NCBI GenBank assembly: GCA_025057015.1
Contig: JANWYG010000019.1
Span: forward strand, 1-64,000
Direction: 5' to 3'
DNA: 64,000 nucleotides
From: Blastocatellia bacterium
GTDB taxonomy: Bacteria; Acidobacteriota; Blastocatellia; Chloracidobacteriales; JADJPF01
A program made the translations under genes and the position numbers. How positions within the stretch are numbered: the first letter of the stretch is position 1; each line of letters starts with the position of its first letter. The notes beneath the pieces are model-generated. The model had not been told where the DNA came from. It did not search any database and worked only from the letters and a program-made list of their open reading frames with translations. Positions 1-64,000 of this stretch are shown piece by piece.

Positions 1-2
1 CG

Positions 3-1229
3 CACACGTATCGTGGAGATTTAAGAGTAAAACTCGTGTCACCTTCAGGTAAGGAAGTGACGTTACATGACCGCACAGGAGGGTCGGCAGATGATTTGAA
101 GTTCGAGGTAAGCCGTAGTGAATTTGCCAATGAGCCCATCAATGGGGATTGGAAGCTAGTAGTAGAAGACCTTGCAGCACAGGACGAAGGCGTGCTGAAG
201 TCTTGGGGACTTAAGATAAAGAAGAAGGATGGTGGATCGACCCCCACGCCGCCGTCACCCCCAAGTGGCCCTGGTAGAGGTAACTCGCTCTACAGTGGAC
301 AGGTTGAGCTATCTACGACGCGTAATCCTGATGGTACATATACTTTGACCGATCCGACGCGTGGTAACTCTAGGACACTTGACGCAAATAATACCTCTCG
401 TATACCGGGCTCGCCTATAAATGACAACAACAATATTTGGGGAGAAAGTAGCGATTCTTCTCGTCAGCGAGCAGCTATCGATGCTCATTATGGTATGCAG
501 ATGACTTGGGACTTTTACAAGAACGTCTTAGGTCGCAACTCTATAGATGGTAGAGGCGAAGCTCTTGTAAGTAACGTACACGTTAACAGAAACTACAATA
601 ATGCCTTCTGGGATGGCAGGCAGATGAGCTATGGTGATGGTGATGGTAGGACGTTTTCACCTCTTGCTTCTATAGATGTTGCCGGTCATGAAATCACTCA
701 CGGTTTGACGGAGCGTACGGCAGGGCTTATCTATCGCGGCGAGTCTGGTGGTCTAAACGAGGCGATGTCGGACATTATGGGTACGGCCGTAGAGTGGTAT
801 GCTGCGCAACGCAATCCGAACATTCAATTCGACTGGAAGATAGGTGAGGACATCTATACGCCGGGCGTAGAAGGTGATGCTCTGCGTTATATGGATGATC
901 CGACGCGGGATAACTATTCTATTGACCATTACAGCAACTATCCACGACAGACCGAAGTACACGGTTCATCTGGTATAGCCAACAATGCCTTCTATTTGTT
1001 CGTAAATGGTGGTACGAACCGTACTTCTGGCCGCACTGTTGAAGGTGGTGTGGGTATGGAGAAAGGCGCAAAGATCTTCTATCGGGCTTTGGCTTACTAT
1101 ATGACTCCGAACACTACTTTCTCTCAGGCCAGACAGGCCACCATACAGGCCGCAACCGACTTGTACGGCGCAAACTCAGTGGAAGTGCAGAAGTTGCGTG
1201 AGGCTTGGTCTGCTGTAGGAGTAGAATAG
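3..1229 (+). CDS. P-domain plus M4 (thermolysin-type) metallopeptidase, 5' end outside window
   Basis: This is a secreted-type neutral zinc metalloprotease, incomplete at its N-terminus. The frame is open to the window edge, and the codons before the GTG at 36 continue a P-domain strand (HTYRGDLRVKLVSPSG), so 36 is not the true start. The order is: the end of a proprotein-convertase P-domain (to about base 225), a Pro/Ser/Gly linker, then the M4 catalytic domain. That domain carries the zinc motif HEITH at about 687-701, the glutamate ligand motif NEAMSD about 20 residues later, and the C-terminal lobe with the HGSSGIANNAFY segment. The P-domain lies before the catalytic domain, whereas it is more often C-terminal. 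It ends at a bidirectional terminator. Family assignment is firm; the missing N-terminus (signal, propeptide) cannot be judged. Confidence 0.9.
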   Translation, partial: HTYRGDLRVKLVSPSGKEVTLHDRTGGSADDLKFEVSRSEFANEPINGDWKLVVEDLAAQDEGVLKSWGLKIKKKDGGSTPTPPSPPSGPGRGNSLYSGQVELSTTRNPDGTYTLTDPTRGNSRTLDANNTSRIPGSPINDNNNIWGESSDSSRQRAAIDAHYGMQMTWDFYKNVLGRNSIDGRGEALVSNVHVNRNYNNAFWDGRQMSYGDGDGRTFSPLASIDVAGHEITHGLTERTAGLIYRGESGGLNEAMSDIMGTAVEWYAAQRNPNIQFDWKIGEDIYTPGVEGDALRYMDDPTRDNYSIDHYSNYPRQTEVHGSSGIANNAFYLFVNGGTNRTSGRTVEGGVGMEKGAKIFYRALAYYMTPNTTFSQARQATIQAATDLYGANSVEVQKLREAWSAVGVE

Positions 1230-1236
1230 TAAAATT

Positions 1237-1262
1237 AAGCGGGGTAGTTCTTTACCCCGCTT
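1237..1262. terminator. Bidirectional hairpin terminator between the M4 protease and aceE
   Basis: A perfect 10-bp stem (AAGCGGGGTA, 1237-1246, pairing with 1253-1262) closes a 6-nt loop. It lies between two converging genes, 8 bases after the protease stop and 10 bases before the aceE stop. T-rich sequence follows the stem on the minus strand (TTAATTTTA) and a weaker pyrimidine tract follows on the plus strand. Both are as expected for an intrinsic terminator serving both genes. Confidence 0.85.
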
Positions 1263-1271
1263 TCTTGTTCC

Positions 1272-3941
1272 TTAAATTGCGTGAGCAAAAGCTGCTCGGT
1301 TTTCCAACCCCAGTTCCTGCTTTGCCTTTCTTACGGCTGAAGGTTTTAACTTTCCTAGTTTAGCAAGTTGATAGAGCGTACAAAGAGCTATAGACTCGGC
1401 GTCTATTTCGAAGTGCCGCCTAAGAGCTTCACGGGTATCGCTCATGCCGAACCCATCTGTCCCAAGAGACATATAAGACGGGTTAGGTATCCAACGGGAG
1501 ATCATGTCTGGGTAAGCACGTATCCAATCGGTGGCGGCTATCACTGGGCCTTCGGTGTTTTCCAGTATTTGCGTTATATATGGCTTACGGGGTGGAGAAT
1601 CGGGATTATGGAAGTTCCAGTGTTCGACTTCGAGAGCTTCCTTACGTAGCTGCTGGAAGCTAGGTGTAGACCATACTGTAGCGGCGACGCCATACTTATC
1701 AGCGAGTATCTCTTGAGCTTTTACAGCGAGCCGCAGAATAGGCCCACTGCTTAACAGTTGTGCTTTGAGCTCACTATCTATAGGGGCTGGTTTAAGCAAG
1801 TAAATACCTTTGATAATACCCTCTTCTACACCTTGTGGCATTGCTGGCATCTTATAGTTTTCGTTGTAGACTGTCAGATAGTAGAAGATGTCCTCTTGGT
1901 TTTCATACATCCTTCTTAGACCCTCGCGGATTATAGTCGCTACTTCGTAGTGAAATGCAGGGTCATATGTTAGGATGTTCGGTATAGTTGAAGCGAGTAC
2001 ATGGCTATGGCCGTCATCATGTTGTAGCCCTTCTCCCATGAGCGTAGTACGACCTGCAGTGGCGCCTATTAAGAAACCGCGACCACGTGCATCGCCGAAG
2101 GCCCATGCTAAATCTCCTACACGCTGGAAACCGAACATAGAATAGTAGATGTAAAAGGGAATCATGTTTTGTCCGTGCGTAGAGTAGCAAGTACCTGCGG
2201 CGGTAAACGATGCCATTGCTCCTGCCTCGGTTATGCCTTCTTCGAGTATTTGGCCATCTTTTGATTCGCGGTAGCTCAATAGTAGGCTTGCATCTACCGG
2301 CTCGTACAGTTGTCCGACGGGTGAGTAGATTCCTACCTTTTTAAACAAAAAGTCCATACCGAAAGTACGTGCTTCGTCGGGGATTATAGGCACTATGTAT
2401 TTGCCGATTTTCGGATCTTCCAGCAACTTTCTGAGCAGTCGTACGAAAGCCATAGTGGTAGAGACCTCTTGCTCGGAGCGTTCTTTGAACTCGGCATACA
2501 GGTCTTCTTTCGGTAGCGTCAGTGGTTTTGATCTAACGACACGTTTCGGCAACGGACCGCCGAGTTGACGGCGCCGCTCAAGTAAATATTCAACTTCAGG
2601 GCTGTTAGGTCCGGGGTGGTAGAAAGGCATTTCGTCTAACTTGGAGTCGGATATAGGTATCTGCATCAGATCTCGGAACTGCTTGAGGTCTGCTGGAGAG
2701 AGCTTCTTGATCTGGTGGGTAGTATTTCTGCCTTGTGCAGATGCTCCTAGCTGCCATCCTTTGACGGTCTTTGCGAGTATGACAGTAGGTTGACCTTTGT
2801 GATTTGCTGCGTAGTAATATGCGGCATAGAGTTTTAGATAGTCATGTCCGCCGCGGCGCAAACGCTCTATATCTCGGTCAGAAAGATGCTCTACCATCTT
2901 GAGCAGCCTTGGGTCTGTGCCAAAGAAATGTTGCCGGATATAACTGCCAGACTCTATCGTGTAACGTTGGAACTCGCCGTCTACTACTTCGTTCATTCGG
3001 TTAACGAGCACGCCGTCTACGTCCTTAGCAAGAAGCGGGTCCCAGCGTCGACTCCAGATAACTTTGATTACGTTCCATCCGGCACCGCGGAAGATGGATT
3101 CGAGCTCTTGTATTATTTTTCCGTTGCCACGTACAGGCCCGTCGAGCCTTTGTAGATTGCAGTTGACTACAAATATCAGATTATCCAGCCCTTCACGAGC
3201 TGCTAAGGACAGCGCTCCTACAGATTCTGGTTCATCCATCTCGCCATCGCCTAAGAATGCCCAGACCTTCTGATTCGACGTATCTTTGATACCTCGGTTG
3301 TGCAAATATCTGTTAAATCTTGCCTGGTAGATTGCATTAAGCGGGCCTAGTCCCATAGAGACGGTTGGAAATTCCCAAAAGTCTGGCATCAGGCGGGGAT
3401 GTGGATAGGAAGACAATCCTTTACCAGAAGTTTCGCGCCTAAAATGGTTCAACTGTTCTTCGGTTATCCTACCTTCGAGGAAGGCGCGAGAGTAGATGCC
3501 TGGAGCTGCATGCCCTTGATAGAAAATCTGATCTCCTCCACCTTCTGCGTCCTTGCCTCGGAAAAAGTGGTTGAAGCCTACCTCATAGAGACTAGCCGAA
3601 GACGCATACGTAGACAGGTGACCGCCCAAGCCCGGATGCTGCATGTTTGCGCGTATAACCATAGCTACAGCGTTCCACCGGATTATGCGCCGGATTCTTA
3701 GCTCCATCTCTTCGTCGCCTGGAAAGGGAGGCTCTTGCTCAGGGGAGATGGTGTTTATATAGGGAGTTTGAACAAGCGGCGGTAGCCCAAGCTGCATTAT
3801 CCTAGCCTTTTTGAGCAGCTTTCTTATCAGAAACTGAGCGCGTTCGCGCCCGTCGCGCTCGACTACCTGTTCGAGAGCTTCCAGCCACTCGCTGGTCTCC
3901 TGTGGATCGCGGTCAGGAAGTTGTTTTTTGAATTCGTCCAT
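1272..3941 (-). CDS. aceE: Pyruvate dehydrogenase E1 component, homodimeric type
   Basis: AceE decarboxylates pyruvate with thiamine diphosphate and passes the acetyl group to the E2 lipoyl domain of the pyruvate dehydrogenase complex in the cytoplasm. The 889-residue length matches the single-chain E1 family (E. coli about 887), not the alpha/beta form. The ThDP-binding segment runs from [10 protein letters not shown] to [11 protein letters not shown], and the conserved [19 protein letters not shown] and DDGHSH segments are present. The start ATG at 3941 has a GGAGAG Shine-Dalgarno. No aceF or lpd lies beside it, so the other subunits must be elsewhere. A candidate promoter sits at 4000-4029. 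Confidence 0.97.
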
Positions 3942-3999
3942 AAATCTCTCTCCATTGTTTTTTTGACCGGCTAGGTACGCCCATCCTTCCGAATTTATT

Positions 4000-4029
4000 T
4001 TTATAGGCCGAAATATACCTTACTGTGAA
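4000..4029 (-). promoter_or_regulatory. Candidate sigma70-type promoter of aceE
   Basis: On the minus strand a TTCACA -35 box (4024-4029) is followed after 18 bp by a TATAAA -10 box (4000-4005). Each differs from consensus by one base. It lies directly after the SDR gene stop and would give a leader of about 50 nt before the aceE ATG. This is a prediction from sequence only. Confidence 0.4.
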
Positions 4030-4974
4030 CTAGATAGTAAACATTTGTTTGAGGCCTTGCTGCAAGGTGCGAGTCGTCCAGCCGAGTTCAGCTCTGGCTT
4101 TTTCGGAACTGACTGCCCAATTGCAGCTTAACATTTCGATTGCTTCTAGAGAAAGTAGCGGCGCTTGGCCTTGCAAACTCGAAACAAGCTCATCCACTAT
4201 AGCTGCCAGCTTTGCTAACGGCAGTGGCAATACCCATTTCTTACGCTTTTTGCCGGTCACCTCATCTATTAAATCGAGCACTTCTAAATTAGTTCTTATT
4301 TCGCCAGCTAGAATGTAGGATTCGCCTAGGCGGCCGCGCTCGAATGCAAGAAGTAATCCTTCAGCGACATCGTCGACGTGTACGTAAGTAAGCCGTGTTG
4401 ACGGAGCAATTACGAAGGGCAGCTTACCGCTTGTGTACAATTCCCAACTGCGACCAAGGGCACTGGGATTGCCACTTCCATAGACTGCGGATGGCATGCA
4501 GATTATTAGTGGTAATCCTGCTTGCTGGAACTCTTTTGCTAACATATGTGCCAAGTACTTGCTGCGGCAATACTCGCTCTGAAATACGCCATCGTGATTC
4601 CAACGCTCGTCAGCTACAGAGTCTTTAGTTGCTCCGAGCGCTACAACGCTGCTGCAGTACACTATCTTCTGGACAGCTTTCTCTTGTGCTATGGTCAGCA
4701 CTCTACGCGTGCCTTCTACGTTTACTAGGTGCATCTGCTTTGCTCGCCTAGTACCTATTTCAAATATTGCTGCAAGGTGAAAAAGACCGTCGACTCCTTC
4801 CATCAGTTCGCTGAGCGCTTTGGTGTCGAGTAGATCGCCGTTCACTACACGATGTACTTCTGCCTGAGCGTGGTTATTGTGTATCAGGCAGCTTACTTCA
4901 TAGCCTCTTTTTGCGAGAAGGTTAACTAGCCTGCTGCCTATAAAACCGCTGCCACCAGTAACGGCTACGTGCAT
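4030..4974 (-). CDS. NAD-dependent epimerase/dehydratase (extended SDR, dihydroflavonol-reductase/HpnA-like)
   Basis: A 314-residue extended short-chain dehydrogenase. The N-terminal Rossmann motif TGGSGFIG (residues 7-14) and an acid-free strand end suggest an NAD(P)-dependent oxidoreductase. The SSV segment and the YCRSK (YxxxK) motif give the catalytic Ser/Tyr/Lys set. The overall pattern (GDLLDTKALSELMEGVDGLF, then HVDDVAEG) resembles the dihydroflavonol-4-reductase/HpnA subgroup acting on sugar- or terpenoid-linked substrates. The substrate cannot be read from sequence. It lies upstream of aceE on the same strand, with 88 bases and a candidate promoter between them, so it is probably a separate unit. 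Confidence 0.85.
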   Translation of the reverse strand: MHVAVTGGSGFIGSRLVNLLAKRGYEVSCLIHNNHAQAEVHRVVNGDLLDTKALSELMEGVDGLFHLAAIFEIGTRRAKQMHLVNVEGTRRVLTIAQEKAVQKIVYCSSVVALGATKDSVADERWNHDGVFQSEYCRSKYLAHMLAKEFQQAGLPLIICMPSAVYGSGNPSALGRSWELYTSGKLPFVIAPSTRLTYVHVDDVAEGLLLAFERGRLGESYILAGEIRTNLEVLDLIDEVTGKKRKKWVLPLPLAKLAAIVDELVSSLQGQAPLLSLEAIEMLSCNWAVSSEKARAELGWTTRTLQQGLKQMFTI

Positions 4975-5122
4975 TTTAGGACCTCTTTCAAAGGCCGTAT
5001 TCTAACATATGCTGTTTTGCCTGAGATACTGAGATGAAACAGAAGCTTGGACTACAAAAGTAGGAGTGTTTCATCGCAATTGTCTTGGGTTTCGACAAAG
5101 TTGCTGTTTCCTGAAGCTACTC

Positions 5123-6511
5123 TCAATACGCTTTACAGCGTAGCATAGGTATAGTTTTACCTGGATTGGCTAGTCCTTGTGGGTTAAAGCAGGTACGTAT
5201 ACAAGCCATTACGTGCAGATCGTCTTCGGTGAAGATGAGCGGTAAGTAATCGAGTTTGTCCATACCGACTCCATGTTCACCTGTAATAGAGCCTCCTTGA
5301 TTTACGCATAGCCGCATGATTTCCTCGCAGGCCTGTTTTACGCGTTTTACTTCATCGGCATCTCGGCCGTCATAGCTTATGTTAGGATGTAGATTACCGT
5401 CGCCGGCGTGAAATACGTTTGAAATACATAACTGGTAGCGTTCAGCTATGCGATAGATTTCATCTAGGACTTCCGGTAGGCGGCTGCGTGGGATAACTGC
5501 ATCTTGTACCATCAAGTTTGGACGTATGCGGCCCATAGCGCCAAAGGCACCTTTTCGACCTGCCCATACTTTTGCTCGCTCTTGTGGTGTAACTGCCAGT
5601 TTGACTTCGCGGGAACCTTTGCTTCGACATATAGCTGTAACAGCTTCTGCTTGCTCGGTTACCTCGGCTTGCTCACCATCGAGTTCGATTATAAGTACCG
5701 CTGCAGCATCTCTCGGCAGTCCAGCGGCGTATACGGAGTCTTCTACGGCATTGATCGTGACAAAGTCCATCATTTCGAGTGCTGCTGGCAAGATACCGGA
5801 AGATATTATCGTCGAGACCGCCTGGCTTGCAGCAGTCGTTGTGGGAAAGTCTGCAAGTAGTGTTCTAATGGCTTCTGGCAGGGGGGTAAGTCTTAGCGTT
5901 GCTTCTGTAGCTATACCCAGAGTGCCTTCAGAGCCTACGAACAGGCCTGCTAGATCATATCCGAAATGTTCCGTGCCGCTTAGCTCTACGATTTGACCGT
6001 TTGGCAGGACGACTTTGAGGGCCAGCACGTGGTTTACCGTAGGACCGTATTTAAGACAGTGCGGCCCTCCAGCATTCTCAGCGATGTTTCCGCCTATCGT
6101 GCAAACTGTCTGGCTTGATGGATCTGGAGCATAAAATAACCCGCTACTTTCTATTGCCCTACTTAGTTCGATATTGACTAAGCCAGTTTCGACTACAGCA
6201 GTGCGATCGACGTAGTTTATGTCGAGTATGCGCCGCATTTTAGACATTTCTATAATGACTGCCTGCGACAACGGTACTGCTCCACCTGATAATCCTGTGC
6301 CTGCGCCACGAGCTACGAAAGGTATATTATGTTCATGTAGGCAAGCGACGACTCGAGAGACTTCTAGAGTGCTTGTGACAAAGACTACTGCCCGAGGTGT
6401 TGCACGGTGGATTGTCAATCCGTCGGACTCATAAACGAGCAACTCGGCTGGGTCACATATGACATGCTTTTTTCCAACTATGCTACTAAGTACGGCCTGC
6501 AGTTCGGTCAT
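5123..6511 (-). CDS. glcD: FAD-linked oxidase, glycolate/D-lactate dehydrogenase GlcD type
   Basis: A flavoprotein of the GlcD/vanillyl-alcohol-oxidase family that oxidises a 2-hydroxyacid such as glycolate or D-lactate. The 462 residues comprise the FAD-binding fold with the ARGAGTGLSGGAVP pyrophosphate loop (about residues 67-80), the IGGNIAENAGGPHCLKYG segment, and the C-terminal substrate domain with HAGDGNLHPNI and GSITGEHGVGMDK. The ATG overlaps the TGA of the upstream TPR-receiver gene by 4 bp (6508-6511), so the two are cotranscribed. No glcE or glcF follows, so it may act as a stand-alone dehydrogenase or with unlinked partners. Glycolate and D-lactate cannot be distinguished here. 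Confidence 0.9.
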   Translation of the reverse strand: MTELQAVLSSIVGKKHVICDPAELLVYESDGLTIHRATPRAVVFVTSTLEVSRVVACLHEHNIPFVARGAGTGLSGGAVPLSQAVIIEMSKMRRILDINYVDRTAVVETGLVNIELSRAIESSGLFYAPDPSSQTVCTIGGNIAENAGGPHCLKYGPTVNHVLALKVVLPNGQIVELSGTEHFGYDLAGLFVGSEGTLGIATEATLRLTPLPEAIRTLLADFPTTTAASQAVSTIISSGILPAALEMMDFVTINAVEDSVYAAGLPRDAAAVLIIELDGEQAEVTEQAEAVTAICRSKGSREVKLAVTPQERAKVWAGRKGAFGAMGRIRPNLMVQDAVIPRSRLPEVLDEIYRIAERYQLCISNVFHAGDGNLHPNISYDGRDADEVKRVKQACEEIMRLCVNQGGSITGEHGVGMDKLDYLPLIFTEDDLHVMACIRTCFNPQGLANPGKTIPMLRCKAY

Positions 6512-8091
6512 TGCCTCAGGTAGGCTGTATAGTCGACTATCAATCCCTGATGGTAGAGTTCAACGAGTAGCCTTATGGCTTCTGTATCGCCGCGCAACTG
6601 TTCGAGGCACTCGCCGAGAGTATTGCGTCCATCGAAAAGAATTATTAATCGTTCGATTGAGCGTGGGAAGCTTACTTCCTTAAGAGCTTCGTTGAAGCGG
6701 TAGGATAGGGCTAAGGTCGTGTTTGGTGGAGGTAGCTGCTCTATCAAGTAGTATTCTTCGTCGTAGCGTTGCATCATCTGTGCTAGTATTTCGTTTGTGC
6801 TGGCGAAGATGGTTCTCGGCACGCTGACCATTTGAGAGACGAACGTAAAGCTGCCGTTGACCCAATTGAGCAGTGTGTAAAGCGCTGGCTCGCCTACTAG
6901 ACTAGCATATTGCGCGTCTATTACAGTTCCATTGTAAAAAGTGATAGTGCCTTCAGCTTCACCGTTGCGAAATCTTGCTATGCCGGTCTTGCGTTTTGCT
7001 TCCATGAAGCGCAACAGGTCTGCTGGAGTCATGTCCGATAGGTTACCTGATAGCTCAGCTTGAGCAGATGAAGCTGAGGCGTATGCTATTTGCATCTGCT
7101 GTAATTGTCGCTGTAGCAATTTCTTAACCCGTAATGTAACTTCTGCTATGCTGAACGGTTTGACCCAGTAGTCCTCTACACCTTTTTGAAATGCTGCGAG
7201 CTTTTCTTCTTCTTGGCCGCGCGATGTAAGACAAACAAATGGAATAGCGGCTGTCTCGGGATATTCTTGTAACTTTGAAAAGAATTGGCTGCCGTCCATT
7301 TTAGGCATTAGTAGGTCCGAGATTATTAGGTTTGGGCGTAATCGGAGAGCTTTGTCTATGCCTTCTACACCGTTACTTGCAGTGATTACTTGGCAGCCCA
7401 GGGTCTTTATAGCTGTGCCGAGCAGCAGTATGATATTAGGATCGTCGTCGACTATTAGGATAGTCATTTCGGAAAACAGAGCTTGCTCTTCGCTGGAGGT
7501 AGGTACTACCTTGGATTGCTGAAATCCTGCTAGAGGGACGGCTTGCTGTACTTGAGCTGATTCTTGGTCTCGCCAGGTGCCTTTTGCCCCTTGTGCCCAA
7601 GATTCGTCTCGCTCGCCTACCATTTCACGTAGTTCTTTGCGATAGACCTCATCTTTTTCGCCAAAGGAAGGCAAGCTGTTTACAAAGCCGCGGGCTGCTT
7701 CTTTTTGGCCCATCGATAAATAGACTTCATTTACCTGCCTTGCAGCGCGGTAGGCTTCTTCAAACTGGCCGAGGCTTTGGTGTATCCGGACTATTTCTTT
7801 GAGTATAGACGCTCGACGCTCATTGTCACCCATGCGCTCTACTTTTCTGTAGTAGGCGATAGCAAGCTCTGATTGGCGGTTCTGGTGGTACAATTCGGCC
7901 AAGCGTACAAAGCACTGTATAGCTTCTTCCGCCATACCTGCCATCTGGTAGAGTGTACCAAGTTGCCGCAGGGCTTCCGTGTCATTGGGGTTCTGCAGCA
8001 AGGCTTGGCGGTACCTCTCAGCTTCACGGCTAAGTTTTGCCTGATCTAGCCGAGTGTTCATTTGCTGCCATACTTTGTCGAAGAGCGTCAT
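6508..8091 (-). CDS. TPR - receiver - PATAN/DUF4388 signalling protein
   Basis: A 527-residue cytoplasmic signalling protein. Residues about 20-160 are tetratricopeptide-like helices (PNDTEALRQLGTLYQMAGMAEEA and following). About 210-330 is a CheY-type receiver with the acidic pocket IVDDD, phospho-acceptor aspartate in LIISDLLMPKMDG, the T in VCLTSRG and the K in DYWVKPF. About 350-450 is a DUF4388/PATAN domain (LSDMTPADLLRFMEAKRKTG). A helical tail follows. PATAN domains with receivers are known in motility and surface-behaviour regulators of cyanobacteria, myxobacteria and acidobacteria. There is no DNA-binding domain, so output is probably by protein contact. It is the first gene of a two-gene unit with glcD, which has no obvious functional link. 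Confidence 0.85.
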   Translation of the reverse strand: MTLFDKVWQQMNTRLDQAKLSREAERYRQALLQNPNDTEALRQLGTLYQMAGMAEEAIQCFVRLAELYHQNRQSELAIAYYRKVERMGDNERRASILKEIVRIHQSLGQFEEAYRAARQVNEVYLSMGQKEAARGFVNSLPSFGEKDEVYRKELREMVGERDESWAQGAKGTWRDQESAQVQQAVPLAGFQQSKVVPTSSEEQALFSEMTILIVDDDPNIILLLGTAIKTLGCQVITASNGVEGIDKALRLRPNLIISDLLMPKMDGSQFFSKLQEYPETAAIPFVCLTSRGQEEEKLAAFQKGVEDYWVKPFSIAEVTLRVKKLLQRQLQQMQIAYASASSAQAELSGNLSDMTPADLLRFMEAKRKTGIARFRNGEAEGTITFYNGTVIDAQYASLVGEPALYTLLNWVNGSFTFVSQMVSVPRTIFASTNEILAQMMQRYDEEYYLIEQLPPPNTTLALSYRFNEALKEVSFPRSIERLIILFDGRNTLGECLEQLRGDTEAIRLLVELYHQGLIVDYTAYLRQ

Positions 8092-8168
8092 TTGCTTACC
8101 TTCCTTGCGTCTATAGTATCTTTGCCTTGTTCTATGATAGTTTGCATAACGTTATGGAGTCAACGTTC

Positions 8169-8198
8169 TTGATATTGTTGTTTGTGCTCTGTTAATAT
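8169..8198 (+). promoter_or_regulatory. Candidate promoter of the pentapeptide-repeat gene
   Basis: TTGATA (8169-8174) and TAATAT (8193-8198) are separated by 18 bp in the divergent intergenic region. Initiation near 8205 would leave about 45 nt before the ATG at 8251. This favours that ATG over the longer frame opening at 8182. Box similarity is only moderate. Confidence 0.35.
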
Positions 8199-8238
8199 GC
8201 ACGCCAAATGCAGCTCGCCGGCAAAATTCCCTCTTTTT

Positions 8239-8253
8239 AGGAGGTTTCAGATG
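8239..8253 (+). promoter_or_regulatory. Ribosome binding site fixing the start of the pentapeptide-repeat gene
   Basis: AGGAGG at 8239-8244 is six bases before the ATG at 8251. The frame is open further upstream to 8182, but no comparable site precedes that codon. The extra 23 residues look unlike any conserved N-terminus. Confidence 0.8.
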
Positions 8254-10530
8254 TCTGCTTCAGACAGGGAAGTTAAAAAGAGTGCGGAGCCTAAAAAGGC
8301 TAATCTGGCAGGGGCAAATCTTCAGCGTGTAAACCTCAGCAGAGCTAAACTCAACGGCGCCAGTTTCGTGGGAGCTAATCTGTCTGGTGCTACTCTTATA
8401 AACACTGAATTTCGCAATGCTAATCTTCAGCGCACTGACCTTTCCGGCGCAAATCTAACCGGCAGTGATCTGTCTGGCGCTCAGATGAAACAAGTTAACC
8501 TTACAGGTGCAAAACTGTGTAACGCCAACCTGTCTAGGGCAATTCTTGCGAATGCACGGCTTTCTACTGCTGACCTAAGTGGCGCTGAACTTAGCGAAGC
8601 AGATCTTAGCGAAGCCGATCTAACTGATGCTAACCTTCAACAAGCCAACCTTCGATCCTGTTCTCTAAGGTCGGCGAAGATGGCTGGAGTAGACCTCGTA
8701 GGAGCGGAACTCAGCGATGCTGACCTAAGTTCCGCAGATGCCTCAGAGGCCTCTTTTTCTAGAGCTCGCCTTTTAGGTGCAAAACTTCATGAAGCCTCTC
8801 TTGAGTGTGCAAAGCTAACGGCTGCAGATCTCAGCAAGAGCGATCTCAGCAAGGCAAAGCTTGCACAAGCAGACTTCAGAGGAAGTGCTTTAGTGGATGC
8901 AGTGCTAGCTGAGGCGGACCTCAACCGTGCAGTGCTAGTCGAGGCTGACCTTAGGGGGGCAGACTTGACTGAAGCCGACTTGACTGAAGCAAAGCTTACG
9001 GCCGCCAAGCTCGATGCTGCCAAGGTAGAACTAGCAAGACTTACGGCTGCTGACCTTTCACAAGCTTCATGTAGAGCAATGCGCTTTGCACAGACAGATG
9101 CTACGGGCGCTGTCTTCACCGAAGCGGACTTGAGCGAGGCAGACTTTCAGGGAGCTGAGTTACCGTCGGCTAACTTGCAGATGGCAAGAGGTGAGAAGGT
9201 AAATTTTTCCAAGGCTAATTTGTCAAAAGCACAGCTTGAACTCGTCGAACTGAAGGCTGCAAACTTCGTTTCTGCAAAGCTCGACCATGCAAATCTCAAC
9301 GACTCTGTATTGGAGGCATCTGATTTCTCTGAAGCCTCTTTCAAGCAGGCCTCTGCTGTGAATGCTAAACTTAGCAAAGCTGTCTTCACGGCTGCTGACT
9401 TGAGCCAAGCTAACCTGTCTGGCGCTGACCTTACAGGAGCAAATTTAGCTCGTGCTAACCTCAATTACGCAAACTTTACCGATAGCGTACTGATCGGTGC
9501 TGATTTGAGTGAGGCGTTGTTGCAAGAAGCTAACTTGGCGGGTGCGGATCTTTCTCAAGCCAATCTTGTCGGTGCAGACCTTTCTGGCGCAGACCTTGCC
9601 AGCCTGTTTATGGCCCTAGCTGGTACGACGCCTGTCGAAGAGCCCATCGAAGAAGAAGCATCACAAGCTGCTGCAATGTCTGAACAGCAGCCGGCAGCTG
9701 ATGCTGTCAAAGAGCTTGCTGCGCAGCCATCTGTTGTCGAGCAAGGTACTGAGCAGGTGCAGGAAACAGAAACTCCATCGCAGGTAGTTGAAGAAGAGGC
9801 GAAAACAGAAGTTTGGGAGCAAACCGAAGCGAGTGCTACCGGGCCGGCAGAAGCTGCTATCTCACAGCAAGACGGATTAACTGAAAGTTCAGCAAGTGCG
9901 AGCTCTGAAGTGGCCGTAGAGTCAACGAAAGTCGAGGATCTGGGCAGTTTAGAAGTTGGCGCGCAACAGCTGGAGGAGGCTCTAGCTTCTGATGATGCGA
10001 AAACTTTGGAAGAGATAGTTGAACGACCTATAGAAGACGTCGGAGGAGCTGCCGAATTTCCGCCATCAGAAGCTGAGCCCGTGCCGGTGGTATCTGAGCC
10101 TGTTCCAGCCAGTGTGGAACAAGTTAGTATGGAAGAGGTAATGCGACTTGATACTGAGTTGCAGGTACCGTCTGAGCCTGAAGAAAAGGCTGCGCCAGTT
10201 AAGAAGGCTGAGCCTAGCCTTGCCGATCTGATTAAGCCGCACCGCGCTACTCAAACTGGCCAAAAGTCTATCAAGTTGCCGCCGGAAACTGAAGATCGCA
10301 AACGAGCTCGTCATACGGCGCGTAGCATAGTCTTGCAGCTTTTTTCCGCAAATAAGAAGCTCGTGCAAGAATCCCTCAGAAAAGGGAACTTTTATGATGC
10401 CTTGAGGGAGCAGCTGATAGTAGCAAGGCATGAATATGACAAGCAAGTGCCGAAGAATATCCGCGACGAGTTTGACTACTTTCAGCTCGAACTCGACGTG
10501 CGCATTCAGGCAATGAAGAAAGATCTGTAA
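8251..10530 (+). CDS. Giant pentapeptide-repeat protein with acidic linker and conserved C-terminal helical module
   Basis: A 759-residue protein. Residues about 18-450 are an almost uninterrupted run of roughly 85 A(D/N)LXX pentapeptides. These are predicted to fold as a right-handed quadrilateral beta-helix of about 21 coils, far longer than DNA-mimic proteins such as MfpA/Qnr (about 40 repeats). Residues about 450-670 are a low-complexity Glu/Ala/Ser/Val-rich linker, probably disordered. Residues about 675-759 form a basic, helical module (RARHTARSIVLQLF ... DALREQLIVARHEYD ... VP ... DYFQLEL). I recall similar segments at the C-termini of other acidobacterial and deltaproteobacterial regulators. 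There is no signal peptide, so it is cytoplasmic. The stop overlaps the next ATG (TAATG), coupling it to an M48 protease. Function unknown. Confidence 0.88.
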   Translation: MSASDREVKKSAEPKKANLAGANLQRVNLSRAKLNGASFVGANLSGATLINTEFRNANLQRTDLSGANLTGSDLSGAQMKQVNLTGAKLCNANLSRAILANARLSTADLSGAELSEADLSEADLTDANLQQANLRSCSLRSAKMAGVDLVGAELSDADLSSADASEASFSRARLLGAKLHEASLECAKLTAADLSKSDLSKAKLAQADFRGSALVDAVLAEADLNRAVLVEADLRGADLTEADLTEAKLTAAKLDAAKVELARLTAADLSQASCRAMRFAQTDATGAVFTEADLSEADFQGAELPSANLQMARGEKVNFSKANLSKAQLELVELKAANFVSAKLDHANLNDSVLEASDFSEASFKQASAVNAKLSKAVFTAADLSQANLSGADLTGANLARANLNYANFTDSVLIGADLSEALLQEANLAGADLSQANLVGADLSGADLASLFMALAGTTPVEEPIEEEASQAAAMSEQQPAADAVKELAAQPSVVEQGTEQVQETETPSQVVEEEAKTEVWEQTEASATGPAEAAISQQDGLTESSASASSEVAVESTKVEDLGSLEVGAQQLEEALASDDAKTLEEIVERPIEDVGGAAEFPPSEAEPVPVVSEPVPASVEQVSMEEVMRLDTELQVPSEPEEKAAPVKKAEPSLADLIKPHRATQTGQKSIKLPPETEDRKRARHTARSIVLQLFSANKKLVQESLRKGNFYDALREQLIVARHEYDKQVPKNIRDEFDYFQLELDVRIQAMKKDL

Positions 10531-11597
10531 TGAGTAAACGCAGACGGTTTCCAAAAATATCTCCGCTAGCGTTTCAACATCCCCTGGATGCTAAAGCGCT
10601 CGAGGCCGTAAAGAAGGCAAAAGGTGTGGACTATCTTGTGCGCAAAATTAACGAGTACGGCTACGAGCGCTACCTTTATATTAACAACATCGCTGACAAC
10701 GTGCGTGTAGGTCCTCGTCAGTGCCCTCAACTTTACAATATGCTCGTAGAGGCTTGTGAGATATTAGACGTAGAGATACCGCAGCTTTATATTACCCAAG
10801 ATCCTATGGTCAATGCGTTTACCTTTGGCTCTGAGAGCCCTTTCATAATCATTAACTCTGGTATGATAGACCTGATGAGCGATGATGAACTGTTGGCTAT
10901 CATAGCACACGAAGTAGGGCATATAAAGTGCGGACATGTGTTGTACAAGATGGTAGCGAGTTTCCTTCGCGTTGCGGCTGAAGTTATAGCGGACGTGACG
11001 CTAGGCATAGGCAAGTTGATAGCTGGGCCGCTGCTTGTGGCTTTCTACGAATGGGACCGTAAGTCTGAACTGACGGCAGATCGCGCTGGTTTACTAGTCG
11101 TACAAGATAAAAATGTGAGCATAAACGCGCTTATGAAGCTCGCTGGGGGCTCGACAAAAGTCTATGAACAGTTCAATCGCGAGGAGTTCTTACGTCAAGC
11201 TGAAGACTACGTCGAACTCGACCACAGCATGCTAAATCAGTTCTATAAACTTATACAAGTGCTGTTTCGTTCGCATCCATTTCCAGCTTTGCGAGCTCGT
11301 GAGATAAATACTTGGGCAGACTCTATGGAGTATAAGAACATCTGTAACGGAATTTATCCGCGTGTGGACGTAGACTTTAGTTGGTCGCCTTCATACTCTA
11401 GTACTACTTGCCCACATTGTAATGTTCATGTTGAGCCCAACGCTAATTTCTGCCAAGCTTGTGGAGCTGCTCTTCATAGTGCTATAGCCGTAATAGAAAA
11501 GCGATCCAAGCGTAGATGTAGCACTTGCGAGACTCCGCTGAGGCCTTCTGACGATTTTTGTCCAAACTGCGGTATGAATACTCGTTTCGATTGGTGA
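10530..11597 (+). CDS. M48-family zinc metallopeptidase with C-terminal double zinc ribbon
   Basis: A 355-residue protein with an M48 (HtpX/Ste24-like) peptidase domain. The active-site motif HEVGH is at about residue 127, and the third zinc ligand is in SELTADRAG about 50 residues later. A hydrophobic stretch between them (about 135-170) may associate with membrane. The C-terminal 60 residues carry two zinc ribbons, CPHC...CQAC and CSTC...CPNC, a frequent add-on for partner or nucleic-acid binding. It has no signal peptide. The start overlaps the stop of the pentapeptide-repeat gene by one base, so the two are translationally coupled and may act on the same process, perhaps quality control of a scaffolded assembly (inference). 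Confidence 0.88.
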   Translation: MSKRRRFPKISPLAFQHPLDAKALEAVKKAKGVDYLVRKINEYGYERYLYINNIADNVRVGPRQCPQLYNMLVEACEILDVEIPQLYITQDPMVNAFTFGSESPFIIINSGMIDLMSDDELLAIIAHEVGHIKCGHVLYKMVASFLRVAAEVIADVTLGIGKLIAGPLLVAFYEWDRKSELTADRAGLLVVQDKNVSINALMKLAGGSTKVYEQFNREEFLRQAEDYVELDHSMLNQFYKLIQVLFRSHPFPALRAREINTWADSMEYKNICNGIYPRVDVDFSWSPSYSSTTCPHCNVHVEPNANFCQACGAALHSAIAVIEKRSKRRCSTCETPLRPSDDFCPNCGMNTRFDW

Positions 11598-11598
11598 G

Positions 11599-12837
11599 CT
11601 AGCAGAGCTTACGGCGTAGCCAATCAAGTGCTGCCGTGGAGGAGTGCCACCTTATTTGCTCCCGTTCACCCTGTAGCCGCAACTCTTTGTGCGAAACTTC
11701 TGAGGCAGTGGCCAGGCCTATATAGACCAGACCTATAGGTTTACCCGAAGGGTCGCTTTCCGGACCAGCTATTCCTGTAATGCTTATGCCAATGTCGGAG
11801 TTAGCAAGCCGCCTTATTCCTGTGGCCATAGCTTCGGCGACTTCGGCACTCGCTGCACCCAGACTTTCTATCAACTCCAAAGGTACGCCAAGAAGAGTTA
11901 GCTTAGAGTGGTTGCTATAGCTGACCACACCCTGCAAAAAATATGCTGAGCTACCAGCTACCGAGGTAATGCGTTCTGCTAGCAATCCCCCTGTACAGCT
12001 TTCTGCCGTGGCGAGGGTAAGATTCTTAAGCTTAAGCAGCTTCCCAGTTACTTCTTCGAGTGTTTCGCCTTGAGATGAAAAGACATACAACCCGAGGCGA
12101 GCTTCGAGCTTTTTCGACAACTCGTCAAGCAACTCATCAGCTTCAGACTCGTTAGCTGCCTTGGCTGTCAGATGTATCTGTAGCTCTCTATTGGTAAACA
12201 ATATGGTAGTAGATGGGTTGGTGTACTTCGAGTAAATGGGGGCTATCGATTCATCAAGGCCAGACTCCGTAAGCCCAGTTACTTTAAGCACCCTGCGCTT
12301 AACACACATTCCTTGCGATAGGTCTTTAAGCAGCGGGAGTACTTCCTGCTCAAACATAGGCTTCATCTCTCGTGGTGGGCCAGGCAGAATAATTATTCTT
12401 TTTTCTGCTTCTGTTATATACATCCCTGGTGCCGTGCCTTTAGAGTTGGCCAGTATCTTGGCATCTTTGATGATCAGTGCCTGCCGTTGATTATTTTCTG
12501 GCATACTGAGACCGCGGGCTTCGAACTTTGCTCTTATGTGTTCTAGGATTTGTGTGTCAAGTATTAGCGGCCGTCCGAGCACTTTAGCAAAAACCATGCG
12601 TGTAAGATCGTCCTCAGTAGGGCCTAAGCCACCGGTCGAGATTATTACCTGCGAACGCTCTAGGGCTTTTCTGATACTCTGTTCTATAAGGGCTTCATCG
12701 TCGCCTACTATCGTCTTGATCTGGACTTCTATACCGATTCTATTTAACTGTTCAGTGAGCCATAAAGAGTTTGTGTCTATATTCGAAGGCGTGAGAAGCT
12801 CCGATCCGATGGCTATGATTTCTGCCTTGATTGCCAT
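11599..12837 (-). CDS. cinA: CinA-like nicotinamide-nucleotide amidase/pyrophosphatase
   Basis: A 412-residue two-domain protein of pyridine-nucleotide salvage. The N-terminal MoCF-biosynthesis-like (COG1058) domain (residues 1-170, IAIGSELL and STGGLGPTEDDLT) hydrolyses ADP-ribose or oxidised NAD. The C-terminal CinA domain (about 250-412, TAESCTGGLLAERIT ... GVVSYSN ... SITGIAGP) is the NMN deamidase. The length equals the classical full-length CinA. The start has a GAGGTT Shine-Dalgarno and overlaps the upstream gene by 25 bp. No recA lies nearby. Confidence 0.95.
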   Translation of the reverse strand: MAIKAEIIAIGSELLTPSNIDTNSLWLTEQLNRIGIEVQIKTIVGDDEALIEQSIRKALERSQVIISTGGLGPTEDDLTRMVFAKVLGRPLILDTQILEHIRAKFEARGLSMPENNQRQALIIKDAKILANSKGTAPGMYITEAEKRIIILPGPPREMKPMFEQEVLPLLKDLSQGMCVKRRVLKVTGLTESGLDESIAPIYSKYTNPSTTILFTNRELQIHLTAKAANESEADELLDELSKKLEARLGLYVFSSQGETLEEVTGKLLKLKNLTLATAESCTGGLLAERITSVAGSSAYFLQGVVSYSNHSKLTLLGVPLELIESLGAASAEVAEAMATGIRRLANSDIGISITGIAGPESDPSGKPIGLVYIGLATASEVSHKELRLQGEREQIRWHSSTAALDWLRRKLC

Positions 12838-14462
12838 GTTTCAACCTCTTCGTCTAAAGGTAATATTAGCTCAGCCAGCAGTGGGATTGGACCAAGCGGT
12901 GAGCGGGATTCTATCACAAGGCCGTTCTCTGTCAAGCTGCCACCAGTAGCACGTTGTCTAAGGTTTGATTTTACTTTTAGAAGATGGTCTTTCGAGCCAT
13001 CCGTAGTACGCAGTAGGTGCGACAGGCGCAGGAAGAAATCAGCTAGCGCTTTGTCGCAAGGCTCAACAACAGTAATCGACCCTTTTGCTGTTTGTAATTT
13101 AGATGGTTCTTTGTAGGCTTCTATAACTTGTGCCAAATCTTCTTTATGACCAACTAAAAGGTACTCATCTAGGAAGGTAGCTGCACGAGACTGGTTACCT
13201 ATAACTACTTCATTACCTGCTATCTGCTCGCTTCTTATTACAGCTTTAGTGTCATCACTTTGCAGATAAGCCCTGGATACGTTCAGCACAAACAGCTTAT
13301 CCTTGACTTTAGCGAACTTGACTGTTCTATCGGGAGCGAGGCGTACTATGCCTATTTCGTTTCCTAACAACTGGCTTGTAGAGTCGTCAATACCAAAGCG
13401 CTGCTCGAGCTCTATAACGAAGTTATTTAGAGTAAACGCAGCTGCTGCTGGCAGACTTATCGAGGCAACTTCTACTAGTTTGTGAAGATAGGCTATGGGT
13501 TGGGCACTATTTAGAAGCCAGACTTCATACTTGTTTCCTACTCTCAGCATCCTAGAGTCGGTCAAGGTTGCCTGCTGAAAAGAAGATAGTTTACTTGTCA
13601 ATTCGGGATGCAGTAACAGCTCGAAGCGTTCTTCGGCACCAAGTGTATCAAAGTTCAATTCGTAAGTTAGTCCCAATACGGCGCTTTCGTTTATTCTCTG
13701 TCCATTAGGCACCGATGTGGCTAAGCTGAGGAACTTTCCTATGCCGTTTGGTGTGATGTAAGCAAAGATAGAAGCTTTCTTTCGTAGCTTCGCGAACTGT
13801 TGATTTTTAGCCAGGGTATTTCCTTGTGCTATAGCAGTAATACAGCGTTCTATACTACTGTCGTTGTTCGAGATAAGTATTAAGTTACCGTAAGCAGCGG
13901 CTAAGAGCTGTTTGTTGGAAGCATTTACCGGAGCGTAGCGGTAGACTTCACGATTAGCTATGCTGAAGGAGTTTTGTGATAGCTGCTTGCCATAAATGCG
14001 TTTTGCAAGCAGCTGTGATTTAGACTTGACCAGCTCGGAAACAGCTTCTGGTTTGGCATTTGTCTTTATCAGTACTGTCAAGGCAGGGACGATTTCGACT
14101 TCACTGTTAGCAGGAGATCCTTCAATACTTAGACCGTCGATTACTGCTGCGAATTCTGCTGTAAGCAAGCCAGGTAGCTTGTCTTCGCCCAGGCCTGTAA
14201 CTGCTAAAAAAGAAGCTAGCTCGTCGATTGACTGTAGCTCTCGCGGGATACCAAACTGTGGAGCAAGCTCTTGCCACGCAGAGGTTTCCGTTATAGCCCC
14301 TATTAGGTCGGATATGCGATTTAATTCTATGTATGCCAAACAATCTGCCGGAGCATATTCAGATAGATTGTTCGGCTGGGTCAACTTATAGTAGCGTTTG
14401 AGTAAGTAGTAACTGCTTGACAGCACGAAGACAGCTACTATAAGCAGCAAATATCGCTTCAC
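12813..14462 (-). CDS. Membrane-anchored DUF3352-like protein of unknown function
   Basis: A 549-residue protein if translation begins at the GTG at 14462, which has AAGGAAG six to seven bases upstream. The frame stays open to 14531, but the additional 23 residues lack a site. The N-terminus is a single signal-anchor (KRYLLLIVAVFVLSSSYYLL), followed by a large extracytoplasmic region beginning SEYAPADCLAYIELNRI. That opening and the repeating alpha/beta pattern recall DUF3352-type proteins common in Acidobacteria and cyanobacteria. No catalytic motif is seen. It overlaps cinA by 25 bp and is transcribed with it. The domain label is from memory of the family pattern and is tentative. Confidence 0.7.
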   Translation of the reverse strand: MKRYLLLIVAVFVLSSSYYLLKRYYKLTQPNNLSEYAPADCLAYIELNRISDLIGAITETSAWQELAPQFGIPRELQSIDELASFLAVTGLGEDKLPGLLTAEFAAVIDGLSIEGSPANSEVEIVPALTVLIKTNAKPEAVSELVKSKSQLLAKRIYGKQLSQNSFSIANREVYRYAPVNASNKQLLAAAYGNLILISNNDSSIERCITAIAQGNTLAKNQQFAKLRKKASIFAYITPNGIGKFLSLATSVPNGQRINESAVLGLTYELNFDTLGAEERFELLLHPELTSKLSSFQQATLTDSRMLRVGNKYEVWLLNSAQPIAYLHKLVEVASISLPAAAAFTLNNFVIELEQRFGIDDSTSQLLGNEIGIVRLAPDRTVKFAKVKDKLFVLNVSRAYLQSDDTKAVIRSEQIAGNEVVIGNQSRAATFLDEYLLVGHKEDLAQVIEAYKEPSKLQTAKGSITVVEPCDKALADFFLRLSHLLRTTDGSKDHLLKVKSNLRQRATGGSLTENGLVIESRSPLGPIPLLAELILPLDEEVETWQSRQKS

Positions 14463-14570
14463 CGTTGCTTCCTTAGTGGTGAGATGGTTAGATATTAAGC
14501 CGCCAGGTAAGCTGGTGCAAGTGCCTAGCATTGGCTCTTTCTGGGCAGCAGATTATTGTTCGATGTTGTG

Positions 14571-15731
14571 ATGAAAGTAACCTTTTTACATATAACTGGT
14601 AAGAAGCAAGGAGCACGCGAAATTTTTGGAAGTTTTCCTATAAAGGTAGGCCGTAGCTCATCGAGTGACCTCATTTTACATAACGAGGATACGAGGGCAT
14701 CGTCCAGGCATGCTGAAGTCCACTGTGAAGGTAATGTGTTTGTGTTAAAGGATATAGGCAGTGCAAATGGTACTTTTGTGAATGGTGAGCTTGTAAGAAC
14801 TTCTGTTATAAAAAGAGGTGACGTGATTCAGTTCGGCATAGACGGTCCTAAAGTGCTATTTGAAGGAATTGATGACCGAGTAGGATATGGTAAAGATACT
14901 GTTCAATTGATGGTTGACAAAGCGCTTGAGCAGTCTTCTAGGAAATGGAAGCTGTATATCTTTGCTCTGTTGTTAGGGATGGTGTTTACTATCTATATGC
15001 TCTTAAAGGATCGGCGGCTAGAAAATGATATGGTAAAGGGTATGTCGTTTTCGGAGATAGCCGAACGCAATAAGAACTCTGTAGTGCTTGTTTATAATAG
15101 GTTTCGGATATATGATGGCAAAGGCAAGCTGCTAGGCGAGCAGGTTTCTAATGGATCAGGATTTGTGATTTCAGAAAAAGGTGAGATCTTAACAAATAGG
15201 CATGTAGTCGTGCCTTGGCTGTATGCTGAGATTTTCCAAGGTACTAGACCGCTGGCAAGTGCGGTTACTGGCAAGCCAGTTTGCCTAGGAGTCTTCTTTG
15301 TGGGTGATCTAGTTGATGAATCTAGAATACACAAGGTAGTGGACTATGAGCTGTCTGATGTCGCTGATATTGCTAAGTTAAGAGTAGTAACTGATCGCAG
15401 GCTGACGCCGGTATCTGAAATGAACGAGAAGATAGAAGAGCTGCATCAAGGTGATGAGATAGCTGTCATAGGATTTCCGCTTGGTACAGAGTTGAACAAG
15501 CTTGTAGGTGACAAGTATGCTAAAAGTTCTCTCACGCGTGGGGTAATAAGTAAGATATCATCTGGTAATCAAAAGCAGATACAGTTGGATGTGGCGGCAT
15601 ACGAGGGCAGCAGCGGAGCTCCGGTTTTCAATGACAGAGGGCAAGTAATAGGTGTGCTCACGTCAGGAGCTAATGATACTTTAAACTTTGCTATTCCGAT
15701 TAGATATGCCAAGTTTTGGAAAAAGTCATGA
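14571..15731 (+). CDS. FHA-domain, transmembrane trypsin-like serine protease
   Basis: A 386-residue protein with an N-terminal cytoplasmic FHA domain (about 1-100; VGRSSSSDLIL, SRHAEV, NGTFVNG), which binds phosphothreonine. One transmembrane helix follows (about residues 125-145, LYIFALLLGMVFTIYMLL). The rest is an extracytoplasmic S1C/trypsin-like domain with histidine in TNRHVV, aspartate in SDVADIAKL and nucleophile serine in EGSSGAPVF. The layout suggests a protease gated from inside the cell by Ser/Thr kinase signalling (inference). ATG 14571 is taken because upstream GTG/TTG codons at 14568 and 14556 lack a good site. The stop overlaps the thpR ATG by 4 bp. Confidence 0.85.
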   Translation: MKVTFLHITGKKQGAREIFGSFPIKVGRSSSSDLILHNEDTRASSRHAEVHCEGNVFVLKDIGSANGTFVNGELVRTSVIKRGDVIQFGIDGPKVLFEGIDDRVGYGKDTVQLMVDKALEQSSRKWKLYIFALLLGMVFTIYMLLKDRRLENDMVKGMSFSEIAERNKNSVVLVYNRFRIYDGKGKLLGEQVSNGSGFVISEKGEILTNRHVVVPWLYAEIFQGTRPLASAVTGKPVCLGVFFVGDLVDESRIHKVVDYELSDVADIAKLRVVTDRRLTPVSEMNEKIEELHQGDEIAVIGFPLGTELNKLVGDKYAKSSLTRGVISKISSGNQKQIQLDVAAYEGSSGAPVFNDRGQVIGVLTSGANDTLNFAIPIRYAKFWKKS

Positions 15732-16273
15732 GGGCTTTTGTTGCTATAGATCTGCCAGATGAGCTTAAACAGCGGCTGAGTGGCTTACGTCAGCTGCTTG
15801 ATCGCGGTGAGCCTTTGGCATGGATAAAGCCTACCGGCTTCCATTTGACGTTGCATTTCTTAGGTGAGATAGAAAAGACCGACATTGAAAGGGTGAGCAA
15901 CTGTATGCGTGTAGCGGCTGCTGGCTTAGGGAGCTTCGAGCTAGTTATGGCTGGTCTAAACGCATTTCCCAATCTACGAGCCCCTAAAGTAGTATGGGCA
16001 GGGGTACAAGACCCTACTGGTAAGCTTGACAAACTGCAAAAGAAGCTTCAAGGAGAACTTGAGTCTAAAGGTTTTCGGCGAGAGAATAACTTCGTACCAC
16101 ATGTGACGATAGCAAGAGTCAAAGGCTCGCCAGTAAGGGCTACAGTTAAGGCTATTAAAAGCACCAAATTAGAAGAGTCGGTTTTTTGGGTAAACGAGAT
16201 AGTGCTTATGCAGAGCAAGCTTGAGCCAGGCGGATCTGTTTACAGTAGGTTGGTACCGGTTAACCTTTCCTAG
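15728..16273 (+). CDS. thpR: RNA 2',3'-cyclic phosphodiesterase (2H family)
   Basis: A 181-residue 2H phosphoesterase that opens 2',3'-cyclic phosphate RNA ends (formerly 2'-5' RNA ligase). Both catalytic HxT motifs are present: HLTLHFLG near residue 40 and HVTIAR near residue 127. The N-terminus MRAFVAIDLP is typical, so ATG 15728, which forms an ATGA overlap with the protease stop, is preferred over the in-frame codon at 15716. Confidence 0.93.
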   Translation: MRAFVAIDLPDELKQRLSGLRQLLDRGEPLAWIKPTGFHLTLHFLGEIEKTDIERVSNCMRVAAAGLGSFELVMAGLNAFPNLRAPKVVWAGVQDPTGKLDKLQKKLQGELESKGFRRENNFVPHVTIARVKGSPVRATVKAIKSTKLEESVFWVNEIVLMQSKLEPGGSVYSRLVPVNLS

Positions 16274-16299
16274 TCTTGGCAAAGTCCTACCAGATGAGC

Positions 16300-16326
16300 T
16301 TTGTATTTATCTTCTGCCGGTATAAT
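16300..16326 (+). promoter_or_regulatory. Candidate promoter of nuoI
   Basis: A perfect TATAAT (16321-16326) lies 40 bases before the nuoI ATG. The best -35 match is weak (TTTGTA, 16300-16305, 15-bp spacing). nuoI would then have its own promoter, about 90 bp after thpR. Confidence 0.4.
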
Positions 16327-16365
16327 CTTTTATCACTATAACCTTCAATGAGAGGGTAAACTGTT

Positions 16366-16881
16366 ATGTCTATAATTAGCGATGTAGTTGAGACCGTTAA
16401 GGCGATAACTACTGGACTTAAGATCACTTTTAGCTATATACCTCGCCAGAAACTGACCAACTGTTATCCCGATGAACCTGTGGAAGTATTCTCTGCTTAT
16501 CGAGGAGAGCACTACTTGAATGTGGATGAAAACGGTAAGGAGCGCTGTGTAGCATGCTTTCTGTGCTCAGCTGCATGTCCTGCTGATGCCATCTATATCG
16601 AGGCAGCAGAGGACTTAAGGCCTTATGAGGAGCGGTCTAGCGTCGAAGAGCGCTATGCGAAGGTCTACAACATAGACTATGGGAAGTGTATACTTTGCGG
16701 CTTTTGTGTAGAGGCCTGCCCAAAAGATGCGATTCGCCATGGGCATAATTTCGAGATGGCAGTAACTAACTTTTCTGATCTAATAAAGGATAAAGAGTAT
16801 CTATTGAAGAACAGAGAGCGCGAAAGCAGGCTGCCAGTAGTAATTATCGACGAAGTGAAGCGTCGCGGGCTAAGTAAGTAA
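16366..16881 (+). CDS. nuoI: NADH-quinone oxidoreductase subunit I (orphan copy)
   Basis: A 171-residue two-cluster ferredoxin subunit of respiratory complex I, which relays electrons to the N2 cluster. Both 4Cys motifs are intact: CVACFLCSAACP (about residues 62-73) and CILCGFCVEACP (about 107-118), with the usual spacing and the YNIDYGKCI link. The N-terminal amphipathic helix is also family-like. Unusually it stands alone, with no other nuo gene in the window. It ends at a strong inverted repeat. Confidence 0.93.
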   Translation: MSIISDVVETVKAITTGLKITFSYIPRQKLTNCYPDEPVEVFSAYRGEHYLNVDENGKERCVACFLCSAACPADAIYIEAAEDLRPYEERSSVEERYAKVYNIDYGKCILCGFCVEACPKDAIRHGHNFEMAVTNFSDLIKDKEYLLKNRERESRLPVVIIDEVKRRGLSK

Positions 16882-16882
16882 G

Positions 16883-16911
16883 CTCGTGTAGGCTCCTTGC
16901 GCCTACACGAG
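16883..16911. terminator. Hairpin terminator between nuoI and a converging gene
   Basis: Perfect 11-bp arms (16883-16893 and 16901-16911, CTCGTGTAGGC and its complement) enclose a 7-nt loop immediately after the nuoI stop and seven bases before the stop of the converging secreted-protein gene. No long T run follows, so it could also work as a simple mRNA 3' stabiliser. Confidence 0.65.
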
Positions 16912-16917
16912 TTGGGC

Positions 16918-17277
16918 TTACTGCGGTTTAGTCGTCTGTAGATTCTGCTCGATTATTATCGCCTTGTCCTGTCCCGGTAGAACTAATCCTTTCAGCAGGC
17001 TAGTATTTTCTTGTCTGATTACGATGAGCTCCGTTCCTTTAACTCGGCTCTTTCTCGGTTCTGCTTTAGCGGTAGCTTCAGCTATGACTTTCTTACCTTT
17101 AAAGAGAACGAATTTTCCGGTAGCTTCGTCAAAACTGTACTCGTAGTTGCCTTTTTTGACCTGGACCCCATTGATAGTTACGTCTGCTGGAATTTCTATC
17201 TTCTCGGTCTTGTCGCCTGCATATCCTATGGTGAAACTGAGCAGTAGCACCATGATGACTCTTGTCAGTCTCTTCAT
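16918..17277 (-). CDS. Small secreted protein of unknown function
   Basis: A 119-residue protein with a clear Sec signal peptide (MKRLTRVIMVLLLSFTIGYAG) and a short beta-rich mature part (IPADVTINGVQVKKGNYEYS ... KVIAEATAK ... GTELIVI). Small exported proteins of this shape are frequent in Acidobacteria; no enzyme motif is visible. AGGAGG precedes the ATG. A TTGACA promoter overlapped by a perfect palindrome (17329-17366) lies upstream, so expression is probably switched by a dedicated repressor. Confidence 0.75.
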   Translation of the reverse strand: MKRLTRVIMVLLLSFTIGYAGDKTEKIEIPADVTINGVQVKKGNYEYSFDEATGKFVLFKGKKVIAEATAKAEPRKSRVKGTELIVIRQENTSLLKGLVLPGQDKAIIIEQNLQTTKPQ

Positions 17278-17328
17278 TTTTTCCTCCTGGTTAACTTGCT
17301 TGCTCAGATGAGCAGCGTTCTTTCTTTA

Positions 17329-17366
17329 AACACTGTTAAGTTAACAGTGTTATTTTTAGATGTCAA
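17329..17366 (-). promoter_or_regulatory. Promoter with overlapping nested palindromic operator
   Basis: On the minus strand, TTGACA (17361-17366) is followed after exactly 17 bp by TAACTT (17338-17343). A perfect inverted repeat with 11-bp arms around one central base (17329-17339 and 17341-17351) covers the -10 box and half of the spacer. Each arm contains its own near-palindrome AACA-N-TGTT. Transcription would start near 17331, leaving about 53 nt before the ATG at 17277. The layout is that of a repressor site blocking RNA polymerase (TetR-, BlaI- or similar). The regulator is not identifiable here. It could also fold as a hairpin after the permease stop. Confidence 0.6.
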
Positions 17367-17377
17367 GTAGTATTTAG

Positions 17378-18661
17378 CTATTCGTAGCGGAGGGCTTCGA
17401 CGGGGTCGAGGGCGGCGGCTCTACGGGCGGGGTAGATGCCGAAGAAGAGGCCGACGGCGAAGCTGACTGAGAGTCCTGCTGCTATGGCCCAGAGGGGTAC
17501 GAAGGATGGCAAAGGGGAGAAGCGGTTAACGGCGAAGCTAACTCCGTAGCCTAGGGATGTGCCGAGAAGGCCTCCGCAGCCTGTTAGGGTTACTGCTTCT
17601 ATCAGGAATTGCCAGAGTATATCTGAGCTACGGGCGCCTATAGCTTTGCGAATGCCTATCTCGCGGGTGCGTTCAACGACGGAGACGAGCATGATGTTCA
17701 TCACGCCTATACCGCCGATGAAAAGCGAGATAGAGGAGACTACTGTAAGTACCAGGGCAGTAGCTCCGGTCAGCTGGTTGTAAAGATCGAGTAGGCTGTC
17801 TTGGGTAGCTATGCCGAAGTTGTTCTTCTGGCCTGGCTGAAGACCTCGCCTACGGCGCAGAATGGATGTTATATCGTCGACTGCCTTTTGCACGTGTGCG
17901 CGACTACGTGGTCGCACGATTATAGCGAAGAATATATCAGGCCGAGAGCCGTCGGTCGGATAGTATTTTTGAAAAGTAGTAATAGGTATGAAAACCTGAA
18001 CGTCTCTACTTTGTCCAAAAAAGTTCCCCATTCGTTCTAAGATGCCGATTACACGGTACTTCCTGCCATCTATGCTGATAGATTTATCTATCGGGTCGGA
18101 AAAGGGAAAAAGTGCTTCGACGACATCGGCACTGAGTACGCAGACGTTTGCACGGTGTTCTATTTCGTATTCGGTGAAGAACCTACCTTCGGCCACGTAG
18201 TTGCTGCGTGTCAGCTCATATCCTGTTGTAGCACCGGTAAGTTGCATGGTATCTGTCTGTCGTTCCAAGTAGCGTATGGTTACCGTCTGTAAGCGGTATT
18301 CTGGCGAGACAGACATTACGGCGTCTGACTCAGCTATCGCTAGCCCGTCTTCTACGGTTAGGTCTTTACGTTGTCGCTCTTCGTCGGTTCTAGTTCGGCG
18401 CAGGCCTGGATCGAATTTCGTGACGAAAATGGTATTCGAGCCAAGTGACTCTATCTGCTCGGTAAAGGCTAGGTTAAGTCCCTGGATTATTGACACCATG
18501 GCTATGACAGTAGCTACACCGACCACTATCCCTAGCGTTGTAAGCATTGCTCTCAGCTTGTTTGCAGATAGTGTTTGTAGGGCCATTCGCCCGCTTTCGA
18601 GCAATCTATATCTTGTAGTGATTCTCATAGGTTGTACAGTTATCCTTGAGATTGTTATCAT
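17378..18661 (-). CDS. MacB/FtsX-type ABC transporter permease
   Basis: A 427-residue inner-membrane permease of the MacB family. The first transmembrane helix (about 35-55, MLTTLGIVVGVATVIAMVSI) is followed by a periplasmic MacB-core domain (about 60-290). The FtsX domain then has three helices and the cytoplasmic coupling sequence TREIGIRKAIGARSSDI. Such permeases move macrolides, lipoproteins or peptides, or transmit mechanical signals, together with a separate ATPase and often a periplasmic adaptor, none of which is adjacent. ATG 18661 (AGGAAG upstream) is preferred; the frame is open to 18778 with a Lys/Asn-rich, unlikely extension. ATG 18628 is an alternative. Confidence 0.88.
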   Translation of the reverse strand: MITISRITVQPMRITTRYRLLESGRMALQTLSANKLRAMLTTLGIVVGVATVIAMVSIIQGLNLAFTEQIESLGSNTIFVTKFDPGLRRTRTDEERQRKDLTVEDGLAIAESDAVMSVSPEYRLQTVTIRYLERQTDTMQLTGATTGYELTRSNYVAEGRFFTEYEIEHRANVCVLSADVVEALFPFSDPIDKSISIDGRKYRVIGILERMGNFFGQSRDVQVFIPITTFQKYYPTDGSRPDIFFAIIVRPRSRAHVQKAVDDITSILRRRRGLQPGQKNNFGIATQDSLLDLYNQLTGATALVLTVVSSISLFIGGIGVMNIMLVSVVERTREIGIRKAIGARSSDILWQFLIEAVTLTGCGGLLGTSLGYGVSFAVNRFSPLPSFVPLWAIAAGLSVSFAVGLFFGIYPARRAAALDPVEALRYE

Positions 18662-18712
18662 AAAGTCAATTCTTCCTTGAGTGAAGTTATTCAGCTTGTT
18701 GGGAATTCTGGA

Positions 18713-19831
18713 ATGCAGTTTGTTTTTTATTTTCTTATTGTGCTGTTGGCACTTTGGGCGTTTATCACTATAGCGCAAGTGGCATACAGCATTCGTGTGG
18801 AGGCTAAAAGACGCTTCAAGTCCGAAGTTAGAGCAAGATTTAAGTCTGTCCTACAGCAGATATACACCGAAGCTGGCAGTCCGACCAGGATCAGTATAGA
18901 TGAGGTTGTTGCGTCTCTTGAGCGAATCTGCAAAGACAGGATTATCTGTAGGGATGTTCTAATTGAGTTTACGTCTAAACTCGATTTGGATGAGTCTAAG
19001 CCCCTGCGTGATGCGTATGAACGGATGGGGTTTGTAAAACAGGATATAGAGTTGTTGCAGAACGGAAAATGGCAAGCCCGTTTTGAGGCAGCTACTAGAC
19101 TTGGTAGAATGCGTTGTTGGTCAGCTATAGAGGTCCTAAACGGTGCTATGCGCGACAAAGATGAAGACGTGCGTTTTGCAGCCGTTTGTGCCCTTGCAGA
19201 GATAGGAGACCAGTATTCCATTCCAGCCATAGTTCATGCGCTTACAGACGCAAATGGTTGGCAAGTCTTACAGGTCTCAGAACGTTTGTTAGCGATGAAT
19301 GTGGATGTTACGCATGCCTTTTTGCAGATGCTTACCGCTTCTGGAGGGGTGAAATCTAGGCGCGAGGCCGTCATTAAGACCGTATTAGATTTAATAGCTG
19401 ATTTTGCTCAGCGGGCGGACGATAAACTAAACCTGAATGCAGCAAGAGCTGCAGCATATCAGTTTGTAAACAGCGAGCAGTTAGACTTGCGTGCCCGTGC
19501 TATAAGGGTCTTCGCAGCAACCGGGGTTGCTACGCCTTCTGAGTTTGAACTGGTTTTGAACTGTCTCTCTGATAGGTACTGGGAGATAAGAGCAGTAGCA
19601 GCAAAAGCGTTAGGTCAAATAGGAGATCAAGCTGCTGTTAGCAAGCTTACAGAAGCGTTGAGGGATGAAGCTTGGTGGGTCAGACATAATGCTGCACAAG
19701 CGCTGGCAAGGCTTGGACAAAGTGGTATAGAAGCTTTGCAAGCCCAACTACACGGTGAGGATAAATTTGCTGCCGAGACAGCAAAGCAAGTCTTAGAGGA
19801 GTTACAGCTGGATGCTAAATCTGGGGCTTAG
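18713..19831 (+). CDS. Membrane-anchored HEAT-repeat protein
   Basis: About 372 residues: an N-terminal transmembrane anchor (QFVFYFLIVLLALWAFITIA), a basic juxtamembrane region, then alpha-helical HEAT/PBS-lyase-like repeats (ARFEAATRLGRMRCWSAI, DVRFAAVCALAEIGD, EIRAVAAKALGQIGD, WVRHNAAQALARLG). HEAT solenoids are protein-binding scaffolds. The ATG at 18713 puts the anchor at the very N-terminus; an in-frame TTG at 18677 is possible. The 3' end overlaps the glycosyltransferase gene by 20 bp. Such pairing suggests the solenoid docks on the GT2 enzyme or its product channel (inference). Confidence 0.82.
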   Translation: MQFVFYFLIVLLALWAFITIAQVAYSIRVEAKRRFKSEVRARFKSVLQQIYTEAGSPTRISIDEVVASLERICKDRIICRDVLIEFTSKLDLDESKPLRDAYERMGFVKQDIELLQNGKWQARFEAATRLGRMRCWSAIEVLNGAMRDKDEDVRFAAVCALAEIGDQYSIPAIVHALTDANGWQVLQVSERLLAMNVDVTHAFLQMLTASGGVKSRREAVIKTVLDLIADFAQRADDKLNLNAARAAAYQFVNSEQLDLRARAIRVFAATGVATPSEFELVLNCLSDRYWEIRAVAAKALGQIGDQAAVSKLTEALRDEAWWVRHNAAQALARLGQSGIEALQAQLHGEDKFAAETAKQVLEELQLDAKSGA

Positions 19832-21248
19832 TCAACAAGAGTATGTCTTAAAGCAACCGCAACATCTGTCACAAGTATCGTTTCGCTACAGGTTATTGGC
19901 GGGTCTGCTGCTGCTAGTTCCTTTTCTGCTTTTCTGTATTGCTTTACTTTTGGCTTTAGCCTCGGAGTATCCTGCTACCAAGATTGTTTCTGAGGTAGCT
20001 ATAGTGTTGACAGTTCTCATTTTTCTCAGGGGAGTACTGTCGCTGAGTCAGGTGGTGCATTCTGCAATAAAAACTCGACGAAGTGTGCTAAGTAGGCTAG
20101 CTAATAAATTCACCATGGCCAGGTCGCCTAAGGTACCGCCAGTGTCGATCTTGTTCTGTCCTAAGGAGACTCAGCAGAACTGTGAAGAAACATTGCGTTC
20201 ACTGCTAGCACTTGATTATCCAGAGTATGAACTAATAGTAGTAAACGATGGTTCGGTTCCCACGGAGAAGCTACTAGTGGAGTTTGGTTTAGAGCCGGTA
20301 AACAAAGTTTTTAAGCGGTCACTTATGACAGGCTCTATTCACGACATATACGCTTCGAAGAAATATCCCAAACTGCTCGTTGTCAGCAAGCCGCGCAGCA
20401 ATCTTGCTGATTCGCTCAATGTAGGAATTAACTTAGCTCGTTCTCCTTTGATATGTTTCTTCGAGGATGAGTGTGTTTTGACGCGAGATGGTCTTTCCTT
20501 GTTAGCAAAGCCATTTATAGAGTATCCCAATCTGACCGTTATTAGTGCTGCTACAGCAGAGATGAGTCTTGCTGAGGATGCAGAACTGTTTGACGCTGTC
20601 AAAATTGCTAGTCGCAAGCGGTTGTTTCATAGCAGCTCTTTTCTGAGGGCGTTGCTTTGTATAGCGTCTGGGCTCAGAAATTCGGTCAGTATATTTAGAA
20701 AAGCGGATTTAATAAGGGTAGGAGGTTTTCAGGAGGCAGTGATGGGTGAGGCTGTGAGTCTTCTTCTTCGAAGCGGCTTGGCTGAAGAGCACAGAGTTAG
20801 CCATGTAGCTGATGTACTTTGTTGGAAGTTAAGTTCAGCTCGGCCGGAAGTCGAACTTGGTCAGTGGCAAGCTTCGGCGGTGCTTATGGCAGCAACTGGT
20901 CTTGCAGCTGCCCGCGATATCCGCTTGCTACCTGGTTATCTTCTACTGCTTGTCGAGTGTTATGCCCCTATACTTGAGCTACTAGGGCTGGTGTTAGTTC
21001 TCGGTGGTTTTTTGACAGGTTTAATTGGATCGGAGTTGGTCTTACTCTTCTTTATGACATTAATTTCGATGGCATTGCTAGAAAGTGTTTCTGGAATAGT
21101 TGCAGACGAGTTTTCTCTTAGGCATCAACATACTGTTTCAGAGACGCTTCTGCTCGTTTTTGCCTCTATTATTGAGGCGGTTTTGTACAGGCAGGTAGCA
21201 AACTATTATCGAGTCAAGGGGATTTTGGAAGCGTTGCTGAAAGCTTAA
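19812..21248 (+). CDS. Membrane family-2 glycosyltransferase
   Basis: A 478-residue processive-type GT2 enzyme. Two N-terminal helices (about 28-80) are followed by a cytoplasmic GT-A domain with VVNDGS near residue 155 and an acidic FFEDECVL triad near 222 where a DxD is expected. The C-terminal half has several helices (LLGLVLVLGGFLTGLI, LLFFMTLISMALL). The layout resembles cellulose/poly-GlcNAc synthase-like enzymes that make and export a polysaccharide. A clear QxxRW acceptor motif is not seen; GQWQASAV occupies the expected place, so processivity is uncertain. It overlaps the HEAT gene and is followed 9 bases later by queE. Confidence 0.82.
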   Translation: MLNLGLSQQEYVLKQPQHLSQVSFRYRLLAGLLLLVPFLLFCIALLLALASEYPATKIVSEVAIVLTVLIFLRGVLSLSQVVHSAIKTRRSVLSRLANKFTMARSPKVPPVSILFCPKETQQNCEETLRSLLALDYPEYELIVVNDGSVPTEKLLVEFGLEPVNKVFKRSLMTGSIHDIYASKKYPKLLVVSKPRSNLADSLNVGINLARSPLICFFEDECVLTRDGLSLLAKPFIEYPNLTVISAATAEMSLAEDAELFDAVKIASRKRLFHSSSFLRALLCIASGLRNSVSIFRKADLIRVGGFQEAVMGEAVSLLLRSGLAEEHRVSHVADVLCWKLSSARPEVELGQWQASAVLMAATGLAAARDIRLLPGYLLLLVECYAPILELLGLVLVLGGFLTGLIGSELVLLFFMTLISMALLESVSGIVADEFSLRHQHTVSETLLLVFASIIEAVLYRQVANYYRVKGILEALLKA

Positions 21249-21257
21249 CTGAAGCTG

Positions 21258-21890
21258 ATGTGGATAATAGAGATATATCAAAGTATTCAAGGCGAATCGA
21301 GCCGCATGGGGTTACCGTGCGTATTCATAAGGACTGCCGGCTGTGACCTTAGATGCAGTTGGTGCGATAGCGAGTTCAGCTTTTCTGGTGGTACGCGCAT
21401 GAGTGTGGATGAAGTGCTGAGAGAGGTAGCTGTTTATCCGGCTCGGCTGGTCGAGGTAACCGGTGGCGAACCATTGTTGCAGAAAGATTTGCCGCAGCTT
21501 ATTGCTAAACTGCTTGAGCGTGGCTATGAAGTGATGTGTGAGACGGCTGGTCACAGAGATGTGTCTATCCTCGATCCCAGGGTGATTAAGATAATGGATA
21601 TAAAGTGTCCTTCGAGTGGTGAGTCGGGCAAAGTCAGATGGGAGAACTTGAACTATTGTACTGAGAAAGATGAGTTGAAGTTTGTAATTGCTGACAGGAT
21701 TGATTATGAGTGGGCGCTGGCGAAAATAAACGAGTATGATCTCACAAAGCGCAATTTGTTGCTTTCACCAGTACATGGGGTGTTAGATCCAAGACTACTT
21801 GCCGAGTGGATGTTGAGTGATGGTCTATGGGCGAGGTTACAGATTCAACTGCACAAATATATCTGGGGCGAGCATGCTCGTCGCGTTTAG
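21258..21890 (+). CDS. queE: 7-carboxy-7-deazaguanine synthase
   Basis: A 210-residue radical-SAM enzyme that contracts 6-carboxytetrahydropterin to 7-carboxy-7-deazaguanine in queuosine biosynthesis. The family start IIEIYQSIQGES and the cluster motif CDLRCSWCD (about residues 30-38), giving the CxxxCxxC pattern, are intact, as is VEVTGGEPLLQ. The length is as expected. No queC, queD or queF is adjacent. It overlaps the next gene by 17 bp. Confidence 0.94.
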   Translation: MWIIEIYQSIQGESSRMGLPCVFIRTAGCDLRCSWCDSEFSFSGGTRMSVDEVLREVAVYPARLVEVTGGEPLLQKDLPQLIAKLLERGYEVMCETAGHRDVSILDPRVIKIMDIKCPSSGESGKVRWENLNYCTEKDELKFVIADRIDYEWALAKINEYDLTKRNLLLSPVHGVLDPRLLAEWMLSDGLWARLQIQLHKYIWGEHARRV

Positions 21891-22509
21891 TTTACTGGTT
21901 GCTGTGTCTACAGTTGCACAGCAGATGCCCTGTGATCCTAACGCGAAGCGTAAGCCAGAGCTTATAGAGCTACAGACGCTCGATTCGAGCATTAAGCTTG
22001 ATGTTCGCTATGCTACTACTAACAACTTTACTGGTCGTGCTGTTTATTCTCAGCCAAAAGTGTTTCTGCAGCGGCCTGCTGCTGAGGCACTTGTTCGTGT
22101 TCACCGTAGGTTGAAGCAGAAGGGTTATGGCCTTGTAGTATTTGACGGTTATAGACCCTGGAGTGTAACGAAACTTTTTTGGGAGGTGACACCGCCGCAC
22201 TTGCGACAGTTCGTCGCTGATCCTGCAAAGGGCTCGCGTCATAACAGGGGTTGTGCCGTAGACGTGAGTCTTTATGAGCTTGCAAGTGGTCTTATAGTAA
22301 CTATGCCCAGTGAGTATGATGAGATGAGCGAACGAGCACATATAAACTATTCTGGTGGTAGCAAGCAGGCAAGGGAACTGCGGGACTTACTGCGCAGCGA
22401 GATGGAAGCAGAAGGATTTAAAGTTCTTGATGTCGAGTGGTGGCACTACGATTATGAGCTTTGGCAGGAGTATCCTATCCTAAATCTGGACTTTTCTGAG
22501 ATCCGTTAG
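21874..22509 (+). CDS. D-alanyl-D-alanine dipeptidase, VanX/DdpX family, secreted
   Basis: A 211-residue zinc dipeptidase of the M15D family. ATG 21874 opens a signal peptide (MLVAFSLLVAVSTVAQQ) and has a GGCGAG site; the frame upstream to 21817 lies inside queE. Metal and catalytic motifs are SRHNRGCAVDVSL (SxHxxGxAxD) and VEWWHYDY (ExxWH), and the FDGYRPW arginine loop is present. An exported location fits recycling of peptidoglycan D-Ala-D-Ala, not vancomycin resistance, and there is no vanH or vanA nearby. Its 3' end overlaps the converging histidine kinase by 35 bp. Confidence 0.9.
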   Translation: MLVAFSLLVAVSTVAQQMPCDPNAKRKPELIELQTLDSSIKLDVRYATTNNFTGRAVYSQPKVFLQRPAAEALVRVHRRLKQKGYGLVVFDGYRPWSVTKLFWEVTPPHLRQFVADPAKGSRHNRGCAVDVSLYELASGLIVTMPSEYDEMSERAHINYSGGSKQARELRDLLRSEMEAEGFKVLDVEWWHYDYELWQEYPILNLDFSEIR

Positions 22510-24205
22510 TTTGATTATCAGCAGAAGAGTTTGTCTGGACCTCAGGTTCGTCGCAGAGCGGTAGGTATATGGTAAAGGTTGTGCCCTGGCCTACAGTGCT
22601 TTCGCAGGTTATCCTACCTTTGTGAGCTTCCACTATACGTCGGCAAATCTCAAGTCCTAGGCCTGTACCTTCTTCCCCTTTGGTAGAAAAGAACGGTTCC
22701 CATATCTTTGGTAGGATCTCAGCGGGAATGCCGCAGCCGTTGTCTGAGATTTTTATTATGGCGCTATTTTCTTCTACTCCTATATAGAGGGTTATTCTAC
22801 CTTCTTGTTCTTGAGTTGCCTCTACGGCGTTACGTATCAGGTTGATTATTACTTGTTCGATTTTCTCTTCGTTAAACGTCAGTACTGGATTAGCTGTGTG
22901 CACGAATTCAAGTTCGCGTTTATAGACGCTTGGGTCTAGTTTGAGTATAGAGAGCGTCTTTTCGACTGCTGGAACTAATTCGTGCTTGCGCATTTCATAG
23001 CGTTCTGGCCTATTTTTAGCGAAATTCCTTATCTCTTCAACGAGAGCAAGTGCCCTACGCTGACCTGTAAGCACCATCTCGGAGAAGATCTGCACTTCAG
23101 GGTCGTGTCCGTACTTCAGCTGGATAAATTCTATGCCGTTTAGCAGGGCCAGTCGGTTGCGCAGTTCATGCGAAATCGATGACGTGAGCTTTCCTATCAT
23201 TGCCAAACGTTCGCTTTTGATCAACTGTTCCTGTGTGGCTTGTAGCTTTTCTATGAGCTTTAGGTTCTCAAGTACGAGGCCAACCTGTCGTGCTGTTGCC
23301 ATCAAAAACTCGAGATCTTCTTGTTCGAACACCTCTTTCCGCGTGCAGCTATCTAGATAGCATACCCCCCAGAGGCGCATCTTAGACGAGATAGGTGCAG
23401 CCATTGCGGCATGTATGTTCTCGAAAATGACGCTGTCGTTTTCAGAGAACCTGTTATCACTGCTTGCGTCGTTTGTGAGGACAGCTACATTTTCTGTAAA
23501 GGTCTTTTCTATAATGCTATAGCTGAACTCGCTGTTTGACGATTTTTTGTTGGATACATCACGCTTGGCTAAGACCTCTAGTGTTTGAGTACTTTCGTTT
23601 AACAACATTATTGCGCATCGCTCAGCTGATAAGGTTCCAAAGAGTAAATCCAGCCAAATATCGGCCACCTCTTTCACGCTTTGTGCTGACAGCAGTTTAT
23701 ATGAAAACTCGTACAGATGGGTAAGCCGTTCTACAATCGGGCTGTTTAGAGGTTGTTTCTGTATTAGTTCGGTGTTTAGATATCGTGTCTGCTGGTCAGT
23801 AATGAGCGTGGCGCCTTGCAGGTTTAAGTTTGACTTTAGCTCTCCTGTGCGGATATATTCTAGAGAGTCAAATGTGTTGACCAACCTATAATCATAGCCG
23901 AAATTGAGCTGCGTGCAGTTAGGGCCACCTAAGGCTATGACATCTCCTGGCGTGAGCACGTGTTCTGTAACTCGAACGCCGTTTACATAGCTGCCACCTT
24001 TGCTGCCTTTGTCTATTAGCACCAGGTTTCCTTCGCTGTCTTTTATTATTTCTGCATGGTAGCGCGAGACTCTAGAGTCTCCTATACGAAGGTGGTTTTC
24101 ATAAGCTCTGCCTATGCTAAAGACATCACCCTTGATCTCTGCACGGCAGCTAGTGTTGTTTTGGTCTATAAACTCCAAGTAAGGTACTTTCTCCTTCTGA
24201 ACCAT
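22475..24205 (-). CDS. FHA-GAF sensor histidine kinase
   Basis: A 576-residue soluble kinase. An N-terminal FHA domain (about 25-110; IGRAYENHL, SRYHAEI, GSYVNGVRV) is followed by a GAF domain (about 165-315) and a short coiled coil. The dimerisation/phosphoacceptor region contains SISHELRNRL, with the usual T-P after HELR replaced by N-R. The ATPase domain has NLIRNAVEAT (N box), DNGCGIP (G1), EPFFSTK and GTGLGLEI (G2). FHA input suggests cross-talk between Ser/Thr phosphorylation and two-component signalling. No transmembrane helix is present. The cognate regulator is not adjacent. Confidence 0.92.
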   Translation of the reverse strand: MVQKEKVPYLEFIDQNNTSCRAEIKGDVFSIGRAYENHLRIGDSRVSRYHAEIIKDSEGNLVLIDKGSKGGSYVNGVRVTEHVLTPGDVIALGGPNCTQLNFGYDYRLVNTFDSLEYIRTGELKSNLNLQGATLITDQQTRYLNTELIQKQPLNSPIVERLTHLYEFSYKLLSAQSVKEVADIWLDLLFGTLSAERCAIMLLNESTQTLEVLAKRDVSNKKSSNSEFSYSIIEKTFTENVAVLTNDASSDNRFSENDSVIFENIHAAMAAPISSKMRLWGVCYLDSCTRKEVFEQEDLEFLMATARQVGLVLENLKLIEKLQATQEQLIKSERLAMIGKLTSSISHELRNRLALLNGIEFIQLKYGHDPEVQIFSEMVLTGQRRALALVEEIRNFAKNRPERYEMRKHELVPAVEKTLSILKLDPSVYKRELEFVHTANPVLTFNEEKIEQVIINLIRNAVEATQEQEGRITLYIGVEENSAIIKISDNGCGIPAEILPKIWEPFFSTKGEEGTGLGLEICRRIVEAHKGRITCESTVGQGTTFTIYLPLCDEPEVQTNSSADNQTNGSQKSPDLG

Positions 24206-24312
24206 CTGAATGCTCTCCTGGTTCCTGACAGAGCTGTATAAGGGCTAGAGGCTTCCTCCTCTACCATGATAACATATTTATAAGCAATTCTCAGCTTTAC
24301 CTCTCTGGTTAT

Positions 24313-24795
24313 ATGAGCGATAAGACGAAGGATTCTTGTGCAATTCTAGATGCTTCTAGGACACTTTACTGGTTGAACTTTAGGCGTAGATGGCGCTTAG
24401 GTGATCAGTTTTGTGTGCTAGATGAGCGGGAGATACTGTATCACACCTACAAGCCGGGACGAATATATCTGATAGACCTAGAGATGCTTATTCTGATGGA
24501 GGAATTTTTAAGGCAAGGGGTTCCCCTTGAAGGGGAGCTCGAGGCTATGGTTTTTATTCCCAAAGTGGAGGACGTATTTGAGTTCTGTAAAAGTAAGAAG
24601 TGGCAGCTATCGATTGAACTCAGTTACGGTGAAGATGGAGAGACGAGATATTCTGCTAGACTGTCTTCGAAAGTTTTGGAAAAGGATATAAGTGTAGAGA
24701 CGAAGCTTTCTATGAGGCTTGCGTCGATACTTATACTAGGTGTAGCGCTACAGTCCTTTATAGAACATCCTGATTTTCAGACAATATGTGTGTAG
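24313..24795 (+). CDS. Unknown 160-residue protein
   Basis: I do not recognise this protein. It is a soluble alpha/beta sequence without signal peptide or membrane helix (FRRRWRLGDQFCVLDE ... GRIYLIDLEMLILMEEFL ... KKWQLSIELSYGEDG ... TKLSMRLASILILGVALQSF). It starts at ATG 24313 in the divergent gap behind the histidine kinase and is followed closely by another small unknown, the helicase halves and a receiver protein on the same strand. Conservation of that order in relatives would be the best clue to function. Confidence 0.6.
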   Translation: MSDKTKDSCAILDASRTLYWLNFRRRWRLGDQFCVLDEREILYHTYKPGRIYLIDLEMLILMEEFLRQGVPLEGELEAMVFIPKVEDVFEFCKSKKWQLSIELSYGEDGETRYSARLSSKVLEKDISVETKLSMRLASILILGVALQSFIEHPDFQTICV

Positions 24796-24850
24796 AAATA
24801 ATTGCAGCGTAGTTGAGGCTCCTATTGAATTGGAGCGACTTTCCTGGCTT

Positions 24851-24865
24851 AGGAGGGAATCCATG
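24851..24865 (+). promoter_or_regulatory. Ribosome binding site fixing a downstream start
   Basis: AGGAGG at 24851-24856 is six bases before ATG 24863. The frame is open from a GTG at 24788 that lacks such a site and overlaps the preceding gene, so translation most likely begins at 24863. Confidence 0.7.
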
Positions 24866-25141
24866 CAGCAGTATTTTAGGCAGAACCTCTTAGTAACTTA
24901 TAAAGGCAAGACACTTGATGCGAAAGTGGTTGACTGTAAACTTCTCAACCCTGGCGACCGCTTTTCTTACACTAAGAGGGATAGTAATCCTATAGTAAAG
25001 CTGAAGGTTATTGTTCCAGCTTTGAAAGTATATGTTTATCCACAGATAGAAATTACCGACGATGAAGTAATAGACAGGAAGTTGCCTGAGTTGGTAGCTC
25101 TATGCCTTAGTCGGAATGATACAGAACCCTGCAATAATTGA
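24863..25141 (+). CDS. Unknown 92-residue protein
   Basis: I do not recognise this protein. It is beta-rich (QNLLVTYKGKTLDAKVVDC ... IVKLKVIVPALKVYVYPQIEI) with an acidic helical end. There is no signal peptide and no cysteine motif. It lies 67 bases after the previous small gene and immediately before the helicase, so it probably belongs to the same transcript. The start is set by the strong site at 24851; a longer form from GTG 24788 would have 117 residues. Confidence 0.55.
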   Translation: MQQYFRQNLLVTYKGKTLDAKVVDCKLLNPGDRFSYTKRDSNPIVKLKVIVPALKVYVYPQIEITDDEVIDRKLPELVALCLSRNDTEPCNN

Positions 25142-25152
25142 GCCAAGACTAT

Positions 25153-25923
25153 ATGCCAAAACGGGATAAGACTGAGCGCAGAGGATCAACAACCGAGCTG
25201 GAGCGTTTTCTTGAGGGTGTAGGTGTACCAAAGTCATCCGAATTTGTTCCTGATGACTTTCAGTTACTAGCTGTCGAGCTGGTTACGGAACATGATCTAG
25301 ATGTGCTAGTTTCTGCTCCTACGGGTTCGGGTAAGACTTGGATAGCCATAGAAGCGATGAAGAGGATTCTGCAAGCTGGCAATAAAGCTTGGTACACTAC
25401 GCCGCTTAAGGCTCTTTCGAACGACAAGTTTCGTGAGTTTAGTAGTCTTTTTGGTGGAGAAAATGTCGGAATTTTGACCGGAGAGCGTAAAGTAAATCCT
25501 GCAGCCAACCTGATAGTTGCTACCACCGAGATCTACCGCAATGCACTTTATGATGCTATGAACACGCTCGAGCCTCTGAACATACGGCTAGTAGTGCTCG
25601 ATGAGGTACATTATCTAGCTGATAGAGGCCGCGGCGTCGTTTGGGAAGAGGCTATAATTTACTCTCCAGCAACTACGCGGATGCTCATGCTTTCGGCTAC
25701 AGTTGGTAACGCCCAAGAATTGGCCGACTGGGTTAGCTGGGCAAGAGGTTCTAAGTGTCGGCTCGTGATACACACCAAGCGACCGGTGCCTATGCGCTCG
25801 GGCTTCATAACTCCTGAAGGAGCCCTAGTGCCACTCTTCAAGAAAGGTACGTTGCATCCGGAGGTACTTAGAATTTGCGAAGAATCCAGGCAGAAGCGCT
25901 CAGACGACAGGGGAAGATATTGA
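25153..25923 (+). CDS. Ski2/Mtr4-like DEAD/DEAH helicase, N-terminal part (frameshifted gene)
   Basis: The first part of a superfamily-2 helicase. It holds the Q-like region, Walker A APTGSGKT, motif Ia TPLKALSNDK, motif II DEVH and motif III LSATVGN. The frame ends at 25923 just after HPEVLRICEESRQKR, in the inter-domain loop. The RecA2 domain continues in the -1 frame (25875-27563). Restoring one G in the GGGG run at 25910-25913 would join them as ...DDRGKILRFSVSP. This is therefore one broken gene, or a recoded one, or a sequencing error. ATG 25153 is taken; a TTG at 25138 overlaps the upstream stop. Confidence 0.8.
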   Translation: MPKRDKTERRGSTTELERFLEGVGVPKSSEFVPDDFQLLAVELVTEHDLDVLVSAPTGSGKTWIAIEAMKRILQAGNKAWYTTPLKALSNDKFREFSSLFGGENVGILTGERKVNPAANLIVATTEIYRNALYDAMNTLEPLNIRLVVLDEVHYLADRGRGVVWEEAIIYSPATTRMLMLSATVGNAQELADWVSWARGSKCRLVIHTKRPVPMRSGFITPEGALVPLFKKGTLHPEVLRICEESRQKRSDDRGRY

Positions 25924-27563
25924 GGTTTTCGGTTTCTCCCAAGTACATTGATACAATTAGGATTTTAGAAGAGCACAATCTATTGCCTGCTATAGTATTC
26001 ATAGGCAGCCGTCGAGGCTGCGACGAGGCTGCGCAGCGCTTTTTGGTATCCTCATTGTCTGATCTGGCAGGTTGTGTGCGCGAGAAGATATTAGCTGTAC
26101 TTACCGAATTTGATCCTGTTGAAGCTCAGTATATTCGTTCACATAGACACTTTCAGGTGTTGCTTCTTAAGGGTGTTGCTGCTCATCATGCTGGACACCT
26201 TCCTACTTGGAAGCACTTCGTGGAGACTTTGATGTCTAGGGGGTTACTGCGGGCGGTCTTTGCTACTACAACCCTTGCTGCTGGAGTAGACATGCCGGCG
26301 CGTACGGTAGTTATAACTGCTTCTAGCATCAGGGACGATGAAGGTCACCGTGACTTGAGAGCATTCGAGCTAGCGCAGATGACAGGCAGAGCAGGTAGAA
26401 GAGGTAGAGACAACGTAGGTTTTGCTATCTTTATTCCCGGCCCTTTTCAAGACATCCAGTTGATAAGCGGCTTGCTTGATAGTCCTCCAGAACCTATAGA
26501 AAGTACCTTCACTGCAAACTATACGATGGTTTTAAACCTGTTACAGCAGCATGCCGTAGACTCGGCTCGCGAGCTTGTAGAACGTAGTTTCGGGCAGTAT
26601 CAACGGTTAAAGAAGCGTTCTCAGCTCCTTCCAGAAAGTGAGAGGCTGCGCCGCTTGTTAGAGGATGACTCTAATGGTCGGCCTTGCAGTGATAGGATTT
26701 CTACCTGGAGCGAGTATAGAGCTACCCAACAGGAGATTTCTCTTGTAAAGGCTGAGGTTAGACGTGCTAGAAAGCAAGTTAAACTGGCAGCAGCTATTGG
26801 AATTTGTCAAGAAGAAATAGAAAGTTTGCGTTCCAAGCTGCAAACTTTGCAAGATAAGGCTGACAAATTCTTGTGCAATACTTGTCCGCAGCTTCAGAAA
26901 TGTGCTCGGCGAGTAGCCGTTTTGAAGCGGGCTCGACGTGAGTTTGCTAGTGTAGAACTGAAGCTGCGTGAGCTAGAACACGGTCTCTGGGAAAGATTTC
27001 TCGACTGTGCTACGCTTCTTCGCCAATACGGCTACTTGGACGAGGATCTACGTCCTACGGCCGATGGCGTTTGGGCAGCGCGGCTACGAGTAGAGAATAC
27101 TCTTTTTGTTGCAGAACTTGTTCGAACCGGTTACTTCTCTACATCTGATCCGAGGCTACTGGCTGCGCTGACTGGTGCTATAGCTGCTTCTGACCAAGAG
27201 ATAGCTATGAGGTACGTAGAGACCGACAAGCTTATACCTTACTACAGAAATGCCTTGACTATGGCTGTAGCAATAGCCCGGAAAATATCTCAAGAAGAAT
27301 ATAAAGCCGGGTTATGCTCTCCTACGCCTATAGTCATAGATGGTAATGCAGCGCGGCTGCTACTGTTTTGGGCCGATGAACAAGTCAAGTGGAGCGACTT
27401 ACTGAGGTATGTTATAGCTGACGAAGGCGATGTGGTGAGGCTCATATTGCGTACGTCTGACATTCTGGGACAACTTGTTCATCTTAAAGCAACACACCCT
27501 ACGATTGCCGATCTGGCACGTGAAGCTATACGGCTTATTCGTCGCCCGCCGGTGGAAGATTGA
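25875..27563 (+). CDS. Ski2/Mtr4-like helicase, C-terminal part (frameshifted gene)
   Basis: The second part of the same helicase. It carries IVFIGSRRGCDEA (motif IV region), a GVAAHHAGHLP segment, motif V (FATTTLAAGVDMPARTV) and motif VI (QMTGRAGRRG). A long helical region with a CNTCPQLQKC cysteine cluster follows, then a DSHCT-like C-terminal domain. The first available codon (TTG 25875) lies inside the first part and has no binding site, so this piece is not expected to start on its own. Without the N-terminal part it lacks the ATP-binding motifs. Intact homologues act in RNA turnover or processing. Confidence 0.8.
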   Translation: MRRIQAEALRRQGKILRFSVSPKYIDTIRILEEHNLLPAIVFIGSRRGCDEAAQRFLVSSLSDLAGCVREKILAVLTEFDPVEAQYIRSHRHFQVLLLKGVAAHHAGHLPTWKHFVETLMSRGLLRAVFATTTLAAGVDMPARTVVITASSIRDDEGHRDLRAFELAQMTGRAGRRGRDNVGFAIFIPGPFQDIQLISGLLDSPPEPIESTFTANYTMVLNLLQQHAVDSARELVERSFGQYQRLKKRSQLLPESERLRRLLEDDSNGRPCSDRISTWSEYRATQQEISLVKAEVRRARKQVKLAAAIGICQEEIESLRSKLQTLQDKADKFLCNTCPQLQKCARRVAVLKRARREFASVELKLRELEHGLWERFLDCATLLRQYGYLDEDLRPTADGVWAARLRVENTLFVAELVRTGYFSTSDPRLLAALTGAIAASDQEIAMRYVETDKLIPYYRNALTMAVAIARKISQEEYKAGLCSPTPIVIDGNAARLLLFWADEQVKWSDLLRYVIADEGDVVRLILRTSDILGQLVHLKATHPTIADLAREAIRLIRRPPVED

Positions 27564-27565
27564 AG

Positions 27566-27922
27566 ATGAGAGTTTATGCTTCTGTAGCGGATCTTATATT
27601 TGCTTCTAAGATTACCGGTACTGCTCAGAAACTTGGTGTTGAAGTACACTTTTACCGTGACCTGGATGATTTGCTTGCTTCGGCTGAGCAGCTTAGGCCC
27701 GATCTGTTTATACTCGATCTTGATAGCAGCAAGCTCGATTCGCTTGAAGTAATAAGGAGTTTGAAGGCAAAGCCTCAACTGAGGCAAGTACCTATCGTCG
27801 CTTTTTTGAGCCATGTGCGAACGGATTTAAAGAAAGAGGCTGAACTGGCTGGTTGTGATCGAGTGCTTGCTCGCTCTCAATTTAATGCTCGAATAGTTGA
27901 GATACTGACCGGTAAGCTATAA
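27566..27922 (+). CDS. Divergent receiver-domain protein
   Basis: A 118-residue single-domain response-regulator fold. The likely phospho-acceptor is in DLFILDLDSS. The N-terminal acidic pair is absent (VYASVADLIFAS) and the conserved lysine is replaced (VLARSQF). It may thus be a pseudo-receiver regulated by binding and not by phosphorylation. ATG 27566 sits three bases after the helicase stop, so it is coupled to that gene; the in-frame TTG at 27560 is less likely. Confidence 0.75.
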   Translation: MRVYASVADLIFASKITGTAQKLGVEVHFYRDLDDLLASAEQLRPDLFILDLDSSKLDSLEVIRSLKAKPQLRQVPIVAFLSHVRTDLKKEAELAGCDRVLARSQFNARIVEILTGKL

Positions 27923-28041
27923 ACTTGTCTAACTCTTACCGAGAGCTTTATTGTTTGGTAGCGGGCATTGTGGTAGCATGTCTTTCGACTTTAAGATGAA
28001 AGGAAAAGAAGGTTCATCCTTATGAGCGAGTTTTTATGAAG

Positions 28042-28065
28042 GCAGGCTCTTGGTCAAGGGCCTGC
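28042..28065 (+). other. Near-perfect inverted repeat just upstream of a small gene
   Basis: Arms of 11 bp (28042-28052 and 28055-28065, GCAGGCTCTTG and CAAGGGCCTGC, one G-U equivalent mismatch) are separated by 2 bp. In RNA this gives a compact hairpin ending five bases before the AGGAGG site of the gene at 28081. It could gate ribosome access or end transcripts from upstream; no U run follows. Confidence 0.45.
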
Positions 28066-28080
28066 TGCCAGGAGGTAGTT

Positions 28081-28326
28081 ATGGCAATGACCATGAGGCA
28101 AGAACTCTCCTTCAGAATACGCAACTTGGATGATACGCAAGTAGCCGAAGCCCTTAGATTAATCTCTTCTATTCAATCAGCGAATGAATCCAAAGAGGAT
28201 ATAATAGAAGACACTCTTATAGCTTCTTTAGAAAACGCTTGGGAAAACAGAAAGGCACGTCAGGTGTACGAATGGGACAAGGTGCGGCGGCGTGCCGAGC
28301 AAGAGTACTACAGGTTGTATAAGTAG
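28081..28326 (+). CDS. Small unknown helical protein
   Basis: 81 residues from ATG 28081, chosen because AGGAGG (28070-28075) precedes it. The longer frame from 28036 runs through a hairpin and has no site. The protein is charged and predicted helical (QELSFRIRNLDDTQVAEALRL ... WDKVRRRAEQEYYRLYK). No known domain is recognised; it could be a small regulator or antitoxin-like protein, but no toxin partner is present. It precedes the PBP1A gene by 17 bases and may share its transcript. Confidence 0.6.
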   Translation: MAMTMRQELSFRIRNLDDTQVAEALRLISSIQSANESKEDIIEDTLIASLENAWENRKARQVYEWDKVRRRAEQEYYRLYK

Positions 28327-28343
28327 TTCCAGTAGGTAAATAA

Positions 28344-30731
28344 ATGCGGAAAGAAGCTGGCAAGCCGCAGCCTGCCTCGCAGAACTTAATACAAAAGGCG
28401 TTTTATAAGTCTACTTTCCTTGCGCTTTGGTTGCTGTCTGTAGTGCTTGGAGTAGCTACAGGCCTGACTATTTCTTATCAAGCCGAACTTATGGATGAGG
28501 CAAAGCAGGTTCTACAGCTAGCTAATTATAAGCCTAGCCTTGTCAGTCAGGTCATAGCAGATGATGGTAAGACCGTAATAGGAGAATTTGCGTTCGAGCG
28601 CAGAATACCCCTTTCATACGATGAGATACCGGAAAGGATGAAACAGGCCATTATAGCCATAGAAGACAGCAGATTTGAAAGCCACTGGGGAATAGACCCT
28701 ATAGGTATTCTGCGTGCTGGTTGGAGAAATTTTCAGGCTGGAGCTACAGTTGAAGGAGGATCTACACTGACCCAGCAGCTTGCCAAGATGCTTTTCCTTA
28801 CGCCTGAAAAGACTTTTACGAGAAAGGCCAAGGAAGCATTGCTCGCTATTCAGATAGAAAGATATTTTTCCAAGCAACAGATAATGGAGATGTACTGTAA
28901 TCAGATCTTTTTAGGCGGTGGCGCATATGGTGTTGAAGCTGGTGCTGAGTATTATTTTGGAAAAAAATTGTCTGAGTTGAGCTTGGAAGAGTATGCTTTG
29001 CTTGCTGCGATTCCGAAAGCACCTAGCTATTATTCACCAATACGCAATCCCAAAAATGCAAGGCTGCGCAGAGACTTAGTCTTGGAAAATATGGCTCAAG
29101 AAGGATTCATCACGCGCAAGGAATGTGAAGAGGCAAAGAGCAAGCCGATAAAGCTAAGACTTCAGTCAAGGGATGTAAATACTAATTCTCCATATGCGTA
29201 TTTTGTCGAGGAAGTCAGACAGTACATGGAAGACAGCTACGGTACCAGGAAGTTGCATACTTCGGGACTGAAAATCTACACTACGTTAAATGTTGAGGCC
29301 CAGCGACATGCAGTTCAGGACGTAAAGCGTGGGCTACACGAATATGACCGGCGACATCCTAAATGGCGGGGTAACTTGCCAAATGTTATTGAAGATGAGC
29401 AAGTAAAGGATCTAGATAGCTATCATTTGCCAGATTGGGACCATAGTTTGACCGAAGGTGCTTATGTTCAAGGTTTAGTGATGCAGGTGACCGATAAGGC
29501 AGCTCAGGTTCGTTTTCGAGACTATATGGCGACCGTTACTGCCAAAGAGGCTGCTTTGTCGCGTAAGTCTATACTGGAGACATTTAAGCGCGGCGATCTT
29601 CCGATTTTTTACATCAAGAAGCTCGATCATGAAAAGAAGCAAGCCTTTGTGGTGCTCGAACAGTTGCCTGCCGTCAACGGGGCTTTCGTCTGCATAGATG
29701 TAAAGACAGGCGAAGTGAAGGTTATGGTGGGTGGCTACGACTTTAAATACTCCAAGTTTAATAATGCTACTCAAGCGAACAGGCAGACAGGTTCGGTCTT
29801 TAAGCCGTTCATATATGCTGCAGCTATAGAAAACGGTTGGACTGTAGACGATTATGTTGCGGATACGCCGTTTGTACAAGGAGATTGGATGCCCAAAAAC
29901 TATGACGGAAAGTTTATGGGTGTCATTTCCCTGAAGACTGCTTTAGCACAGTCGAGAAACATTCCTGCTGTCCGATTGCTGCAGTCTGTCGGTGTACAGA
30001 AAGGTGCCGAGCTAGTTAAGCGGTTTGGTATAAAAAATCCTATGGCACCTTACCTACCATCGGCACTTGGCGCAACAGAGGTACCTCTCATAGAACTCGT
30101 TTCTGCTTATGGAGTGTTTGCTAATGAAGGAGTGCTTGTTGAGCCTCACATTATTAGAAAAGTAGTGGATTATGAGGGTAAGGTGCTGGAAGAGTTTACC
30201 CCGCGCTCTAGACAGGTAATCTCTCCCTACGTTGCCGCTTCTATGGTAACACTTATGCGCGGCGTGGTTGAAAATGGTACGGCAGCAAGGATAAAGTCCG
30301 TAACTGAAGGTGATCTTGCAAAACGTGAGATTGCGGGCAAAACTGGTACAGTAAATGACTTTACCGACGCTTGGTTTATAGGCTATACGCCAAGTGTCGT
30401 AGCAGGCTTTTGGATAGGCTATCCCGGAGAAAAGCGTTCTCTCGGTGAAGGGGAGACCGGAGCACAAGCAGCACTGCCGGTTTGGATATCCTTTATGAAG
30501 TATTATCTTAATGGTAAGCCAATAGAGAAATTTCCAAAGATGCCTGAGCCTGACTCAGCTCTCAAGAAACTACAAGCCCAACGTGCGAAGCAGATACTAG
30601 AAGAGCTGAAAACTGCTATGCCTGAGATCGATCCTTCGATGTTACCTTTGCCACCTAGCCTAAGACCTCAGGATTCGGATGACCCTGCTGAAGATGGCGA
30701 AAGTGAGCACAGAAGACAGGACTTGTATTAA
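28344..30731 (+). CDS. mrcA: Penicillin-binding protein 1A, bifunctional transglycosylase/transpeptidase
   Basis: A 795-residue class A PBP that polymerises and cross-links peptidoglycan in the periplasm. A short cytoplasmic tail and one anchor helix (about 25-47) lead to a GT51 domain with [10 protein letters not shown] and [11 protein letters not shown]. An OB-like insert (about 370-420) follows, then the transpeptidase domain with SVFK (nucleophile), SRN and KTGT motifs. A proline-rich charged tail ends the protein. All catalytic motifs are intact and the length is typical. Confidence 0.96.
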
Positions 30732-30790
30732 CTCGCCAGATTGAATCATTTGTTGGTATTAAGGTAGAATCTTCAGGGAAACACAGTGAT

Positions 30791-31882
30791 ATGAGTACCT
30801 TAACAGAGTTGTTGGATATAGAAGAAAAGGTGATAAGCGGTGAGCGCTTGTCGTTTGAAGATGGTTTGAGACTTTTCCAGAGTGATGATTTGGCCACCAT
30901 CGGTAGGCTAGCAAACTCCGTTAGGCGCCGCAGGCACGGTAAGCGTACCTACTTTAACATCAATCGTCATCTCAACCCGACGAACGTTTGCTATTGGGAC
31001 TGTGGTTTTTGTGCCTTCTATCGAAAACTTGGCCAGGAAGGAGCTTACACACTTTCCATAGAACAGTGTGTAGAAGCTGTAGCAAAAGCAAGTGAAGCTG
31101 GAGCTACGGAAGTGCATATCGTCGGCGGACTGCATCCGAAATTGCCGTTTCAGTACTATCTTGACCTGCTTAGAGCGCTAAAGTTGGCGTTCCCAAAGAT
31201 ACACCTTAAAGCGTTCACTATGGTCGAACTAGATCATTTCAAGCGAATCACGCACAAGACGGACGAGTACGTAATAGAAAAGTTGTTGGAGGCTGGCTTG
31301 GACTCTTGTCCAGGTGGAGGAGCTGAGATATTCCACGAGGAAGTACGCAGCAAGATCTGTAAACATAAAACTTCTGCTGAACGCTGGCTTGAGCTTGCTG
31401 CAAAGGTACACCGTTATGGAATAAGATCAAATGCAACGATGCTTTATGGGCATATAGAAAATTATGAGCATAGAGTAGATCATCTGCTAAGGCTGAGAGC
31501 ACTGCAAGATGAAACCGGAGGATTTCAGTGTTTTATACCCTTAGCCTTTCATCCCAAAGACACAGAATATGCGCACTTACCGGGGCCTTCGGCTGTAGAC
31601 TCGCTCAAGACCGTAGCAGTTTCTAGGTTGTTGCTGGATAACTTCGAGCATATAAAGGCTTACTGGGTGATGCTTGGGAAACAGCTAGCTCAAGTCGCCC
31701 TGCATTTCGGCGCAAATGACCTGGATGGGACTGTCATGGAAGAGCGTATTACTTACGCTGCCGGTCAAGTTTCCGAGCGCGAAGCGAAACGTAATGAGCT
31801 TATAGCGCTAATTACAGAAGCTGGTCTCGAAGCAGTTGAACGCGATACGCTCTACCGACCAATAGCCGAGGTGGCACGATGA
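30791..31882 (+). CDS. mqnE: Aminofutalosine synthase
   Basis: A 363-residue radical-SAM enzyme of the futalosine menaquinone pathway, joining SAM with the chorismate-derived carboxyvinyl-oxybenzoate to give aminofutalosine. The cluster motif [10 protein letters not shown] (CxxxCxxC, about residues 67-74) is present, as are [15 protein letters not shown] and the family N-terminus ([20 protein letters not shown]). The alternative, MqnC or CofH, is less likely given the direct coupling to mqnD. The ATGA overlap at 31879-31882 links it to mqnD. Confidence 0.92.
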
Positions 31883-32706
31883 TGCAAATAAAGCTTGCTC
31901 ATAGCCCCGACTCCGACGACGCTTTTATGTTCTATGCTTTGGCAAAGGAGAAGATAGATACTGGAGACCTGCATTTTACTCATGTACTCGAGCCTATCGA
32001 AGTGCTCAACCAAAAAGCACTAGACTGTGTCTATGACGTAACGGCGCTTTCGTTTCATGCTTATGCTTATTTGGCTGACAAATATCTTCTTCTTTCTTCT
32101 GGCGCAAGTATGGGCGAGCGCTACGGACCTATAGTAGTGGCTCGAAGGCCGGACTATGATTTTCGTGGAAAAATAGCCGTGCCCGGTACTTTGACGACAG
32201 CGTTTCTAATGCTCAAGCTCTTTTGTCCGAAGTTTGACTACGAGGTTGTGCGCTTCGATCAGATAATAGGAGAAGTAGCCAGAGGTAATTTTGACGCGGG
32301 ACTCATCATTCATGAAGGACAGCTGACTTACGCTACCGCAGGCTTGTATAAGGTAGTCGATCTCGGTCAATGGTGGTATGAGAGGACGTTGATGCCGCTA
32401 CCACTTGGCGGTAATGCGGTACGTAGCAGTCTTCCTTCAAAAGTAGTGGCACAGATTGATCGGCTGCTAAGGCAGAGCATCCGCTATGCGCTAGAACATA
32501 AGGCGGAGGCCCTCGATTATGCATTGCAGTTTGCTCGTGACATGGATAGGCAGCTAGCAAATAGTTTTGTATCCATGTATGTAAATCAAAGAACTTTGGA
32601 CTATGGTGAACAAGGTAAGCTAGCTGTAAGGCTACTTCTGGAAGAAGGACGTAAAGCAGGCATAATTCCTCATAAAGTAGACGTTCGGTTTATTGATGAG
32701 ATGTAA
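31879..32706 (+). CDS. mqnD: 1,4-dihydroxy-6-naphthoate synthase
   Basis: A 275-residue periplasmic-binding-protein-like enzyme that converts cyclic de-hypoxanthinylfutalosine to 1,4-dihydroxy-6-naphthoate, the menaquinone ring precursor. The family signature [14 protein letters not shown] opens the protein, followed by [16 protein letters not shown] and the active-site [13 protein letters not shown] region. With mqnE it shows that the cell makes menaquinone by the futalosine route, the likely electron donor for the nar cluster downstream. It overlaps mqnE by 4 bp and the next gene by 11 bp. Confidence 0.94.
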
Positions 32707-33790
32707 GGTATTTTCGGCTCTACTACTTTTGTTTGTAACGGCTGTAGTGCAGGCAGCTACTAAGCGGCTCTTCTTGTACGTGAACAACAATGACTTCGAA
32801 AACAGCGTGAGCGGTTTTGAAGTACTACCAAACGGAACGTTACGAAGATTGCCAGGATCGCCTTTTCCTACGGGTGGACTTGCAGGACGCACGCCTAATC
32901 TGAATAGTATTGCCGTTAGCAAAAAGGGTAGGATGCTATTTGTCACTAATAATATGGATAACACTTTGAGTGGCTTTTACATCCAGTCAGATGGCTCGCT
33001 TCGGAGGTTTGCAGTGGTGTCAACTGGCGGGATGTCACCTACTGGAGTAGTTTCTAACAAGCGCGGCACGCGTGTGCTAGTAGCTAATACTGGTTCTGAC
33101 AACATAGCAGTGTTTGAGGTTGCTAACGGGCAGATCAGGCCAGTTGCTGGCTCACCGTTTGCGGCAAGCAACGGGCCTGTAGGGCTAGTACTTAATAAAC
33201 CTGGTACGGTGCTTTTCTGTAGCAACCAGTTTACTTCTGGTGTGAGCAGTTTTTCCGTAGATAGCTCCGGGCGAGTCAAGCTCATAGGAACGTTTCCTAC
33301 TCTTGGGCTACAACAGCAGGGGCTTGCACTGCAGCGCAAGGGAGCATTACTGTACGTAACCGGTATGGCATCAAATACGGTAAGCGTTCTTAGCGTAGAT
33401 CTCAATACTGGACAAATGAAACTTGTAGAGGGGGCGCCGTTTTATACTGATGGTGATAAGCCGCTCGATGTTGCTGTTGAGCCTGGCGGTAGATTTGTAT
33501 ACGTGTCTAATAGCAACAGCGGGACAATAACGGCTTATGAGACTGTCCAAGGTGGAGGGTTACGTAAGCTCCAGGGGTCACCGTTTCTTGCTACTGGCGT
33601 AGGCCCTGCTGGAATGGTCTTTGACTCAAGCGGTAGCTTGCTGTTTGTAGTAAACGGTGGTTTTGGTGGCTCTAAAGATGTGAGTGTCTACAAGAGGGAT
33701 TCTAGCGGTAGATTGCAACCTGTAGGCTCTCCCATTTCTACTGGCTCGATAGGAATTCCGTCAGGAATAACTCTGGTGGAGCTTGATTAG
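32696..33790 (+). CDS. Secreted seven-bladed beta-propeller protein (lactonase/YncE-like)
   Basis: 364 residues: a signal peptide ([20 protein letters not shown]) then repeated propeller blades of the type RMLFVTNNMDNTLSGF, RVLVANTGSDNIAVFEV and FVYVSNSNSGTITAYE. The YVSNxxxxTVxxY-like repeats match the lactonase_2/YncE group. Members include 6-phosphogluconolactonase, but exported relatives mostly have unknown roles. ATG 32696 overlaps the end of mqnD by 11 bp; an in-frame TTG at 32693 is less likely. Confidence 0.85.
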   Translation: MRCKVFSALLLLFVTAVVQAATKRLFLYVNNNDFENSVSGFEVLPNGTLRRLPGSPFPTGGLAGRTPNLNSIAVSKKGRMLFVTNNMDNTLSGFYIQSDGSLRRFAVVSTGGMSPTGVVSNKRGTRVLVANTGSDNIAVFEVANGQIRPVAGSPFAASNGPVGLVLNKPGTVLFCSNQFTSGVSSFSVDSSGRVKLIGTFPTLGLQQQGLALQRKGALLYVTGMASNTVSVLSVDLNTGQMKLVEGAPFYTDGDKPLDVAVEPGGRFVYVSNSNSGTITAYETVQGGGLRKLQGSPFLATGVGPAGMVFDSSGSLLFVVNGGFGGSKDVSVYKRDSSGRLQPVGSPISTGSIGIPSGITLVELD

Positions 33791-33844
33791 GCTCATAACA
33801 AGCTGAACTATGCTTAGATTTTTGTTGAGTGGAGGGCCCTGAAC

Positions 33845-34552
33845 ATGGAAAATCCACAAAGATCAGTACGGACACTAGCTGTAGATGTAGGTGGCAGTGG
33901 AATTAAAGTAATGGTGCTTGATGAGAAGGGAACGCCTCTAACAGAACGGGCTCGGCAAGAAACTCCTAGGCCTGCAAAACCTGCACCAATTCTTAAGGTC
34001 ATTAGCGAACTAGCGGCTACGCAAGGTGAGTTTGACCGCGTCTCGGTAGGCTTCCCTGGCGTTGTGCACGATGGCGTAACTCATACAGCTCCAAACCTCG
34101 ATCCTGATTGGGAAGGTTTTCCCCTTGCTGAAGAACTGTCTAAAATGCTCGGTAAACCAGTGCGTGTTGCAAATGATGCTGATGTCCAGGGTTATGGCGC
34201 TATTTCTGGCCAAGGTCTCGAGCTGGTGCTTACCTTAGGCACGGGGCTAGGATCAGCCCTTTTTATCAACGGTAGATTAGTACCAAACCTAGAACTTGCA
34301 CATCATCCTTTCAGAAAGGGCGAAACATATGAAGAACAGGTCGGTCGTGCAGCACTTGACAGAATAGGCAAGGCCAAGTGGAATCGTCGAGTGCGTCGTA
34401 TGATAGACCTTTTGCAGAGGACAATTAACTACCATACTCTCTATATTGGCGGAGGTAATGCAAAAAAGCTTGTAGGGGACCTACCAGCTAACGTCAAGAT
34501 AGTGAGTAATGAAGCAGGTCTGCTAGGTGGTATAGCCCTCTGGCGTGAGTAG
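33845..34552 (+). CDS. ppgK: Polyphosphate glucokinase (ROK family)
   Basis: A 235-residue ROK kinase that phosphorylates glucose using polyphosphate. The phosphate-binding loop is VDVGGSGIKV (about residues 13-22), with the catalytic-aspartate segment VRVANDADVQGYG, LTLGTGLGSALF and LELAHHPFRKGETYEEQVGRAAL in the positions used by PpgK. The compact length also favours PpgK over ordinary glucokinases. The usual CxCGxxGC zinc motif of ROK proteins is absent, as in PpgK. It has its own leader after the propeller gene. Confidence 0.9.
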   Translation: MENPQRSVRTLAVDVGGSGIKVMVLDEKGTPLTERARQETPRPAKPAPILKVISELAATQGEFDRVSVGFPGVVHDGVTHTAPNLDPDWEGFPLAEELSKMLGKPVRVANDADVQGYGAISGQGLELVLTLGTGLGSALFINGRLVPNLELAHHPFRKGETYEEQVGRAALDRIGKAKWNRRVRRMIDLLQRTINYHTLYIGGGNAKKLVGDLPANVKIVSNEAGLLGGIALWRE

Positions 34553-34587
34553 CTCCAGAGGTAAAAGTAATGGAGGAGTAAGAATTT

Positions 34588-35973
34588 ATGTATAGGTCAG
34601 TGCAAGATAGGTGGGCGGTTGTGGTGCTCGCTTTGCTTTTGCTTGGCGGGCTGATGGTGCCTTTTTCTGGCTCGGCAGTAAGAGCAGATGACGAAGTAGA
34701 ACCGCAACAGACCCGAAGAATAGACTTTTCTGTGATTGCGGTGATGGGCGATAGCCTCTCACAATGCTTCCAGGATGGCGTTATAAGAGAGAGCGCCCAA
34801 AATCTAAGCTATATCGCTCATTTAGCCAAACAGGTGAAGACTGAACTGCGACAGGCTTTGGTTCGAGATCCCGGATTTGGTAATCTCTTCAAGCTCAAAA
34901 ATCCTGCAATACCGGTCAGGCCTCTTAGCTTGCAGTCGTTCCTCAACTTAGATACACCCACTCCAGTAGGTAGTCCGAGAGTTGATCCCAGCGTGCGAGT
35001 GAATAACTTCGCCGTGGGAGGAGCTAAAGTAAACGACTTAATCAACGCAAGGCCCGATCCAAATAACCCAGCTACTCCTATATTCGTCTCACTAGGTATA
35101 CCATGGCTGTTTGATAATCCTCCTGTCAGACGTTCGCAAATAGAATTTGTAGAGACAATGAACCCGAAGCCTACCGCCATAATTCTTTTCATAGGTGGTA
35201 ATGACGCCCTTGCTGCAGGTCTTAACTCCAATCTAGACCTACTTACAGATCCCAATAAGTTCGCCACTGATTATGAAGAACTGGTGCGTAGAGCCAAAGC
35301 TACAGGAGCACAACTGATATTAGTCACTGTGCCAGATATACCGCTTATTCCAGCATTCGTTTCTAACCGCGATGTTGCTGTAATAGCTGGTACCGCACCT
35401 GAGCTACTTGCCTTGGCTACGGGTATTCAGGAAGGCGACTATGTTACGCTACGTGCCCTGCCGTCATTAGTGGCTATACTGAACAACCAACAGAAAGGGC
35501 CACTTCCGAAAGAGCTTATCCTTACCAAGAAACAGGCAAAAAAGATCTCTAAGGCGATAAAGAAATACAACGCCAAGATAACGGAGATTGCCGCTCGCGA
35601 GAAATTCCCTGTAGTCGATCTTAATGTGTTGCTCAATGAACTCGCAAAAAAGGGTATACAGATTCCTGGTGTGGGCACGGTCAATAACAAATACTTCGGC
35701 GGTGTCGGCTCTCTTGACGGTATACACCTGACAAACACTGGTAACGCTCTGCTTGCCAATGCCTTCATCGACACCATAAACAAGTTCTACAATACCTCAA
35801 TCCCCCTCGTAGACGTTGTAGCAATAGCCAAAAATGATCCGCTTATGCCCAAAGGGGTTCCGTCAGTACCAGAGCCTATGCGTAAGCTAAGCGAACGTGA
35901 AGTACGTGAGGCTATGGCACGATTGCAAGCTGCTGCCGATGCCCTGATAAGTATGTTCCCAAATCATAAGTGA
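34588..35973 (+). CDS. Secreted SGNH/GDSL hydrolase
   Basis: A 461-residue exported esterase/lipase-like protein. A signal peptide (to about residue 34, cut near SAVRADD) is followed by block I MGDSLSQCF with the nucleophile serine, block II glycine in FAVGGAKV, block III FIGGNDAL and block V DGIHLTNTG with catalytic Asp/His. It is larger than typical GDSL enzymes through insertions around residues 100-150 and 290-330. The substrate is unknown. AGGAG lies nine bases before the ATG. It is followed by a possible hairpin terminator and the first repeat block. Confidence 0.88.
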   Translation: MYRSVQDRWAVVVLALLLLGGLMVPFSGSAVRADDEVEPQQTRRIDFSVIAVMGDSLSQCFQDGVIRESAQNLSYIAHLAKQVKTELRQALVRDPGFGNLFKLKNPAIPVRPLSLQSFLNLDTPTPVGSPRVDPSVRVNNFAVGGAKVNDLINARPDPNNPATPIFVSLGIPWLFDNPPVRRSQIEFVETMNPKPTAIILFIGGNDALAAGLNSNLDLLTDPNKFATDYEELVRRAKATGAQLILVTVPDIPLIPAFVSNRDVAVIAGTAPELLALATGIQEGDYVTLRALPSLVAILNNQQKGPLPKELILTKKQAKKISKAIKKYNAKITEIAAREKFPVVDLNVLLNELAKKGIQIPGVGTVNNKYFGGVGSLDGIHLTNTGNALLANAFIDTINKFYNTSIPLVDVVAIAKNDPLMPKGVPSVPEPMRKLSEREVREAMARLQAAADALISMFPNHK

Positions 35974-35996
35974 CAATCTTTGATGAGCATTCTTAG

Positions 35997-36019
35997 AGAG
36001 GCACAAACACGGTGCCTCT
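35997..36019 (+). terminator. Possible terminator after the GDSL hydrolase
   Basis: AGAGGCAC (35997-36004) pairs with GTGCCTCT (36012-36019) around a 7-nt loop, 24 bases after the stop and followed by a pyrimidine tract (TCTCTCTCT). It directly abuts the repeat block, so it could instead be part of that element's edge. Confidence 0.45.
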
Positions 36020-36020
36020 T

Positions 36021-36545
<525 letters not shown>

Positions 36546-36644
36546 CTATTCATCGCAAGTGTCTTGCCTAATTTTTGTAAAGTTTCGCATCGAGACTGCG
36601 GATTTTTTCTCCATGGATTTAGCTACAAGCTGGTACATACGCTG

Positions 36645-36664
36645 CTTATGACGTGGCACATAAG
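36645..36664. promoter_or_regulatory. Candidate dyad operator upstream of the nar operon
   Basis: CTTATG (36645-36650) and CATAAG (36659-36664) form an inverted repeat with 8 bp between, upstream of the first nar gene. A weak TTGCGG/TATAAG pair (36665-36670 and 36689-36694, 18-bp spacing) follows. The size and position would suit a CRP/FNR-family activator of nitrate genes. The match to the classical FNR box (TTGAT-N4-ATCAA) is poor. Confidence 0.3.
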
Positions 36665-36717
36665 TTGCGGTCTGTTAGTTGGCACTTCTATAAGCAGTCC
36701 CTTTTGAGGAGGTTAGT

Positions 36718-38106
36718 ATGAGTGGTATGGCTACACAAACCGACGTAGTGGAGTCGGCTAAGGCTGCTTCGTCGGGTACGTGGCTTGAGCAGTGGGAGCC
36801 AGAGAATGCAGAATTTTGGCGGAAAACCGGTAGTGCTATCGCTTGGAAAACTCTAACGATTACTACTACGACACTGGTTCTATCTTTCGCTACGTGGTTT
36901 ATGATGAGCGCAATAGTAGTTAGACTGCCCTCTATTGGTTTTAAATACGACACTATGCAGCTTTTCTGGCTGGCAGCGATGCCAGGTCTTGCTGGCGGAA
37001 CTCTCAGGATACTTCATACTTTTCTTATACCTATTTTTGGCTCTCGTCACGTGATCACTGTAGCTACACTTCTGAAGCTCTTTCCCTGCTTAGGAATAGG
37101 CCTAGCTGTGATGAATCCTGATACGCCGTTTTGGGTCTTTATGCTACTTGCCTTTGCAGCAGGCTTTGGTGGTGGTGACTTCTCGTCATATATGCCCAGT
37201 ACCAGTATTTTCTTCCCAAAGAGATTACAAGGTACAGCTCTTGGAATACAGGCTGGCATCGGTAATTTCGGAGTCAGCGTCGCTCAGTTTGTCACTCCTT
37301 GGATTATTAGTACCGCAGCACTTAGCACTTTCTTTGGCGGGCCGCAGACGTTTGTCAAAGATGGTAAAACTTCACAAATATGGTTGCAAAATGCAGCATT
37401 CTGTTACATCCCATTACTACTCATCATGGGTGTTGTAGCTTGGATATTCATTCGTAGCGTACCGGTTAAAGCTTCTTTCAAAGAGCAGTTGGATATATTC
37501 GGCAACAAACATACATGGTTTTGCACTATAACATACATAATGACATTTGGTTCTTTTTCCGGTTTTGCCGCTACCTTTCCACTGCTCATAAATACCGTTT
37601 ACGGTAAGTTTCCAGAAGCTCCCGATCCACTCAAATACGCGTTTCTAGGTCCTTTGATAGGCTCTACTTTTCGAGTAATTGCAGGGCCTATCTCAGATAA
37701 ATACGGTGGAGCTATCTTGACGCACATCGTAGGTATAGGGCTTATAGTCTTGAGCTTAGTAATGGTGTTTGGCGGACTACTTACGCCGACTTCGAGCGAG
37801 CAGTTCCCTGATTTTGTAATTGTGATGTTACTCATCTTCTTGCTTACTGGTGTGGGAAACGCTTCTACTTTCCGCCAATATCCAATCATCTTCTCACATA
37901 GTCCTAGGCAGGCTGCCGGGGTTATAGGCTGGACTGCTGCCGTAGCAGCTTATGGGCCGTTTATCTTCTCGCTGCTCATAGGATGGACAATTAAGCACAC
38001 AGGCTCTGCTAAGCCCTTCTTCCTAAGTATCGTCGTTTTCTATTTGGCAGCTACTGCTATCAATTGGTGGTATTACACGCGTAAGGGCTGTGAAAAGCCT
38101 AGTTAG
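36718..38106 (+). CDS. narK: Nitrate/nitrite MFS transporter, first of two NarK-like genes
   Basis: A 462-residue major-facilitator protein with 12 predicted helices, importing nitrate or exchanging it for nitrite. Family cues are VRLPSIGFKYDTMQLFWLAA in helix 1-2, GGGDFSSYMPSTSIFFPKRLQG and QAGIGNFGVSVAQF (nitrate-signature glycine-rich helices), and the GPISDKYGGA loop. The second half has a larger loop around 250-290 and GNASTFRQYP. GAGGAGG (36706-36712) precedes the ATG. It opens the nar operon and is followed after 6 bases by a second NarK-like gene. The transport mode (symport or antiport) cannot be told from sequence. Confidence 0.92.
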   Translation: MSGMATQTDVVESAKAASSGTWLEQWEPENAEFWRKTGSAIAWKTLTITTTTLVLSFATWFMMSAIVVRLPSIGFKYDTMQLFWLAAMPGLAGGTLRILHTFLIPIFGSRHVITVATLLKLFPCLGIGLAVMNPDTPFWVFMLLAFAAGFGGGDFSSYMPSTSIFFPKRLQGTALGIQAGIGNFGVSVAQFVTPWIISTAALSTFFGGPQTFVKDGKTSQIWLQNAAFCYIPLLLIMGVVAWIFIRSVPVKASFKEQLDIFGNKHTWFCTITYIMTFGSFSGFAATFPLLINTVYGKFPEAPDPLKYAFLGPLIGSTFRVIAGPISDKYGGAILTHIVGIGLIVLSLVMVFGGLLTPTSSEQFPDFVIVMLLIFLLTGVGNASTFRQYPIIFSHSPRQAAGVIGWTAAVAAYGPFIFSLLIGWTIKHTGSAKPFFLSIVVFYLAATAINWWYYTRKGCEKPS

Positions 38107-38112
38107 GAGGTT

Positions 38113-39465
38113 ATGTCAGTGGCACAAGATGCGGTAAATCAGCTTGAGTTTGCGCAAGAGTCTGTCTCGCAACGTAAGCGAGTGCTCATACTTTCAACTG
38201 CAGCATTCACTTTGATGTTTGCAGTTTGGCTAATGTTTGGTGTGCTTGCAATTCCAATAAGAAAGGAACTCAATCTCGACGATGCGCAATTTGCTTGGCT
38301 AACGGCCATAGCAATACTTAATGGCTCGATATGGCGTCTACTTACAGGAATACTTGCCGATAAATTTGGCGGACGTAGGGTCTTCATAGCACTGATACTG
38401 CTTACTGTTTTGCCAACTTATCTAGTCAGTCGTGCTACCTCTTTTAATGAACTGCTCTTATATGCTTTTCTTATAGGGCTTGCCGGTAACTCTTTCTCTG
38501 TGGGTATAGCTTGGAACTCAGCTTGGTATCCGCGCGAGCAGCAAGGTTTCGCTTTGGGTGTCTTTGGAGCTGGTAACGTTGGTGCTTCGGTTACCAAGTT
38601 GATAGGGCCGGCCATGATAGCTGCTGTCCCTGTAGCTGGTTACTACGACGGACTAATACCCGGAGGATGGCGCTTCATACCTTTTCTGTACTGCGTAATG
38701 CTGCTACTTACAGCTTTGTCGATGTGGTTATTTGCACCGCGTCAAGACAAAAAGCCTGCCGTAGGCAGATCTTTTCTAGACATGTGCAAACCCCTTAAAT
38801 ACGTCAGAGTCTGGCGCTTTAGCCTCTATTACGTAGTCGTATTTGGCGCCTATGTCGCCTTGTCCGTCTGGCTTCCAAAATACTATGTCGATGTATATAA
38901 CACTTCGCTTTCAACAGCTGCACTGCTTACAGCACTATTTATCTTCCCAGCAAGTTTGCTAAGACCTCTAGGAGGATATTTCTCTGACAAGTTTGGTGCA
39001 AGACGCGTCATGTACTGGATATTTGGCGTGATGTGCATAGCTACCTTGTTGCTATCTGCACCAAGTGGACACATTGTTCTTTACGTGCCAAATAAGTTTG
39101 ATCCCGATGGCATGCGGGAAGTACTTCCTTTTACGATGAATATCTACTGGTTCACCTTCCTAGTTTTCATAGTCGGCGTATGTATGGGCATAGGCAAGGC
39201 AGCTGTCTATAAATATATCCCTGAATACTTTCCAAATGATGTTGGAGCAGTCGGTGGCCTAGTGGGAATGCTAGGTGCACTTGGTGGATTTTTCTTGCCG
39301 CCTCTGTTTGCATTTTTCTTCCAACTGACTTGGATACCGCAGACAACTTTCTTTGTGCTCTTTTTGATTACAGCTGCAAGCTTTGCGTGGTTGCACCTGA
39401 CAGTACTTAAGTTGTTGCAGAAAGCTTCGCCTGAGTTATCACAAAAATTTGAGCATGCTAACTGA
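38113..39465 (+). CDS. narK: Nitrate/nitrite MFS transporter, second NarK-like gene
   Basis: A 450-residue MFS protein, 12 helices, distinct from the preceding paralogue. It has the family segments LNDAQFAWLTA-like (LNLDDAQFAWLTAIAILNG), GILADKFGGRRV, GLAGNSFSVGIAWNSAWYP and GAGNVGASVTKLIGP in the first half. YFSDKFGARRV and MGIGKAAVYKYIPEYFP lie in the second half. Tandem NarK1/NarK2 pairs beside narGHJI occur in Thermus and Paracoccus, where one acts mainly as nitrate/H+ symporter and the other as nitrate/nitrite antiporter. Which is which here is not resolved. Confidence 0.92.
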   Translation: MSVAQDAVNQLEFAQESVSQRKRVLILSTAAFTLMFAVWLMFGVLAIPIRKELNLDDAQFAWLTAIAILNGSIWRLLTGILADKFGGRRVFIALILLTVLPTYLVSRATSFNELLLYAFLIGLAGNSFSVGIAWNSAWYPREQQGFALGVFGAGNVGASVTKLIGPAMIAAVPVAGYYDGLIPGGWRFIPFLYCVMLLLTALSMWLFAPRQDKKPAVGRSFLDMCKPLKYVRVWRFSLYYVVVFGAYVALSVWLPKYYVDVYNTSLSTAALLTALFIFPASLLRPLGGYFSDKFGARRVMYWIFGVMCIATLLLSAPSGHIVLYVPNKFDPDGMREVLPFTMNIYWFTFLVFIVGVCMGIGKAAVYKYIPEYFPNDVGAVGGLVGMLGALGGFFLPPLFAFFFQLTWIPQTTFFVLFLITAASFAWLHLTVLKLLQKASPELSQKFEHAN

Positions 39466-39482
39466 TTTTTCGAGGTTGGGAA

Positions 39483-40340
39483 ATGCTGAAAACGGTTAAA
39501 ACAGTGATACTGAGTTGTGTGTTGGTAGCTGCTTTGCTTCCGGCGCGTCATAATGCAACTGTGCAGCAGGTTTCTACTGATACTAAGGCTGTGGATGTGA
39601 CAGCAATTGATGCGTCAAGTAGCGAAACTGCTTCAAAGAGTCTGTCTCAAACCTCTGAAGACAAACCTGCGCAAGTTTATATAAAGAAGTGTGCAGGCTG
39701 CCATACCATAGGTAAAGGTCGTCTTACAGGGCCGGATCTCAATGAATCCATAGCCTGGGCTGAAAGTGATCTAGCACGTGCTGTGAAAGCTATGGAGAAA
39801 CACGTCGGACCGATCAGCGATGAGGAGGTCAACATGCTGGTTGGCTTCCTCAAAGATAAATCAGTTAGAGAGCGCATCAAAGCTGAGGAAGAACGCCTTG
39901 CGAAGGTTGTAGCTTCGAATTTGGTACCAGCTTCACCAGTGATAGGAGAATCACTTTACACCGGCAAAATGCGTTTGCAGAACGGAGGCCTGGCTTGCGC
40001 CACTTGCCATAGCGTTACTGGTGAAACTGGAATGCTGGGTCCGGATCTGAGCAGGGTCTATCAGAAGCTGGGAGAAGTGCCACTGCGGTCTTCTATAGAA
40101 AAAGCCAACTTTCGCGTGATGAGCGCAGCATATGCAGAACATCCTATTACTCAACAAGAAGCTTTGCATTTGACTGCATACCTTAAATCAATAACTCCGC
40201 AGCAGCAGAATACCACATCTATCTTTTTCTACGGTAGCATCGGAGCATTTTTCTGCACACTGCTGCTTGGATTTGCCGTGACAAACCGTGCAGCAGGTAC
40301 TCGCAAGAAACTGAGGAGGCGTCGCAATGTCCTGGATTAA
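39483..40340 (+). CDS. Membrane-anchored dihaem cytochrome c of the nar operon
   Basis: A 285-residue c-type cytochrome with an N-terminal signal peptide (about 1-22). Two haem sites follow, CAGCH (residues 70-74) and CATCH (172-176), each at the head of a class-I-like domain of about 100 residues with downstream [16 protein letters not shown] helices. A C-terminal transmembrane helix is at about 247-270. The globular domains face the periplasm. In position and haem count it resembles NarC, the dihaem cytochrome encoded upstream of narG in Thermus, although sequence kinship is not shown. It overlaps narG by 14 bp. Confidence 0.88.
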
Positions 40341-43300
40341 GGAGTTTTTTGAGCCGAAAAGAAGGCAGTGGGAAGATCTGTACCGTAACCGCTGGTCTTA
40401 TGATCACGTAGTTCGTAGTACACATGGCGTGAATTGTACTGGCTCATGTAGTTGGAATATATACGTCAAGAATGGGCTCGTGACATGGGAGATGCAAGCT
40501 CTTGACTATCCAACTCTAGAAAATGGCTTACCACCTTATGAACCTAGGGGATGTCAACGAGGCATATCTTACTCGTGGTACATATATAGCCCTTTGCGGG
40601 TTAAGTACCCTTATGTTAGAAGCGCTTTGATAAAACTGTGGCGTGAGGCAAAAGACAAGTATCCTCAAGATCCCGTGGCAGCTTGGGAGAGTATAGTGAC
40701 AGATCCCGAAGCCAAGCGGAAATATCAGAACGCTCGCGGCAAAGGTGGCTTCATACGCTCATCTTGGGAAGAAGTTAATCAGATAATGGCCGCTGCCAAC
40801 ATATATACGATTCGTAGATATGGGCCTGACCGCATAATAGGTTTTTCTCCAATACCAGCGATGTCAATGGTCAGTTATGCCGCCGGTGCTAGATTTATAC
40901 AACTTATAGGCGGTGTCTCTATGTCCTTCTATGATTGGTATTGCGACCTTCCTCCGGCTTCGCCAGAAATATGGGGCGAACAAACCGATGTGGCAGAAAG
41001 TGCAGACTGGTTTCATTCACGCTTTATCGCAGTAGTGGGTTCAAACGTACTCATGACGCGTACTCCAGATGCACACTTCCTCGTCGAAGCGCGTCATAGA
41101 GGTGCGAAAGTAGTAGTCTTCTCTCCGGACTTTAGCATGACAAGCAAGATAGCCGACGAATGGATACCAATAAGCCAGGGTCAAGACTCAGCCTTTTGGA
41201 TGGCTGTTGGACACGTTATATTGAAAGAATTCTATCTCGATCGACAAGTCCCATACTTTGTCGACTACCTCAAAAAGTACTCGGATGCTCCGTTTCTCAT
41301 AGTCTTAGAGCCAGGAGAAGATAAAACTTACTTTCCTACAAAGCTTCTAAGAGCTTCACAGCTGCCTTCTACAAAGACCGTGGAGAATGCTGAATGGAAG
41401 ACTTTTGTTATCGATAGCGTAACTGGACAGCTACGCATGCCGCGAGGGACAGTAGGTCATAGATGGCAACAGAAGAAAGGAGAGTGGAACCTCAAACTTG
41501 AAGATGAACAAGGCTCGATAGATCCTGCACTGTTTATAAAGACCAGCGAAAGCGTACAAGTTATTTTCAATGATTTCTCGGATGGTATCAAACAGCTTAA
41601 ACGCTCAGTTCCTGTGCACAAAGTGGAGACTGAAACAGGAAGCTTATTCGTGACTACCGTCTTTGAGCTGTTACTGGCGCAATATGGCATATCGAGGACT
41701 AACAAAGGTGATTGGCCGTCAGGTTACGAGGACGACACTATGCCTTTTACTCCTGCTTGGCAAGAACGCTTTACTGGAGTTAAAGCAGATAGCCTTGTAA
41801 ACTTTGCACGGCAATGGGCTAGAACTGCTGAGCTGAGCAAAGGTAAATGTAGCATTATTATCGGTGCAGGAGTCAATCACTGGTATCATAACAATCTCAT
41901 CTACAGAGCTGCTATCACTTCTTTGATACTCTGCGGTTGCGTAGGTGTCAATGGTGGTGGATTGAACCACTACGTGGGTCAAGAGAAACTAGCTCCTATG
42001 GCAGCTTGGGCACCCATAGCCTTTGCTATGGACTGGTCGGTACCACCTAGACTGCAAAATTCGCCTTCTTTCCACTACGTCCATTCCGATCAGTGGCGCT
42101 ATGACAGCGCTTTTAGGGAAATCTGTTCCGTGTCAGATGAGCAACATCCTTTCTCCAACGGTCATACTATCGATAAGCAGATAACGGCTGTGCGCTGTGG
42201 TTGGCTACCTTGCTTTCCTCAGTTTAATAAAAGCAACTTCGAAATTGTGCGAGAGGCCGAGGCAGCCGGCGCAAGAACTGATGAGGAGATAGTCAGATAT
42301 GTAGTTGATTCTCTAAAACGTGGAACTCTAAAGTTCTCTATGGAGGATCCAGATAATCCTGAATCTTTCCCTCGTGTCTGGTACATATGGCGCGGTAACG
42401 CTCTTCTGTCATCTGCAAAGGGCCACGAATATTTCCTCAAACATTATCTAGGAACTCATACTAATGCTATCGCTAAAGAAGTTGCGAAGGAGATAGTGCA
42501 TGACGCGGTATGGCGTGATCATATCGAGTGTGGCAAGTTTGATCTAGTCGTAGATCTGAACTTTAGAATGGACTCTACGGCGCTTTATTCCGATATAGTA
42601 CTTCCTGCTGCTACCTACTATGAAAAGAATGACCTAAACTCTACCGATATGCATACTTTTATTCATCCTTTACAAGCAGCCGTCCCACCATGTTGGGAAG
42701 CGAAAAGTGATTGGGTGATATTTAAAGACATAGCCGAACATACTGCGAGGCTTGCTGAGCGCTACCTACCAGAGCCTTTGAAGGACATAGTGATTACTCC
42801 GCTTATGCATGATACTCCGGCCGAGATAGCGCAGCCAAAAGTTTCAGATTGGGCGAAAGGACAGTGTGAGCCAATACCTGGCAAGACTATGCCTAATATC
42901 AAGGTAGTAAGGCGTGACTACAAAAATCTCTACAATAGATTCATATCGCTTGGACGCAATTTTCGCGATTCGGGGCTTTCAATGCACGGTATTCAGTATG
43001 AGGTGAGTGATGTCTATGATGAATATATGCTAGCACATCCTGTAGAAAGTTGGGGTGGAATGACCTATCCGTCGCTTCGAGAAGATAAATATGTCTGTAA
43101 CGTGATTTTAAATTTCGCTGCGGAAACTAACGGCGAGATGGCCTACAGAGCATTTGTCTCTGAGTCTAAAAAGACTGGTATTGACCATACACACTTGGCT
43201 AAAGACACTCGGTCAGTAAGGTACACTTTTGACGACTTAATAGCTCAACCTCGGCGGTATCTTACTACTCCCTTTTGGACAGGCATAATAAACAATGGGA

Positions 43301-43941
43301 GGACTTACTCAGCCTATTGTCAAAACATAGAAGAGCTTATACCTTGGCGAACACTCACAGGTAGACAGCATCTTTATCTCGACCATGAGGTTTATATTGC
43401 TTACGGTGAAAACCTTCCGACGCATAAACCACGTCCTGATATGACTTCGATAAGAGATCTTGAGCAGACCGAGGTAAGTAAGAACGCTCTTGTAGTCAAT
43501 TATCTGACACCGCACGGTAAGTGGCACATACACTCAACTTTTGGCGATACGCTACGGATGGAAACTCTCTCGCGAGGAATAGAGCCAATTTGGATAAATG
43601 ACAAAGATGCCGCCATGGCAGGAATAGAGGATAACGACTGGGTAGAGGTTTATAACGACCATGGGGTTGTGTGTACTAGAGCTTGCGTTAGCGCTAGGAT
43701 ACCTCGCGGAATGGGTCTTATCTATCATTCGCCTGAACGCACACTTTCTGTACCTAAGTCTCGCGAGCGCGGCAATAGACGTGCTGGTGGACATAATAGT
43801 TTGACGCGTGTGCGTCTCAAACCGCTCTTTATGATAGGTGGCTATGCGCAGTTTACCTATGCCTTTAACTACTGGGGCCCTACGGGCGTAAACCGTGATA
43901 CTTACGTCATAGTCAAAAAAATGACGCATATCGAATGGTAG
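40327..43941 (+). CDS. narG: Respiratory nitrate reductase alpha subunit
   Basis: A 1204-residue Mo-bis-MGD catalytic subunit that reduces nitrate to nitrite. It aligns well with E. coli NarG throughout. The FS0 cluster ligands H33, C37, C41 and C76 lie in [11 protein letters not shown] and EPRGCQRG. The aspartate Mo ligand is in [10 protein letters not shown], and the C-terminal [16 protein letters not shown] stretch is present. No twin-arginine signal precedes it, so the active site is cytoplasmic, unlike archaeal outward-facing NarG. It is followed after 24 bases by narH. Nitrite oxidoreductase is unlikely given this form and the narK/narJ neighbours. Confidence 0.97.
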
Positions 43942-43965
43942 CTTCTTGCCGTCGACGGAGGAAAT

Positions 43966-45456
43966 ATGAAGGTAAGAGCACAGATAGCGATGGTATTTCA
44001 CTTGGATAAGTGTATTGGGTGTCATACCTGTAGCGTGGCTTGTAAGAATATTTGGACTGATAGACCAGGTGCTGAGTACATGTGGTGGAACAACGTGGAA
44101 ACTAAACCGGGCACTGGATATCCTACTAAATGGGAAGACCAAGAGACTTATCGTGGAGGGTGGAAGAGAAGTAACGGCAGGCTAAAGCTGAGAGCTCAGG
44201 ACAAAGTAAGTGCTCTGCTAAAGCTCTTCTACGATCCCAATCAGCCAGGACTAGACGATTATTACGAACCTTGGACTTATCGCTACAGCGATTTATTTGA
44301 CGCACCCGAAGGTGATGATCAGCCTACGGCAAGACCAGTCTCGCTAATCACTGGCGAGTATATAGATATCGAAGCCGGACCTAATTGGGATGACGATCTT
44401 TCTGGCTCACCGGTCTACGCAGAGAACGATCCTAACCTGGATAAGCTCACCGAGGAGGAGCGAGCACAATTATTCGAGATTGAAAGAGTCTCGATGATGT
44501 ACTTGCCTAGGATCTGTAATCACTGTGCAAATCCTAGCTGTGTAGCTTCTTGTCCTTCAGGTGCCCTCTATAAGCGAGGCGAAGATGGAATAGTTCTTGT
44601 CAATCAAGAGAAGTGTCGCGGCTGGCGAGCTTGTATTTCAGCTTGTCCATATAAAAAAGTCTACTACAACTGGCAGACAGGAAAATCTGAAAAGTGCATT
44701 CTCTGTTATCCTCGTCTGGAAACCGGTCAAGCTCCTGCTTGTTTTCACTCTTGTGTCGGGCGTATCAGGTATATGGGTGTACTACTTGTTGACGCAGATC
44801 TGATACCAGAAGTAATGCAGGTACCTGATGAAGGATTAGTAGAAGCACAAAGGCGAGCACTTCTAGATCCCTATGATGAAAAGGTAGTCTCTGCAGCACT
44901 ACGTGCTGGAATAAGCGAAGAGTTTATCGAAGCAGCACAAAAATCTCCCGTATGGAAGTATGTCTGTGAGTGGAAATTGGCACTGCCACTTCATATTGAA
45001 TATAGGACTATGCCGATGCTTTTTTATGTGCCACCTCTGCTGCCTGTTATGGGTAAAGCTATTGGCAAGGCTTATAGTAACGCTACAGAAGCTTTGTTCA
45101 CTAGCCTTGAGCATTCTCGCCTTCCTATCAAATATCTAGCATCTCTCTTCAGCGCTGGAAATGAGGAAATCATCGTTGCCGTAATGAAAAAGCTGATGGC
45201 TGTGCGTTACTTCAAACGTGCTCAAGAGCTGGCAGATGTCTGTGCTGATGAAGTGCGTAAACTGTTGCGTGAAGCAGATCTTAGTCCCGAAGTTGCTGAA
45301 GAAATATACAAAATGACTGCACTGCCTACTGTCTATGAACGTTATGTGCTTCCACCTATACAGCGTGAAGAGATGATGGAAAGTTTCTGTGATCCTGACT
45401 TATGTAAAGGAACAGCAGGCGTGGAGTTAGTGCAACTTAACAGGAGGAGCTCATGA
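43966..45456 (+). CDS. narH: Respiratory nitrate reductase beta subunit
   Basis: A 496-residue iron-sulfur subunit carrying electrons from NarI to NarG. Four cysteine groups are visible: CIGCHTCSVAC, CNHCANPSCVASC, CRGWRACISAC and CILCYPRLETGQAPACFHSC. The tryptophan in CRGW replaces one cysteine and marks the [3Fe-4S] cluster, as in E. coli NarH. GGAGGAAAT precedes the ATG. The stop overlaps narJ by 4 bp. Confidence 0.97.
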   Translation: MKVRAQIAMVFHLDKCIGCHTCSVACKNIWTDRPGAEYMWWNNVETKPGTGYPTKWEDQETYRGGWKRSNGRLKLRAQDKVSALLKLFYDPNQPGLDDYYEPWTYRYSDLFDAPEGDDQPTARPVSLITGEYIDIEAGPNWDDDLSGSPVYAENDPNLDKLTEEERAQLFEIERVSMMYLPRICNHCANPSCVASCPSGALYKRGEDGIVLVNQEKCRGWRACISACPYKKVYYNWQTGKSEKCILCYPRLETGQAPACFHSCVGRIRYMGVLLVDADLIPEVMQVPDEGLVEAQRRALLDPYDEKVVSAALRAGISEEFIEAAQKSPVWKYVCEWKLALPLHIEYRTMPMLFYVPPLLPVMGKAIGKAYSNATEALFTSLEHSRLPIKYLASLFSAGNEEIIVAVMKKLMAVRYFKRAQELADVCADEVRKLLREADLSPEVAEEIYKMTALPTVYERYVLPPIQREEMMESFCDPDLCKGTAGVELVQLNRRSS

Positions 45457-45980
45457 CGCGCGTCATAGAAGGAATCAATAAGCAGATACTTGCCGGCTTT
45501 GCTCCGCTACTCGAATATCCGTCTCTTTTGACTATTTCTAATGCTATCTCTTGTAAAGAAAGCTGTAGCAGTGTCAGTACTGAGGCTGCAAGACATCTTA
45601 GCCACTTCGTTGACTGGCTAAGTGTTACTGAACTCTATGATGCCGAAGAGCTTTACACTCGAACTTTTTATGTAGCTCCTCTGTGTATTCCTTACGTGAG
45701 CGTGCATCTTTTCGGCGAGGAAAATTTTCGCAGAGGCGAGCTTATGGCACAGCTCAAAAGTGCTTTCTTAAGAGAAGGATTTGATCCGGGCAGCGAGTTG
45801 CCTGACCATATAGCTACGTTACTGAGATTCTGTGCATTCATCGACGAAGAAGAGCTAGAAGAACTACTGCATTACTGCATAGTGCCATCTGTTCGGGAGA
45901 TGAGTAAACAGTTTGAGGCTGCTCGTAATGCTTATTCACATATCTTCAAGGCCCTTGAAATTTTGTTTGCAGGAGGGTAG
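45453..45980 (+). CDS. narJ: Nitrate reductase assembly chaperone
   Basis: A 175-residue all-helical chaperone of the NarJ/TorD group that holds apo-NarG during molybdenum-cofactor insertion. Family cues are LLEYPSLL near the N-terminus, LSVTELYDAEELYTRTF and ELPDHIATLLRFCAFIDEEE. The gene is at the expected place between narH and narI, with AGGAGGAGC before its ATG and an ATGA overlap with narH. Confidence 0.93.
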   Translation: MTRVIEGINKQILAGFAPLLEYPSLLTISNAISCKESCSSVSTEAARHLSHFVDWLSVTELYDAEELYTRTFYVAPLCIPYVSVHLFGEENFRRGELMAQLKSAFLREGFDPGSELPDHIATLLRFCAFIDEEELEELLHYCIVPSVREMSKQFEAARNAYSHIFKALEILFAGG

Positions 45981-45982
45981 TT

Positions 45983-47296
45983 ATGGAATCCTTTTTATTC
46001 ATAGGTTTGCCTTATATTTCTATAGGCCTCTTCTTATTCGGTACAATAGCAAGGTTTCGCTCGTCGCTGTACAGCATTTCTTCGCAGTCATCGCAGTTCT
46101 TGGAGCATCGTGCTCTGCGGTGGGGCTCTACTGCATGGCACATAGGTATCATATTGATATTGCTAGCTCATATTGCTGTAGTACTGGCGCCGGGACTATG
46201 GACCGGCTTGATGTCTAACAAAACGATACTGTTAGTTACTGAGTCAACCGGTATAGCACTTTCTCTACTTTGCTTAATAGGAATATTGGTACTTGCTGTG
46301 CGTAGGTTGGTTTTTTCAAAAGTGCAAGCTGTAACTACTAACATGGATCTGGTAGTACTTGGGCTACTGTTTGTGCAAGTAGGTTTAGGTTTGGCTGTTG
46401 CGCTAAAGCATAAGTGGGGAGCAGCTTGGGCTACAGGAACAGTAGTGCCTTACCTTTGGAGCATACTGACGCTAAAGCCTAGAGCTGAGCTAGTGACTGA
46501 GATGCCGTTGCTTGTAAAAGCACACGTAGTCGGAGGTTTTGCTTTTATAGCTCTAATACCTTTTTCACGCTTGATACATATGTTAACAGCTCCGGTGCAT
46601 TATTTACTGCGTGAGCCACAACTTGTTGTCTGGAGCAATCTTTCTAGAACGCGTGAGGCAGTAATTGCACAAGCTTATGATTCGCGCAGATTCTTCTTGC
46701 GCGGTTTTGTTGCTACCGGAGCTGGAGCTACGATGCTTGCCGTGGGTGTGATGGACAAGCTCGTACGATTTTTCCAAGGGCCTAAGCTGAGTAAGGAGCA
46801 AGAAGCAGCTCTTATGGAGGAGAAACTGATAAGGATCAAGTCTACGGTAGAGCAGCGCGAATTGGAATATGAGCGACTTAAGAATGATTATATATACGTC
46901 TGCCGAGTATCGGATTTAGACGCGAGAGTGGGACGTTACTTTACAGACTTTGAAATGAGGCCTGCGTTAGCTTTCCGGGATGAAGATGGGTTACCACTTC
47001 TTATTTCGGCAAAGTGCACGCACCTGGGCTGCACCATAGCTAATGAATTGAGTGCTGATGGCAAAATACTTTGTCCTTGTCATATATCCTATTTTGATAT
47101 CAAAACTGGACAACCTAACGAAGGTTCACCTGCAAAGTCGCCGTTACCACACCTAGATTGGGTAATATTTGATTCTCAAGGTAACTTGCTGGCACAACGT
47201 AACTCTTCTGGTGTGACTATAGAAACCAAAGATCTTGCATTACTACTGCAGCAGGGCAGCCTCTATATAGTTAAGAATTTGGATAAAAGAGTTTGA
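45983..47296 (+). CDS. narI: NarI cytochrome b fused to a Rieske iron-sulfur domain
   Basis: 437 residues with two complete modules. Residues 1-210 are NarI, the dihaem membrane subunit that takes electrons from quinol. Candidate haem ligands H53, H63, H181 and H199 have the same 10- and 18-residue spacings as E. coli NarI, and the C-terminal segment PFSRLIHMLTAPVHYLLR is typical. After a short cytoplasmic linker comes SRRFFLR (234-240), a near-ideal twin-arginine motif, then a hydrophobic helix (241-262), a charged spacer and a Rieske domain. Its ligands are CTHLGC (345-350) and CPCHISYFD (364-372). No stop or frameshift separates the parts. The downstream gene is a full cytochrome b. Both modules look functional. 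Confidence 0.93.
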   Translation: MESFLFIGLPYISIGLFLFGTIARFRSSLYSISSQSSQFLEHRALRWGSTAWHIGIILILLAHIAVVLAPGLWTGLMSNKTILLVTESTGIALSLLCLIGILVLAVRRLVFSKVQAVTTNMDLVVLGLLFVQVGLGLAVALKHKWGAAWATGTVVPYLWSILTLKPRAELVTEMPLLVKAHVVGGFAFIALIPFSRLIHMLTAPVHYLLREPQLVVWSNLSRTREAVIAQAYDSRRFFLRGFVATGAGATMLAVGVMDKLVRFFQGPKLSKEQEAALMEEKLIRIKSTVEQRELEYERLKNDYIYVCRVSDLDARVGRYFTDFEMRPALAFRDEDGLPLLISAKCTHLGCTIANELSADGKILCPCHISYFDIKTGQPNEGSPAKSPLPHLDWVIFDSQGNLLAQRNSSGVTIETKDLALLLQQGSLYIVKNLDKRV

Positions 47297-47326
47297 TTTT
47301 GCTCTTTTAGCAGATTGGAGGTGCAT

Positions 47327-48418
47327 GTGTTTAGAGCCTTTTCCGATTTCTTGTCTGCTAGGTTTCCGGTCGAGAAGATGAACTTTAACGCTATGGTGGC
47401 CAAGAAAGAGGTGCCTGTGCATAAGATGAGCTGGGCATACTATCTTGGTGGTCTAAGTCTTTTCTTTCTTATTGTACAAGTGGTGACGGGTTTGATGTTG
47501 CTTTTCTACTACGAACCTACTGTAAGTGACGCGCATGCTTCTGTAGAGTTTATAACAAAACATGTAAGTGGTGGAGCACTTATCAGAAACATGCATTCTT
47601 GGTCAGCTTCGGCAATGATTTTTTGCGTCATGGCACATATGCTCACAGCTTTTGCTATGAAAGCTTTCGAACGACCTCGAGAGCTCATCTGGGTAACTGG
47701 CGTAATAATGTTGCTCTTAACTTTTACATTTGGCTTTACTGGCTACTTGCTGCCTTGGAATCAGATAGCGGTTAATGCGACAAAGGTGGGCTTACAGTCA
47801 ATCGAAGAAATAGGGACTTTTCTTCCTCAGTCTTTATCGACTTTGCCGCGGCTGATACGCGAAACCATACAAGGCGAGGCAAGTGTCGGACAAGCAACTC
47901 TTAGTAGGTTCTATGCTCTGCATGTCGTTGTATTACCACTTTTGATGTTCGCTGTATTGGCACTTCATTTGTTCTCCATACAGCTTCACGGAATGAGTAA
48001 GGGAGTAGACTCCGAGGTACGCAAAACTGAGAAGTTTTTCCCAGATTTTATGATCAAAGACCTCACTCTTTGGGGCGTTGTATTTTTAGTACTCTTCATA
48101 GTAGCGTTATGTTTACCATTTGAGTCTTTCTTCTCCTATCCCTTGAGTGAGCCTTACAATCCGCTGGGTTCTACACCTGAAGGTATTAAGCCAGAATGGT
48201 ACTTCTACTTTTTGTACTATCCGTTAGAGATGCTGCCTTTTTGGGTGGTGTTTCTGGTGACAAATGCTGCGGTTCTGGTACTGTTATTAGCTCCTTGGAT
48301 TTTTAGGGGCACTTCGCGTAGAACCTTGCGCGTGCTAGCAGTAGTAATCACTGCCTATCTAGTTCTGATGACGGTTTTCGGTGAGCAGATATATTACATC
48401 GTGAAGGGGGGACAATGA
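47327..48418 (+). CDS. b6f-type cytochrome b with fused subunit IV
   Basis: 363 residues from GTG 47327 (GGAGG at 47317-47321); the frame upstream begins at a TTG inside the site. Residues about 30-235 are a cytochrome b6 module with haem ligand pairs H90/H104 (13 residues between) and H199/H214 (14 between, as in b6-type proteins). Residues about 245-363 correspond to subunit IV, with the quinol-site motif PEWY. The cysteine that covalently binds haem c(i) in b6 (YCLGG) is tyrosine here (YYLGG). Together with the Rieske domain of the previous gene it could form a quinol:cytochrome c oxidoreductase. Confidence 0.92.
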   Translation: MFRAFSDFLSARFPVEKMNFNAMVAKKEVPVHKMSWAYYLGGLSLFFLIVQVVTGLMLLFYYEPTVSDAHASVEFITKHVSGGALIRNMHSWSASAMIFCVMAHMLTAFAMKAFERPRELIWVTGVIMLLLTFTFGFTGYLLPWNQIAVNATKVGLQSIEEIGTFLPQSLSTLPRLIRETIQGEASVGQATLSRFYALHVVVLPLLMFAVLALHLFSIQLHGMSKGVDSEVRKTEKFFPDFMIKDLTLWGVVFLVLFIVALCLPFESFFSYPLSEPYNPLGSTPEGIKPEWYFYFLYYPLEMLPFWVVFLVTNAAVLVLLLAPWIFRGTSRRTLRVLAVVITAYLVLMTVFGEQIYYIVKGGQ

Positions 48419-48993
48419 AACTTGTAGGGTATCTGATCTTTGCATTCTGGCTTAGTATTTCCGTATATGCATATCCTGAGTTTCAGAAATTTTCGCAGAT
48501 GAACTCAGGTCGTACAGTCAACTGTGCTATGTGTCATACACATCCCGACGGGCCTAACGGTGCTGCATTTGGGCAAATAGGTAGTCTCAATGCAGAGCAA
48601 ATAGAGCGCCTCAATCAAGCCCGTGCGGCTTTCGATCCAGGCAGGGATGTAAATAGCCCAATACTGAATGCTTTCGGTAATCACATCATCAAGACCTTAG
48701 GAAAGACGAAATTTTTAGAATACCGCAGCCGCCCAAAAGAACTTGCAACCGCCCTTGGCACTAGCAGCGATCTAGATGAAGACGGAGTGCCAGATGCCAG
48801 AGAGTACCTTGAAGGAACTCATCCGCTCAACAAGGCTAATGGTAATCCTTGGTTGCTGTTTGTACATAACTTCAAGCGAAATAAAGTACACGTAGTCCTA
48901 ATCTTTTTAGCTACTGTGGTTACAATTTACGGCCTAGTGAATCTCCTGCGGGGAGCCCATGCTGCACACGAACTCAGCCAACTCAAGAAATAG
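48415..48993 (+). CDS. Membrane-anchored monohaem cytochrome c
   Basis: A 192-residue exported cytochrome. Signal peptide residues 1-20, single haem site CAMCH at 37-41, a calcium-loop-like segment DLDEDGVPDAREY (about 123-135) of the thrombospondin-3/EF-hand kind, and a C-terminal helix (about 160-178) anchoring it to the membrane. It overlaps the cytochrome b stop (ATGA), so it is the last gene of the nar operon and a good candidate for the c-type subunit of the b/Rieske unit. It lacks similarity that I can recognise to cytochrome c1 or f. Confidence 0.87.
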   Translation: MKLVGYLIFAFWLSISVYAYPEFQKFSQMNSGRTVNCAMCHTHPDGPNGAAFGQIGSLNAEQIERLNQARAAFDPGRDVNSPILNAFGNHIIKTLGKTKFLEYRSRPKELATALGTSSDLDEDGVPDAREYLEGTHPLNKANGNPWLLFVHNFKRNKVHVVLIFLATVVTIYGLVNLLRGAHAAHELSQLKK

Positions 48994-49038
48994 ATTCGTA
49001 CGCCCTATGTCTTAATTCGACCGACCTCTTTATCTTAG

Positions 49039-49044
49039 TACAAT
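49039..49044 (+). promoter_or_regulatory. Candidate -10 element before a small gene
   Basis: TACAAT lies 45 bases before the ATG at 49090. The sequence 17 bp upstream (TTCGAC, 49016-49021) is a poor -35. It would separate the small gene from the nar operon. Confidence 0.25.
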
Positions 49045-49089
49045 TAAGCCCGGCTTACCTGTGAGTACTTACTTGAAGGAAGGTGTATC

Positions 49090-49470
49090 ATGCAGCTTCC
49101 GCTTTTGGAGAAAGAGGATTATCGGCGGGGACTAGGGCTGATAGAAGTAAATACATCTATCGTTCCAGATGCTTCTCGAATCACACCGCCGCGCCTGGCA
49201 GATGGTTTCGATCCAAAGGTGAGCCTTTCGATAGAAGTAGAGCTGCTTAGCCGTGCCTCTGAACTTGCCTGCTCCCAGCATGCCGTCAGAACTGAAACTT
49301 CTGAAGGTCTGATCAGAGTGAGCCTAGCCCATACTGATGAACGGCTTAATCGTGACTTTGTGTTCTCTGTGTCTCTGTGGTGGAAAAATAAAATAAACCA
49401 CAGAGACACAAAGGACACAGAGGAAGCACAAAGAGTAGAGCACAGAGAACAAAGGAAGCAGAAGGAGTAG
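49090..49470 (+). CDS. Small unknown protein whose 3' end runs into a repeat
   Basis: The frame encodes 126 residues from ATG 49090, with a good GGAAGG site. The first about 90 residues (QLPLLEKEDYRRGLGLIEVN ... SLSIEVELLSRASELA ... GLIRVSLAHTDERLNR) look like ordinary coding sequence. From about 49357 the frame enters a CACAGAGACAC-type repeat and the remaining 36 residues are repeat translation (KINHRDTKDTEEAQRVEH). The original C-terminus has therefore been lost or replaced. No family recognised; it may be a truncated remnant. Confidence 0.45.
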   Translation: MQLPLLEKEDYRRGLGLIEVNTSIVPDASRITPPRLADGFDPKVSLSIEVELLSRASELACSQHAVRTETSEGLIRVSLAHTDERLNRDFVFSVSLWWKNKINHRDTKDTEEAQRVEHREQRKQKE

Positions 49471-49597
49471 AATACAGAGGACACAAAGGGCACAGGGAGT
49501 GCACAAGAGGAGGCAGGTGGAGGCAGAAGGAAGTCAAGGAAACTTTGTGAATCTTTGTGTTCTCTGTGTCTCTGTGGTGGAAAAATAGAATAAACCG
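49357..49597. repeat. CACAGAGACAC-type palindromic repeat block 2
   Basis: One complete hairpin core (49369-49380 pairing with 49398-49409, A/T-rich spacer between) and a second half core (49566-49577) cut off just after the spacer at TAAACCG. The sequence between contains the GGAGGCAGGTGGAGG...GGAAACTTTGTGAATC unit that is also found twice in block 3. The block overlaps the 3' end of the small gene at 49090. The rest of the gap to 49725 holds only the half-site cluster at 49658-49699. Confidence 0.88.
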
Positions 49598-49657
49598 TCT
49601 GTTTAATGGCTATTATGGAAGACTGGCTCTGTTGACTTTCTTATTAGTTTATGGTTA

Positions 49658-49699
49658 CGTATCCAAAATAGATACGCTTTTCTATAGATACGCTTTTCT
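49658..49699. promoter_or_regulatory. Cluster of GATACG half-sites, tandem 16-bp repeat
   Basis: ATAGATACGCTTTTCT occurs twice in direct tandem (49668-49683 and 49684-49699), and an inverted CGTATC lies just upstream (49658-49663). GATACG half-sites are thus at 49658 (inverted), 49671 and 49687, 26 bp before the ATG of the secreted Cys-rich protein. This looks like a regulator binding region, but no clear -10/-35 pair was found. Confidence 0.4.
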
Positions 49700-49725
49700 A
49701 ATGTATAAAGTGTACGGAGAAAAAG

Positions 49726-50457
49726 ATGAAACTCCTTCGAGGAGCGGGGCTAGCCTTTGTTGTTACACTGCTTGTAGTAAGCAATCAGCACTTAAGTGCA
49801 TCTAGTGAATTGCTACAGGGGCAGGTACCAAGCGGTAAATGGACAGTAAGTGCTAGTCCATTTTTCGGAGCTGGATATAGGACTCGTCCTGTTGTAGTTA
49901 CGGCTGTGCAGTCGAGAGTAGTAAATGAGGCAAAGGGAGTGAGAGTAGATAGGGTTTGGTTAAAAAATATCTCAAATAAACCAGTGATTGCTGTGAAACT
50001 TGGCTGGCGTCTCTTTACTGAAAAAGATAGAGATTCTGTATTGTTGCGAGGTGAAACTCCGTTGCTTGGCATTTCACTACCGGCATATTCTGAGGAAACT
50101 GCAAAAGTTAAGGACCCAAAACTAGAGTTTCCATTACTCACCTTCACGGAAAAGGTGATAGCATCGTTGCTTAAAGAAAAGAAACTTGAAGGTGATTATA
50201 GTATAGAAGTGTTTGTAACAGAGATCCTTTTTGAAGACGGATCAACTTGGATTGAAACCAGTTCTAGCTCAGAGTCTCTCAAAGTAACTCCATTGGTTCT
50301 AAGCCAGAGATGTCCTAAACAAAGATGCCGATTTGTTTCAGAAGGGGCATACTACATGTGCGAAGGAAGTTTTCTGATGGAGTCATGTAGTAATGCCATC
50401 AACTCGTGCTGTAATGTAGCATGTCAAGAGGGAACTGTCCCAGAGTGTGGAGGTTAA
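49726..50457 (+). CDS. Secreted protein with Cys-rich C-terminus, unknown function
   Basis: 243 residues with a signal peptide (MKLLRGAGLAFVVTLLVVSN). A central beta-sandwich-like part follows (VDRVWLKNISNKPVIAVKLGWRLF, YSIEVFVTEILFEDG). The last about 50 residues contain eight to nine cysteines (QRCPKQRCRF, YYMCEG, MESCSNAINSCCNVACQEG, PECGG), probably disulfide-bonded in the periplasm. I do not recognise the family. Similar layouts occur among acidobacterial exported proteins. It stands alone between the repeat block and resB. Confidence 0.7.
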   Translation: MKLLRGAGLAFVVTLLVVSNQHLSASSELLQGQVPSGKWTVSASPFFGAGYRTRPVVVTAVQSRVVNEAKGVRVDRVWLKNISNKPVIAVKLGWRLFTEKDRDSVLLRGETPLLGISLPAYSEETAKVKDPKLEFPLLTFTEKVIASLLKEKKLEGDYSIEVFVTEILFEDGSTWIETSSSSESLKVTPLVLSQRCPKQRCRFVSEGAYYMCEGSFLMESCSNAINSCCNVACQEGTVPECGG

Positions 50458-50567
50458 GGCAGGTCTTATTTTTGAGTTCTCATCCTCCTACTGCTGTCGT
50501 TGCCTTGCTGTAGCTATCTGCTGTTTGATAAGATCCTTCGCTAGAAACTCAGGATGGATGATATAGG

Positions 50568-52193
50568 ATGGCTGATTTACAAGTTGATACACCTGCCCGT
50601 TCGGCTGCAGTCACCGTCGAGCAGAAAGCTTCTAAGAAAGGTCTATTAGACTCTCTCCTGGATACGCTCAGTTCTGTAAAATTTGGCATAGTGCTGTTGA
50701 TAGTTCTGGCAGTACTTTCTTCTATAGGCACTTTCATAGTGCAAGAGGGTACATCAGATTTTCAAAAATTCTACGAGTCACTTACCCCGGCAGAAAAGAC
50801 GGTTTATCAAGTGTTAGGTTTTATGGACATATACCACACTTGGTATTTTAACTTGTTGCTACTTGTCTTAAGCCTCAACATTACTCTTGCCACTATAGAC
50901 CGCCTACCGGGATATTGGCATTTTTTCATTTCGCCGAAGTTGTCGATAACCGAGCAGTTCGCAAAGTATCAGCCATACTACGTTAAACTACGGTTTAGGA
51001 GTGTGGCATTCGAGCAATTGCTACAAGTGGCTTCTGACAGTTGCCGTCAAGTTTTAATGCCTAGGTGGCTACGGTTACTTGGACCGCTTGGCGGTCTACT
51101 TGCGAAATTGACTTTTTTCAGATCAGCTCTGACTTCGGACAAAGATTCAAAGACCTTCTTTATCGAGCGTGGTGTATGGAACAGGTACGCTTTTTGTGCT
51201 GTTCATCTGGCATTGCTACTTATTTTGATTGGCTGGTTTATAGGCAACAGGTGGGGGCAAAAAGGCATTATTCAGTTTCAGCCGGGGCAAGTGTCTGAAG
51301 TTTTCTTTTCGCCTGGTGCTAATGATACTGTTAGGACTTTTAAACTACCTTTTAAGATGACCTGTGTTGATATCAGTCAGGACCTCATAGATAAACGTAA
51401 ACCAGATCTATCGCCGCAGAACACTCTCGATTGGCATACAGTAATAGTTTTTGAGGTAAATGGGAAGAGGTTCAAGGGTGATATACATCTGAACGAGCCG
51501 ATAGATTTTATGGGCTACAGGTTCTTTCAGGCAAGTTTTGACCAGATAACCAGTGCACGGCAGATGACACTATTGTTTATGCCGAAGACCGGCAAAGGTG
51601 AGTCACTCGAAGTGGTGCTGAAGCGCAACGGAGCTACAGATGTTCCTGGTGTTGGGAAGATTCTTTGGAGGGATTTCTATCCAGACTTTAGGATGGACCC
51701 AGAAACTCGAAAACCGTTTACAGCCTCGGGAGAATATGTGCGACCTGTGGCTGAATTTGCTGTGCAGGCGGCTGATGGTACCGTCAAGCCGGCACTGGCT
51801 TTTACCGAGGATTTCCTCAAAGGGATTAGTAGCAACGCTCCTTTCCTGGCCGAGATGATTTCTGTAGGTGACTACAATGTAGTGCTCAAAGATTTTGAGA
51901 AGGTATCTCGAAGCCATACTCTTCAGGTGCAATATGATCCGGGCGTTGATATGGTTTACTGGGGATTTGCGCTACTTGTGCTTTTCCTTTTTATGGTCTT
52001 TTTCTTTGCGCACGAGCGCGTTTGGGTGCTTGTAAAGCCGGAGGATGGAGAGCTTGTGCTCTGTATGGCAGGTAACACGAATCGCAATAAACATGCTTTC
52101 GAGAAGAGATTTCTCAGCATACTAGCACGACTGCCTGAGGCAGAAGTGCTTGAATCTCGGAGGGAAGGGAGGTCTGCTTCTGATCATAACTGA
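50568..52193 (+). CDS. resB: Cytochrome c biogenesis protein ResB
   Basis: A 541-residue membrane protein of the system II (Ccs) cytochrome c maturation pathway, which works with CcsA/ResC to deliver and attach haem outside the membrane. Features are helix 1 (SVKFGIVLLIVLAVLSSIGTF), helix 2 (WYFNLLLLVLSLNITLATIDRLP), helix 3 (about 205-225), a large extracytoplasmic domain with GYRFFQASFD, and a last helix (WGFALLVLFLFMVFFFAHERVW). No ccsA is adjacent. Its position near the nar operon, which encodes two c-type cytochromes, is consistent with serving them. Confidence 0.92.
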   Translation: MADLQVDTPARSAAVTVEQKASKKGLLDSLLDTLSSVKFGIVLLIVLAVLSSIGTFIVQEGTSDFQKFYESLTPAEKTVYQVLGFMDIYHTWYFNLLLLVLSLNITLATIDRLPGYWHFFISPKLSITEQFAKYQPYYVKLRFRSVAFEQLLQVASDSCRQVLMPRWLRLLGPLGGLLAKLTFFRSALTSDKDSKTFFIERGVWNRYAFCAVHLALLLILIGWFIGNRWGQKGIIQFQPGQVSEVFFSPGANDTVRTFKLPFKMTCVDISQDLIDKRKPDLSPQNTLDWHTVIVFEVNGKRFKGDIHLNEPIDFMGYRFFQASFDQITSARQMTLLFMPKTGKGESLEVVLKRNGATDVPGVGKILWRDFYPDFRMDPETRKPFTASGEYVRPVAEFAVQAADGTVKPALAFTEDFLKGISSNAPFLAEMISVGDYNVVLKDFEKVSRSHTLQVQYDPGVDMVYWGFALLVLFLFMVFFFAHERVWVLVKPEDGELVLCMAGNTNRNKHAFEKRFLSILARLPEAEVLESRREGRSASDHN

Positions 52194-52209
52194 TAGTTAG
52201 GCAGTAGCT

Positions 52210-54048
52210 ATGAAGTTCAGAGACGATATACGTAACGTAGCGATAATAGCGCATGTGGACCACGGAAAGACAACGCTCGTCGATGCTATGCTCAAACAAT
52301 CAGGCTTGTTTCGTGCAAACGAACGTATCGTCGAGCGTGTGATGGATAATCTAGAGCTTGAGCGTGAGCGCGGTATAACGATAATGGCGAAGAATACGGC
52401 CATAAGCTATTGTGGCGTTAGGATCAACATCGTGGATACTCCAGGACATGCAGACTTTGGTGGCGAGGTACAGCGCGTGTTGAAAATGGTAGACGGTGTA
52501 ATGTTGCTTGTCGATGCGTCTGAAGGACCTCTTCCGCAGACACGCTATGTTCTTAGCAAGGCTCTAGAACTACGGCTGAAGCCAATAGTGGTGATTAATA
52601 AGATTGACAGGCAAGACGCAAGAATTCAGGAAGTAGTGAATGAAATATATGACTTATTTATAGATCTAGATGCTGATGAAGAGCAGTTAGATTTTCCAAT
52701 CATCTATGCTGTTGCCAAGGATGGCTATGCTACGGCTGATCTTGCAGAAGCTTCTAAAGATTTAAGGCCTTTGTTCGAGCAAATACTAAGGTCTATACCT
52801 GCTCCTGAGGATAGAGGCGATGATGTGTTACAAATACTCGTGACTAATCTCGACTATAGCGAGTATTTGGGTAGGATAGCAATAGGACGCATCTTTAGTG
52901 GCAGGGTTAAAGTAGGTGATACTGTGAGTTTATGCAAGCTGGATGGCAGCATTCAGAAGACCAGAGTCACTCAGCTTTATCTTTTCGAAGGGCTTAAGCA
53001 AGTACCTATATCAGAAGCGGCTTCTGGTGATATTGTAGCTCTTGCAGGGATAGAGGGCATACAGATAGGAGAGACCATATCTGATGAGGATAATCATGTT
53101 GCGCTGCCACCGATACAGATAGACGAGCCAACTATTTCTATGATTTTTAGTGTAAATGACTCGCCTTTTGCTGGTCGTGAAGGCAAGTATGTCACGTCGC
53201 GTAAGCTCAAAGAGAGGCTTGAACGTGAGCTACTGGCTAACGTCTCCATCCGGGTGGAAGAGCTGCCAACCGAAGATGATGAAGTTGCTGTAGGTCGTTT
53301 CAAAGTAAGCGGTCGCGGCGAGCTTCAACTAAGTATACTGTTGGAACAGATGCGCCGTGAAGGTTATGAGCTACAGGTGTCTAAGCCGTCGGTCATAATT
53401 CGCAGGATAAACGGCGAGGTGTATGAGCCTATAGAGTTGGTAGTAGTTGATTTGCCGGAACAGTTTATCGGTGTTGTGACTGAAGCATTTGGGCAGCGCA
53501 AAGGAATAATGACGAAAATGATCAATCACGGTACTGGTCGCGTCAGAATGGAGTTTGAAGTACCTTCGCGTGGCTTAATAGGCTTTAGGTCGCAGTTTCT
53601 GACCGACACTCGCGGTACAGGAATAATGAACTCTGTGTTTCTCAAATGGTCACCTTGGACTGGTGAGATAAAGTCGAGACTTACTGGATCGCTTGTGGCA
53701 GATAGAGAGGGAACGGCTACAGCTTATGCGCTTTATAACCTACAGGAACGAGGTCGGTTATTTATTACTCCTGGTACACAAGTTTATGAGGGAATGATCA
53801 TAGGTGAGAATGCAAAGTCTGTTGACTTAGATGTGAACGCAGTAAAGGATAAAAAACTCACCAACATGAGAGCGTCTACTGCGGAGGAGGCTATAAGGCT
53901 TGTGCCTGTAAGGACGCTGACGCTTGAGGATGCTTTGGCATATATTAAAGAAGATGAGTTAGTAGAGATTACGCCTAGTCATATTCGACTACGCAAGAAG
54001 ATTCTTGAAGCAAACAGGCGACCAAAGAAGCCTGCTCAGTGGCAGTGA
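52210..54048 (+). CDS. typA: Ribosome-associated GTPase TypA/BipA
   Basis: A 612-residue translational GTPase. The G1 motif is AHVDHGKTT, followed by the switch I region RGITI, G3 [12 protein letters not shown] and G4 NKID. EF-G-like domains II, III and V, and the BipA-specific C-terminal domain (ARPKKPAQW-type end), are all present. It assists ribosome assembly and stress adaptation. Its length is standard. The 3' end overlaps the converging CDF gene by 13 bp, so no terminator fits between them. Confidence 0.97.
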
Positions 54049-54674
54049 GAGTTACATTCGTTACATTTTTTGCCTCGTATAGCTTCTATTCCTTCCCGTA
54101 GGATGATCGGAGACATGCAAATAGCCGCTACAGAATCTGCCCACCACCAGCCGAACAGAGCGTTCAGTAGCAGACCTGTAAGCAAAATGACAGAAAGGTA
54201 GATGCAGAACTCACACTGTCGAGCGTCGGCAAAGATAGCTTGACTGCTGAGCTGCGTCGCAAGCCGTCGTTTTGCTCGTGCAAGTAATGGCATTACTATT
54301 AAAGAAGCTATAGCTATAGCTATACCGAGTATGCTTTCTTGTGGTTCTCTGCGATAGTAGAGCGAGCTGATCGAGTCATAGAGTATGTAGCCTGCCAGCA
54401 GTACAAAGCAAATGCCTATCAGCTTGAGGCTTTGTTTTTCTACGACTTCGCGTCGAGCTGTGTCATGGTCTGCTCCTAAACGCCATAATATTACAGCGCC
54501 AGAAGTAAGCTCTATGAGACTGTCAAATCCGAAGCCAACAAGAGAGATACTACCCGCAAGCAGGCCTGCACCTATAGAAAACAGCCCTTCTAGGCTGTTG
54601 TAGAAGATAGTGAAGTACTCTAGCCGTCGGGCGTATCTGATCAGTTCATCACGCTCTATTACCTGCTCGGACAT
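54036..54674 (-). CDS. Cation diffusion facilitator-like transporter
   Basis: A 212-residue membrane protein with about five to six helices. CDF-type metal-site aspartates sit in [11 protein letters not shown] and WWWADSVAA, at the places of the two DxxxD/HxxxD sites in Zn/Co/Mn exporters. The cytoplasmic CDF C-terminal domain is missing; instead the protein ends CNECNSHCH, a likely metal-binding tail. It is the last gene of a six-gene minus-strand run beginning at accD. The metal is not predictable. Confidence 0.82.
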
Positions 54675-55642
54675 CAGTTTACTCCCTCTAGGTACCTGGC
54701 CAGTTTTTGTTCGCCTGCTTCCGTTAAGAAACTAAATAGCTCTTTGGGAGTAGGTAGGCCACCTTGCGCACCATAGGCTTGACAGTTGATAGCTGCGACG
54801 GCATTTGCTGTTTTGAGTGTATCTTCAATCTCAAGGTTTTTAAGCAGTCCATAGATAAAGCCTGCACGGAAAGCATCTCCTGCGCCAGTGGTATCTTTGC
54901 AGTCAACTTTAAAACCCTCGACGTGGATGAATTGCTCGTTATGGTATGCTAGCACTCCATGTTTACCTAGTGTCATAGCTACGAAGTATGAACCTGATAT
55001 TTGCTTAAGTTTGACAAGTGCTGACTTGGGCTCTTGTAAGCCGGTTACTCTATGCGGAAACTCTGCGGATGTTATCAAGAAGTCCACAAGTGGAAGTAAG
55101 TTATCTGCACCTTCATAGTAGTTGTCTACGTCGATTACTACTGGCATTCCGGCAGAGCGCGCTATCTGTGCAGCGCGTATGTCGGCCTGTACGTCGTGAC
55201 CGTCTATATGGAGTATTTTACCACTCTTGATTGCTTCTTCTGGCACTTCTTCAGGCTGAAAAGCTAAGCGCTCGTCTCTATCCCAAACTATAGTTCTTTC
55301 TCCGCTACGGGCGTCTATCAGAATATAGGCTATCTGATTAGCTGCGTTGGTAACTTGTATCGTAGCGTGCTCTATGCCTTCTTCTGCTAGTTTCTGCAGC
55401 ACTAACTGACCTGCGTCATCACCGCCACATTTGCCGATGTAAAAGGTTTTACAGCCGAGTTTCTGTAGCGCTACCATTGCTGTGGCTACTTGCCCACCTG
55501 TTTGACGGCTATGAGTAAGTAACCTGACTTTGGAGTTGAATTCTGGAAAATGTGGTACTACGACGATGTGATCTACGGCATTTAGTCCTAGGCCGACGAC
55601 GTCATAGCGACGATTTTGTGGGATGCTTATCTCGAATCTCAT
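54674..55642 (-). CDS. PfkB-family carbohydrate kinase
   Basis: A 322-residue ribokinase-like kinase. The N-terminal glycine motif is GLGLNAVDHIV, the sugar-binding region TGGQVATAMVALQKLG, and the C-terminal anion-hole/catalytic motif DTTGAGDAFRAGF is intact. Candidate substrates are ribose, fructose or adenosine/inosine-type nucleosides; sequence alone does not decide. Its stop overlaps the CDF start by one base, and its start overlaps the CPBP stop by one base, showing tight coupling. Confidence 0.88.
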   Translation of the reverse strand: MRFEISIPQNRRYDVVGLGLNAVDHIVVVPHFPEFNSKVRLLTHSRQTGGQVATAMVALQKLGCKTFYIGKCGGDDAGQLVLQKLAEEGIEHATIQVTNAANQIAYILIDARSGERTIVWDRDERLAFQPEEVPEEAIKSGKILHIDGHDVQADIRAAQIARSAGMPVVIDVDNYYEGADNLLPLVDFLITSAEFPHRVTGLQEPKSALVKLKQISGSYFVAMTLGKHGVLAYHNEQFIHVEGFKVDCKDTTGAGDAFRAGFIYGLLKNLEIEDTLKTANAVAAINCQAYGAQGGLPTPKELFSFLTEAGEQKLARYLEGVN

Positions 55643-56388
55643 TACTCTAAAAATCCACTGATAACTATGAACAAGCCGTTGACAGCGTTAAATAGTGTAT
55701 GTACTGCGAAGCAAGGCAGGAGTGAGCCAGTGGCAGCTCGTAGTAAAGTCAGGGCAACGCTTAGCATTGTAAGCGAGACCAACACTGCCCAACCACCCCA
55801 ATATTGCGGTAAATGCACAGCAACGAAAAGCGCCGATACGATCAAGATGGCTGGCTTTGTGCCGTATACTTTGCTTATAGGAGCGAAGAGTACACCTCGA
55901 TAGACGACTTCTTCTACTAACGGTGCTGTGACTACTGCTAGCAGAGCTGTTGCTATACGTACGCTTGAAGAAATTTTCATCACTTTCTCAAAGTCTGTCT
56001 CGCCGTTAGGAAGGACGGATGAGATGATGGCACTGATTAACAACATCAGCAGCGTTGCCGTAACGGACTCTCTTAGACCAAATCTTTGGTGCCACTGCCA
56101 GCCGAAAGCTTCCAAGAAGCCGCTACCGTTGGTCTTAGTGACCACTGTGTAACAGATTGCTAAAGTCAACAGATGTGCTAGAAAAGACATGCCTATGACA
56201 AGCAGTATAAAGCCGCTTGTCATGAGCGATTCTTTTGTGAAAGCTATTGGTAGCCCTGCTATCTTTCTATATCCTACCCAAATAAGCGATGCTGCAGGTG
56301 AGGCAAGTAGTACCAGTACTACTGAAGTTGCCCAGAGGGCTAAAGCTATGTTTATGTTCCACTTTGGGTGTGCAGATATGTTACTCAT
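55642..56388 (-). CDS. CPBP-family intramembrane metalloprotease
   Basis: A 248-residue polytopic membrane protein of the CAAX-protease/bacteriocin-processing (Abi) family. Catalytic motifs are EEVVYRG (EExxxR) and the FVAVHLP (FxxxH) helix. Seven or so helices are visible. Prokaryotic members are linked to prenyl-protein processing or bacteriocin self-immunity; no bacteriocin gene is nearby. It overlaps the upstream nudix gene by 8 bp. Confidence 0.88.
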   Translation of the reverse strand: MSNISAHPKWNINIALALWATSVVLVLLASPAASLIWVGYRKIAGLPIAFTKESLMTSGFILLVIGMSFLAHLLTLAICYTVVTKTNGSGFLEAFGWQWHQRFGLRESVTATLLMLLISAIISSVLPNGETDFEKVMKISSSVRIATALLAVVTAPLVEEVVYRGVLFAPISKVYGTKPAILIVSALFVAVHLPQYWGGWAVLVSLTMLSVALTLLRAATGSLLPCFAVHTLFNAVNGLFIVISGFLE

Positions 56389-56914
56389 GCTTATCTTTGA
56401 GGAAGTTCTCTGCTGTAAGTAAGCCTATTATGGTTTTTGCGTCGACAAGCTCGCCGCTATAACACATCTTTGTAGCGACCTGTAGAGGCAAGTAGACAAC
56501 TTCTATCTCTTCGTCTTCGTCTGGAGTTGCAGTATGACTTGTCAGCTGTCGAGCAAGAAAAATATGAAGCAGCTCTTGACAATAACCAGGAGCTGGATAA
56601 GTTTTTGCGAGCAGCTTCCAATCGGCAGCTATTAGGCCTGTTTCTTGCTGAAGCTCGCGCCGAGCTCCTTCTAGCGGAGTATCTCCTGCTTCTAATCGTC
56701 CTGCTGGTAGTTCTAGTAAATATTGTCCGATTGGATGCCTGTACTGCCGCACGAGAGCTACTTCTAGTTTGTCGTTTAGTGCTACTACCGCGACACCGCC
56801 GCTGTGTTTAACTACTTCAAGTTTAAGTTTTCCTGAGCGGTGATTGACTGTGTCTATACAAAGACCGATTACGCGGCCGCTATAAAGCATCTCGCTAGAT
56901 ATTATGTCATACAT
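56381..56914 (-). CDS. NUDIX hydrolase (ADP-ribose pyrophosphatase-like)
   Basis: A 177-residue NUDIX protein. The nudix box is GRLEAGDTPLEGARRELQQE followed by TGL; one of the two adjacent glutamates of the usual REUxEExGU is glutamine (ELQQETGL), while the metal-binding glutamate after it is kept. VALVRQYRHPIGQYLLELPAG upstream of the box is typical of ADP-ribose pyrophosphatases. The start overlaps the folC stop by 13 bp. Confidence 0.9.
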   Translation of the reverse strand: MYDIISSEMLYSGRVIGLCIDTVNHRSGKLKLEVVKHSGGVAVVALNDKLEVALVRQYRHPIGQYLLELPAGRLEAGDTPLEGARRELQQETGLIAADWKLLAKTYPAPGYCQELLHIFLARQLTSHTATPDEDEEIEVVYLPLQVATKMCYSGELVDAKTIIGLLTAENFLKDKHE

Positions 56915-58179
56915 CTTTGTCTCTCCATAATTAGCTCTCTCAGTTCACCTATGAAGTGCAAAGACCCGCAGCACACTATCAGAGCGCTTGTTTGAGCTAG
57001 CTGCAGAGCAGCAGATAGTGCATCTTTAGCGCCTTCTGCTATAAGACTTCGATTGCTGAGGTAGGCTTCGGGATTGAAACTTCTGGGATCATTTCTTCTA
57101 ACTAGAATTATGCTTTCAAAACGATTATCTAATAAAGACAGCATTTCCTCTACGGCCTTATCGCGCATAGCAGCAAATAGTAGTATTTTTTTTCTATCAG
57201 CATACCAATCGTCTAAGAATCTACGGAGCGTCATTATGCCCGCTGGATTATGTGCTCCATCGAGAAGTATTTGACGGGAGTCAATCCTGAAGCTTTCCAA
57301 TCTTCCCGGCCAGTTTGCCTGTTTGATACCTTTGCAAACACCTTCTGCAGTAATAGGCAGGCCAAGATCAGCTAAATATTCAGCAGCCCTAATGACAGCT
57401 GCAGCACATTCTATCTGATGAATGCCGCGAAGACCTATTACTGTATCGTATCTGCCTAGGTTGCCAACTGCACTTATTCTATATCTGCCGTCGCTGTGAG
57501 CTTCAGCATCAATTTGCAAAGGTCTAAGTATTGGTGCACCAAGTCGTGCAGTTTTTGCTGAAATTACTTTTTCAGCTTCAGAGTGTTGTTGGTAAACCAG
57601 TACTGGCCTACCTTGCTTTATTATGCCCGCCTTTTCAGTAGCTATCTCTGCTAAAGAGTTCCCTAGGTATTGACAATGGTCAAAGTCTATCGATGTAATG
57701 ACTGATAGTAGAGGCGTTACTACATTTGTAGCGTCGAGTCTTCCGCCCATACCTACTTCCAGAATTGTCAGTTCAGGATGCTTTTTAGCGAAGAAATCCA
57801 ACGCTAGCAGCGTCAAGTGCTCGAAAAAGGAGGGCCTAGTTGGTTGTCCTTCTATAGTTTTCCTTATTCTGTTTAAGTGATAAACAAACTCAACTTTGCT
57901 GATAGGTTCGCCATTGAGCACGATTCTTTCTGTGATGTTGCTAAGATGTGGTGAGGTATAAACTCCGGTCTGTATATTGCAAGCTCGTAGGACGCAACTG
58001 AGCATCGCGCAGAAAGAGCCTTTTCCGTTTGTTCCGGCGACATGAACTACGCGTAGCTGACGTTCAGGTTGGCCTAGCGACTCTAGAATAGGCAGCAGCG
58101 ATTCTGTTCCCAGTTTCATCGCTGCTATTTCGTTACCGAGCGAGTACAAGTAGTCTATGGCACTATCGAAGTCGTCCAT
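56902..58179 (-). CDS. folC: Folylpolyglutamate synthase / dihydrofolate synthase
   Basis: A 425-residue Mur-ligase-family enzyme that adds glutamate to dihydropteroate/tetrahydrofolate. The P-loop is HVAGTNGKGSF (about residues 45-55). Further motifs are TSPHLSNITERI, LEVGMGGRLDATN, ITSIDFDHCQYLG and DGAHNPAG in the C-terminal domain. The accD-folC order, three bases apart here, is common in bacteria. Confidence 0.95.
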   Translation of the reverse strand: MDDFDSAIDYLYSLGNEIAAMKLGTESLLPILESLGQPERQLRVVHVAGTNGKGSFCAMLSCVLRACNIQTGVYTSPHLSNITERIVLNGEPISKVEFVYHLNRIRKTIEGQPTRPSFFEHLTLLALDFFAKKHPELTILEVGMGGRLDATNVVTPLLSVITSIDFDHCQYLGNSLAEIATEKAGIIKQGRPVLVYQQHSEAEKVISAKTARLGAPILRPLQIDAEAHSDGRYRISAVGNLGRYDTVIGLRGIHQIECAAAVIRAAEYLADLGLPITAEGVCKGIKQANWPGRLESFRIDSRQILLDGAHNPAGIMTLRRFLDDWYADRKKILLFAAMRDKAVEEMLSLLDNRFESIILVRRNDPRSFNPEAYLSNRSLIAEGAKDALSAALQLAQTSALIVCCGSLHFIGELRELIMERQRCMT

Positions 58180-58182
58180 ATT

Positions 58183-59034
58183 TTAGCTCATCATGAAGTC
58201 GAGGGCTTTGATACAGTAGTTACGTAGTTGTTTGCGTTCTACTACCGCATCAAGCATGCCGTGTTCGAGCAAGAACTCCGATCTTTGGAAACCTTGAGGG
58301 AGCTTCTGCCTTATGGTTTGTTCTATTACCCTTGGGCCAGCAAATCCTATCAATGCTCCTGGCTCAGCTATATTTATATCTCCAAGCATAGCATAGCTTG
58401 CTGTTACTCCACCCGTAGTCGGGTCTGTAAGTATGGAGATGTAAGGTAGGCGTACTTCGTCAAGCCTTGCAAGTGCAGCACTTATTTTTGCCATCTGCAT
58501 CAACGATAGTGCACCTTCCATCATACGAGCTCCGCCAGAGGCACTGACTATGATTAGCGCTCGTCGTTCATTTATTGCAGCTTCGATTGCTCGCGCTATC
58601 TTTTCTCCTACGACTGAGCCCATAGACCCACCTATGAAGTCATAGACCATAGAGCAGATGATTACCTTATGTCCTCCTAGACTGCCACGAGCGCTAATTA
58701 CTGCTTCATTTTCGCCGGTTGCCTCGCGGGCTTTTTTGAGGCGCTCAGGGTATGGCTTGCTGTCGACAAATCCTAGCGGATCTGTAGATACTATGTTTTG
58801 ATCAATTTCTTCGTACTCTGAATTGTCAAACAGCAACTTGAGTCTTGATCTGGCATCAAGCTTGAAATGGTAGTTACACTTGGGGCATACTTGTAGGTTC
58901 TCTTCTAACTGTCTTTTGAAAAGCATTTGTGAGCACTGTAAGCACTTTGTAAATACGCCTTCAGTTTTAACTACTTTTTCTTCGTTTTGCTCTGGAGCTA
59001 TCGACTTTTCTTTGTTCCTTTTGAACCAGGCCAT
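58183..59034 (-). CDS. accD: Acetyl-CoA carboxylase carboxyltransferase beta subunit
   Basis: A 283-residue carboxyltransferase subunit making malonyl-CoA for fatty acid synthesis. The N-terminal C4 zinc ribbon CLQC...CPKC (about residues 30-52) and carboxyltransferase segments (SASGGARMMEGALSLMQMAK, DPTTGGVTASYAMLGD, EPGALIGFAGPRVI) are complete, and the length is standard. ATG 59034 (MAWFKRN) is the right start. The frame remains open to 59994, but the extra 320 residues translate repeat DNA and are spurious. It is the first gene of a six-gene run. Confidence 0.96.
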   Translation of the reverse strand: MAWFKRNKEKSIAPEQNEEKVVKTEGVFTKCLQCSQMLFKRQLEENLQVCPKCNYHFKLDARSRLKLLFDNSEYEEIDQNIVSTDPLGFVDSKPYPERLKKAREATGENEAVISARGSLGGHKVIICSMVYDFIGGSMGSVVGEKIARAIEAAINERRALIIVSASGGARMMEGALSLMQMAKISAALARLDEVRLPYISILTDPTTGGVTASYAMLGDINIAEPGALIGFAGPRVIEQTIRQKLPQGFQRSEFLLEHGMLDAVVERKQLRNYCIKALDFMMS

Positions 59035-59126
59035 ACTAATTCCCTTATGAAAGAGCTTAATAAGAATCACAAGTCTAGCACTTGGATGGACAGCAGTCAA
59101 AACGACAAGACGTGGCTTTAGATGTT

Positions 59127-59745
59127 CTTTTTTCTCTGTGTTCTCTGTGTTCTCTGTGTCTCTGTGGTGAAAAAATAAAATAAACCACAGAGACACAAAG
59201 GACACAAAGGAAGCACAAAGAATAGACCACAGAGACACAAAGGACACAAAGGAAGCATAAAGAATAGACCACAGAGGCACAAAGGACACAAAGGAAGCAC
59301 AAAGAATAAACCATAGAGACACAAAAGACACAGAGGAAACACAAGGAGTAGACCGCAGAGGCACAGAGAACACAGGGGGTGCACAGGAGGAGGCAGGTGG
59401 AGGGAGAAGGAAGTTAAGGAAACTTTGTGAATCTCTGTGTTCTCTGTGTCTCTGTGGTGAAAAAAATAAAAAACCACAGAGGCACAAAGGACACAAAGGA
59501 AGCACAAAGAGTAGACCATAGAGACATAAAGGACACAGGGAGTGCACAGGAGGAGGCAGGTGGAGGGAGAAGGAAGTTAAGGAAACTTTGTGAATCTCTG
59601 TGTTCTCTGTGTCTCTGTGGTGAAAAAAATAAAATAAACCACAGAGGCACAAAGGACACAAAGGAAGCACAAGGAGTAAACCATAGAGACACAAAAGACA
59701 CAGAGGAAACACAAGGAGTAGACCGCAGAGGCACAGAGAACACAA
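59127..59745. repeat. CACAGAGACAC-type palindromic repeat block 3
   Basis: Three hairpin cores lie at 59156-59196, 59446-59485 and 59609-59650; the last two have one altered base in the right arm. They are joined by degenerate ACACAAAGGAAGCACAAAG sequence. A tandem unit of about 163 bp is marked by GCACAGGAGGAGGCAGGTGG at 59381 and 59544, the same unit as in block 2. Long frames on both strands here are artefacts. The flanks (59035-59126, 59746-59926) show no gene and presumably hold the accD promoter. Confidence 0.9.
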
Positions 59746-59926
59746 AAGGAGCTTAGTAAGGCCAAACTTGTTTTGACTAACTTTTCCTAGGACGGAGGTC
59801 TGGTAGATTATCTCTTGCTTGTAGACAGTTACTGAGCTAAATTGTGGCAGGAAGAAAAGCAGAAGCAGAACGGGTGGTGTTTGGAACACGTGTGTAGTGT
59901 TTAGCCTAGGTGGTAGGAGGAAAAGT

Positions 59927-60088
59927 ATGTTAAGGCTACTTGCCTTTGCACTTAACATCATAGCTATTTCAGATGTCTTACGTAGTCGCCGCACGGTAGC
60001 TGAGAAGGTGATTCTGATAGTACTGATAATGGCGCTACCTTTTATTGGAGCAGCGATATATCTACTGGTGCTACGTGAGAATAATTGA
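59927..60088 (+). CDS. Small PLDc_N-like membrane protein
   Basis: 53 residues from ATG 59927, which has AGGAGG eight bases upstream; the frame extends to 59897 without a site. Two helices (LLAFALNIIAISDVL and VILIVLIMALPFIGAAIYLLV) separated by a short basic loop match the phospholipase-D N-terminal (PLDc_N) module found as stand-alone small proteins or as the N-terminus of cardiolipin synthases. The stand-alone role is unknown. It lies 16 bases before the thiolase gene. Confidence 0.7.
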   Translation: MLRLLAFALNIIAISDVLRSRRTVAEKVILIVLIMALPFIGAAIYLLVLRENN

Positions 60089-60104
60089 AGGAGTGAGTGC
60101 TTAG

Positions 60105-61277
60105 TTGGTATACGTTGTTGCAGCAGTAAGGAGTGCTATTGGAAAGTACGGAGGAAGCCTAAAAGATCTCTCGGTTGCTGATATGGGGGCGCCGGTAGTT
60201 GGAGAAGTGCTTAACAGAGCAAAGGTTCCTTTGGAAAGTGTAGACGAAGTAATATTTGGCAATGCCCGTCAGGCTGGTGGCGGGCCAAATGTTGCGCGAC
60301 AAATAGCTTATAGAGCGGGAATTCCAGTTACTTCTCCTGCCTACACTGTCAATCAAGCTTGCGGTTCGGGTCTACGAAGTATCATCTTAGCGTATCAACA
60401 GATACTACTTGGTAGGGCAAAGTGTATCGTTGCTGGTGGTGGTGAGTCAATGACTCGTATGCCGTATTACCTTGAAAGTGCCCGATGGGGTAGCAGGCTT
60501 GGGCATACAGAGCTGATTGATGGAATGTATCGTGACGGATTTAATTGTCCGCTAGCGGGTATGATGATGGGTGAAACGGCTGAATATCTAGCCAGACAGA
60601 TGGAGATAGAACGTAGTCAGCAGGATGAGTATGCTCTACGGAGTCAGCAGTTAGCGGCACAGGCACAGCAGCAAGGACTTTTCAGTGAGGAGATATGCCC
60701 TCTAGAGATAAAGACTAAGCAAGGCATGCAGATTTTTGCTGTAGACGAGCATTTGCGGCCTGAGACCACACTCGAGGGTTTAGCAAAGCTACCTCCTGTG
60801 TTTTCTAAGACTGGTACAGTGACCGCTGGAAACTCTAGCGGGATTACAGATGGTGCTGCTGCTGTCGTTCTTGTTTCCGAGGCGGCTCTCAAGGAGTTTG
60901 GCTGTGAGCCACTGGCTCGCGTGGTGGATTACTCTATAGTAGGCGTAGAACCGGTTAGTATGGGCATAGCTCCTGTGCCGGCTGTGGAAGAGTTGCTTGG
61001 TCGTACAAAGCTCACTCTGGGAGATATTGACCTGATAGAGCTTAATGAAGCTTTTGCGGCACAGGTTTTAGCTTGCTTGAAGAAGCTGCCCATACCTCTT
61101 GAAAAGCTCAACGTGAATGGTGGCAGCATAGCTCTAGGGCATCCTATAGGTTGCACTGGTACGCGTATAGTAGTTACTTTGCTTTACGAGATGCGCCGTC
61201 GCAAGGTGAGGTATGGCATAGCTACACTCTGCATAAGCGGTGGTATGGGAATAGCTTTGCTGCTTGAGCGTGTCTAG
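60105..61277 (+). CDS. Acetyl-CoA acetyltransferase (thiolase)
   Basis: A 390-residue thiolase II that condenses or cleaves acyl-CoA. The nucleophile cysteine is in VNQACGSGLR (about residue 86). The C-terminal catalytic segments GHPIGCTGTRI and CISGGMG are present, as is NEAFAAQ. A TAG stop at 60102-60104 lies directly before the TTG at 60105, so TTG is the only start that keeps the family N-terminus (VYVVAAVRSAIGKYGG). GAAGGAG (60087-60093) is the likely binding site. Biosynthetic and degradative roles cannot be separated. Confidence 0.94.
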   Translation: MVYVVAAVRSAIGKYGGSLKDLSVADMGAPVVGEVLNRAKVPLESVDEVIFGNARQAGGGPNVARQIAYRAGIPVTSPAYTVNQACGSGLRSIILAYQQILLGRAKCIVAGGGESMTRMPYYLESARWGSRLGHTELIDGMYRDGFNCPLAGMMMGETAEYLARQMEIERSQQDEYALRSQQLAAQAQQQGLFSEEICPLEIKTKQGMQIFAVDEHLRPETTLEGLAKLPPVFSKTGTVTAGNSSGITDGAAAVVLVSEAALKEFGCEPLARVVDYSIVGVEPVSMGIAPVPAVEELLGRTKLTLGDIDLIELNEAFAAQVLACLKKLPIPLEKLNVNGGSIALGHPIGCTGTRIVVTLLYEMRRRKVRYGIATLCISGGMGIALLLERV

Positions 61278-61336
61278 GGTTACAGAAGAACTTTTGCTTG
61301 TTTAGCTCCTATAGCAATTTATAGAGAGGAGAAGCA

Positions 61337-61528
61337 ATGATCAAGAAGCTCTTAGCGTTACTGCTGATACCTGTACAGGTGTTGCTGCTGTTATTGATGT
61401 TGCCTTTGTTGTTGATCTTTGGTTCAGGCTTGCTCGGGGTAATTATTCCTACTAAAATGCATAAACAGGCAAGGCAGCCAGCTGCTGATAAGTCGTCAAA
61501 AGACGAGGAACTCAAAGAGGGTGATTAA
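61337..61528 (+). CDS. Small membrane protein, unknown
   Basis: 63 residues with one long hydrophobic stretch (LLALLLIPVQVLLLLLMLPL and following) and a charged C-terminal tail (KSSKDEELKEGD). GAGAGGAG precedes the ATG. Its stop overlaps the next ATG (TAATG), so it is translated together with the zinc-ribbon protein. No family recognised. Confidence 0.6.
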   Translation: MIKKLLALLLIPVQVLLLLLMLPLLLIFGSGLLGVIIPTKMHKQARQPAADKSSKDEELKEGD

Positions 61529-61797
61529 TGTACTGCTATAATTGTCAGGCGGAGATTGTGACTTCTGGACGTATACAAAGAAGCGAGTATTGCAGACATT
61601 GCTATGCTGACCTGCACTGCTGTTTGAACTGTGAGCATTATGTAGCCGATGCTTGCCGCGAGCCGCAAGCTGAGCCCGTAAAAGATAGGGCAAAAGCTAA
61701 CTTCTGTGACTATTTTACTCCTCGTGTTACTTCTTCTAAATCAACCGATTCCTCTTCTGAAAAAGCACGAGAGGCTTTCAGAAAGCTCTTCAAATAA
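61528..61797 (+). CDS. Cys-rich zinc-ribbon-like small protein
   Basis: 89 residues with three CxxC-type pairs (CYNC, CRHC, CLNC) plus further cysteines (ADLHCC, DAC, NFCDYF). They suggest one or two zinc sites in the first 70 residues, followed by a basic tail (SEKAREAFRKLFK). The pattern HCCLNCEHY...CREP...FCDYF is familiar from uncharacterised conserved proteins. Coupled to the preceding membrane peptide; function unknown. Confidence 0.7.
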   Translation: MYCYNCQAEIVTSGRIQRSEYCRHCYADLHCCLNCEHYVADACREPQAEPVKDRAKANFCDYFTPRVTSSKSTDSSSEKAREAFRKLFK

Positions 61798-61802
61798 TTC
61801 TT

Positions 61803-63305
61803 ATGATTGTTATAGACGGCAATAGCTTAACTGTTGCGGACGTAGAGGCTGTGGCGATACATCGAAGGCCAGTCGAGCTTTCTGAAGCTGCGGCTGAGCA
61901 GGTTGCTGCTTCTCGTAGGCTGGTAGAAGAGATACTGGCAGAAGGTCGGGTTAGTTATGGCATCAACACCGGCTTTGGAAAGCTTTCCGATGTGACTATA
62001 CAGCAAGAGAAGCTGAGAGAGTTGCAGCTGAATCTAGTACGGTCGCACGCTATAGGTGTAGGATGTCCTCTGTCGATAGAAGAAGCGCGAGCAATGCTAT
62101 TGCTGAGAGCGAACGTACTAGCAAAGGGCTATTCTGGTGTGCGGGTAGAAGTCATCAATACGTTGCTTGATATGCTTAACTGTGACGTAACTCCCGTAGT
62201 GCCTGAAAAGGGTTCTGTGGGTGCAAGTGGTGACTTGGCTCCACTTGCACATCTTGCTCTAGTGCTAGTAGGTGAGGGTGAAGCGTTCTATCAAGGTGAG
62301 CGTATGAGCGGGAAAGAGGCGATGAGACGCGCAGGTATCCCATTACTTGTGCTCGAAGCTAAGGAAGGCCTGTCGCTCATCAACGGTACTCAGGCAATCA
62401 CTGCAGTAGGTAGCTTGCTGCTGAGACGTGCTTCTCGACTTGCTGAGATTGCTGATCTTGCTGGAGCTATGTCACTTGAGGCGCTAAACGGCACGCCTAG
62501 AGCTGCAAGTCCTCTTATACAAAAGGTGCGCCCTTATCCAGGGCAAAAGCTGGTGGCAGACAACATTCTCAAGCTAACTGAAGGAAGCCAAATTATAGAA
62601 GCTCATCGCAATTGTAGCCGCGTGCAGGACGCATATAGTCTGCGCTGCATACCTCAGGTACACGGAGCTGTGCGTAATGTTATTGCTCATGTCAGCGAAA
62701 TCTTTGAGATAGAGATAAACAGTGCAACTGACAATCCTTTAGTATTTGTAGAAACAGGCGAAGTTTTGTCAGGCGGTAATTTCCACGGCGAGCCGCTTGC
62801 TTTGGGACTAGACTATCTGGCAATAGCCCTTACGGAGCTCGGCGCTATTTCGGAGCGTCGCATAGAACGGCTAGTCAACCCTGATCTCTCTGGACTTCCA
62901 GCATTTCTTACTCCGCAACCAGGTACTTGCTCTGGCTTTATGATTGCTCAGGTGTGTGCTGTAGCTCTACAAGGTGAGAACAAAGTGCTTGCTCATCCTG
63001 CTTCTGTGGACTCACTTCCTACGTCAGCTAATAAAGAAGACCATGTCAGTATGGGAATGACAGCTGCGCTAAAGTTGCGCACTATAGTAGAAAACGTGGA
63101 GACTATACTGGCAACAGAACTACTTGTGGCGGCGCAAGCACTGGATTTCCATAAGCCTTTGCTGCCAGGGCGTGGTGTGCGGGCTGCATATGAGCTGATA
63201 CGCTCTCATGTACCGTTTGCTGACTCTGATGTAGTACTTGCTCCACGGGTGGAAAAGGTGCGCTCGCTACTATCAGAGCTTTATATGCAGATGCAAAGAT
63301 TATGA
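61803..63305 (+). CDS. hutH: Histidine ammonia-lyase
   Basis: A 500-residue lyase that deaminates histidine to urocanate, the first step of histidine catabolism. The MIO-forming triad ASG lies in GSVGASGDLAPLAH (about residues 140-153). YGINTGFGKL, LSGGNFHGEP and TSANKEDHVSMG are all in place. A tyrosine-specific lyase is less likely with this pattern. No hutU or hutI follows; instead a pyrophosphatase gene overlaps its stop by 4 bp. Confidence 0.94.
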   Translation: MIVIDGNSLTVADVEAVAIHRRPVELSEAAAEQVAASRRLVEEILAEGRVSYGINTGFGKLSDVTIQQEKLRELQLNLVRSHAIGVGCPLSIEEARAMLLLRANVLAKGYSGVRVEVINTLLDMLNCDVTPVVPEKGSVGASGDLAPLAHLALVLVGEGEAFYQGERMSGKEAMRRAGIPLLVLEAKEGLSLINGTQAITAVGSLLLRRASRLAEIADLAGAMSLEALNGTPRAASPLIQKVRPYPGQKLVADNILKLTEGSQIIEAHRNCSRVQDAYSLRCIPQVHGAVRNVIAHVSEIFEIEINSATDNPLVFVETGEVLSGGNFHGEPLALGLDYLAIALTELGAISERRIERLVNPDLSGLPAFLTPQPGTCSGFMIAQVCAVALQGENKVLAHPASVDSLPTSANKEDHVSMGMTAALKLRTIVENVETILATELLVAAQALDFHKPLLPGRGVRAAYELIRSHVPFADSDVVLAPRVEKVRSLLSELYMQMQRL

Positions 63306-63991
63306 CGCGACTAAGAGAGCTGCTTAACTTATTGTTTAAACCGCATCCTTGGCATGGGTTACCAGCCGGTGATCGAGTTCCGGAGCTTCTTAATGCGTTT
63401 ATCGAAATAGTCCCTACAGACACTGTCAAGTACGAGGTAGATAAAGACTCTGGTTATCTGAAGCTAGACCGACCTCAAAAGTACTCCAACCTTTGCCCTA
63501 CGCTGTATGGTTTCATTCCACAGACCTATTGCGGAAAACGGACAGGGGATTACTGTGCTGAGCAGACTGGTTATCAGAATATAGTCGGAGACGGTGACCC
63601 GCTCGATGTCTGTGTGCTTGCTGAAAAGCCTATACTACACGGCGATATACTCCTTAAGGTCATACCTATCGGTGGACTTAGAATGATAGACGGTAACCAA
63701 GCTGATGATAAGATAATAGCAGTGCTCAAAGATGATGCGCTATACGGACATTGGCGCGAGATAAGTGCTTGCCCGCAAGCTCTCCTGGATAGACTAAGGC
63801 ATTACTTCCTTACATATAAAGAGATGCCTATACAACCACGTCCACGCATAGAAATCACGCATGTTTATTCACGTGCAGGAGCTATTACTGTTATAGAAGC
63901 AGCGTTGCTGGATTATAAAGAAAAGTTCGGCGATCCGCAGAAGCGATATGAAGAACTTGAAGCACTGCTAAGGTCAATGTCTTCAATTTAG
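63302..63991 (+). CDS. ppa: Family I inorganic pyrophosphatase
   Basis: A 229-residue soluble pyrophosphatase that pulls biosynthetic reactions by hydrolysing PPi. The metal-binding signature DGDPLDVCVL (about residues 98-107) is intact, with VKYEVDKDSGYLKLDR and YPxxYGFIP-like YSNLCPTLYGFIPQTYC upstream and GGLRMIDGNQADDKIIAV downstream. It is somewhat longer than bacterial Ppa (about 175) because of an N-terminal extension and a C-terminal helix. ATGA overlap with hutH. Confidence 0.93.
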   Translation: MTRLRELLNLLFKPHPWHGLPAGDRVPELLNAFIEIVPTDTVKYEVDKDSGYLKLDRPQKYSNLCPTLYGFIPQTYCGKRTGDYCAEQTGYQNIVGDGDPLDVCVLAEKPILHGDILLKVIPIGGLRMIDGNQADDKIIAVLKDDALYGHWREISACPQALLDRLRHYFLTYKEMPIQPRPRIEITHVYSRAGAITVIEAALLDYKEKFGDPQKRYEELEALLRSMSSI

Positions 63992-64000
63992 AAAATGCTT

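Follow-up and report, generated by a model that had tools for sequence, protein, structure and literature searches.

A NarI-Rieske fusion within a nitrate reductase operon suggests a covalently tied Nar-bc complex

The window, a stretch of 64,000 nucleotides from a Blastocatellia bacterium, contains a gene in which the nitrate reductase subunit NarI is fused in frame to a Rieske protein, directly 5' of a cytochrome b gene and a c-type cytochrome gene. We favour, with moderate confidence, a reading in which the products form one covalently tied Nar-bc membrane complex: its cytochrome b/Rieske part would oxidise quinol, and the electrons would pass via c-type and NarI haems to nitrate. Each domain is already known. 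What seems new is the NarI-Rieske joint, and it occurs in a NarI that fails one classical mark of its family, the basic residue of the quinol site. No description of the fusion came to light in the papers searched for Rieske together with NarI, with the gamma subunit of nitrate reductase, or with Melainabacteria.

The genes formed an apparent operon, narK-narK-narC-narG-narH-narJ-[narI::Rieske]-cytochrome b-c-type cytochrome, in which neighbouring genes overlap or almost touch. The genes on either side of the fusion were as follows.

36718..38106 (+), narK-type nitrate/nitrite transporter 1 (NarK/NarU NCBIfam matches, E 1e-83 to 1e-86, below cut-offs)
38113..39465 (+), narK-type nitrate/nitrite transporter 2 (TIGR00886, E 5e-66, below cut-off)
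39483..40340 (+), narC, membrane-anchored dihaem cytochrome c, homologue of Thermus NarC (two CxxCH; Thermus plasmid matches)
40327..43941 (+), narG, catalytic subunit (TIGR01580, 1516 bits, cut-off 1084)
43966..45456 (+), narH, iron-sulfur subunit (TIGR01660, 638 bits, cut-off 524)
45453..45980 (+), narJ chaperone (PF02613 above cut-off; TIGR00684, 57.4 bits, cut-off 59.35)
47315..48418 (+), cytochrome b, 367 aa, two His pairs and PEWY (PF00033, E 8e-44; alignment)
48415..48993 (+), membrane-anchored one-haem c-type cytochrome, candidate cytochrome c1 counterpart (invariant CxxCH, C-terminal helix, gene-neighbour conservation)

The N-terminus of NarG was of the cytoplasmic type, and no Tat signal was seen on it by inspection. 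When narC was compared with a plasmid collection of 72,556 records, matches were found only in Thermus (pairwise E 8e-16). Similar repetitive sequence lay on both flanks of the nar cluster, at 35993-36540 and 49119-49493 (translated, HHRDTENTEIHRE / SLCSTLCASFVSF), possibly a repeat element bracketing the cluster.

The fused gene itself was divided into the following parts.

45983..47296 (+), narI::Rieske fusion gene, 437 aa (open frame, Pfam, alignment of fused homologues)
45983..46648 (+), NarI part, residues 1-222, hydrophobic at E. coli position 86 (Pfam, alignments)
46685..46750 (+), internal twin-arginine motif R235 R236 and sixth helix to residue 256 (alignment; RR in 22/23 fused homologues)
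46793..46882 (+), long helical linker, residues 271-300 (AlphaFold2 model; same region in stand-alone Rieske proteins)
46892..47149 (+), Rieske [2Fe-2S] domain, residues 304-389 (PF00355; PDB matches)

The frame was open throughout its 437 residues, without a stop. The Pfam domain Nitrate_red_gam covered residues 3-217 (E 5.6e-59) and Rieske PF00355 covered residues 304-389 (E 1.7e-9), both above the curated cut-offs; the score against NCBIfam narI also exceeded its cut-off. In the alignment, H56, H66, H187, and H205 of E. coli NarI corresponded to H53, H63, H181, and H199 of the window protein, and these four ligands of two b haems did not vary among 23 fused homologues. The same 23 sequences also agreed throughout at the Rieske positions C345, H347, C350, C364, C366, and H367, and the C-x-H-xx-C plus C-x-C-H ligand pattern was present. 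The preliminary description had read the frame as a complete NarI followed by a complete Rieske domain, and the Pfam matches and invariant ligands bear this out; the spacings of 10 and 18 that it gave for the NarI histidines are also correct. It did not mention the interdomain twin-arginine signal with its sixth helix, narC, the c-type cytochrome 3' of cytochrome b, or the loss of the basic residue at the quinol site.

The Rieske box of the fused proteins contained invariant Ser369 and Phe371. The corresponding residues are Ser and Tyr in the bc1 Rieske box, and we found Ser and Phe in QcrA of C. glutamicum, as in the fused proteins. The Ser/Phe box would fit a menaquinone-level potential. The PDB matches of the Rieske half were Rieske proteins of known structure from bc1, b6f, and actinobacterial QcrA. 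The AlphaFold2 model of the whole protein (mean pLDDT 80, pTM 0.47) had E. coli NarI (1q16 and mutants) as its best structural match, and its C-terminal half matched Rieske folds; at so low a pTM, the relative placement of the two halves is not fixed by the model.

Full-length NarI-Rieske fusions were found in 24 genomes of three phylum-level groups, and one further fusion (L123) was cut by a contig end. The window genome and G017, of the same class, were the only two carriers among 396 genomes of their phylum. The fusion was present in 20 of 240 genomes of the class containing an Obscuribacterales (Melainabacteria) record, and in two genomes of a third group (G511, locus L003, and G1124), which we infer to be a phylum other than that of the window. 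The order narC-narG-narH-narJ-[narI::Rieske]-cytochrome b-c-type cytochrome was identical in all fused loci as far as the contigs extend, with narC not recognised in one of them (L078). The architecture recurs beside narGHJ in 24 genomes, and the earlier suggestion that the fusion links nitrate reductase to a bc-type complex is also supported. Two findings had been named that would speak against the fusion, a stop codon within residues 210-240 and homologues invariably split over two genes; both were looked for, and we found an open frame and full-length fusions instead. It is next to inconceivable that two separate genes of the cell were joined by assembly or annotation: the 24 cases come from independent assemblies, the junction is conserved among the fused homologues, and the window gene has no start codon for a free Rieske protein upstream of its twin-arginine motif. 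The same fusion in 24 genomes, at 44-58% identity to the window protein, excludes chance or assembly error.

In the NarI tree, the fused proteins formed one clade on one side of a branch with SH-aLRT 94, so that a single origin, followed by transfer or descent into the three phylum-level groups, is the simplest account. In three genomes (loci L066, L067, and L068), a Rieske protein of this type had its own gene, immediately 5' of the same cytochrome b and c-type genes; L066 and L068 had more cytochrome c genes nearby. In the cytochrome b tree, which had distant outgroups, these three free-standing operons nested inside the fused set, with enclosing branches of SH-aLRT 99 and 100. Their nesting tentatively suggests, given the distance of the outgroups, that a Nar-bound bc complex was later detached; the opposite order, with the free-standing operons ancestral to the fusion, is not favoured by this tree.

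Alignment with the three stand-alone proteins indicated that the fused protein comprises NarI, a linker, and a whole stand-alone Rieske protein, N-terminal twin-arginine anchor included. Because this anchor is retained, an internal Tat signal is predicted in the fusion, and the existence of stand-alone operons with cytochrome b and c-type genes argues that the fused Rieske protein is part of a whole bc complex. The twin-arginine motif was RR in 22 of 23 fused homologues and KR in one, directly ahead of the last helix and with the cofactor domain after it. In the window protein, the Tat helix had a hydrophobicity of 1.44, below the 1.96-2.62 reached at the main peaks of the NarI helices. Translation of a free Rieske protein from an internal start was considered and rejected, the only such codon in the window gene being TTG239, downstream of the Tat motif.

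The C-terminal end of E. coli NarI is established to lie in the cytoplasm. With the NarI part of the fusion ending on the same side after its five helices, the internal twin-arginine signal would insert the sixth helix and place the folded Rieske head on the periplasmic face of the membrane, the face on which NarI haem bD and the cytochrome b Qo site are also expected. A similar layout is known from actinobacterial QcrA, a dual Sec/Tat protein (Tooke et al., PMC5449189), which also has an internal twin-arginine motif before its last helix, an outside Rieske head, and Ser...Phe in the cluster box; the low hydrophobicity of the Tat helix is likewise shared with the dual Sec/Tat proteins of that paper. 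QcrA, however, has two helices ahead of the motif, whereas the fusion has five haem-binding NarI helices, and NarI is unmentioned in the paper. If our reading is right, the fusion is a new kind of internally Tat-targeted membrane protein, with five haem-binding helices ahead of the Tat helix.

In the NarGHI literature, Lys86 of E. coli NarI is assigned to the quinol site. Structures 1y5i (K86A) and 1y4z (with a Q-site inhibitor) were among the structural matches of the AlphaFold2 model. Of 40 unfused NarIs (E. coli, 10 from a Pseudomonadota sample, Thermus, and 28 from relatives and Melainabacteria), 39 had Lys or Arg at this position; of 25 fused ones (L130 included as the 25th), none did, and the residue was always hydrophobic (V, I, L, F, A, or M). 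A Fisher test on the basic residue gave 4e-17 for fused versus unfused, a value that overstates the evidence because the fused set is one clade and the loss may be a single event, of which the fusion need not be the cause. Genome G017 had both kinds of NarI, and its unfused one, beside an alternative complex III, retained Arg. Gly was found in the unfused NarI of G579 (L120/L126), which was on a long branch sister to the fused set and had no bc complex nearby. A shifted Lys or Arg substituting for K86 was rejected, as the fused NarIs shared no conserved basic residue within eight positions of this site.

In the adjacent cytochrome b, the two His pairs and the PEWY quinol-oxidation motif were kept in 14 of 14 aligned sequences, from which one would expect a working Qo site. 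Combined with the loss of the basic residue in the fused NarIs, this suggests that quinol is oxidised in the bc part and that NarI has turned into an electron relay. The preliminary description had proposed as a possibility that NarI and the bc part both draw on one quinol pool; this is disfavoured by the same two observations, the loss extending to 25/25 fused NarIs. They also bear on the idea that NarI reduces the Rieske head directly, making Nar an alternative quinol:cytochrome c reductase (an electron overflow) when nitrate is scarce. A proposal of this kind has been outlined for Thermus NarC (PMC7694296), but it requires quinol oxidation by a NarI whose site has lost the basic residue, and it would leave no need for a complete, PEWY-bearing cytochrome b; we regard it as very improbable.

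Inspection of the alignment showed Tyr in place of the haem-ci cysteine of cytochrome b6, which is absent from this cytochrome b. A one-haem c-type gene adjoined cytochrome b in every locus whose contig covers that place. The c-type cytochrome of the window (48415-48993) and its homologues had no invariant Met or His as distal ligand in the alignment, and a calcium-loop-like DxDxDGxxDxxE was seen. The probable mature N-terminus, (Y/F)P.F...SGR.VNCAMCH, was like that of cytochrome f, in which the N-terminal amine binds haem. Identity with cytochrome f was nevertheless rejected: the PDB profile search was empty and the predicted model was helical, unlike cytochrome f.

The window genome also contained a second, separate Rieske/cytochrome b pair (L128:8820-12834, G000:C13), adjoining a protein that combines a c-type haem domain with a part resembling cytochrome bd subunit I. 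With such a pair available, the fused one is probably dedicated to nitrate. The alternative is a shared scaffold with parallel functions, in which NarI oxidises quinol at an altered site, the tethered Rieske protein serves a bc complex feeding other acceptors (oxidase, nitrite, NO, or N2O reductases) via NarC, and the fusion merely co-assembles the two. The intact haem ligands of NarI are in keeping with such an arrangement, as is the view that Thermus NarC hands electrons to nitrite and NO reductases (PMC7694296). We nevertheless hold it to be unlikely, albeit the most serious of the rivals, since the quinol-site basic residue is absent in all fused NarIs and the second Rieske/cytochrome b pair could serve the other uses.

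In the covalently tied Nar-bc complex that we favour, cytoplasm-facing NarGH would be joined to a bc-type quinol oxidase made of cytochrome b, the Rieske protein, and the membrane cytochrome c, with the single NarI-Rieske chain as the covalent bond between them. The Rieske head would be close to cytochrome b and the periplasmic haem bD of NarI. Menaquinol would be oxidised at the Qo site of cytochrome b. The first electron would pass from the Rieske head to c-type haems (the membrane cytochrome c of the operon, NarC) and on to haem bD, then through bP, NarH, and NarG to nitrate, while the second would be recycled through cytochrome b in a Q-cycle. NarI, without a quinol site of its own, would be an electron wire. 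By the usual charge count, direct quinol oxidation by NarGHI translocates 2 charges per nitrate, and the bc complex plus transmembrane transfer through NarI would translocate ~ 4. We judge the chances evenly balanced that Nar has in this way ceased to be a quinol oxidase and become the terminal reductase of a covalently attached bc complex, coupling cytoplasmic nitrate reduction to a full Q-cycle with ~ 4 instead of 2 charges per nitrate. We must also note a point against our main reading: with E. coli potentials, haem bD would be a low-potential acceptor for electrons arriving from c-type haems.

Electron flow in either direction is compatible with the loss of the quinol site. NarG could be an NXR-like enzyme oxidising nitrite, with electrons leaving via NarI to NarC, the Rieske protein, and an oxidase. 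One paper (PMC6349859) annotates a comparable Melainabacteria operon, with petB and narK after it, as nitrite oxidoreductase (NXR); the passages found make no mention of a NarI-Rieske fusion, and the operon, visible there in part, is very probably of the same type. A similar cluster occurs in Nitrobacter (PMC7694296). However, NarG and NarH scored above the cut-offs of nitrate reductase models (which may not separate NXR), and many clusters were flanked by two narK-type transporters. Moreover, electrons from nitrite would have to run strongly uphill, given a dedicated cytochrome b competent in Qo-site chemistry and a Rieske box whose potential is probably at the level of menaquinone. We consider this reverse direction quite improbable.

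Further ties between nar clusters and cytochrome c reductases were seen. In relatives with unfused NarI, narC-narGHJI was followed by alternative complex III-like genes (L037, L038, and L039 by inspection, with the domains of L038 confirmed). In G567 (L127:50-2372), a Rieske gene preceded a cytochrome b fused to NarC-related c-type haem domains and then narGHJI; its NarI was unfused and retained Arg at the quinol site. Nar clusters are thus associated with three different cytochrome c reductases, a convergence that speaks for a functional connection of quinol:cytochrome c reductase with Nar.

The closest known systems share parts of this arrangement. Nitrate reductase A of E. coli has NarG, NarH, NarJ, and the four NarI haem ligands in common with the window, but it lacks narC, Rieske, and cytochrome b, and its NarI has the Lys86 that is lost in the fusion. 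In haloarchaeal-type nar operons, nitrate reductase is encoded with Rieske and cytochrome b; there, NarG is outward-facing and the latter two are separate genes, whereas the window has a cytoplasmic-type NarG and a NarI that is present and fused. In the one Thermus plasmid record that we opened, narC was directly 5' of narGHJI, as in the window, but NarI ended after the gamma domain (229 aa) and had Arg at the quinol site, and no Rieske or cytochrome b lay within the stretch viewed. In Thermus, NarC is considered the fourth enzyme subunit, and it contacts NarI in two-hybrid assays (PMC7694296). Nar1 of Streptomyces coelicolor requires, and co-purifies with, the bcc-aa3 supercomplex (PMC7931247). 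This nitrate reductase is also tied to a bcc complex, functionally and probably physically, but through separate genes at separate loci, with no fusion. Falke et al. (PMC7931247) proposed transfer from the c-type subunit of the Streptomyces bcc complex to haem bD of NarI and judged Q-cycle coupling feasible in principle. The fusion and the lost quinol residue are independent genetic evidence, from other phyla, for this idea.

The dependence of Streptomyces Nar1 on bcc-aa3 has raised the question of whether the electrons for NarGHI may come from a bc complex rather than from quinol. The fusion, together with the removal of the quinol-site residue, provides a genetic argument for a bc-fed Nar, and one operon with one polypeptide is a compact object for testing it. 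If our reading is right, the energy yield of nitrate respiration would vary ~ 2-fold between lineages, which would be relevant to denitrification models, and the operon suggests that nitrate respiration in these deep bacterial groups conserves more energy than the textbook enzyme.
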